NCBI GenBank assembly: GCA_002279705.1
Contig: NCCO01000013.1
Coordinates: 1 to 33,232 of the forward strand
DNA: 33,232 nucleotides
Reading direction: 5' to 3'
From: Allobosea sp. 12-68-7
GTDB taxonomy: Bacteria; Pseudomonadota; Alphaproteobacteria; Rhizobiales; Beijerinckiaceae
A model generated the notes under the pieces. The model did not search any database. It worked only from the letters and a program-made list of their open reading frames with translations, and was not told the origin of the DNA. Positions within the stretch are counted from its first letter, which is position 1. Every line of letters begins with the position of its first letter. Of the stretch, positions 1 through 33,232 are shown piece by piece. Position numbers and translations under genes: made by a program.

Positions 1-177
1 AACCCGCCACCACACCCGGCCGCACGATGCCTCGCGACAGCCCCCTTGGTCGGGTGCAGCGCGGGAAGCATAGGCATGGGTCGGCGCCGCGGGGATAAGG
101 GGTGTGGGTTATGCCCGGGGGAGGCTGGGGGCCGACAGCCTGCAGGCCGGCAGCGACAATCCCGGGCAGGTCAGTTC

Positions 178-564
178 TCAGGGCGTCGCGATGCAAAGCA
201 GCGACATGCCGTCGATCTTTCGATCACCGTAGGCGCCGTCGACCGTCATGGTGAGCGTGGTTGCGCCGAGCCCGGTCTCCAGGAAAAGCTCCGCGTTTCC
301 CTGCACGTCACCCAGGCTGACAGACAAGCTGGTGATTGTCGTCGTGGAGGTCAGGCTGATCAGCACCTTGTGCGTTGCATTGGCACCGAACAGATCCAGC
401 GCGAGCGGAGCGCCGATGCGAACAAGGCCGGTTGCTGCCGCGCCTGGAACGGGCGCGCCGTCGAAATTGCCCTTCAGCTCGCATCGCGCGCCCGAGGCCG
501 CCGCCGCCCGGTCGGCCCCGGACAGAAGTACCATCACGAGAGCCGCGAACCGTAGCCGTCGCAT
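178..564 (-). CDS. Small secreted protein of unknown function
   Basis: I do not recognise this family. The frame is open upstream to 624, but the ATG at 564 (residues MRRLRFAALV) puts a basic n-region, a hydrophobic stretch and an AAA-type cleavage region at the N-terminus, so a Sec signal peptide of about 24 residues is likely and I chose that start. The mature protein is about 104 residues, rich in Thr, Ser, Gly and small hydrophobics, with alternating beta-like segments (SLTSTTTITSLSVSL) and two cysteines, one near the mature N-terminus and one near the C-terminus, that could pair. It is probably a small periplasmic or surface beta protein. It lies 106 nt downstream of another secreted protein on the same strand. 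Confidence that it is a gene is moderate to good; no function is assigned. Confidence 0.65.
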   Translation of the reverse strand: MRRLRFAALVMVLLSGADRAAAASGARCELKGNFDGAPVPGAAATGLVRIGAPLALDLFGANATHKVLISLTSTTTITSLSVSLGDVQGNAELFLETGLGATTLTMTVDGAYGDRKIDGMSLLCIATP

Positions 565-670
565 CTTCAAGATTCCACGTCTCGACACAACCCAAGATTG
601 CCACGGGGCAGCGGCCCTCTGCAACGGGTCGGGAGCAAACGTTGCCGCCGCAGCGCAGCGCAGAGCACCC

Positions 671-1723
671 TCACCCGCCGAAGACGAGCTTCGCCGCGCA
701 GGCGTCGATGCCGGGCGGGGCTGTCTTGAATCGCTTCTGCGCCATCCGAATCATGTCGCCGCGATGGCGCGGGCTGCCGACATAGCGGTCCTGGGGGATC
801 AGCGCATCGAGGGGCGTATGGAGATGGGCCTGCGCGTCGGCGCCGCCCGTCAACGACCAGAGGGTTTCCACGCAACTGTCGAGGGTCTGTTCACAGGACG
901 GCGTGCAGATTTGCCGCACGGTGGCGGCCTCGGGAGCCGTGGTCAGGAGGGTGCGCGCCGCAGCCAGCGCCCGGTCGCGGGCCGGCTCGGATGCGCTCCT
1001 GAAACGGGTGTCGCCTTCGGCCAGGAGACGCCCCTGACGCAGGACGCGGCCGGCGAGACTGGCCGCCTGGGGCACGGGGATGCCGACACCGAGGTCCGGC
1101 TCGACGCTGAACAACAGCATCTGCTGGAGGCTGCCGCTCCATTCCGGCGCAAAGGCCTGCGCGATGACCCCACGCAGGCGCCGCTCGACATCCGGCGAGG
1201 GCGGGGTCGGATAGGCTGTTCGCGACAGGCGCAGGGCGGCGCCCCGCCAGACCAGGCCGCGCAGCGCGTCGGGTATCTCCGTCTGCCGATCGTTTTCGGC
1301 GAGCGAGGACGGGTTCTGGTTGAAGGCCATGGCCAGCGCGCCGCGCGCCGCATCGGCCTGGCCCAGCGCCATCAGGGGCCAGGGATCGCCCTTCTGCCGG
1401 GCCTGGAGGACCGCCTCCGCCAGGGGCCGGCGGGCCGTCACGCCCGCAAGCCAGCTCTCGCCGGAGAGACCACCCGGCCGGCGCAGCAACGCGATGCGCT
1501 GCGCGCGGTCCAGCCCCAGCACATAGGGCCCCTCCCAGGCACGGGGCTCGATGACGCCCAGGGCCAGCATCGCATCGTCATCGCCGGCCTTTGCCAGCGC
1601 CGACAGGGCGGGCAGCGCCTTGGCGTCATCGTCGGCGAGCCAGGCGGCGATCGCTTCATCCAGCGTCGCGGCACGCGCGGCGAAGGCCGCGACCATCAGG
1701 ACCAGAACCAGCATGAGACGCAT
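671..1723 (-). CDS. Secreted alpha-helical protein of unknown function, Sel1/TPR-like N-terminus
   Basis: The ATG at 1723 (MRLMLVLVLMVAAFAARAA) starts a clear Sec signal peptide with an ARA-type cleavage site; an ATG nine codons upstream is less likely. The mature N-terminus (LDEAIAAWLADDDAKALPAL and following) resembles Sel1 or TPR helix pairs, where short helices rich in Ala, Leu and Asp alternate. The C-terminal third has several cysteines (CTPSCEQ, DSCVETLW, DACAAKLV), suggesting disulfides in the periplasm. The protein is about 350 residues. I do not recognise a named family. It lies downstream of ispE on the same strand with a gap of about 110 nt. The role is unknown; a solenoid-type scaffold or peptidoglycan-associated protein is only a guess. 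Confidence 0.7.
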   Translation of the reverse strand: MRLMLVLVLMVAAFAARAATLDEAIAAWLADDDAKALPALSALAKAGDDDAMLALGVIEPRAWEGPYVLGLDRAQRIALLRRPGGLSGESWLAGVTARRPLAEAVLQARQKGDPWPLMALGQADAARGALAMAFNQNPSSLAENDRQTEIPDALRGLVWRGAALRLSRTAYPTPPSPDVERRLRGVIAQAFAPEWSGSLQQMLLFSVEPDLGVGIPVPQAASLAGRVLRQGRLLAEGDTRFRSASEPARDRALAAARTLLTTAPEAATVRQICTPSCEQTLDSCVETLWSLTGGADAQAHLHTPLDALIPQDRYVGSPRHRGDMIRMAQKRFKTAPPGIDACAAKLVFGG

Positions 1724-1832
1724 GAAACAGCCCCTGTTGTGGTGGTTCACTCCGCAGCGTCGCCAAGTCGCGGACGAGATTACGGATGGGCGCGCGTCGC
1801 GGCAACAGGCGCTGTCGCCCGCCGTTGCCCCC

Positions 1833-2858
1833 TCACCGCAGCACCGTCGCCTTCACCCACCAGCCGGCCTGCTCCCGCGCCAGCGCCCGTCCCGCCGCCG
1901 CGCTCCGGCGGCCGTCTTCGAAGAGGGCGAAGCAGGTCGCGCCCGAGCCGGACATGCGGGCGAGGCGGCAGCCGGACCGGGCGCGCAGGGCGGCGAGCAC
2001 CGTGTCGATGACGGGGGCGACGCGGCGGGCGGGGGCTTCGAGGTCGTTGCCGGCGGCGGCGAGGGCGGCGAGCAGGGAGCCAGCTGCGTTCGTCCCCCGC
2101 GAGCCCTCATCCTGAGGAGCGCTCCGCAGGAGCGCGTCTCGAAGGATGGTCAAGGAGGTTCCGGAGCCTTCTGGAGCATCCTTCGAGACGGCCGCTGAAG
2201 CGGCCTCCTCAGGATGAGGGCTGAGGTTAGGGGGGCCGGCCTGGGGCGGATGTCGCTGCCCCGGCTGCAGGCCCAGCGCCCTGAACACTGGCGCGGTCTC
2301 GACGGGGACGCCGGGATTGACCAGCAGCGCGAAGAGCGGCGGCAGGGTGAGCGGTGGGCCGAGCCGCTCGCCGATGCCGGCCATGATGCGGGCGCGGGAG
2401 GCGAGGCAGACGGGCACGTCGGCGCCGGTCTTCGCCGCCGCCCGCAGCAGCGCGGGGTCGTCGGGCGCAAGCCCGTTCAGCCGGGCGAGCAGGCGCAGCG
2501 CCGCGGCGGCGTCGGCCGAGCCGCCGCCGACCCCCGAGGCCACCGGCAGGCGCTTGACGAGATGGAAGGCGCCACTGCGCAGCGGGCCCGTCTCGGCTTC
2601 GAGCGCCCGCGTCGCGCGCAGGATCAGGTTGCTGTCGTCGACCGGCAGCCCCTGCCCGCGCGGGCCGTCGATGGTGAGGGTCAGCTGCGGTCCGGGTTCC
2701 AGCGAGAGGGCGTCGCCCGTGCCGGCGAAGGCGACGAGGCTTTCGAGCTCGTGATAGCCATCCGTGCGGCGGCCGAGCACGCGCAGGGTCAGGTTGATCT
2801 TGGCGCGGGCGCGGGTGGTGAGGCGGGGGGCGCCAGTCGGTTGAGCTTGCAATGCCAT
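1833..2858 (-). CDS. ispE: 4-diphosphocytidyl-2-C-methyl-D-erythritol kinase, with an in-frame repeat insertion
   Basis: IspE phosphorylates the 2-hydroxyl of CDP-methylerythritol with ATP in the non-mevalonate (MEP) isoprenoid pathway, in the cytosol. The GHMP-kinase signatures are present: the N-terminal [20 protein letters not shown] (residues 19-38, with the conserved Lys20), the ATP-loop [15 protein letters not shown] (about 104-118), the catalytic Asp147 in GADVPV, and the C-terminal [12 protein letters not shown]. The protein is 341 residues, against a usual length of about 285-300. The excess is explained by residues 213-252, which are encoded exactly by a 117-nt palindromic repeat (2104-2220) placed just before the NDLE helix. 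All catalytic motifs flank the insert and remain in frame, so the enzyme may still work. The pathway is normally essential in such bacteria. The start has no strong ribosome site. Confidence 0.93.
2104..2220. repeat. Cloverleaf-like palindromic repeat (family 1) inside ispE
   Basis: This 117-nt element is almost wholly self-complementary. A 16-bp outer stem pairs 2104-2119 (CCCTCATCCTGAGGAG) with 2205-2220. A left hairpin is 2120-2125 with 2129-2134 (CGCTCC/GGAGCG). A 14-bp inner stem pairs 2135-2148 (CGTCTCGAAGGATG) with 2177-2190. A right hairpin is 2191-2195 with 2200-2204. The stems abut with no unpaired bases between them, leaving only a central loop of about 28 nt. Its length is exactly 39 codons, so it keeps the ispE frame open. 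The outer-arm motif resembles dispersed repeats I know from Rhizobiales genomes; copy number cannot be judged here. Confidence 0.9.
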
Positions 2859-2893
2859 GTGTCCGAGCTTGACGGTGACATGCGGAAACGCGG

Positions 2894-3001
2894 CGTCATC
2901 CCGGGCGACCGCAGGTCGTCCCGGGATCCATCATCAGGCGCCGTCGGGCCCTAGGATGGATCCCGGAGCTGCGCGGCTCGCGCCGCTTGTCCGGGATGAC
3001 G
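2894..3001. repeat. Cloverleaf-like palindromic repeat (family 2), copy A
   Basis: The 183-nt gap between the TPR gene and ispE is mostly this element. The outer stem pairs 2894-2904 (CGTCATCCCGG) with 2991-3001. A left hairpin is CGACC 2906-2910 with GGTCG 2914-2918. A 12-bp inner stem pairs CCGGGATCCATC 2921-2932 with 2955-2966. A right hairpin is GCGGC 2973-2977 with GCCGC 2982-2986. The same stem motifs occur again at 22243-22344, which shows it is a dispersed repeat rather than a local hairpin. Confidence 0.88.
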
Positions 3002-3040
3002 GCGAGGGAGACACGGCGTCGAGCGAAGCGAGGCCGAAAC

Positions 3041-4825
3041 TCAGCCGCCGTCCTTCTTCGGCTCGGCCGGGTCCTTCGGCTCGACGGCGTTGGCGGAGGG
3101 GCCGTCCTCCAGGCCGCGCTCGATCTTGCGCTTGATCTTGACCAGATCCTCGGGCTCGGGATTGAGGTCGCGGGCGTGGTTCCACTGGAAGCCGGCCTCG
3201 AGACGGCGCCCGACCTTCCAGTAGACGTCGCCGAGATGGTCGTTGATGACCGGGTCGGAGGGGCGCAGCTCGACGGCGCGCTCGAGTTCGCGCAGCGCCT
3301 CGGTGTAGCGGCCCAGGCGATAATAGGCCCAGCCGAGCGAATCGATGATGTAGCCGTCGCGCGGGCGCAGCTCCACGGCGCGGCGCAGCATTCCCAGCGC
3401 CTCGTCGAGCTTCAGGTTCTGGTCGACCAGCGAATAGCCGAGATAGTTCAGCACCAGCGCGCGCTCGCGGCCCAGCGGCTCGGGCAGGAGTTCGAGCGCC
3501 TTGCGCAGATCGGCCTCGGCCTCGGGCCAGCGCTTGATTCGCTCGCGGGCGATGCCCCGGAAATAGAACAGGTCCCAGTTGGCGCGGCCGGGCGAGGCGA
3601 GCTTGCCGATCGCCTTGTCGTAGGTGGCGGCGGCCTCCTCGAACATCTTGCGCGAGCGGTAGACATTGCCGAGCGCCGAGAGCGCGTCGATGTCGTCGGG
3701 CCGCTCGGCGATGAGGGCGTTGAGATGCTTCACCGCCTCTTCGGGGCGGCCGAGGTTCTCCAGCGCGAGGCCGGCCTGGATCTCGGCATTGGGCCGCAGT
3801 GGCGAGGTGGCCGGCATCTTCTCGTAGACGGCGACGGCATCCTCGGGCTGGCGGGCGCGCTCCAGGATGTCGCCCAGCGTCAGGATGGCGAGGTCGTGAT
3901 TGGGATCGAGATAGATGGCCAGGCGCAGATAGAGCAGCGCGGCCGCCTCGTCGCCCTGGCGGTTGCCGGCGCTGGCGAGGCCGTAGAGCACCTCGGCGGC
4001 ACCCTGCTGGGCCGTGCCGACCTGGCGCGGCGGCGTCTGCCGCGCCGCGACCTTGGCGAGACCATCGCGGACGATCGGATGATTCGGCAGCAGCCGGTCG
4101 AATTCGGAATAGGTCGCGGCGGCGCCGTCGAAATCGCCGTTGCGGGCCTGCATCCGGGCCCAGAGATCGACGAGGCGCAGCGTCGTCTTCTCCGAATCAT
4201 AGGCAGCCTTGAGGCGCTTCTCGGCATCGGCCTTGCGGCCGGCGGCGTCGAGGATGAGGCCGGCATGATAATCCCGGAAGAGGTTGTAGGACGCCTCGCC
4301 CTTCAGCCGCTCCAGCGTCTCAATGGCGCGGGTGGGCTGGCCCGAGCCGAGCTGCGACCAGGCGGAGAGCAGCGTCGCGGTGATGTCGGCCGCGCGGCCG
4401 CGGCCGCCGCGCTGCAGGTGGTTGCGGGCGGTCTGGTAGTTCTTCTGCTTCAGCGCGCGGATGCCGATGGCGAGCTGGGCGAGGCCGTTGGAGGGATCGC
4501 GCTGAATCAGCTTGTCGGCGGCCCGGAAGGCGTCCGGCATGGCGCCGTCGGCCAGGAAGGCGACGAAGGCGCGCTCCAGCAGATCATTGTTCTGGGGGTC
4601 GCCCTTGATCGCCTCGCGCAGATAGACGGCGGCCGCACCGAGATCGCGCCCCGCGCCGGCGACGATCGCCGCGAGATAGTTGCCCTCGAGGCTTTCGGCG
4701 GTGTCGAGGCGGTCCGGGCTGCGCGTCTCTTGGCTGCGCGCGGTCGCGCCCTGAGCCGCAGCCCCCACCGGGAGGGCCATCAGCAACGCCAGGGCAGCCG
4801 CCGTGATCGGGCCACGGCTTTTCAT
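3041..4825 (-). CDS. Secreted tetratricopeptide-repeat protein
   Basis: This is a protein of about 594 residues with a signal peptide (MKSRGPITAAALALLMALPV, then an AAA/AQG cleavage region). I chose the ATG at 4825 over two upstream ATGs because it places the signal peptide at the very N-terminus and has a GGGA about 8 nt upstream. The rest is a long array of TPR-like helical pairs: typical consensus stretches include YRLGRYTEALRELERAVEL and SLGWAYYRLGRYTEAL near the C-terminus and AVAVYEKMPA in the middle. The tail is charged and Lys/Pro rich. TPR arrays act as protein-binding scaffolds; here the site would be the periplasm or outer membrane. It sits 3' of ispE on the same strand and upstream of the ETF-QO gene, an order I associate with Rhizobiales. 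The ligand is unknown. Confidence 0.85.
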   Translation of the reverse strand: MKSRGPITAAALALLMALPVGAAAQGATARSQETRSPDRLDTAESLEGNYLAAIVAGAGRDLGAAAVYLREAIKGDPQNNDLLERAFVAFLADGAMPDAFRAADKLIQRDPSNGLAQLAIGIRALKQKNYQTARNHLQRGGRGRAADITATLLSAWSQLGSGQPTRAIETLERLKGEASYNLFRDYHAGLILDAAGRKADAEKRLKAAYDSEKTTLRLVDLWARMQARNGDFDGAAATYSEFDRLLPNHPIVRDGLAKVAARQTPPRQVGTAQQGAAEVLYGLASAGNRQGDEAAALLYLRLAIYLDPNHDLAILTLGDILERARQPEDAVAVYEKMPATSPLRPNAEIQAGLALENLGRPEEAVKHLNALIAERPDDIDALSALGNVYRSRKMFEEAAATYDKAIGKLASPGRANWDLFYFRGIARERIKRWPEAEADLRKALELLPEPLGRERALVLNYLGYSLVDQNLKLDEALGMLRRAVELRPRDGYIIDSLGWAYYRLGRYTEALRELERAVELRPSDPVINDHLGDVYWKVGRRLEAGFQWNHARDLNPEPEDLVKIKRKIERGLEDGPSANAVEPKDPAEPKKDGG

Positions 4826-5120
4826 TCCAGATCCCACGACTGCCATTCTCCCTGGGTCCGCCACCGCGCCCAGCACGGGAGGCGTGGTCGATCCGCGCGA
4901 CCGCGACCGCTTCGCCTAAGCCGGCAAGATGGCCGTTTCCAGGCAGGCGGGCAAGCCTCGCGGCCGCCGATTGGCGCCGGCGCGTAGCCGGCATGTCACA
5001 GTGCGGCAAAACCTTGCCGCGACGTAGCGTCAAACAGCTTTCGTTATCGATCCGGCAGGAATTCGCAGGCTAAGTAACGTCGCTGCCTCTCATACTGACG
5101 ATTCGGACAGGACCTCATCC

Positions 5121-5228
5121 ATGAAGAAGCTCGTTCTCAGCTTTGCCGCCGTCGCCCTGCTCGCCGGCTTCGCCGCCGGCTGCGCCCAGCCGCAGAAGCC
5201 GGCCCCGGCCGTGACCCGCAAGGGCTGA
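5121..5228 (+). CDS. Very small lipoprotein
   Basis: This short gene encodes 35 residues: a Lys-Lys start, a hydrophobic Ala/Leu/Phe core, then the lipobox-like AAGC at residues 18-21, leaving a mature lipopeptide of only about 15 residues ending in TRKG. The GC-rich Ala coding and Lys-Lys start are typical of real small lipoproteins of the entericidin or lytic-slippage size class, although no family match is claimed. A possible weak GGAC is seen upstream (around 5107-5113). The gene is followed, after about 33 nt, by a good intrinsic terminator in the same orientation, which supports it as an independent transcription unit. It lies in the 497-nt gap between two minus-strand genes. It is probably anchored in the outer or inner membrane; the function is unknown. 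Confidence 0.6.
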   Translation: MKKLVLSFAAVALLAGFAAGCAQPQKPAPAVTRKG

Positions 5229-5261
5229 TCGTCCTGGCGTCGGCTCCGGCCGGCGCAGACC

Positions 5262-5295
5262 AAAGGGGGCGCGCCAGCCGGCACGCCCCCTTTTT
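5262..5295 (+). terminator. Intrinsic terminator after the small lipoprotein gene
   Basis: A 10-bp perfect stem (AAAGGGGGCG 5262-5271 with CGCCCCCTTT 5284-5293) and a 12-nt loop are followed by TTTTT at 5291-5295. The U-tract is on the plus strand, so it ends the 5121-5228 transcript. On the minus strand it would give only a short T run. Confidence 0.85.
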
Positions 5296-5322
5296 CATGT
5301 CCGGCTGCGACGAGCGGCTGCG

Positions 5323-7002
5323 TCACATATTCGCGTAGCCCGGCCCGCCGCCGCCCTCGGGCACCGTCCAGGTGATGTTCTGCGAGGGATCCTTGATGTC
5401 GCAGGTCTTGCAGTGGACGCAGTTCTGCGCGTTGATCACGAAGCGCGGCTCGGTCTTCGCCTCCGCATCCTTGTAGACCACCTCGTAGACGCCGGCCGGG
5501 CAGTAGAGCCGCGCCGGCTCGCCATAGAGCGGCAGGTTCTTCCCGATCGGGATCGAGGGGTCGGTCAGCTTGAGATGCGCCGGCTGGTCTTCCTCGTGAT
5601 TGGTCGAGGAGAGGAAGACCGAGGAGAGCTTGTCGAAGGAGATCTTGCCGTCGGGCTTGGGATAGACGATCGGCCTGACCTCGCTCAGCAGCTTGGGCGT
5701 CGCATAGTCGGGCTTGCCGTGCTTGAGCGTGCCGAAGGGCGACCAGCCGAAGAGCTGGTTCAGCCACATGTCGATGCCGCCGAGCCCGATGCCGAGCAGC
5801 GTGCCATATTTGGACCAGAGCGGCTTGACGTTGCGCACGGGCTTGAGATCGTCGCCGATCGGCCCGTCCCGCCACTCGTTCTCGATCTCGATGACCTCGT
5901 CATGCGCGCGGCCGGCGGCCAGCGCCGGCACGAGCTTCTCGGCCGCCAGCATGCCCGAGGTGATGGCGTTGTGGCTGCCCTTGATGCGGGGAACGTTGAC
6001 GAAGCCGGCCGAGCAGCCGATCAGCGCGCCGCCCGGGAAGGTCAGCTTCGGCACCGACTGCCAGCCGCCCTCGGTGATCGCGCGCGAGCCGTAGGACAGG
6101 CGCTTTCCGCCCTCGAACAGGTCGCGGATCAGCGGATGGGTCTTGAAGCGCTGGAACTCGTCGAAGGGCGAGAGCGTCGGGTTCTCATAGTTGAGATGGA
6201 CGACGAAACCGACGGTGACCAGGTTCTCGTCGAAGTGATAGAGGAAGGAGCCGCCGCCGGTGCGGCTGTCGAGCGGCCAGCCGAAGGAGTGCTGGACCCG
6301 GCCCTTGACGAATTTCTCCGGCTTGACCTGCCAGATCTCCTTGAGGCCGATGCCGTATTTCTGCGGCTCGCGGCCGGCGTCGAGGCCGTATTGGCGGATC
6401 GCGATCTTCGAGAGCGAGCCGCGCACGCCTTCACCCAGCAGGGTGTAGCGGCCGCGCAGCTCCATGCCACGGGTGAAGCGCTCGGAGACCGTGCCGTCCT
6501 TGGCGATGCCCATGTCGCCGGTGGCGACGCCGGCGACGGAACCATCCTCGTTGAAGAGCAGCTCGGCAGCGGCGAAGCCCGGATAGATTTCGACGCCCAG
6601 CGCCTCGGCGCGGCCCGCGAGATACTTCGTCACCAGCCCGAGCGAACCGACGAAATTGCCGTGGTTGTTCATCAGCTTGGGCATGCCGACATTCGGCAGG
6701 CGCAAGCCGTTCGGCTCGGTGAGGAAATAGAAGATGTCCTCGCTGACCTCGGTGGTCAGCGGGCGTGCTTCGTCCTGCCGCCAGTCGGGCAGGAGCGCAT
6801 CGAGCCCCGAGGGATCGATCACCGCCCCTGACAGGATATGCGCGCCGACCTCGGCGCCCTTCTCGACGACGACGACGGAGACGGCCTCGTCGAGCTGCTT
6901 CAGCCGGATCGCAGCCGCCAATCCGGCGGGGCCCGCGCCGACGATGACGACGTCGTAGTCCATGCTCTCGCGCGGTTCGGCCCGTGCCTGTTCGGGATCC
7001 AT
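5323..7002 (-). CDS. Electron transfer flavoprotein:ubiquinone oxidoreductase (ETF-QO)
   Basis: ETF-QO passes electrons from reduced electron-transfer flavoprotein (fed by acyl-CoA and choline-derived dehydrogenases) to ubiquinone at the inner membrane. The 559-residue length is right for the family. The N-terminus has the FAD dinucleotide fold DYDVVIVGAGPAGLAAAIRL (glycines at about 22-27). The C-terminus has the 4Fe-4S domain: the first cysteine is in LYCPAGVY and the cluster of three is at about 528, 531 and 534 in NCVHCKTCD. I chose the ATG at 7002 because GGAGG lies about 7 nt upstream; an internal ATG at 6963 begins directly at the FAD fold. A perfect 18-bp inverted repeat lies 54 nt upstream (7056-7073) and may control it. 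The downstream end is 94 nt from the lipoprotein gene. Confidence 0.95.
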   Translation of the reverse strand: MDPEQARAEPRESMDYDVVIVGAGPAGLAAAIRLKQLDEAVSVVVVEKGAEVGAHILSGAVIDPSGLDALLPDWRQDEARPLTTEVSEDIFYFLTEPNGLRLPNVGMPKLMNNHGNFVGSLGLVTKYLAGRAEALGVEIYPGFAAAELLFNEDGSVAGVATGDMGIAKDGTVSERFTRGMELRGRYTLLGEGVRGSLSKIAIRQYGLDAGREPQKYGIGLKEIWQVKPEKFVKGRVQHSFGWPLDSRTGGGSFLYHFDENLVTVGFVVHLNYENPTLSPFDEFQRFKTHPLIRDLFEGGKRLSYGSRAITEGGWQSVPKLTFPGGALIGCSAGFVNVPRIKGSHNAITSGMLAAEKLVPALAAGRAHDEVIEIENEWRDGPIGDDLKPVRNVKPLWSKYGTLLGIGLGGIDMWLNQLFGWSPFGTLKHGKPDYATPKLLSEVRPIVYPKPDGKISFDKLSSVFLSSTNHEEDQPAHLKLTDPSIPIGKNLPLYGEPARLYCPAGVYEVVYKDAEAKTEPRFVINAQNCVHCKTCDIKDPSQNITWTVPEGGGGPGYANM

Positions 7003-7055
7003 GCTGCCCTCCGAAGGCCTGCGCCCGGGACGCCGCGCCCAGCCTCAAAGCCAAT

Positions 7056-7073
7056 TAGTTTACATATAAACTA
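7056..7073. promoter_or_regulatory. Perfect 18-bp operator-like palindrome between ETF-QO and UDG genes
   Basis: TAGTTTACATATAAACTA is a perfect 7-bp inverted repeat (TAGTTTA / TAAACTA) around a 4-nt centre. It stands out because the surrounding DNA is very GC rich. It is 54 nt upstream of the ETF-QO start and 121 nt upstream of the uracil-DNA glycosylase start. The size and symmetry suit a dimeric MarR- or TetR-type regulator. The regulator is not in this window and its identity is unknown. Confidence 0.6.
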
Positions 7074-7194
7074 TCTACCTGGCGCCGACAAGGCGGACCG
7101 GGCGACACTCTGGAAATCCTCTATCCAAGCGCGCGGTTCAATTTGCAACCGCGGCGGCTCGCGAAGTCCCGCGCCGGCGTGTTACAGGAGCGCG

Positions 7195-8010
7195 ATGTCC
7201 CTGACCGCCGCGCCTGATCCTGCCGAGCTCGTCGCCTGGTATGCCGAGATGGGCATCACCGAGGCGCTGGACGAGGTCACGCATGACCATTTCGCCGCGC
7301 CGGTGGCGAGCGAGGCCCCGCATCCCCGCCCTGTCCTGCCGCCGCGGGCCGGCCAGCCGGCGCCGGCGAGCCTGCGCCCCAATGCCGCCGCCGCGACCGC
7401 CCCCGACGACGCCGCCCTGACCGCCCGGAGCCTGGCGCAGGAGGCGATGACGCTGGAGGCGCTGAAGGAAGCACTGGGTCGGTTCGAGGGCTGCGCCCTG
7501 AAGACGACCGCCAAGAGCCTCGTCTTCGCCGACGGCAATCCGGGCGGGCGCGTCATGATCGTCGGCGAGGCGCCGGGCGCGGATGAAGACCGCATCGGCC
7601 TGCCCTTTGTCGGGCGCTCGGGCCAGTTGCTCGACCGGATGCTGGGCGCGATCGGGCTCGACCGCAAAACCGACGTCTATATCGCCAATGTCGTGCCGTG
7701 GCGGCCGCCCGGCAATCGCACGCCGACGCCGCAGGAGGTGGCGATCTGCCTGCCCTTCATCCAGCGGCAGATCCAGCTGGCAAACCCCGACATCCTGGTC
7801 TGCGTCGGCGGCCCCGCGGCGCAGGGTCTGCTCGGGCTCACCGGCATCCTGGCGTCGCGCGGCAAATGGGTCGAGTACGACACCGGCACCCGGCGCATCC
7901 GGGCGATGGCGACGCTGCATCCGGCCTATCTGCTGCGCCAGCCGCTGCAGAAGCGACTCGCCTGGCGCGACCTTCGCGCGCTGAAGGCGGCCTTGGACAA
8001 TCTGTCATAG
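7195..8010 (+). CDS. Uracil-DNA glycosylase, SPO1 DNA polymerase-like (type 4-like) superfamily
   Basis: This family removes uracil from DNA as the first step of base-excision repair. The frame is open upstream to 6838, but ATG 7195 is preceded by ACAGGAG and is the natural start, giving 271 residues. The first 90 residues are a low-complexity Ala/Pro region. The UDG core follows: GEAPGADEDRIGLPFVGRSG (about 124-143), RPPGNRTPTPQE (about 170-181), PDILVCVGGPAAQ and a C-terminal ATLHPAYLLRQP (the HPAYLLR active-site motif). Of the four Fe-S cysteines of type 4 enzymes only two seem retained: Cys100 in CALK and Cys185. The CxxC partner position is Phe97 and the RPPG-preceding Cys is Trp169, so a 4Fe-4S cluster is unlikely. 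It is divergent from ETF-QO. Confidence 0.88.
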   Translation: MSLTAAPDPAELVAWYAEMGITEALDEVTHDHFAAPVASEAPHPRPVLPPRAGQPAPASLRPNAAAATAPDDAALTARSLAQEAMTLEALKEALGRFEGCALKTTAKSLVFADGNPGGRVMIVGEAPGADEDRIGLPFVGRSGQLLDRMLGAIGLDRKTDVYIANVVPWRPPGNRTPTPQEVAICLPFIQRQIQLANPDILVCVGGPAAQGLLGLTGILASRGKWVEYDTGTRRIRAMATLHPAYLLRQPLQKRLAWRDLRALKAALDNLS

Positions 8011-8116
8011 CGCTGACGTACAGAATGATCATGCGGCGCTGACGGATCAAGCGTAGGCTTAACTGGAACGCTCGCGCTTCGCATGGTGAGGTGGCGGGGT
8101 TCGGAGGAGTGCTGCC

Positions 8117-9547
8117 ATGGTGATCGATGCCTTCCTGCTCTCGCGCATCCAGTTCGCCTTCACCGTGTCCTTCCACATCGTCTTCCCGGCCTTCACGATC
8201 GGGCTCTCGGCCTATATCGCGACGCTGCTGGGGCTCTGGCTCAAGACCGGCGACGTCAAGTTCCACACGCTGGCTCGGTTCTGGACCAAGATCTTCGCCG
8301 TCTCCTTCGCGATGGGCGTGGTCTCCGGCATCGTGCTGTCCTACCAGTTCGGCACGAACTGGAGCCGGTTCTCGCAGGTGGTCGGCAACGTCATCGGCCC
8401 GATCATCGGCTATGAGGTGCTCACCGCCTTCTTCCTCGAAGCCTCCTTCCTCGGCGTGATGCTGTTCGGCTGGAAGCGCGTGCCGCCCTGGCTGCATTTC
8501 CTCTCCGCCTGCATCGTCGCCGGCGGCACCGCGCTGTCGGGGTTCTGGATCCTCTCCGCCAACAGCTGGATGCAGTACCCGACCGGCCACGAGATGCGCG
8601 ACGGCATCGCCTATCCGGTCGACTGGCTGCAGATCATCTTCAACCCGACCTTCCCGATGCGCTTCCTGCACATGATGACGGCGGCCTATCTGACGACCGC
8701 CTTCGTCGTGCTGGCGACGGGCGCGCGCCATCTGCTCGTCGGCCACAGCACCGAATCGGCGCGCACGATGGTGCGCATGGCGATCCTGATGATCGCGCTG
8801 ACGGCGCCGCTGCAGGCGGGGATCGGCCACCGTCATGGCGAGGACACCGCCAAGTACCAGCCGGCCAAGCTCGCCGCGATCGAAGCACATTGGGATTCGT
8901 CGAAGCCGGCGCCGCTGGTGCTGTTCGCCTGGCCCGACGAGGAGAAGGGCGTCAACCGCTTCGAGATCGCCATTCCCGGCCTTGCGAGCCTGCTGACGCA
9001 TGGCAGCATGGACGCCCTCTTCCCGAGCCTGAACGACTTCGCCGTGCAGGACCGGCCACCGGTCAAGATTCCCTTCTTCGGCTTCCGCATCATGGTCGGC
9101 ATCGGCGTGTTCATGATCGCCTTCGGCTGGCTCGGCGCCTGGCTGTGGTGGCGGGGCCGTGTCTTCGAGGAGCGGCGCTGGCTCTGGGTGGCGCAGTACA
9201 CCTGGCCCTTCGGCTTCGTCGCGATCCTCGCCGGCTGGTTCGTCACCGAGGTCGGCCGCCAACCCTGGATCGCCACCGGCGTGCTGCGCTCCAAGGACGC
9301 GATCTCGCCGATCACGACCGGGCAGGTCGCGATCTCGCTGGCGCTGTTCGTCTGCGTCTACTGCGTCGTGTTCTCGGCCGGCGTGCTGTTGATCAACCGG
9401 CTGATCGACAAGGGGCCCGACGCGATCACGCTGCAGGACCCGCCCGAGCAGCCCTCGCAGCGGCCGCTCAAGGCGGCGCAGGCGCCGGCCTCCGATCTCT
9501 TCGGCGACGGCAACCCCGGCGACGACCGCATCCAGCCCGCGAGCTGA
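8117..9547 (+). CDS. cydA: Cytochrome bd ubiquinol oxidase subunit I
   Basis: CydA is the heme b558/b595/d subunit of the high-affinity quinol oxidase, an integral inner-membrane protein. The N-terminus LSRIQFAFTVSFHIVFP holds the heme-binding His20; EASFLGVMLFGW carries the conserved Glu of helix 3; MRFLHMMTAAYL carries the heme b558 His; GWFVTEVGRQPW is the bd signature. At 476 residues the quinol-binding Q-loop is short, as in the CIO (cyanide-insensitive) branch rather than the long E. coli form. GGAGGAG lies 8 nt before ATG 8117. cydB follows after 12 nt, so the two are co-transcribed. No FNR-like box was found in the 106-nt leader. Such enzymes support respiration at low oxygen. Confidence 0.95.
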   Translation: MVIDAFLLSRIQFAFTVSFHIVFPAFTIGLSAYIATLLGLWLKTGDVKFHTLARFWTKIFAVSFAMGVVSGIVLSYQFGTNWSRFSQVVGNVIGPIIGYEVLTAFFLEASFLGVMLFGWKRVPPWLHFLSACIVAGGTALSGFWILSANSWMQYPTGHEMRDGIAYPVDWLQIIFNPTFPMRFLHMMTAAYLTTAFVVLATGARHLLVGHSTESARTMVRMAILMIALTAPLQAGIGHRHGEDTAKYQPAKLAAIEAHWDSSKPAPLVLFAWPDEEKGVNRFEIAIPGLASLLTHGSMDALFPSLNDFAVQDRPPVKIPFFGFRIMVGIGVFMIAFGWLGAWLWWRGRVFEERRWLWVAQYTWPFGFVAILAGWFVTEVGRQPWIATGVLRSKDAISPITTGQVAISLALFVCVYCVVFSAGVLLINRLIDKGPDAITLQDPPEQPSQRPLKAAQAPASDLFGDGNPGDDRIQPAS

Positions 9548-9559
9548 GGAGAGACCCGC

Positions 9560-10564
9560 ATGGAATGGTATCTCCCCGTCATCTGGGCCGGCCTGATCGG
9601 CACCGCCGTGCTGCTCTATGTCGTGCTCGACGGCTTCGACCTGGGCATCGCGATCCTGTTCCCGACGACGCGCGACGAAGGCGAGCGCGACCAGATGATG
9701 AACTCCGTCGCGCCGTTCTGGGACGGCAACGAGACCTGGCTGGTGCTGGGCGGAGGCGGGCTGTGGGTCGCCTTTCCGACCGCCTACGCCATCATCATGC
9801 CGGCCTTCTACCTGCCGGTGACGCTGATGCTGCTGGCGCTGATCTTCCGCGGCGTCGCCTTCGAGTTCCGCTGGGTCGCCAAACCCAAGCACAGGGTCTG
9901 GGACCTCGCCTTCTGGCTCGGCTCGACGGTAGCGGCCTTTTCGCAGGGGCTGATCCTGGGCGGGATGATCCAGGGCATCACCGTGGTCGACCGGCAGTTC
10001 GCCGGCGGGCCCTTCGACTGGTTCACGCCGTTCACACTGATGTGCGGCGCGGGCGTCGTCGTCGGCTATGCCCTGCTGGGCGCGACCTGGCTGATCTACA
10101 AGACGGAGGGCCGGGTGGCCGAGCGCGCCCGCGCGCAGGCGAAGGTCCTGCTGCTGGGGCTGCTGGCGTTTGCCCTGATCGTCTCGCTGTGGACGCCCTA
10201 CGCCCATCCGCGCATCGCGGAGCGCTGGTTCACCTGGCGCAACATGGCGCTGCTCTGGCCGTTCCCGGTGCTGACGACGCTGTGCGGCTTTCTCGCCTGG
10301 CGGCGCCTGCACGGCCGGCACGAGTTCACGCCGTTTGCCCTGACGATCGCGATCTTCGTCCTGTGCTTCCTGGGGCTGGCGATCTCGAACTACCCCTATC
10401 TGGTGCCGCCCGACCTGACGATCTGGGACGTCGCGGCGGCGCCCTCCTCGCATGTCTTCGTGCTGATCGGCGTGACCTTCCTGCTGCCGATGATCCTGTT
10501 CTACACGGCCTTCGTGTACTGGACCTTCCGCGGCAAGGTGAAGGCCGACAGCGGCTATCATTAG
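9560..10564 (+). CDS. cydB: Cytochrome bd ubiquinol oxidase subunit II
   Basis: CydB is the membrane partner of CydA in the bd oxidase. The 334-residue protein begins with MEWYLPVIWAGLIGTAVLLY, followed by the family signature VVLDGFDLGIAILFP and the conserved WDGNETWLV block (about residues 54-62), and has 8-9 predicted transmembrane segments. The start follows the cydA stop by 12 nt with GAGGAGAG 5-12 nt upstream. The C-terminus ends after a Lys-rich tail (FRGKVKADSGYH). No small CydX/CydS-like gene was seen immediately downstream, where there is instead a GC-rich hairpin (10572-10596). Confidence 0.95.
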   Translation: MEWYLPVIWAGLIGTAVLLYVVLDGFDLGIAILFPTTRDEGERDQMMNSVAPFWDGNETWLVLGGGGLWVAFPTAYAIIMPAFYLPVTLMLLALIFRGVAFEFRWVAKPKHRVWDLAFWLGSTVAAFSQGLILGGMIQGITVVDRQFAGGPFDWFTPFTLMCGAGVVVGYALLGATWLIYKTEGRVAERARAQAKVLLLGLLAFALIVSLWTPYAHPRIAERWFTWRNMALLWPFPVLTTLCGFLAWRRLHGRHEFTPFALTIAIFVLCFLGLAISNYPYLVPPDLTIWDVAAAPSSHVFVLIGVTFLLPMILFYTAFVYWTFRGKVKADSGYH

Positions 10565-10571
10565 CGGCCGG

Positions 10572-10596
10572 GAACCGCCGGGCGCGAGGGCGGTTC
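10572..10596 (+). terminator. Hairpin after cydAB, terminator-like but without a U-tract
   Basis: An 8-bp stem pairs GAACCGCC (10572-10579) with GGCGGTTC (10589-10596) around a 9-nt loop, starting 8 nt after the cydB stop. No run of T follows, so it may be a weak terminator or an RNA-stabilising hairpin. The metallopeptidase gene starts 65 nt downstream. Confidence 0.4.
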
Positions 10597-10660
10597 GATG
10601 GTGGCTTGAGTCCGGGGCGCTCTCCGTAGAGATTGCCGGCAGGCTCACAGGGACGACGCC

Positions 10661-11551
10661 ATGCAGTGGGAAGATTACCGCCAGTCCGAAAATGTCGAGG
10701 ACCGGCGCGGGAGCGGCGGCGGCGACTTCGCCGGGCTTCCCGGCGGGCGCGGCGGCCTGGGCATCGGCACCATGGTCGTGCTCGGGCTGGTCGGCTGGGC
10801 GCTGGGGATCGACCCGCGGCTGCTGATCGGCGGGGCCGAACTCATCGGCGGCATCGGCGGCCGCCAGGCCCCGACGCAGGAATCGCGCCCGGCCCCGGGG
10901 CCACCCAAGGACGAGATGGGGCGCTTCGTCTCGGCCGTGCTGGCGCAGAACGAGGACGTCTGGACCAAGCTGCTGCCGCAGCAGGCCAACCGGCGCTACG
11001 AGCCGCCACGGCTGGTGATCTTCGACCGGGTCTCGACCTCGGCCTGCGGCACGGCCCAGTCGGCGATGGGGCCGTTCTACTGCCCGCCCGACAAGCGCGT
11101 CTATCTCGACCTCTCCTTCTTCCAGGAGATGCAGCGCAAGCTCGGCGGCGGTGGCGATTTCGCCTATGCCTATGTCATCGGCCACGAGGTCGGCCACCAC
11201 ATCCAGAACCTGCTCGGCATCCTGCCCAAGGCCAACCAGCTGAAGCAGCGCGCCTCCGAGCGGGAGGCGAACGCGATCTCGGTGCGCGTCGAACTGCAGG
11301 CCGACTGTTTCGCCGGGGTCTGGGCGCACAACATCCAGGCGATGGGCCGGATCGACGCGGGCGACATCGAGGAAGCCATGCGCACCGCCGCCGCGATCGG
11401 CGACGACATGCTGCAGAAGGCCTCGCGCGGGCAGGTGGTACCCGATTCCTTCACGCACGGCTCCTCGGCCCAGCGCCAGCGCTGGTTCAGCACGGGGTTC
11501 CGGACGGGCTCGATGCAGGCCTGCGACACCTTCAAGCCGGCGCAGGTCTGA
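10661..11551 (+). CDS. ypfJ: Neutral zinc metallopeptidase, YpfJ family
   Basis: This 296-residue protein matches the YpfJ family (putative neutral zinc metallopeptidases). The N-terminus MQWEDYRQSENVEDRRG is the family start, followed by a Gly-rich stretch and one transmembrane helix (GTMVVLGLVGWALGIDP). The zinc site GHEVGHHIQNLLG is at about residues 173-185, with the HExxH Glu as catalytic base; ELQADCFAGVWAHNI downstream has the likely third ligand. The C-terminal SFTHGSSAQRQRWFSTGF is also typical. The substrate is not established for the family. The protein is probably anchored in the inner membrane. It follows cydB and converges with the methyltransferase gene, only 5 nt between the stops. 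Confidence 0.9.
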   Translation: MQWEDYRQSENVEDRRGSGGGDFAGLPGGRGGLGIGTMVVLGLVGWALGIDPRLLIGGAELIGGIGGRQAPTQESRPAPGPPKDEMGRFVSAVLAQNEDVWTKLLPQQANRRYEPPRLVIFDRVSTSACGTAQSAMGPFYCPPDKRVYLDLSFFQEMQRKLGGGGDFAYAYVIGHEVGHHIQNLLGILPKANQLKQRASEREANAISVRVELQADCFAGVWAHNIQAMGRIDAGDIEEAMRTAAAIGDDMLQKASRGQVVPDSFTHGSSAQRQRWFSTGFRTGSMQACDTFKPAQV

Positions 11552-11556
11552 GCGGG

Positions 11557-12522
11557 TCAGCCGACGGTCGAGGTGCGTCCGAAATCCCGCAGGAACCCGC
11601 GGGCACGGCGGATGGCGTTCATCGCCCATCGCCCCGACAGCAGGTAGCCGCCCGGTGACAACGTGCCAAGCTTGAGCGGGAGCCTGGCCTGAGGCGGCGC
11701 TCGCCGGACGGGTGTCTCGCCCGGCCCGAGCTTGCGGAAGATCATCGTGGTGGGGCTGGGATATCCGCCCGCGTGAAACACGAGCCCGGCCCGCTCCGCG
11801 GCGCTGATCAGGGTGTCCGGGGTGAAGTGGTGCACATGGGCGAAGTGGAACTGCTGCAGCGGATCGTGCCGCGTGGCCGCTGCGTTGGGCACCTCGACAT
11901 GGATGAACCCATCCTCCGCCAGCCAGTACGCCAGGCGGCGGAGCGCATCGACGGGCTCGCGCAGATGCTCCAGCACATGCTGAGCCGAGATCAGGTCGAA
12001 CGAGGCGGCGGGCAGATCGGCGTCTCGCCATGAGGCGCCGATGACGCAGGCGCCATAAGTCGCGCGGGCATAGCGGGCGAAATCCCGCCCCGGTTCGATG
12101 CCCGTCGCTTCGTGGCCGGCCCTGGCGAGGATGTCGAGGAACTCGCCCGAGCCGGAGCCCAGATCGAGAACCTGCGAACCGGGGCTCAGATAGCCCGCCA
12201 GCAGATCGAAGCGCGCCGCCGCCTCCGCCTTGCTGCGCTTCAAATGAAGACGCGGCGGCGTGCCGTTGCGGGCGAGCTGGTAGTCGAGGCGGTAATTGGA
12301 GGCGTAGTACCGGCCGAGCTCTTCCTCGCTCGGCATCGGATCGGTTCTCATCAGGCCGCATCCGTCGCAGCTGACGGTGGTCAGCGGCTTGAGCCGCCGG
12401 TCGTAGCGGCAGACCACGGTCGCAGCCGTTCCGCCGCAGAGATTGCAGGCACAATTCTCGCCGCGATAGGGGTAGGCGACAAGCGGAACATGGCTGAGAA
12501 GAGCGGCGGCGATTCCGTGCAT
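11557..12522 (-). CDS. SAM-dependent methyltransferase with N-terminal zinc-ribbon-like domain
   Basis: The frame is open far upstream through the response-regulator gene, but the ATG at 12522 begins the conserved part and leaves a sensible intergenic region, so I use it (321 residues). The N-terminal CNLCGG and CDGCGL pairs form a putative zinc-binding domain as found in front of some class I methyltransferases of sugar or polyketide biosynthesis. The Rossmann core follows with SAM motif I VLDLGSGSGEFLDIL (about 126-140), acidic residue IEPG at the end of strand 2, and DLISAQHVLEHL as motif IV region. A C-terminal Arg-rich tail is present. The substrate is unknown: sugar, lipid or protein are all possible. 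It is transcribed divergently from a two-component system. Confidence 0.82.
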   Translation of the reverse strand: MHGIAAALLSHVPLVAYPYRGENCACNLCGGTAATVVCRYDRRLKPLTTVSCDGCGLMRTDPMPSEEELGRYYASNYRLDYQLARNGTPPRLHLKRSKAEAAARFDLLAGYLSPGSQVLDLGSGSGEFLDILARAGHEATGIEPGRDFARYARATYGACVIGASWRDADLPAASFDLISAQHVLEHLREPVDALRRLAYWLAEDGFIHVEVPNAAATRHDPLQQFHFAHVHHFTPDTLISAAERAGLVFHAGGYPSPTTMIFRKLGPGETPVRRAPPQARLPLKLGTLSPGGYLLSGRWAMNAIRRARGFLRDFGRTSTVG

Positions 12523-12588
12523 GAGGCAAAACCCGGTTGTGGCGTTACCAAACGGAGCTAGGGTCCCTGCCTGACGGAGTCCTGATGA

Positions 12589-13266
12589 ATGAAGCTGCTG
12601 CTGATCGAAGATGTCGGCGCCCTCGCGGACCTCACCAGCCGCCATCTCGAGAGTGAGGGCTTCCGCGTCGATGTCGCGCGCTCCGTGAACGAGGCGCGGG
12701 AACTGCTCGCCGTCGCACCGCCTGACGTCATCGTGCTCGATCTCGGCCTGCCGGATGGCGACGGGCTGGCGCTGCTGGCCCGCCTGCGCGCTGAGGGGCT
12801 CGCGATCCCCATCCTCGTCGTGACGGCCCAGACCGGCCTGAACCAGCGCATCGACGGCCTCGACCGCGGCGCCGACGATTATCTTGGCAAGCCGGCGGCT
12901 CCCGCCGAGATCGCCGCGCGCTGCCGCGCCCTGCTGAGACGCCCCGGCGGACTGCTCGGCGGGCTGTTGACCTGCGGCGACATCGCGCTCGATACCGTCA
13001 GCCGCATGGCCATGGTCCGCGAGCAGCCGCTCGCGATCGCCCGGCGGGAGGTCGACGTCCTGGAAGTACTGATGCGGCGCAGCGGCAAGGTCGTGCCCCG
13101 CCCCGCCATCGAGGCCGCGATCTACACGATCGGCGAAACGCCGGGGCCCAATGCGCTGGAGGCTTCGGTCTCGCGCCTGCGCAGGAGCCTGGCCGAGGCG
13201 GGCGCCAGCGTGGTCCTGCACACGGTGAGAGGCGTCGGCTATCTGCTGACGGAGGCATCCCGATGA
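12589..13266 (+). CDS. Two-component response regulator, OmpR/PhoB family
   Basis: A 225-residue response regulator with a receiver domain (about 1-115) and winged-helix DNA-binding domain (about 125-222). The receiver has the acidic pair in LLLIEDVG, phospho-accepting Asp in VIVLDLGLPDGDG, the Thr in LVVTAQT and the Lys in DYLGKPAAP. The wHTH has the recognition-helix region PNALEASVSRLRRSL and terminal HTVRGVGYLLT typical of the OmpR group. Its stop overlaps the kinase start by 4 nt (ATGA), so the two are translationally coupled. The leader of 66 nt to the divergent methyltransferase start would hold both promoters. The closest style is QseB/TctD/PhoP, but the signal and regulon are unknown. 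Confidence 0.92.
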   Translation: MKLLLIEDVGALADLTSRHLESEGFRVDVARSVNEARELLAVAPPDVIVLDLGLPDGDGLALLARLRAEGLAIPILVVTAQTGLNQRIDGLDRGADDYLGKPAAPAEIAARCRALLRRPGGLLGGLLTCGDIALDTVSRMAMVREQPLAIARREVDVLEVLMRRSGKVVPRPAIEAAIYTIGETPGPNALEASVSRLRRSLAEAGASVVLHTVRGVGYLLTEASR

Positions 13267-14681
13267 GGCCGCATTCGCTGATCTCGGTCCTGACGCGCCG
13301 GCTGGTCCTCGGCAGCGTGCTGCTGACGATGGTGAACATCGCCCTTGTCATGGGGTATTACAGCCTGGATCGCGACGAGCTGCAGCGCGCGAAGATTTCC
13401 CGCCAGATCAGCCGCTTCGAGGCGGCCCTGTCGCGCCTGCCGGACGGAACGCTGCGGTTTTCTCCCGGCGATCGCCTGATCCATGACTTCCGCGACTATC
13501 CGGACGCCTATGCCTATCGCATCCTCGACCATGACAGCCGGGTCGTCGATGCCGCGAATGCCGGGCTCGTCCCCCCCGAAGTCTGGGCCGCGGTCGCCGC
13601 CTCCGATGCCGGCTCGTCGACGGTCCAGCATGAGGGGCGCACCGTCCTCGTCGGGTCCCAGAAGGTCGTCGTCGGTGGACAACCGGCACGGATCGGCTTC
13701 GCCTCGGTCGGCGACCCCTCGCGCCTCGTGCTGTTCGTCTTCTTCGACGAGCTGTTCGTGCATGTCTTCGTCGCGCTGCTGCCCTTCGCGGCCTGTCTCG
13801 TCCTGGTCAACATCGTCACGGTCAGGCAGTCGATGCGCCCGCTGATCGAGGCTGCCCGGGCCGCCCGCGAGACCGGCCACGGAACGACGACGCGGCGCCT
13901 TCCGACGGCGGGATTGCCGGCCGAGATCCTCGACATGGTCGAAGCCATCAACGATGCCCTCGGCCGGCTCGAAGATGCGCTCGAAGCCGAGCGCGCCTTC
14001 ACCGCCGAGGCCGCCCACGCGCTGCGAACGCCCCTGGCCGTGCTCTCGGCCCGCGTCGCGCAACTGCGGGACCTCCCCGGCGCGCAGCCGCTGCGCGACG
14101 ACGTCGCGCGCTTGACCCGGCTCGTCGAGCAGATGCTCTCTGCCGCCCAGGCGGACACGCTGGTCGTCGATCCGGCGATGCAGTCTGACCTCGCCGCCAT
14201 CGCGCGCAGCGTCGTCGCCGACATGGCGCCGATCGCGATCGCGGCGGGGCGGCAGATCGCCTATGAGGGGCCCGATGCCTGCCCCGTCATGGGCGATGCC
14301 GACGCGATCGCCCATGCCATGCGCAATCTGGCCGACAACGGCCTGCGGTTCACACCCGCCGGGACCGAGGTCACCCTTACCGTCGAGGGGACGGGCCGGC
14401 TGAGCGTGCGCGACCATGGCCCGGGCATACCGGCCAGCCATCGCGACACCGTCTTCAAGCGCTTCTGGCGCGGGGCAGCGTCCGATCTCGGCGGCACAGG
14501 GCTCGGCCTGGCGATCGTCAAACGCATTGCGGAAGCCCACCAGGCGGAGGTCGGCATCAGCGACGCCGCCGGTGGCGGCGCTCTCGTCTCGCTGCAGTTT
14601 CATCGGCCGCCATCGGCCCTTCCGCCGGACCGCGGGCTCCTCCCCGGTCTGCGCCGCGAGGCCGCCGGGCAACCGGCCTGA
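13263..14681 (+). CDS. Two-component sensor histidine kinase
   Basis: This 472-residue inner-membrane kinase pairs with the upstream response regulator (4-nt ATGA overlap). Two transmembrane segments, LVLGSVLLTMVNIALVMGYY (about 15-34) and VFVALLPFAACLVLVNIVTV (about 168-187), flank a periplasmic sensor domain of about 130 residues. A HAMP-like linker follows, then the HisKA dimerisation helix AEAAHALRTPLAVLSARV with the phospho-accepting His at about 252, the N box MRNLADNGLRFTP, the G1 box VRDHGPGIP, and G2 LGGTGLGLAIVKRIAEAH. All catalytic boxes are intact. The stimulus is unknown; the periplasmic domain looks like the QseC/PhoQ size class. Confidence 0.93.
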   Translation: MRPHSLISVLTRRLVLGSVLLTMVNIALVMGYYSLDRDELQRAKISRQISRFEAALSRLPDGTLRFSPGDRLIHDFRDYPDAYAYRILDHDSRVVDAANAGLVPPEVWAAVAASDAGSSTVQHEGRTVLVGSQKVVVGGQPARIGFASVGDPSRLVLFVFFDELFVHVFVALLPFAACLVLVNIVTVRQSMRPLIEAARAARETGHGTTTRRLPTAGLPAEILDMVEAINDALGRLEDALEAERAFTAEAAHALRTPLAVLSARVAQLRDLPGAQPLRDDVARLTRLVEQMLSAAQADTLVVDPAMQSDLAAIARSVVADMAPIAIAAGRQIAYEGPDACPVMGDADAIAHAMRNLADNGLRFTPAGTEVTLTVEGTGRLSVRDHGPGIPASHRDTVFKRFWRGAASDLGGTGLGLAIVKRIAEAHQAEVGISDAAGGGALVSLQFHRPPSALPPDRGLLPGLRREAAGQPA

Positions 14682-14724
14682 GCGCGCCGAGACTCCCGCC
14701 AATCCCCAGCCGACGAGGTTCGCG

Positions 14725-15123
14725 ATGACACGCTTGGGGGGCTGCAATTGCGGGCAGGTCCGCTACTCGCTCAAGGGCGAGCCGACGCGCACCGGAATCT
14801 GCCATTGCGAGGCCTGCCGGAAGGAGACGGGCTCGGCCTTCTCCTTCTTCGGCATCTGGCCGCGATCGGCCGTGACCATGTCAGGCGAAGTCAGCACTTG
14901 GCGCAGCCGGGCGGGCGAAGACCGCTTCTGCCCGCGCTGCGGCTCCTCCCTGTTCTGCTTCGACGACCATTCCGACGAGATCGAGATCAAGCTCGGGACG
15001 CTGGACGGCGGGCCGAGCACGATCGCGCCCGGCTACGAGCTCTGGACGATCCGGCGCGAGCACTGGCTGGCGCCACTCGAGACGGCCGAGCAGCACGACC
15101 GGGATCGCCCCAAGCGATCGTGA
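14725..15123 (+). CDS. GFA family (glutathione-dependent formaldehyde-activating enzyme-like) protein
   Basis: A 132-residue zinc protein of the GFA/Mss4-like fold. ATG 14725 is chosen because the conserved domain starts immediately after it. Zinc ligand motifs are visible: GGCNCGQVRY (about 6-15), CHCEACRKETGS (about 28-39) and FCPRCGSSLF (about 69-78). The family name comes from Gfa, which in methylotrophs was proposed to speed formaldehyde-glutathione adduct formation, but most members have no known substrate, and this is one of the small general members. It lies 43 nt after the histidine kinase and 47 nt before mutY, and could be in either transcript. Confidence 0.88.
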   Translation: MTRLGGCNCGQVRYSLKGEPTRTGICHCEACRKETGSAFSFFGIWPRSAVTMSGEVSTWRSRAGEDRFCPRCGSSLFCFDDHSDEIEIKLGTLDGGPSTIAPGYELWTIRREHWLAPLETAEQHDRDRPKRS

Positions 15124-15170
15124 GGCGGCCGACCGTTGCCGCGCCCGCGCCAGCCTCTATAGAGCGGGTG

Positions 15171-16229
15171 ATGCGCCCCGCCGCCGCCGATCTCCTCGCC
15201 TGGTACGACCGCCATCGCCGCGCCCTGCCCTGGCGCGCGGGCCCGGGCGAGCGGCCCGATCCCTACCGGGTCTGGGCGTCGGAGATCATGCTGCAGCAGA
15301 CCACCGTGACGGCGGTCAAACCCTATTTCGAGCGCTTCATGGCGCGATTTCCGACCGTACAGGCGCTGGCGGAGGCGCCGTCGGAGGCGGTGATGCAGGC
15401 CTGGGCCGGGCTCGGCTATTATTCCCGCGCCCGCAACCTCCATGCCTGCGCCATCGCCGTCGTCGCCGAGCATGGCGGGCGCTTTCCCGACAGCGAGGCG
15501 GGTCTGCGCGCCCTGCCCGGCATCGGCGCCTACACGGCCGGGGCCATCGCGGCGATCGCCTTCGACCGGCCGGCCGCGGCCGTGGACGGCAATGTCGAGC
15601 GGGTGATGACCCGGCTCTTCGCGATCGAGGAGCTTCTGCCCGGTGCCCGCCCGCTGGTGCGCGAGCGCGTGCTGGCGATGATGCCGCAGGACAGGCCCGG
15701 CGATTTCGCGCAAGCGCTGATGGATCTCGGCGCCACGATCTGCACGCCGCGCAACCCGGCCTGTGGCCTGTGCCCCTGGCGCGAGCCGTGCCGGGCGCGG
15801 GCCGAGGGCACGCAGGAGAGCTTCCCGCGCAAGGCGGCGAAGAAGGCCGGCGCGACGCGGCGGGGAGCCGCCTTCGTGCTGCTGCGCGAGGATGGTGCGC
15901 TGCTGCTGCGCACCCGCCCGCCGAAGGGCCTGCTCGGCGGCATGGCCGAGGTGCCGACCAGCGACTGGAGCGCCGGTTACGAGCTGGACGGGGCCTGGCA
16001 GGATGCGCCGGTGTTGACGCGCTGGGAGCAGCTTTCGCCGCCGGTGCGCCATGTCTTCACGCATTTCCCGCTGGAGCTCACCGTGTTCAAGGCGAGCGCG
16101 CCGACCAGGACACAGGCGCCGGCGGGGATGCGCTTCACACCGCTGGCGGCGCTGGGCGAGGAGCCGCTGTCGGGGGTGATGGTGAAGGTTCTGGCGGCGG
16201 CGGGGGTAAAGGGCAGCCCAAAGGGCTGA
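15171..16229 (+). CDS. mutY: Adenine DNA glycosylase
   Basis: MutY removes adenine mispaired with 8-oxoguanine in DNA. The 352-residue protein begins at ATG 15171 (a GTG immediately upstream is possible); the frame is open further upstream but overlaps the GFA gene. The HhH-GPD domain shows ALPWR, the catalytic region WASEIMLQQTTVTAV, the helix-hairpin-helix LPGIGAYTAGAIAAIAF and the catalytic Asp in VDGNVERVMTRLF. The 4Fe-4S motif is C-x6-C-x2-C-x5-C (CTPRNPACGLCPWREPC, about 194-210). The C-terminal NUDIX-like domain (about 230-350) recognises 8-oxoG. It converges with ccrM with 7 nt between stops; clustering with ccrM and rnhB is usual in this group. Confidence 0.96.
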   Translation: MRPAAADLLAWYDRHRRALPWRAGPGERPDPYRVWASEIMLQQTTVTAVKPYFERFMARFPTVQALAEAPSEAVMQAWAGLGYYSRARNLHACAIAVVAEHGGRFPDSEAGLRALPGIGAYTAGAIAAIAFDRPAAAVDGNVERVMTRLFAIEELLPGARPLVRERVLAMMPQDRPGDFAQALMDLGATICTPRNPACGLCPWREPCRARAEGTQESFPRKAAKKAGATRRGAAFVLLREDGALLLRTRPPKGLLGGMAEVPTSDWSAGYELDGAWQDAPVLTRWEQLSPPVRHVFTHFPLELTVFKASAPTRTQAPAGMRFTPLAALGEEPLSGVMVKVLAAAGVKGSPKG

Positions 16230-16236
16230 CCTCCAA

Positions 16237-17451
<1,215 letters not shown>

Positions 17452-17577
17452 TTACGCAACTCGAACAGTCGCGATATTGGCCAGTCAGGGTAAAAGCCGG
17501 GTTTCCGCGCTGAAAAAAATACGTCTCATTCTGGGGCTGCAGTTTTTGCCCAGCCCCTTGGCGGATATGGGGAATTG

Positions 17578-17592
17578 CTAAGGGGAGGTTAA
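17578..17592 (-). promoter_or_regulatory. Candidate CtrA-binding site upstream of ccrM
   Basis: Read on the minus strand, TTAA-CCTCCCC-TTAG matches the CtrA consensus TTAA-N7-TTAA at seven of eight fixed positions. It is 142 nt upstream of the ccrM ATG. CtrA activates ccrM in Caulobacter, which makes the match meaningful; the leader of about 110-140 nt is also similar in style. A GAGTC (GANTC) site lies at 17617-17621. Confidence 0.45.
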
Positions 17593-17626
17593 GGTTCGCA
17601 GGGGCGCGGTCAGCGTGAGTCCCTCG

Positions 17627-17753
17627 CCGTCATGGTCGCCCCTGTGGCGACCATCCACGTCTTGCAACGTGGCTACAGACAAGGCCGCTGCCGGCAGGGG
17701 CGACCCAGGCCGAGGCAAGGCGTGGATGGTCGGGACAAGCCCGACCATGACGG
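17627..17753. repeat. Cloverleaf-like palindromic repeat (family 3) between ccrM and rnhB
   Basis: The 341-nt gap between ccrM and rnhB holds this 127-nt element. Outer arms CCGTCATGGTCG (17627-17638) and 17742-17753 are perfect complements. Inner arms GACCATCCACG (17649-17659) pair with CGTGGATGGTC (17721-17731). Left hairpin GTCGCC/GGCGAC (17635-17640 with 17646-17651) and right hairpin GTCGGG/CCCGAC (17729-17734 with 17740-17745) overlap the stems, so alternative folds exist. Only one copy is in the window. The rest of the gap contains the possible CtrA site and an AT-richer leader of ccrM. Confidence 0.82.
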
Positions 17754-17777
17754 TGGAAACGTCCGGCGACGCTCCCG

Positions 17778-18389
17778 TCACCGCCGCCAGACGCCCTTCA
17801 CCGGCGCGAAGGAATAGCGGTGCTCGGGGCATGGTCCGTGGGCCTGCAGGGCAGCGCGGTGCCGCGGCGTGCCGTAGCCGGCATGGAGCGAGAAGCCATA
17901 GGCCGGGTAGAGCCGGCACAGCCGCGCCATCATCGCGTCGCGGGTGACCTTGGCGACGATCGAGGCCGCGGCGATCGAGGCGATCTGGGCATCGCCGCCG
18001 ATGACGGATTCGCAGGGGCAGCCGAGCCTGGGCGGGTCGTTGCCGTCGACGAGCACAAAGGCGGGGGGCACCGCCAGCGCCGCCAGCGCACGCCGCATCG
18101 CCAGCAGCGTCGCCTGGCGGATGTTGATGGTGTCGATCTCGGTGGCGGTGGCGCTGGCGACGCCGATGGCGAGCGCCGATTCCGCGATCAGCGCGAACAG
18201 CTCCTCCCGCCGCGCCGCGCTCAGGTTCTTCGAATCGTCGAGCCCGTCCGGTATCGCCTGCGGATCGAGGATGACGGCCGCCGCCACGACGGGCCCGGCC
18301 AGCGGCCCACGCCCGACCTCGTCGACGCCGGCGAGCGGCCAGAGGCCGTCGGCGATGGCCTGCGTCTCGCGCTGGAAATGGGCGGTCAT
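17778..18389 (-). CDS. rnhB: Ribonuclease HII
   Basis: RNase HII cuts the RNA strand at ribonucleotides embedded in DNA and in RNA-DNA hybrids. This 203-residue protein has the signature [19 protein letters not shown] (about 21-39, with catalytic Asp and Glu in DE), the [14 protein letters not shown] helix, [11 protein letters not shown] with the third catalytic Asp, [19 protein letters not shown] with the fourth, and the C-terminal [13 protein letters not shown] block. Length and motif order are normal. It is adjacent to ccrM on the same strand, an arrangement usual in alphaproteobacteria, but separated by 341 nt that hold a palindromic repeat. It is divergent from the higBA pair. Confidence 0.96.
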
Positions 18390-18452
18390 AGGCGGGGCTT
18401 AGGCCGTGGGGGCTGCGCGCGCAACAACGGCTTCCACCCTGCCCTCACAGTC

Positions 18453-18483
18453 TTGAGACATGCCCCATGATATGGTACATAAT
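18453..18483 (+). promoter_or_regulatory. Possible promoter of higBA
   Basis: TTGAGA (18453-18458) is followed by TACATA at 17-nt spacing or CATAAT (18478-18483) at 19-nt spacing, just before the higB ribosome site. The nearby ATATGGTACATAAT is an imperfect dyad that HigA could bind. This AT-rich patch stands out in GC-rich DNA. Weak evidence only. Confidence 0.35.
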
Positions 18484-18500
18484 TGCTGGCGGAGATCGGC

Positions 18501-18797
18501 ATGATCGTCAGCTTTCGGGATGAGTGGCTGCGCGCCTTTTTCGTCGAAGATGTCCACGCGAAACACATTCCGCCCGATCCCGAGACGCGCCTGTTCCGGA
18601 AATTGCAGATGATCGACGACGCCGTCACCGATTCTGATCTGCACGTGCCCCCGAGCAATCATTTCGAGAAGCTGCGCGGGGCGCTGGACGGCCTGCACCG
18701 CATCCGCGTCAACCAGCAGTGGCGGCTGATCTTTGCCTGGGACGGGCGCCGCGGCGAGGCCCGCGGCCTCTATCTCGACGACCACAGCTATCGATAG
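18501..18797 (+). CDS. higB: Type II toxin, RelE/HigB family
   Basis: HigB toxins are ribosome-dependent mRNA endonucleases neutralised by HigA. This 98-residue protein starts at ATG 18501, with GGAG 6 nt upstream, and not at the open frame's first Met six codons earlier. Family features visible are the FRDEWLRAFFVED start, RLFRKLQMIDDA helices, the mid-protein PPSNHFEKLRGALDG, and the terminal HRIRVNQQWRLIFAWDG, where the RIRVN/WRLIF strand is the conserved beta-core of HigB. The gene order toxin-first is typical of HigBA. It is 7 nt upstream of the antitoxin gene and is probably transcribed from the AT-rich promoter at 18453-18483. Active-site residues cannot be confirmed by eye. Confidence 0.9.
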   Translation: MIVSFRDEWLRAFFVEDVHAKHIPPDPETRLFRKLQMIDDAVTDSDLHVPPSNHFEKLRGALDGLHRIRVNQQWRLIFAWDGRRGEARGLYLDDHSYR

Positions 18798-18804
18798 GTG
18801 GGCC

Positions 18805-19113
18805 ATGCTGACGACGAAACGCAAGCCCGCCACGGTCGGCGACATCCTGGTCGAGGAGTTCATGCGGCCGCTGGGGCTGACGCAGATCCGCCTGGCCCAG
18901 GCGATGGGCGTGCCCCGCAAGCATGTCAACGAACTCTGCCGGGATCGCCGGGGTCTCACGGCCGCGACGGCGCTGATCCTGGCACGCGTCTTCGGCAACT
19001 CCGCCGAGTTCTGGCTCAATGTGCAGCGACGGACCGATCTCTGGGAGACACTGCATTCGCCCGAGGAGATGGCGCGCATCGAGCGGGCGCGGCCGTTGGA
19101 GGTCGCCGCCTGA
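18805..19113 (+). CDS. higA: HigA-type antitoxin, XRE family
   Basis: A 102-residue Xre/Cro helix-turn-helix antitoxin. The HTH is in LTQIRLAQAMGVPRKHVNEL followed by RRGLTAATALILARVFG, then the HigA signature SAEFWLNVQRRTDLWE. ATG 18805 has AGGTGGG 5 nt upstream and follows the higB stop by 7 nt. In this family the antitoxin binds both the toxin and its own promoter, so autoregulation of higBA is expected. The pair is complete and looks functional; nothing around it marks a mobile island. The 24-nt gap to the converging radical SAM gene holds no obvious terminator. Confidence 0.92.
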   Translation: MLTTKRKPATVGDILVEEFMRPLGLTQIRLAQAMGVPRKHVNELCRDRRGLTAATALILARVFGNSAEFWLNVQRRTDLWETLHSPEEMARIERARPLEVAA

Positions 19114-19137
19114 TCCCGGGCGTCACGAGCGACCGGC

Positions 19138-20340
19138 TCAGAACAAGCTCAGCTGCGCCTTCTCCCGCTCCGGCTTGAGAAAGAGGTCGCTGCGCAGGCG
19201 TGTTCGCGCGCCGTTGAAGCCCAGTCGCTCCGCCGCCATCTCGAAGCGCCGGCCGATCATCCAGGCGTAGGGGCCGGAGCCGACCTGGCGCTGGCCCCAG
19301 GCGGCATCGTAATCCTTGCCGCCGCGTGTCGAGCGGATCAGCGAGACGACATGGCGCAGCTTGTCGGGGTGATGGGTCAGGAGCCAGTCCTGCACGAGGT
19401 CCTTCACCTCCAGCGGCAGGCGCAGCAGCACATAGCCGGCCTCGCGGGCACCGGCCGCCTTCGCCGCGTCGAGGATGCGCTCGATCTCGTGCTCGTTGAT
19501 CGCCGGGATGATCGGGGCGACCAGCACCGTCACCGGGATGCCCGCGTCGGACAGCGCCTTCACCGTCTCCAGCCGCTTGGCCGGCGAGGCGGCGCGCGGC
19601 TCCATGCCGCGGGCGACCTTGGGGTCGAGCGTGGTGATCGAGATCGCGACCTTCGCCAGCCCCTTGGCGGCCATGGGTGCGAGGATGTCGATGTCGCGCT
19701 GGACCAGTGCCGATTTGGTGACGATGCCGACCGGGTGGTTGAACTTGGCGAGAACCTCCAGGATCTGGCGCATGATGCGCAGCTTCTTCTCGATGGGCTG
19801 ATAGGCGTCGGTGTTGGTGCCGATCGCGATGGTGCGCGGCTGGTAGGAGGGCGCCGACAATTCCTTCTCCAGCAGGATCGCGGCGTCGGGCTTGGCGGTC
19901 AGCCTGCTCTCGAAATCCAGCCCCGGCGACAGGCCGAGATAGGCATGGCTCGGCCGCGCGAAGCAGTAGACGCAACCATGCTCGCAGCCGCGATAGGGGT
20001 TGATCGAGCGGTCGAAGGAGATGTCGGGAGACTCGTTCTTCGTGATGATGGTGCGCGGCTTCTCGACCGCGACCTCGGTCCTGAAGGCCGGGAGCTCGCC
20101 GAGCGAACCCCAGCCATCATCCTCGCTGATGCGCTGCTGCGCCTCGTAGCGGCCACCGGGATTGATGGTGGCGCCCCGGCCGCGCCGGCGCTCGGGATCG
20201 ATGCGGTGGCCGGCATAGGCCAGCGGATCGACCGGCGCCACGCGCGCCGACACCGACAGCGGCGCGGCACCGGCCTGTTTCAGCGGCTGGGCCGCAATCG
20301 GTCTCGAAGAGGGCCTGCTCTGGAGCATGGCGCGGAACAT
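19138..20340 (-). CDS. Radical SAM protein, PA0069/SplB-like family
   Basis: A 400-residue radical SAM enzyme of the PA0069/Rv2578c family, related to spore photoproduct lyase. The Cx3Cx2C cluster is in INPYRGCEHGCVYCFARP (about residues 115-132). Other typical blocks are NTDAYQPIEKKLRIMRQIL, VGIVTKSALVQRDID and the C-terminal MIGRRFEMAAERLGF. The substrate is not established for the family, and the spore photoproduct lyase relation is by homology only. The gene has a perfect GAAC-N7-GAAC SOS box 46-60 nt upstream of its ATG, which would place it under LexA control and is consistent with a DNA-repair role. The start at 20340 is taken because no better start with a ribosome site was found. It converges with higA. 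Confidence 0.9.
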   Translation of the reverse strand: MFRAMLQSRPSSRPIAAQPLKQAGAAPLSVSARVAPVDPLAYAGHRIDPERRRGRGATINPGGRYEAQQRISEDDGWGSLGELPAFRTEVAVEKPRTIITKNESPDISFDRSINPYRGCEHGCVYCFARPSHAYLGLSPGLDFESRLTAKPDAAILLEKELSAPSYQPRTIAIGTNTDAYQPIEKKLRIMRQILEVLAKFNHPVGIVTKSALVQRDIDILAPMAAKGLAKVAISITTLDPKVARGMEPRAASPAKRLETVKALSDAGIPVTVLVAPIIPAINEHEIERILDAAKAAGAREAGYVLLRLPLEVKDLVQDWLLTHHPDKLRHVVSLIRSTRGGKDYDAAWGQRQVGSGPYAWMIGRRFEMAAERLGFNGARTRLRSDLFLKPEREKAQLSLF

Positions 20341-20385
20341 CCCTGAAAATCACCGGGAATCGACGATTCCTCTGCGGATTAATGT

Positions 20386-20400
20386 GAACATACAGAGAAC
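20386..20400. promoter_or_regulatory. SOS (LexA) box, GAAC-N7-GAAC
   Basis: GAACATACAGAGAAC is a perfect copy of the alphaproteobacterial SOS box (GTTC-N7-GTTC on the minus strand). It lies between the radical SAM gene (46 nt from its ATG) and the divergent 20453 gene (53 nt from its ATG). On the minus strand a possible -35 TTGCAA and AT-rich -10 flank the box. Either or both genes could be LexA-repressed. Confidence 0.7.
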
Positions 20401-20452
20401 AAATTGCAAGTGACAGGATTGCGACATGCTGCGCTGCGACATAAGGAGGCGC

Positions 20453-20941
20453 ATGCTCACAGCGGTCATACGCAGCGCCGGCTCGTCCGAGGCTCTCGCG
20501 GCCACCTTCTCCGTCCTGATCCCGGCCGTGGCGGACGGTTTCCTCGGCCACGCCGTGGTTCTCGACGCCGCCGGCGATGCCACGATCGAGCGGATCGCGG
20601 ACGCGACGGGGGCGCGCTATCTGCGTGCCGGCGGCGCGGACAGCTGGCCGGCGGGCGCGGCCGAGGCGCGCGGCGACTGGCTTGTCCTGCTCGAGGAAGG
20701 CGATGTGCCGCAGGCCCACTGGCCGCAGGCGGTGGAGCGCCATCTGCTGCTCGCCCCGGACAGGCCTGCGCTGATCCCGCTGCGCGGCTTCGCGCAATCG
20801 CTGCGCGAACGCGCCGGCGTCTCCTTCGGGCCGCACCGGTTGCGGGCGGGGCTGGTGCTGCCGAAGAGCCATGCGTTGTCAGGCCGGCTCGGGGCGGCGC
20901 CGCAGCGCCTGTCTGTAGGGCGCGAACGGGCGGCGGGCTGA
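20453..20941 (+). CDS. Glycosyltransferase family 2-like or hypothetical protein
   Basis: A 162-residue protein. ATG 20453 is chosen because AAGGAGG lies 3-9 nt upstream; an ATG at 20426 lacks this. The sequence LTAVIRSAGSSEALAATFSVLIPAVADGFLGHAVVLDAAGD, then EARGDWLVLLEEGDVPQAHW, recalls the N-terminal nucleotide-sugar fold of family 2 glycosyltransferases, where an acidic D/E-G-D motif in DWLVLLEEGDVP would be the analogue of DxD; it is too short for a complete enzyme. I am not certain of the family. It precedes the dciA-dsbA-smc cluster by 43 nt and may share the SOS-box region as promoter. The alternative is a lineage-specific hypothetical protein. Confidence 0.65.
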   Translation: MLTAVIRSAGSSEALAATFSVLIPAVADGFLGHAVVLDAAGDATIERIADATGARYLRAGGADSWPAGAAEARGDWLVLLEEGDVPQAHWPQAVERHLLLAPDRPALIPLRGFAQSLRERAGVSFGPHRLRAGLVLPKSHALSGRLGAAPQRLSVGRERAAG

Positions 20942-20984
20942 GGCGGCGGCTTGCGCCGCAGCCCGCCCGGCCGCACAATCGCGC

Positions 20985-21482
20985 ATGGCCGTCAAACCCC
21001 TCGCAGACCTGATCGACGATTTGCTGGCGCCGGCGCTGGCCGCGCAGGGCTTCGCTGGGCGGGCCGTCGTGGCACTCTGGCCGGAGATCGTCGGCGAGCG
21101 GCTGGCGGCGCGCTCGCGCCCGCTCAAGATCGACTGGCCGCGCCGCCGGCCGGCTCCCGGCGAGGCGTCCGAGCCGGCGACCATGGTGGTGCGGGTCGAA
21201 GGCGCCTTCGCGCTCGACATGCAGCAGCTCGCGCCGATCGTGATCGAACGCGTCAACACCCATCTCGGCTGGCGTGCGGTCGGCAAGCTCGTGCTGAAGC
21301 AGGGGCCGGTGGACGCTCCGGTCGCGGCAGCCGCACGCCGCCCGACCGATCCCGCCCTGCTGGCGCGCATGGAGCGCCAGGTCGCCGGCGTCGAGGGCGA
21401 GGCGCTGCGGGCCTGCCTCGCGCGGCTCGGGGCCCATGTGGCGGAGCGCGCGGCGCGGCAGCGTCCCGACACAGCTTCGTGA
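20985..21482 (+). CDS. DUF721 / DciA-like protein
   Basis: A 165-residue DUF721 protein. The N-terminal PLADLIDDLLAPALAAQGF and WPEIVGERLAARSRPLKIDW, followed by LDMQQLAPIVIERVNTHLGW, match the family, in which DciA loads or recruits the replicative helicase DnaB in bacteria without DnaC. Whether this rhizobial member serves helicase loading is inference. The C-terminus (about 110-165) is a helical Ala/Arg-rich extension. It is followed 107 nt downstream by a DsbA-like gene and then smc, the usual order in this group, where mutY is also often close. The role is probably in chromosome replication. The start ATG 20985 lacks a strong ribosome site. Confidence 0.8.
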   Translation: MAVKPLADLIDDLLAPALAAQGFAGRAVVALWPEIVGERLAARSRPLKIDWPRRRPAPGEASEPATMVVRVEGAFALDMQQLAPIVIERVNTHLGWRAVGKLVLKQGPVDAPVAAAARRPTDPALLARMERQVAGVEGEALRACLARLGAHVAERAARQRPDTAS

Positions 21483-21589
21483 GGGATGCGCGGCGGCGCG
21501 GTGACGATCTTGCCACAATCATCCGCGCCTCTATAGGACCGGCAACCGGGCTTCGTCCCACGACACGCGCATTTTCAGGAACCACGACG

Positions 21590-22210
21590 ATGACGAACAG
21601 GCGACAGCTTCTGACGGCGACGGCCGGACTCGCGGCCGCCGCGATGCTGGGCGCGCCCGCGGCCCAGGCCCAGGCCGACCTCACCACACCCGGCCCGCTC
21701 GGCGATGTCTGGATCGGCTCGCCGGACGCCAAGGTCTCCATCATCGAATACGCCTCGCTGACCTGTGGCCATTGCGCGACCTTCCACAAGGACACCTGGC
21801 CGGCGCTGAAGGCGAAGTACATCGACACCGGCAAGGTGCGCTTCACGCTGCGGGAATTCCCGCTCGACCCGCTGGCGACGGCCGGCTTCATGCTGGCGCG
21901 CTGCAACGGCAACGACAAGTACACGGCGATGACGGACCTGCTCTTCGCCCAGCAGAAGGTCTGGGCCTTCACCGACAAGCCGGTCGATGCGTTGTCGGCG
22001 ATGGTGAAGCAGGCCGGTTTCACACAGGATTCGTTCGAAGCCTGCTTGAAAAGGCAGGATATCTATGACGCCGTCACGGTCGTGAAGGATCGTGGGGCCA
22101 AGGCCGGTGTCGACTCCACGCCGACCTTCTTCATCAACGGGCAGAAGCGTACAGGTGCGCTCTCGATTGTCGAATTCGACAAGATCCTCGAGCCGCTTCT
22201 GGCGGGCTGA
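21590..22210 (+). CDS. DsbA-family thiol:disulfide oxidoreductase
   Basis: A 206-residue thioredoxin-fold protein. The frame is open upstream to 20951, but ATG 21590 (MTNRRQLLTATAGLAAAAML) starts an export signal with an Arg-Arg pair, so it may use Tat or Sec; cleavage is likely after AQAQA (about 25-29). The active site is CGHC (Cys59-Cys62) in EYASLTCGHCATFHKDTW, and the cis-Pro loop is STPTFFINGQK near residue 178. It would oxidise or isomerise disulfides in the periplasm; a DsbA-like oxidase is more likely than a DsbC-type isomerase, but this is uncertain. It lies between the DUF721 gene and smc, a common alphaproteobacterial arrangement. A palindromic repeat follows. Confidence 0.9.
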   Translation: MTNRRQLLTATAGLAAAAMLGAPAAQAQADLTTPGPLGDVWIGSPDAKVSIIEYASLTCGHCATFHKDTWPALKAKYIDTGKVRFTLREFPLDPLATAGFMLARCNGNDKYTAMTDLLFAQQKVWAFTDKPVDALSAMVKQAGFTQDSFEACLKRQDIYDAVTVVKDRGAKAGVDSTPTFFINGQKRTGALSIVEFDKILEPLLAG

Positions 22211-22242
22211 GGGCGTTCGCCCTTGCCGACCCAACCGCCACA

Positions 22243-22344
22243 TCATCCCGGCCGCAGCACAGCGGTGCGCCGGGATCCATCGTAGGGACCTGCGCCCTCC
22301 GATGGATCCCGGAGCGGCACGTCTTCGCCGCTTGTCCGGGATGA
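22243..22344. repeat. Cloverleaf-like palindromic repeat (family 2), copy B
   Basis: Between dsbA-like and smc lies a second copy of the element seen at 2894-3001. Outer arms TCATCCCGG (22243-22251) pair with 22336-22344. The inner 13-bp stem CCGGGATCCATCG (22270-22282) pairs with 22300-22312. The side hairpins are CCGC/GCGG on the left and AGCGGC/GCCGCT on the right. The stems agree with copy A while the loops differ, as expected of a dispersed, structurally maintained repeat. It ends 28 nt before the smc start. Confidence 0.88.
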
Positions 22345-22372
22345 CCGGCGCGGATGGTGCAGGAGCGCGCCG

Positions 22373-25300
22373 ATGCAGCTGACGCGCCTCAGACTCACCG
22401 GCTTCAAGACCTTCGTCGAGCCGACGGAGTTCCGGATCGAGCCCGGCCTGACCGGCATCGTCGGCCCCAATGGCTGCGGCAAGTCCAATCTCGTCGAAGC
22501 CCTGCGCTGGGTGATGGGCGAGAGCTCGTTCAAGAACATGCGCGGCTCGGGGATGGATGACGTCATCTTCGCGGGCTCGAACGAGCGCCCCGGCCGCAAC
22601 ATGGCCGAAGTCGCGCTGACGCTGGACAACAGCGACCGCAAGGCCCCTTCCGCCTTCAACGAGACCGACGTGCTCGAGATCACGCGCCGGATCGAGCGCG
22701 AGGAAGGCTCGACCTACCGCGTCAACGGCAAGGAGGTGCGCGCCAGGGACGTGCAACTGCTCTTCGCCGATGCGGCGACCGGCGCCCGTTCGCCCGCCCT
22801 GGTGCGACAGGGCCAGATTGCCGAGATCATCTCCGCCAAGCCGCAGTCGCGCCGGCGCATCCTCGAAGACGCGGCCGGCATCGCGAGCCTCCACAGCCGC
22901 CGCCACGAGGCCGAGCTGCGGCTGCGCGGCGCGGAAGAGAACCTGACCCGCCTCGAGGACGTGCTGGGCGAGATCGACGGACAGATCGACTCGCTGCAGC
23001 GGCAGGCGCGGCAGGCTTCGCGCTATCGCAGCCTCGCCGCCGACATCCGCCGGGCCGAGGCGACGCTGGCGCTGATCGCGCACCATCTGGCGCGCGGCCA
23101 GGAGGCGGAGGCCGAGCGGGCGCTGGAGGCGGCGGTGCGCCTCGTCGCCGAACGCACCGGCCTGCAGGCGGAAGCCGCCAGGCACCAGGCCGTGGCGGCG
23201 CATGGGCTGCCGGGGCTGCGCGAGGGCGAGGCGGCCGCCGCGGCGGCGCTGGTGCGGCTGAAGCGCGGTCTCGACGAGCTGGAAGCGGAGAACCGGCGCG
23301 CCCGGCAGCGGGCGGAGGAGCTCGACCGGCGCCTGGCCGAACTCCACGGCGATCTCGGCCGGCAGGACACCGTCGCGCGCGACGCCGCCGAGAGCCTGGC
23401 GCGGCTGGCGCAGGAGGATGCGGCGCTGGCCCAAGAGAGCGAGGGGTCAGCCGGCAGTGCCGAGGCCGCCGCGGCCGTGCTGGCGCAGGCGGAGGCCGCC
23501 CTTTCGGCGGCAGAGGCTGACCATGGCGCCGCGCAGGGCGCGCTGTCCGAGCTCGCGGCGCGGCGCGGCGCGCTCGAGCGGGCGCTGCGCGAGGGCCGTG
23601 AGCGCGAGGCGCGGGCGCAGCAGGAACGCGACCGCCTCCTGCGCGACCAGGCCGCGCTCGATGCCGGCAGCGCCGCGCTGCCACTGGAGCCGCTGCAGAC
23701 CGCCGTCGCGGCGGCCGAGGTTGCGCTGCGCGAAGCCGATGCCGCGGCCATGCAGGCGCGGACGGCGCTGGCCGCGTCGCGCGAGCGCGAGACGCAGTTG
23801 CGGGCTCCTCTGGCCGAGGCCGACCGCGCCGCCCAGCGGCTCGACACCGAGATCCGCACGCTGCGGAAGCTCCTCGCCCCCGCGAGCGGCGACCGCTGGC
23901 CGGCAGTGCTGGAAGCCCTCAGCGTGGCGAAGGGCTACGAGGTCGCGCTCGGCGCCGCGCTCGGCGACGATCTCGACGCGGCCACCGATGCCGCCGCGCC
24001 CAGCCACTGGCTCGACACCGGCGGCGGCGAGACGGACCCGGCCCTGCCGGCAGGCGCCGAGCCGCTGGCGGCGCATGTGCGCGGACCGGCGGCCCTGCGG
24101 CGGCGACTCGCCCAGATCGGCGTCGTCGCGCGCGGCGACGGGCCCCGCCTGCGCGCGCTGCTGCGGCCGGGCCAGCGGCTGGTGTCGCGCGAGGGCGATC
24201 TCTGGCGCTGGGACGGCCTGACCGGGGCGGCCGAGGCGCCCTCCCCCGCCGCCCGCCGGCTCGCCGAGAAGAACCGCCTCGGCGATCTCGAACAGGCGGC
24301 CCAGGCGGGCTCGGGCTGCGGCCCAGGCCGAGGCGGCGACGCTCGAGACGGCGCGGCTGGCCCGCCGCGCGCTCGACCTGGCGCGCGAGCGCTTCGCCGC
24401 CGCGGAGCGCAAGGCCGGCGAGGTTGCCGCGAGACGATCGGCCCTGAGCGAGGCGATCGGCCGGCTCGGACAGACGATGGCCGAAGCCGCGGCCCATGCC
24501 ACCGCGCAGGACCAGGCGCTGACCGAGCTGCCGGCCTCCGCCGCGCTCGAAAGCCGGCTGCTCGAGGCGCGCGTGGCGCTGGGCGAGCGGCGCATCGCGG
24601 CGTCCGATGCCCGGGCGCGGATGCAGACGCTGAAGCGCGAGGCGGAACTGCGCGCCCAGCGCCGCCAGGCGATCGCCGCCGACACCGGCGCCTGGCGCGA
24701 GCGGGCCGCGCGCAGCGGCCAGACCGCCGGGGAGACGCGCCGGCGCATCGAGATGGTCACCGCCGAGCGGGCCGCGCTGCTGGAGGCGCCCGACACCTTC
24801 CTGAGCGAGCGGCGCCGGCTCGTCGCGCAGATCGAGGAGGCGGAGACGCAGCGCCGCGCCGCGGCCGATCGTCTCGCCCAGGGCGAGGCGGCGCTGGCCG
24901 AGGCCGACCGGCAGGCGCGGATCGCGCTGGAGGGGCTGGCCGGTGCGCGCGAGACGCGGGCGGCGGCGGAGGCCAAGCGGGAAGCGGCGCGCCAGCGCGT
25001 CGCCGATGTCGCCCGCCAGATCGAGGAGGGGCTGGAGACGAGCCTCGACCGGCTGGCGACCCTTGCCGGGCTGAAGGCCGGGGACAGCCCGCCGGCGCAG
25101 GAGGAGGTCGAGCGACGGCTCGCCGGGCTGAAGGCCGAGCGCGAGCGGCTCGGCGCCGTCAATCTGCGCGCCGAGGACGAGCTGACCGAGATCCGGGGCA
25201 AGCGCGAGGGGCTGACGGCCGAACGCGACGATCTCAGCGAGGCGGTGCGGCGGCTGCGCCAGGCGATCAGCGCCCTCAACCGGGAGGGCCGCGAGCGCCT

Positions 25301-25775
25301 GCTCGCCGCCTTCGAGATCGTCAACGGCCAGTTCCAGCGGCTTTTTTCCGTGCTGTTCGGCGGCGGCATGGCCGAGCTCAAGCTGGTCGATGCGGAGGAC
25401 CCGCTCGATGCCGGGCTCGAGATCTTCGCGCGCCCGCCCGGCAAGAAGACGCAGGTGATGACCTTGCTCTCGGGCGGCGAGCAGGCGCTGACCGCGACCG
25501 CGCTGATCTTCGCGGTGTTCCTGACCAACCCCTCGCCGATCTGCGTGCTCGACGAGGTCGACGCGCCGCTCGACGACGCCAATGTCGAGCGCTACTGCGA
25601 CCTGCTCGACGAGATGGCGCGCGAGACGCGCACGCGCTTCATCCTGATCACCCACAATCCGATCACGATGGCGCGGATGGACCGGCTCTTCGGCGTGACG
25701 ATGGCCGAACGCGGTGTCAGCCAGATGGTCTCCGTCGATCTCGCCACGGCCGAGCGCATCCGGGACGCGGTCTGA
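22373..25775 (+). CDS. smc: Chromosome segregation ATPase SMC, with one frameshift
   Basis: SMC dimers, with ScpA and ScpB, compact and separate chromosomes. The N-terminal ABC head has [16 protein letters not shown] and Walker [11 protein letters not shown] (about 30-39). Long coiled coil follows, then a hinge at about residues 500-620, and a second coil. The C-terminal head has signature [16 protein letters not shown], Walker [11 protein letters not shown] and a final D-loop region. The reading frame breaks at 24307-24309, where an extra G in GGG shifts out of frame: frame 2 codes before it and frame 0 after it. Removing one G yields 1133 residues, a normal length for this class. It is either a sequencing error or a real disruption. 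SMC is next to the DsbA-like gene as in related bacteria. Confidence 0.92.
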
Positions 25776-25875
25776 GCGCTGAAAAAAGGCCACAATCGCC
25801 TTCGCAATGCGGCAAGAATGCCGGTTTTCTCCGAATTTATAGGTATTCCAATGCCTTAGGCCGCTTCGGCCTGCC

Positions 25876-25904
25876 TTGACAGCATCCGGGGCGGGCAATA
25901 AAGG
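25876..25904 (+). promoter_or_regulatory. Possible promoter of the atp operon
   Basis: TTGACA (25876-25881) is an exact -35 match, with a weak -10 (ATAAAG or TAAAGG) 16-17 nt downstream, about 100 nt before the atpI start. The 229-nt gap between smc and atpI also holds GGCCGCTTCGGCC, a small hairpin at about 25859-25871 that could end the smc transcript, but no U-tract is attached. Confidence 0.4.
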
Positions 25905-26004
25905 AGGCCGTGCTGACGACGGCTCGATGCGCGGGGCGCGGACAGGGATCGTGTGGCTTTTTGCAGGATCGTGGCAGCGTCACGATCATGGAGGAGCTGC
26001 TGCC

Positions 26005-26355
26005 GTGACCGAACCCGAGAAAAACGCCTCAGACTCGGAGTTGCGCGCAAGACTGGGTTCCCTGAAGGCCGCTCTCGGGCGTGCCGACGGAACCAAAAAG
26101 CCGGGCGCGAGCCCGGCCGGAGAGGACGGCGCCATGGCTGGCGCGATGTCCTCCGGCTTGCGCGCCGCGACGGATCTCGCAGGCGGCATCATCGCAGGCG
26201 CCCTGATCGGGATGCTGGCAGACCGGTGGCTGGGAACCTCGCCGTTCCTGCTGATCATCTTTCTGGTGATCGGGGCCATGGCAGGGCTGCGCTCCGTCTA
26301 TCGGCTCGGTTCGCGTCCGACCTCCGGGTCGAAGGGCAGCGGGACGAAAGACTGA
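26005..26355 (+). CDS. atpI: ATP synthase protein I (AtpI)
   Basis: AtpI is a small membrane protein thought to help assemble the c-ring; it starts the alphaproteobacterial Fo operon. The GTG at 26005 is preceded by GGAGGAG about 8 nt upstream; upstream ATGs in the same frame would add an unlikely arginine-rich extension. The 116-residue protein has an N-terminal charged cytoplasmic region, then two transmembrane segments GIIAGALIGMLADRWLG (with the conserved D-R-W-L-G) and PFLLIIFLVIGAMAGL, and the polar tail. atpB follows 46 nt downstream. The start choice is the main uncertainty. Confidence 0.86.
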   Translation: MTEPEKNASDSELRARLGSLKAALGRADGTKKPGASPAGEDGAMAGAMSSGLRAATDLAGGIIAGALIGMLADRWLGTSPFLLIIFLVIGAMAGLRSVYRLGSRPTSGSKGSGTKD

Positions 26356-26401
26356 CCGAGGCTGGCGGCCGCAAAGCCGCACGACAAGGGACTGAAGCGA
26401 C

Positions 26402-27163
26402 ATGGCGGCTGGCGGCGGAATCGATCCGATCCACCAATTCGAGATCAAGCCGATCATCGGCTTGCGGCCGTTTGGCCTCGACCTGTCCTTCACCAACGCG
26501 TCGCTGCTGATGGTCGCGATCGTCGCCGTGATCTCGGTGATCATGATCTACGGCTCGAGCCAGCGGTCGGTGGTCCCCGGCCGGCTGCAGTCGCTCGCCG
26601 AGATGGTCTACGAATTCGTCGCCTCCACCGTCACCGGCGTGATGGGCAAGGAAGGCATGAAGTTCTTCCCGCTCGTCTTCTCGCTGTTCATGTTCGTGCT
26701 CTGCGCCAACATGCTCGGCATGATCCCGGGCTCCTTCACCGTGACCAGCCACATCGTCGTGACGGCGGCCTTCGCCTTCCTCGTGATCGGCACCGTGCTG
26801 GTCTATGGCGTCGTCAAGCACGGCAGCCACTTCTTCGGCCTGTTCGTGCCGTCGGGTGTGCCGGGCTGGCTCTTGCCCTTTATGGTGCTGATCGAGGCGG
26901 TGTCCTTCGTCTCGCGGCCGATCTCGCTGTCGCTGCGCCTGTTCGGCAACATGCTCGCCGGCCATATCGCGCTGAAGGTGTTCGGCGGCTTCGTCGTCGC
27001 CCTGCTCGCCGCCGGCGGCGCCGCGACGATCATCGCCCCGCTGCCACTGCTCCTGGCCGTGGCGCTCACCGCGCTCGAATTCCTCGTCGCCTTCCTGCAG
27101 GCCTATGTCTTCGCGATCCTGACCTGCGTCTATCTCAACGACGCTCTGCACCCCGGCCACTGA
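26402..27163 (+). CDS. atpB: F0F1 ATP synthase subunit a
   Basis: Subunit a forms the proton half-channels next to the c-ring in the inner membrane. The 253-residue protein has IHQFEIKPI near the N-terminus, the segment [20 protein letters not shown] (helix 3 family signature) and the key [19 protein letters not shown], whose Arg is the essential a-Arg. The final helix [21 protein letters not shown] holds the conserved Glu and Gln. Length and motifs are normal. It is the second gene of atpI-atpB-atpE-atpF'-atpF; the F1 genes lie elsewhere, as is usual in this class. Confidence 0.97.
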
Positions 27164-27224
27164 GCCAGGCAGAGTTCGCGAGACCATCCCACCCGCCATC
27201 ACCTTTTCACACTGGAGAAAGACC

Positions 27225-27452
27225 ATGGATCCCGTTGCAGCCAAGTACATCGGCGCTGGCCTCGCCTCGCTCGGCATGGGCCTCGCCGCCATCGGCGTCG
27301 GCACCATCTTCGGCAACTTCCTCTCGGGCGCGCTGCGCAACCCCTCGGCGGCCGACGGCCAGTTCCCGCGCGCCTTCATCGGCGCGGCGCTCGCCGAAGG
27401 TCTGGGCATTTTCGCCTTCGTCGTGGCGCTCGTCCTGCTCTTCGTGGTCTGA
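27225..27452 (+). CDS. atpE: F0F1 ATP synthase subunit c
   Basis: Subunit c forms the rotor ring. This 75-residue protein has two transmembrane helices: helix 1 [19 protein letters not shown] with the glycine-rich packing motif, the polar loop RNPSAADGQ, and helix 2 [19 protein letters not shown] carrying the proton-binding Glu at about residue 58. The ribosome site GGAGAAAG precedes ATG 27225 by about 6 nt. Length is typical. It follows atpB by 61 nt, and atpF' begins 92 nt downstream. The helix 1 glycine spacing is normal, so a standard-size ring is likely. Confidence 0.97.
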
Positions 27453-27544
27453 CGCGCTTCGACCACCCGCCTTCCCGTCGCGCCCTCGCGTCCCCTTGCG
27501 GGACCGGGCGCGACCTTTCGATTTCCTTCGCTGAAAGGCAGCCC

Positions 27545-28162
27545 ATGCCGGTTCGATCTTCACGGTCCGTCAGGCAAGGTTGGGCCGGCTTCGTCGCCTC
27601 CGGGCTGACGGCCACGCTCGTGGCCGGGGTCGCCCAGGCCGCGACACCGCCCCTGAGCGGCGAGAAGGCCGCCTTCCCTCCCTTCGACGTCGCGACCTTC
27701 CCGGGTCAGCTGTTCTGGCTCGCCATCACCTTCGGTGCGCTCTACTGGCTGATGTCGACGATCGCCCTGCCGCGGGTCGGCGCGATCCTCGAGGAGCGTG
27801 CCGGCACCATCGCGCGCGATCTCGACAACGCCGCCAAGATGCAGGCCAAGGCCGAGGACACCGCGCTCGCCTATGAGGCAGCGCTGACCGAGGCCCGCAA
27901 GAACGCCCAGGGCATCGCCCAGGCCTCGCGCGACGCCGGCGCCAAGGCCTCCGAGGAGCGCCGTCACGCCGTCGAGGCCGAGCTGGCGACCAAGCTCGCC
28001 ACGGCCGAGGCCACCATCGCCGCTACCAAGACCAGCGCCATGAGCAATGTGCGCGGGCTCGGCAGCGAGGTCGCGATCGCGATCGTCGAGAAGCTGACCG
28101 GCCAGGCCCCGAGCGCCACCGAGGCGTCCGAGGCGGTCGATCAGGTTCTGGCACGCGGCTGA
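27545..28162 (+). CDS. atpF2: F0F1 ATP synthase subunit b'
   Basis: In alphaproteobacteria and plastids the peripheral stalk is a b-b' heterodimer. This 205-residue gene product has an N-terminal signal-like extension (GFVASGLTATLVAGVAQAA), then the membrane anchor GQLFWLAITFGALYWLMSTIAL and a long coiled coil rich in Ala, Glu and Lys (about 80-190) that binds F1 and delta. The N-terminal extension is longer than that of b and marks it as b' rather than b. It is followed 12 nt later by atpF with GAGGAGAC before its start. Whether the N-terminus is cleaved is not known from sequence. Confidence 0.92.
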   Translation: MPVRSSRSVRQGWAGFVASGLTATLVAGVAQAATPPLSGEKAAFPPFDVATFPGQLFWLAITFGALYWLMSTIALPRVGAILEERAGTIARDLDNAAKMQAKAEDTALAYEAALTEARKNAQGIAQASRDAGAKASEERRHAVEAELATKLATAEATIAATKTSAMSNVRGLGSEVAIAIVEKLTGQAPSATEASEAVDQVLARG

Positions 28163-28174
28163 GGAGACACCATC

Positions 28175-28651
28175 ATGGATACCGTCTGGGTCGGCGTCGC
28201 CTTCGTCATCTTCTTTGCCATCCTGGCCTATTTCGGCGTGCCGAAGGCGATCGTCGCGGCGCTCGACGCGCGCGGCGAGAAGATCGCCCAGGAACTCGCC
28301 GAGGCGCGCCGCCTGCGTCTCGAGGCCGAGAAGCTGCTCGCCGAGTACGAGGCCAAGCGCAAGGCTGCCGAGACCGAGGCCGCCGGCATCGTCGCCGCCG
28401 CGAACGAGGAGGCCAAGCGCCTCGCCGCCGAGGCCGAGACCAAGCTGAACGACTTCGTCGCCCGTCGCACCAAGTCGGCCGAGGAGAAGATCGCGCTGGC
28501 CGAAAGCCAGGCCGAGGCCGAGGTTCGCGCCGCGGCTGCCGAAGCGGCGACCAAGGCAGCCGAGTTGATCATCCGCTCCCAGGTGGGCGGCAAGGCCGGC
28601 GACGCGCTGTTCGCCGCCGGTCTGAACGAGGTCAAGGCCAAGCTCAACTGA
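28175..28651 (+). CDS. atpF: F0F1 ATP synthase subunit b
   Basis: Subunit b forms the peripheral stalk with b'. The 158-residue protein has a single transmembrane helix (VWVGVAFVIFFAILAYFGVP) and a long alanine- and glutamate-rich coiled coil with the heptad pattern continuing to the C-terminus, ending in the typical GLNEVKAKLN. The start follows the b' stop after 12 nt with GAGGAGAC 6 nt upstream. It is the last gene of the Fo operon, and a strong terminator follows about 50 nt later. Confidence 0.94.
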   Translation: MDTVWVGVAFVIFFAILAYFGVPKAIVAALDARGEKIAQELAEARRLRLEAEKLLAEYEAKRKAAETEAAGIVAAANEEAKRLAAEAETKLNDFVARRTKSAEEKIALAESQAEAEVRAAAAEAATKAAELIIRSQVGGKAGDALFAAGLNEVKAKLN

Positions 28652-28700
28652 GATGGAGCGGCCGAAGGGTCGCTACACGCATCAGGATCAACGACTTTCG

Positions 28701-28732
28701 AAAACGCCGCGGCCCCCGGGCCGCGGCGTTTT
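28701..28732 (+). terminator. Strong intrinsic terminator of the atp operon
   Basis: A perfect 15-bp stem pairs AAAACGCCGCGGCCC (28701-28715) with 28718-28732, whose 3' end is TTTT. The two-nucleotide loop would open in practice to four. It is almost symmetric (AAAA...TTTT), so it could work in both directions, but the minus-strand L,D-transpeptidase gene ends more than 190 nt away. Confidence 0.9.
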
Positions 28733-28928
28733 GCTTTGGCGGGCAGGATCGACCGCAGCGAGCTTGCCAGAAGCGGGAGGCGCGGGCCTCCCAAAATCCC
28801 TTGTTTGGCTCATGGGCGCGTAACGGCCCCATCGTCCCGGACAGGCGGACGAAGCCAGACCCGCACGGGACGAAGCCGCTCCGGAGACCTTGTAGGCCCG
28901 ATAGCAGCAGTCCGAACGCCGTTTCGTC

Positions 28929-30161
28929 TCAGTTCGCGGCCGTCTTGGCCGGAAGGCGCGGGGCCGGCCTGGGTTCGCCTGCGCCGATCACCTTCGACTT
29001 CGGCTTGCGCGGCTGGATGGTGGAGGTGACGATGCCCTGCGGGGTGTCCAGCCCATAGATGTCCTCGCGGAACTGGACCATGCCATCGGCCCCCTGCCAG
29101 CCGGTCAGGTAGACCCAGGCCACGGGCACGGATTTCTTCAACGGGATGTTCTTGCGCTCGCCCTTGGCGATCTCGGCCTCGATCGCGGCCGGCGTCCACT
29201 CCGTGCCTTCGAGCAGCCAGGCGCCGAGTTCGCGCACGCCTTCGACACGGGCACAGCCCGAGGAGTTGAAGCGGACATCGTTGCGGAAGAGGGACTTCTT
29301 CGGCGTGTCATGGAGATAGACGGCCTCGGTGTTGGGCATGTCGATCTTCATCTGGCCGAGCGAATTGTCGGGGCCGGGGTCCTGCCTCACGGTGAAATAG
29401 GGCGCGGTCAGGCTCGCCCAGTTGACGGTGGCCGGGTCGATCTCGCGGTTTTCGGCCCCGAGCAGGCGCATATGGGACTTCGCCAGGAAGCCCGGGTCCT
29501 TGCGCATATGCGGGATGATGTCGGCCTTCACGATCGAGGTCGGCACCGTCCAGGTCGGGTTGAGATTGACCGAGGTGATGTTGGCCTGAAGCACCGGCGA
29601 CGGCCGGTCCGGCCGGCCGACGATGGCGAGGTGGCGGCGCTGGACGAGGCCGTTCTCGACCGCCTCGACGCTGGCGCCGGGGATGTTGACCACGACATAG
29701 CGCTCGGCGAAGGAGAAGCCATTGCCCTTGAGCCGCTCCAGCGTGGCGGTGAGCTGGTTGAGGCGGACCTCGACCGGCGTGTTCAGCGCCTTCAGCGTCA
29801 GGCGGCCGACCGTGCCGAGATCCGACAGGCCGTGCCGGACCTGGAAGCGCTTCACGGCCGCGACGACATTCGCGTCGTAGACGTCACCCGGCAGCGCGTC
29901 GGCGGGCAGATCGCCGCTCAGCACCAGGCGCTGCTTCAGCGCCGCGACCTCGGGCCCCTGGGCATCCGGCTTCAGCGCGGTGATGCCGGCGGGAACCTTG
30001 GGCCAGCCGCCGCGGACGGCGATGTCCTCATGGGCGATCAGCGCCTCAAGGGTGCGGTCATAGGTGTTGGGGCCGTAGCTGGGCTCGCTGGCCCGCGCTC
30101 CCATGCCGCCGAGCAAAAGGGCCAGGGCAGCGACGGAGGCTTTGACGAAACGCACGGACAT
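28929..30161 (-). CDS. L,D-transpeptidase, YcbB/YkuD type, with peptidoglycan-binding domain
   Basis: L,D-transpeptidases cross-link peptidoglycan through 3-3 bonds or attach lipoproteins. The open frame extends upstream to 30428, but the ATG at 30161 (MSVRFVKASVAALALLLGG) begins a signal peptide, so I use it (410 residues). A peptidoglycan-binding helical domain is visible at about 50-130 (PEVAALKQRLVLSGDLP, VAAVKRFQVRHGLSDLG). The YkuD catalytic domain has the His in VYLHDTPKKSLF and the nucleophile Cys303 in FNSSGCARVEGV. The acceptor is the periplasmic sacculus. The 174-nt upstream region to the Phd/PIN operon contains a dyad assigned to that operon. Confidence 0.92.
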   Translation of the reverse strand: MSVRFVKASVAALALLLGGMGARASEPSYGPNTYDRTLEALIAHEDIAVRGGWPKVPAGITALKPDAQGPEVAALKQRLVLSGDLPADALPGDVYDANVVAAVKRFQVRHGLSDLGTVGRLTLKALNTPVEVRLNQLTATLERLKGNGFSFAERYVVVNIPGASVEAVENGLVQRRHLAIVGRPDRPSPVLQANITSVNLNPTWTVPTSIVKADIIPHMRKDPGFLAKSHMRLLGAENREIDPATVNWASLTAPYFTVRQDPGPDNSLGQMKIDMPNTEAVYLHDTPKKSLFRNDVRFNSSGCARVEGVRELGAWLLEGTEWTPAAIEAEIAKGERKNIPLKKSVPVAWVYLTGWQGADGMVQFREDIYGLDTPQGIVTSTIQPRKPKSKVIGAGEPRPAPRLPAKTAAN

Positions 30162-30299
30162 GGACGTGATCCCACACAGCGTCACAGACGCATAGCGGAA
30201 GCATCCCTCGCGCATGGTCAAGGAAGGCTTAAGGCGGTGGCGGGATTTGGTGTCGGAGTGTTGCTCGGAGTATTGTCGCCTCTCCCACTGGTGACTATC

Positions 30300-30316
30300 A
30301 TGACCATCTAGGTCAT
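30300..30316. promoter_or_regulatory. Palindrome upstream of the Phd/PIN pair, probable antitoxin operator
   Basis: ATGACC-ATCTA-GGTCAT is a perfect 6-bp inverted repeat with 5-nt centre, 20 nt before the GTG start of the antitoxin gene and just upstream of AGGAGG (30325-30330). Antitoxins of this type repress their own operon, so a dyad at this place is expected. No other function is apparent. Confidence 0.55.
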
Positions 30317-30335
30317 TTAATTGTAGGAGGCACAC

Positions 30336-30599
30336 GTGACCGTAGCTGTGAACCACCTCTGGAGCGTCGCCGCGGCAAAGGCACGATTCTCCGAGTTGAT
30401 GGAGAAGGCGGCGAATGAGGGTCCGCAAACAGTGACCCGCAACGGGAGACCGACCGCCGTTGTGGTTTCTGTCGAGGAGTGGGAACGCAGGACGACCCGC
30501 AAGGGGACCTTCGCTGACTTCCTCCTCAATTCGCCCTTGCGCGGCTCCGGAATTGACCTGACGCGTGACGATCAGCCACCGCGCGATATCGATCTGTGA
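30336..30599 (+). CDS. Type II antitoxin, Phd/YefM family
   Basis: An 87-residue antitoxin. The GTG start at 30336 has AGGAGG 5 nt upstream (30325-30330). The N-terminal Phd fold is visible: WSVAAAKARFSELMEKAAN, then GPQTVTRNGRPTAVVVSVEEWERR, the signature of the family. The C-terminal part, TFADFLLNSPLRGSGIDLTRDD, is the disordered toxin-binding tail. The stop overlaps the toxin start (GTGA), so the two are translated together. The dyad upstream may be its operator. The toxin is a PIN-domain protein. Confidence 0.92.
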   Translation: MTVAVNHLWSVAAAKARFSELMEKAANEGPQTVTRNGRPTAVVVSVEEWERRTTRKGTFADFLLNSPLRGSGIDLTRDDQPPRDIDL

Positions 30600-31021
30600 C
30601 CTTCCTGCTGGATACCAATGTCATCTCCGAGGGCGAGAAGCCGGCGCCAAATGCCGAGGTCATCCAGTTCCTGGCGCAGGCGAACGAAGACAGCCTCTAC
30701 CTCAGCGTCGTCACCATGGCCGAACTCCATCGCGGCCTCGCACTGATGCACAGCGGCCGCCGCCGTGACCAGCTGGCGAACTGGATCGAAACGGAACTGC
30801 CCTCCCGCTTCGGCGAACGACTGCTTCCCTTCGACCTGCCGACGGCGGCAGCTTGGGGTGACATCATGGCCGCGTCGCGTCGCGACGGCCTGAACCTCCA
30901 GATGATGGACGCCATGCTGGCGGCCACCGCCGTGGTTCATGGGTTGACCCTGGTGACGCGAAATGTCCGGGATTTCGCACGGCTCGGGTTGCCGATGCTA
31001 AACCCCTGGGAGGGCGACTGA
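30596..31021 (+). CDS. PIN-domain toxin, VapC/FitB type
   Basis: A 141-residue PIN-domain ribonuclease toxin beginning at GTG 30596, overlapping the antitoxin stop by 4 nt. The acidic metal site is visible: the first Asp in FLLDTNVISE, the Glu in VTMAELHRGLAL, and the Asp in MMDAMLAATAVVHGLTLVTRN with the final RNVRDFARLGL block that is typical of the FitB/VapC group. VapC toxins cut tRNA or rRNA. Catalytic residues look intact. Phd-type antitoxins are common partners in alphaproteobacteria. It converges with the minus-strand gcvPB, only 8 nt between stops. Confidence 0.93.
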   Translation: MTFLLDTNVISEGEKPAPNAEVIQFLAQANEDSLYLSVVTMAELHRGLALMHSGRRRDQLANWIETELPSRFGERLLPFDLPTAAAWGDIMAASRRDGLNLQMMDAMLAATAVVHGLTLVTRNVRDFARLGLPMLNPWEGD

Positions 31022-31029
31022 CGCGCGCC

Positions 31030-32746
31030 CTACTCGGCCGCCTCCGCCAGCGGCGCCGGGGCTACCCATTTCAGCACCGGCTGGCGCGCCGCGCGGGTCT
31101 CGTCCAGGCGGCGCAGCGGGGCGTGGTGGGGCGCGCCGGTGAAGCGGACCTTGTCGTTGCCCTTGGCTGCCATGGCGAGGTCGCGCAGCGTCGCGATGAA
31201 AAGGTCGAGCGAGGCCTTGGATTCCGACTCGGTCGGCTCGATCAGCATGGCGCCGTGGACGACCAGCGGGAAATACACCGTCATCGGGTGGTAGCCCTCG
31301 TCGATCATCGCCTTGGCGAAATCGAGCGTGGTGACGCCAGTGCCCTTCAGCCACTCATCGTCGAACAGCGCCTCGTGCATCGAGGGGTGATCCGGGAAGG
31401 GCAGCGACATCAGGTCGGAGAGGCCGGCGCGGATGTAGTTGGCGTTCAGCACCGCGTCCTCGGAGGCCTGCTTCATGCCGTCCGAACCATGGCTGAGCAT
31501 GTAGGTGAGCGCGCGGACATACATGCCCATCTGGCCATGGAAGGCGGTCATGCGGCCGAAGGGGGCGTTGCCCTCGGGCGCCTCCTCGCGGGTTTCGACA
31601 AGCCGTATCTGAACCGCCTGAGCCAGGAAGGCCGGATGAACGTCGCCGTCCTCAACACTGATGCCGAGTTCCGACAGTTTGGAAAGCAGATCCTCGATCT
31701 CCTCGCTCGACGCTGTCGAGTCGGAAGGCATCAGGAGGTTCAGCTCGTCATATGTCATGAAGCCCGAGGCTTCGACGGACCTCCGCAGTTCCGCCCCGAC
31801 CTTGCCACGCCCCCCGACGAAATCGGCGAGGGTCACTTTATCCAGATGGATGAACGGCACCGGCGCGAAGGGCGCGAGCCGCTCCGAGAGCACGACCGGA
31901 CCGGCGCCCGGCCCGCCGCCGCCATGGGGCGTCGAGAAGGTCTTGTGCAGGTTGATGTGCATGGCATCGACGCCGAGATCACCCGGCCGGGCCTTGCCGA
32001 CGATGGCGTTGAAATTGGCGCCGTCGCAGTAGAAATAGGCACCGGCCTCATGCATCGCGGCGGCGATCTCGACGATCTCAGGCTCGAAGATGCCGCAGGT
32101 GTTGGGGTTGGTCAGCATGATCGCGGCGATGTCGGGCCCGAGCAGCGCCTTGACGTCCTCGACCGCGACTAACGGGGACGAGCACGACATTGCGGGTCGC
32201 GCCCTCGCCCTTGGCGGCGATGGCGGCCTTGATCGCCATCATGCCGCAGGCCTCGCCATGGGCGCCGGCCTTCGGCGACAGGGCGACGGCCGGCATGCCG
32301 GTCAGCGTCATCAGATAGCGCGAGAGCTCGAGCATGACCTCGAGCGCGCCCGGCACAGTCGAGACCGGCTGGAGCGGGTGCACGTCGGAGAAGCCGGGCA
32401 TGCGCGCCGTCTTCTCGTTGAGGCGAGCATTGTGCTTCATCGTGCAGGAGCCGAGCGGGAAGAGCCCGGTGTCGATGCCGTAGTTCTTCTGGCTCAGGCG
32501 CACATAATGTCGCATCGTCTCGGGCTCGGAGAGGCCGGGCAGGCCGATCTCGCCCTGGCGGGCGTGGCTGCCCAGGCGAGAATTGAACGGGGCCGGCGCA
32601 TCGATGTCGACGCCTGTCGTCTCGGGATGGCCGATCTCGAAGATCAGCGGCTCGATCTGCTGCAGCGCGCGGTTGCCGGTGAAGGTCGCATGCGGCTCAT
32701 GGGCGGACACGGACCCTTGCGTGGGACGTCCCTGACGGTTCAGCAT
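31030..32746 (-). pseudogene. gcvPB: Glycine dehydrogenase (aminomethyl-transferring) subunit 2, broken and carrying an insert
   Basis: GcvPB with GcvPA forms the PLP-dependent glycine decarboxylase (P-protein) of the glycine cleavage system. Two frames cover it: the N-terminal half (ATG 32746 to about 32174) ends with GEGATRNVVLVP, and the C-terminal half resumes at about 32169 with VAVEDVKALLGPDIAAIML. The residues normally between, including the conserved SAHGTNPA block (about 28 codons from family knowledge), are missing and the frame shifts. The PLP lysine block NLHKTFSTPHGGGGPG and the MTAFHGQMGMYVRALTYMLSHG region are intact. Residues 115-193 of the C-terminal half (31612-31848) are an extra sigma-70 region 1.1-like segment. 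It is therefore a pseudogene as sequenced. Confidence 0.88.
31612..31848 (-). other. Sigma-70 region 1.1-like insert within gcvPB
   Basis: Between VPFI and QIRLVETREEAPEG there are about 79 codons without counterpart in the GcvPB sequences I know. They encode GFMTYDELNLLMPSDST, then SEEIEDLLSKLSELGISVED. This fits E. coli RpoD region 1.1 (GYLTYAEVNDHLPED, then SDQIEDIIQMINDMGIQV) position by position at the conserved residues, namely the TY-x-E-x-N, the P, the IED and the GI-x-V. The 30 residues before it are less alike. Codon use (AAA, TAT, GAT, AGT, GTT) is less GC-biased than in the flanks. The insert is in frame with the C-terminal half. The exact borders are uncertain by several codons. 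Confidence 0.7.
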
Positions 32747-33126
32747 GAGGTGACTCCGGACTTCTGAGATGGATCATTGATGGCGCGGAAGATTGTTTCG
32801 ACGACGCCGTCGAGGTTTTCGGTCAGTTCGTGATTCCAGAAACGAAGCACACGGAAGCCCTGCGACTTGAGATAGGCGGTGCGGCGTGCGTCGTGTTGGG
32901 CTGCTGTCGGCAGGCCGTGCTGACCGCCATCGAGTTCAATCACCAGCCTCGCGCCGATATGGACGAAGTCGGCGAAATAGGGCCCCAAAGGTGCTTGGCG
33001 ACGAAAATGACCGCCCGGCAACTCCATTGCTTTCAGGTGCAGCCAAAGGCGCCTTTCCGCGGGCGTGGCCTCCCGGCGCAGGCGCCGCGCTTTCGACGTG
33101 CGGGGGTCCTTGCGGTTCCCGGCCAT
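32740..33126 (-). CDS. DUF559 endonuclease-like protein (Vsr-like fold)
   Basis: A DUF559 protein of 128 residues starting at ATG 33126 (MAGNRKDPRTSKARRLRREATPAERRLWLHLK). The conserved core is LRREATPAERRLWLHL, then FRRQAPLGPYFADFV, the acidic LVIELDGGQH (catalytic-type Asp/Glu) and the C-terminal RVLRFWNHELTENLDGVVETI. The fold is related to the very-short-patch repair and restriction endonuclease superfamily; the substrate is unknown. The stop overlaps the gcvPB start by 7 nt, so it sits inside the glycine-cleavage operon. Such genes occur in many copies in Rhizobiales in varied places, suggesting a mobile or accessory ORF; this is inferred from memory. A GC-rich hairpin follows upstream. 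Confidence 0.88.
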   Translation of the reverse strand: MAGNRKDPRTSKARRLRREATPAERRLWLHLKAMELPGGHFRRQAPLGPYFADFVHIGARLVIELDGGQHGLPTAAQHDARRTAYLKSQGFRVLRFWNHELTENLDGVVETIFRAINDPSQKSGVTSC

Positions 33127-33174
33127 CACAGCCCCTCCCCGGTGAAGCGACCCAGCGATTGACGGGCCCAACCT

Positions 33175-33219
33175 ACCCCCTCCCCCCGCTTGCGGGGGGG
33201 AGGGCTGGGGTGGGGGGCA
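33175..33219. repeat. G/C-tract hairpin repeat upstream of the DUF559 gene
   Basis: CCCCCCGC-TTG-CGGGGGGG-type hairpin followed by AGGGCTGGGGTGGGG. Such sequences are dispersed in many Rhizobiales genomes, but only one copy and one edge are visible in this window, which ends 13 nt later. No gene is recognised in the last 106 nt. Confidence 0.5.
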
Positions 33220-33232
33220 GTGCCGCTCGGCG

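Follow-up and report, generated by a model that had tools for sequence, protein, structure and literature searches.

The gcvPB gene of the window, by which we mean the whole analysed stretch of 33,232 nt (contig NCCO01000013.1), carries an in-frame insert that resembles region 1.1 of RNA polymerase sigma factors. The explanation that we prefer, at a probability of about one half, is the recent import of a short tract by recombination from an unsampled lineage. The insert spans 31606-31840 on the minus strand, with boundaries accurate to a few bases according to the alignment with 18 same-genus gcvPB genes and the loop lengths. It is held in a C-terminal gcvPB reading frame of 386 aa (31030-32190, minus strand), while the N-terminal half of the gene is read in a separate frame (32078-32746, minus strand), where the gcvPB frame is kept only down to about 32173 and is then shifted.

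The region 1.1-like insert in gcvPB

A sequence-only reading had placed a sigma-70 region 1.1-like module at 31612-31848. This segment was indeed open on the minus strand, with 79 residues in the same frame as the 386-aa ORF, and only its edges had to be moved by a few bases, to about 31606-31840. The Pfam profile Sigma70_r1_1 (PF03979) matched the segment with 34.7 bits and an E-value of 1.8e-8, above the curated cut-off of 22.5 bits, which bore out the proposed domain. In the whole 386-aa ORF the score was 31.5 bits against the same cut-off, and Sigma70_r1_1 was the sole sigma domain found by Pfam. The region 1.1-like core of the insert comprised residues 16-69 of P0002 (31642-31803, minus strand), with the start at residue 16 judged from the structure model, and the PF03979 match covered residues 28-67. 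Region 1.1 usually forms the front of the main sigma factor, whereas the insert lies within gcvPB and is not joined to a sigma factor. It shares with region 1.1 of RpoD the match over residues 28-67 and the predicted order of helices and strand, while the first 16 profile positions had no match in it.

The similarity was also found by other comparisons. With an HMM built from 59 region 1.1 sequences taken from sigma-like loci, the insert scored 47.2 bits, compared to a maximum of 9.9 bits in 2000 shuffles; three of the five other frames were among the matches listed, each below 0. When the insert was compared by sequence with solved structures, the best match was RpoD (7ye1_F, E 1.9e-5), and the E. 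coli RpoD chains were matched with E of about 0.01. A structure model calculated from four sequences reached a pLDDT of 67, and its helix and strand elements came in the order that region 1.1 should have. The fold search with this model gave sigma chains bearing region 1.1 in its first four rows, at E 0.06-0.41, and no match of the search reached E 0.001. Moreover, the GC content by codon position in the insert was 0.65/0.41/0.76, and GC3 was 0.91 in both flanks, in agreement with the earlier remark that its codons are less GC-biased than those around it. The periodicity indicates that the insert was derived from coding sequence that was read in this same frame.

The insert is no ordinary part of GcvPB, as had been supposed from the sequence. 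It was absent from all 18 same-genus GcvPB genes, relative to which the window has a net gain of 74 codons. The distance from the PHGGGGPG motif to the G[RK][MI]T.. motif was 116 residues in the window and 42-43 residues in the relatives, a comparison based on a motif-pair pattern that matched 21 of 29 loci (18 same-genus, two others of the order and one same-genus duplicate) and failed in eight. Among 12 genomes of other families, seven had two GcvPB matches that were adjacent or overlapping, which leaves no space for an insert there; the remaining five (three with one match, two with none) carry no information on this point. An intact relative of the window gene matched the Thermus GcvPB structure 1wyt_B with an E-value of 2e-127. 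In the Thermus enzyme the loop is shorter, and a stretch similar to ESAHGTNPATAA is present. Compared with glycine dehydrogenase subunit 2 in general, the window copy differs by the insert, a frameshift and the loss of the ESAHGTNPATAA stretch.

A second lesion, an alien flank and an otherwise undecayed gene

The host gene is broken, as had also been suggested. At 32170-32172 (minus strand), 83 nt of the closest genome, G303, are replaced by 3 nt, which shifts the gcvPB frame and removes the ESAHGTNPATAA stretch that the 18 relatives keep. Both gcvPB halves matched NF003346, and the GcvPB match extended to either side of the insert. With 83 nt gone and the frame shifted, the gene has no complete GcvPB reading frame with the conserved motifs, and the enzyme cannot work as assembled. 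If the C-terminal half is translated, it would lack both the N-terminal half and the conserved active-site-region motif, and the module would have no working role here, being at most a part of that half.

Beside the insert lies a stretch of GcvPB-type loop, RLVETREEAPEGNAPFG (31561-31611, minus strand), that is alien to the closest genome. It differed from G303 at 18 of 50 compared positions (64% identity), whereas the mean was 2.4 mismatches and the maximum 13 when the remainder of gcvPB was scanned in 1246 overlapping 51-nt windows. The window was 95.6% identical to G303 in the neighbouring part and 64% in the flank stretch, while the four pairs of relatives that were more than 95% identical in the neighbouring part retained 86-98% in the flank stretch. 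Pairs of relatives that were about 91-93% identical elsewhere often had just 60-80% identity in this stretch, which indicates that the loop is variable by nature. The RLVETREEAPEGNAPFG protein was closer to that of G276 and G299 (RLVETREEAPAGNKPFG, 15 of 17 residues) than to that of G303 (RLVENAADAPAGNQPFG, 11 of 17). At the DNA level, the nearest sampled genome still had 13 mismatches in 50 positions. Just outside the alien tract, at 31510-31560, there were 1-4 mismatches in 51 nt across the genus. The flank at 31561-31611 probably belongs to the same replaced tract as the insert, and we take that tract to extend beyond the insert, judging from these alignments.

The rest of gcvPB was under strong purifying selection. 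Compared with G303, dN was 0 in two parts of 131 and 164 codons, 0.0084 in one of 107 and 0.0242 in one of 56, with dS of 0.10-0.32 across the same parts. An old pseudogene was ruled out by this near-zero nonsynonymous change outside the lesions. Either selection maintained gcvPB up to the time of the lesions, or the organism itself does not carry them. In addition, gcvT and gcvH were open, gcvPA was open as far as the contig end, and the assembly yielded a single copy of gcvPB. An alien tract that extends past the insert, in a gene that is otherwise undecayed, indicates either a recent event or an assembly hybrid.

The window was syntenic with G303 from about 3813 to 32746, with 93-97% identity per block. 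By eye, the other large differences between the two were intergenic; small indels were few, and many occurred as compensating pairs, not each of which was compared with the gene calls. A Phd/YefM antitoxin and PIN-domain toxin pair adjoins gcvPB at 30336-31021, where G303 has 36 nt instead. At 10571-10660 (90 nt) and 16205-16245 (41 nt) G303 has about 770 and 720 nt, which by eye hold small cassette genes. Directly upstream of gcvPB is a DUF559 gene (32740-33171), and a similar gene at the same-genus locus L038 seems, by eye, to stop at the DUF559 position.

Origin of the insert

The best matches of the insert were sigma region 1.1 sequences, with about 41-57% identity over about 45-55 residues, within residues 15-74, among the matches listed; same-genus RpoD had 50-52% identity. 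Nothing related to the segment over its full length turned up in 298 and 390 genomes of the family (overlapping samples searched with different thresholds), in 397 genomes of the order, 385 of the class and 398 of the phylum, or in 67 genomes of the genus searched with PF03979. Short peptide patterns detected no relative in genome_contigs, where they hit only three sigma-type loci: by eye, L031, from a Phycisphaeraceae MAG, was a sigma-type ORF adjoining a primase-like ORF, and L032 and L033 were sigma-type ORFs. Viral contigs yielded no confirmed relative. An origin from phage, plasmid or E. coli was rejected after protein and DNA searches. The proteins matched were RpoD-type or sigma-like and stand-alone region 1.1 proteins, with weak matches (E of about 4) to a diguanylate cyclase and a metalloprotease; the DNA gave short matches and Paracoccus rpoD, and none in E. 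coli genomes. In PHROGs one sigma-factor family was matched, and PADLOC gave no match. None of the titles listed from the open-licence literature pointed to region 1.1 inserted in GcvPB.

The sequence-only interpretation was upheld in part. It had considered the insert a possible remnant of recombination with a stand-alone region 1.1 gene. Genes of this kind occur on plasmids and in further genera of the family, so recombination with one of them is possible. However, the insert scored 47.0 bits with an RpoD-type model, compared to 35.7 bits with the DUF551 type and 22.9 and 12.0 bits with two others, which indicates that the stand-alone genes seen are not the donor. The stand-alone paralogue that had been proposed for this genome was not found: at E ≤10 the window was the only PF03979 match in the 92%-complete assembly. 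Of the 67 genus genomes, 63 had a PF03979 match at E ≤0.1, a single one each; the 62 matches other than that of the window scored 80-92 bits and lay in frames of 345-712 aa, consistent with RpoD, and the 67 genomes contained no stand-alone region 1.1 at this threshold. The rpoD region 1.1 that belongs to this genome was not found in the assembly either, while such a region is present in 62 of the other 66 genomes of the genus, so that with 92% completeness the absence of a paralogue from the genome is not firm. For the sigma non-essential-region family there was only a match below the cut-off in the genome, and this family passes in just two of 14 control genomes.

We favour a recent import, in which divergent, foreign coding DNA of the sigma region 1.1 type would have entered the variable gcvPB loop very recently. 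The replaced tract would be short, about 31561-31840, holding both insert and flank, and the route would be recombination, with either an allele of gcvPB or a fragment of a gene from an unsampled, probably alphaproteobacterial, lineage. A separate deletion about 330 bp upstream, which shifts the frame, disables gcvPB as well. The absence of the insert from the 18 same-genus genes, its coding periodicity and lower GC3, and the family and plasmid genes that carry region 1.1 outside rpoD are consistent with such an import, as are the open gcvT, gcvH and gcvPA and a dN of about 0, which point to a gene intact until recently. The flank argues in the same direction by its 18 mismatches, where pairs above 95% keep 86-98% identity, and by a protein nearer to G276 and G299 than to G303, although a fast-changing loop could explain it in part and its DNA is not near any sampled genome. 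Against the import stands the fact that no donor was found in any collection searched, and two lesions in an otherwise clean gene also fit an assembly fault. That second reading, in which reads of two related strains or unrelated DNA were joined in gcvPB and made at least one lesion, is a serious contender, though we consider it the less probable one; the real gcvPB of the organism may then be ordinary. The assembly is fragmented (312 contigs, 92% complete, 2.5% contamination), contains gcvPB only once, and has the two lesions within about 330 bp of each other in a strongly selected gene close to a contig end. Moreover, the near-identity of 31510-31560 across the genus means that an assembler could cross between strains there. 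On the other hand, some molecule with an in-frame insert between GcvPB-type flanks would still be needed, and no comparable scrambling was noticed in the remaining about 29 kb shared with G303, where the small indels were not all compared with gene calls.

It is unlikely that the donor lineage has a working fusion, in which region 1.1 would form part of an intact GcvPB that was imported here and then broken. The in-frame position, the site in a loop of variable sequence that the Thermus enzyme has in shorter form, the conserved region 1.1 residues, the coding composition and the nesting of region 1.1 in DUF551 in the same family would all suit such a protein; however, no insert-bearing gcvPB was seen in the sampled genomes or, by peptide patterns, in genome_contigs, and the only copy seen is frameshifted. 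We know of no enzyme that uses a region 1.1 domain. Most likely, the insert is a scrap that was imported recently and not a working fusion, and as a single broken case it cautions that what looks like a convincing domain fusion may be no more than recent scrap or a hybrid made in assembly. A small mobile element appears very improbable. Rickettsia palindromic elements insert in frame into genes, as this insert does, and in the family several small proteins unrelated to each other were found to have region 1.1-like modules. However, those elements have multiple copies and inverted repeats, and this candidate was rejected because the insert was present in one copy in the assembly with no related copy at another site, was surrounded only by short, imperfect repeats and was unremarkable in its RNA folding (z -1.3).

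Region 1.1 outside sigma factors

The review PMC4598750 describes region 1.1 as sitting in the RNA polymerase channel, where it mimics DNA, and as restricted to Group 1 sigma factors. Judging from profile scores, some small proteins of this taxonomic family that are not sigma factors also contain region 1.1-like domains, which would contradict that statement of restriction to Group 1 and is the wider and more useful point. Database entries named RNA polymerase sigma factor region1.1 domain-containing protein, from Microvirga plasmids, and the small families described below share with the insert a region 1.1 outside a sigma factor, but they are separate genes, and the insert scores less with their models. 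It is conceivable, if doubtful, that region 1.1 serves in these bacteria as a reusable accessory domain and is not exclusive to sigma factors, occurring alone, nested in DUF551, with a hydrophobic tail behind it and, in some lineage outside the sample, in the GcvPB loop. If true, region 1.1 in that loop could link a metabolic enzyme to RNA polymerase.

The candidate non-sigma domains passed the PF03979 cut-off (L147-L169, L065:3815-4348 and L170:2498-2743). Two such proteins are encoded on Microvirga plasmids, one of 81 residues with region 1.1 and another with region 1.1 and DUF551; by eye, region 1.1 lies between two DUF551 ends in the latter, of which Pfam matched only the C-terminal DUF551 part. 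Furthermore, 26 genomes of the family were picked for extra PF03979 matches or for their genus, and 24 of them belong to one genus (g9). In all 24 the sigma-type match was accompanied by at least one additional PF03979 match, with 25-39 bits, and six of the additional matches had an internal stop. From the lists of the 26 genomes, 23 additional loci were read, leaving out those of the g9 genomes G049, G130, G162, G224, G245 and G265. Fifteen of the 23 were of a type of about 90 residues with the module at the end. Six had the module followed by a proline- and alanine-rich linker and a C-terminus that read as hydrophobic, and two were of the DUF551 type, adding to the Microvirga one. Three representatives run against Pfam all passed the PF03979 cut-off, with 28.4-38.4 bits.
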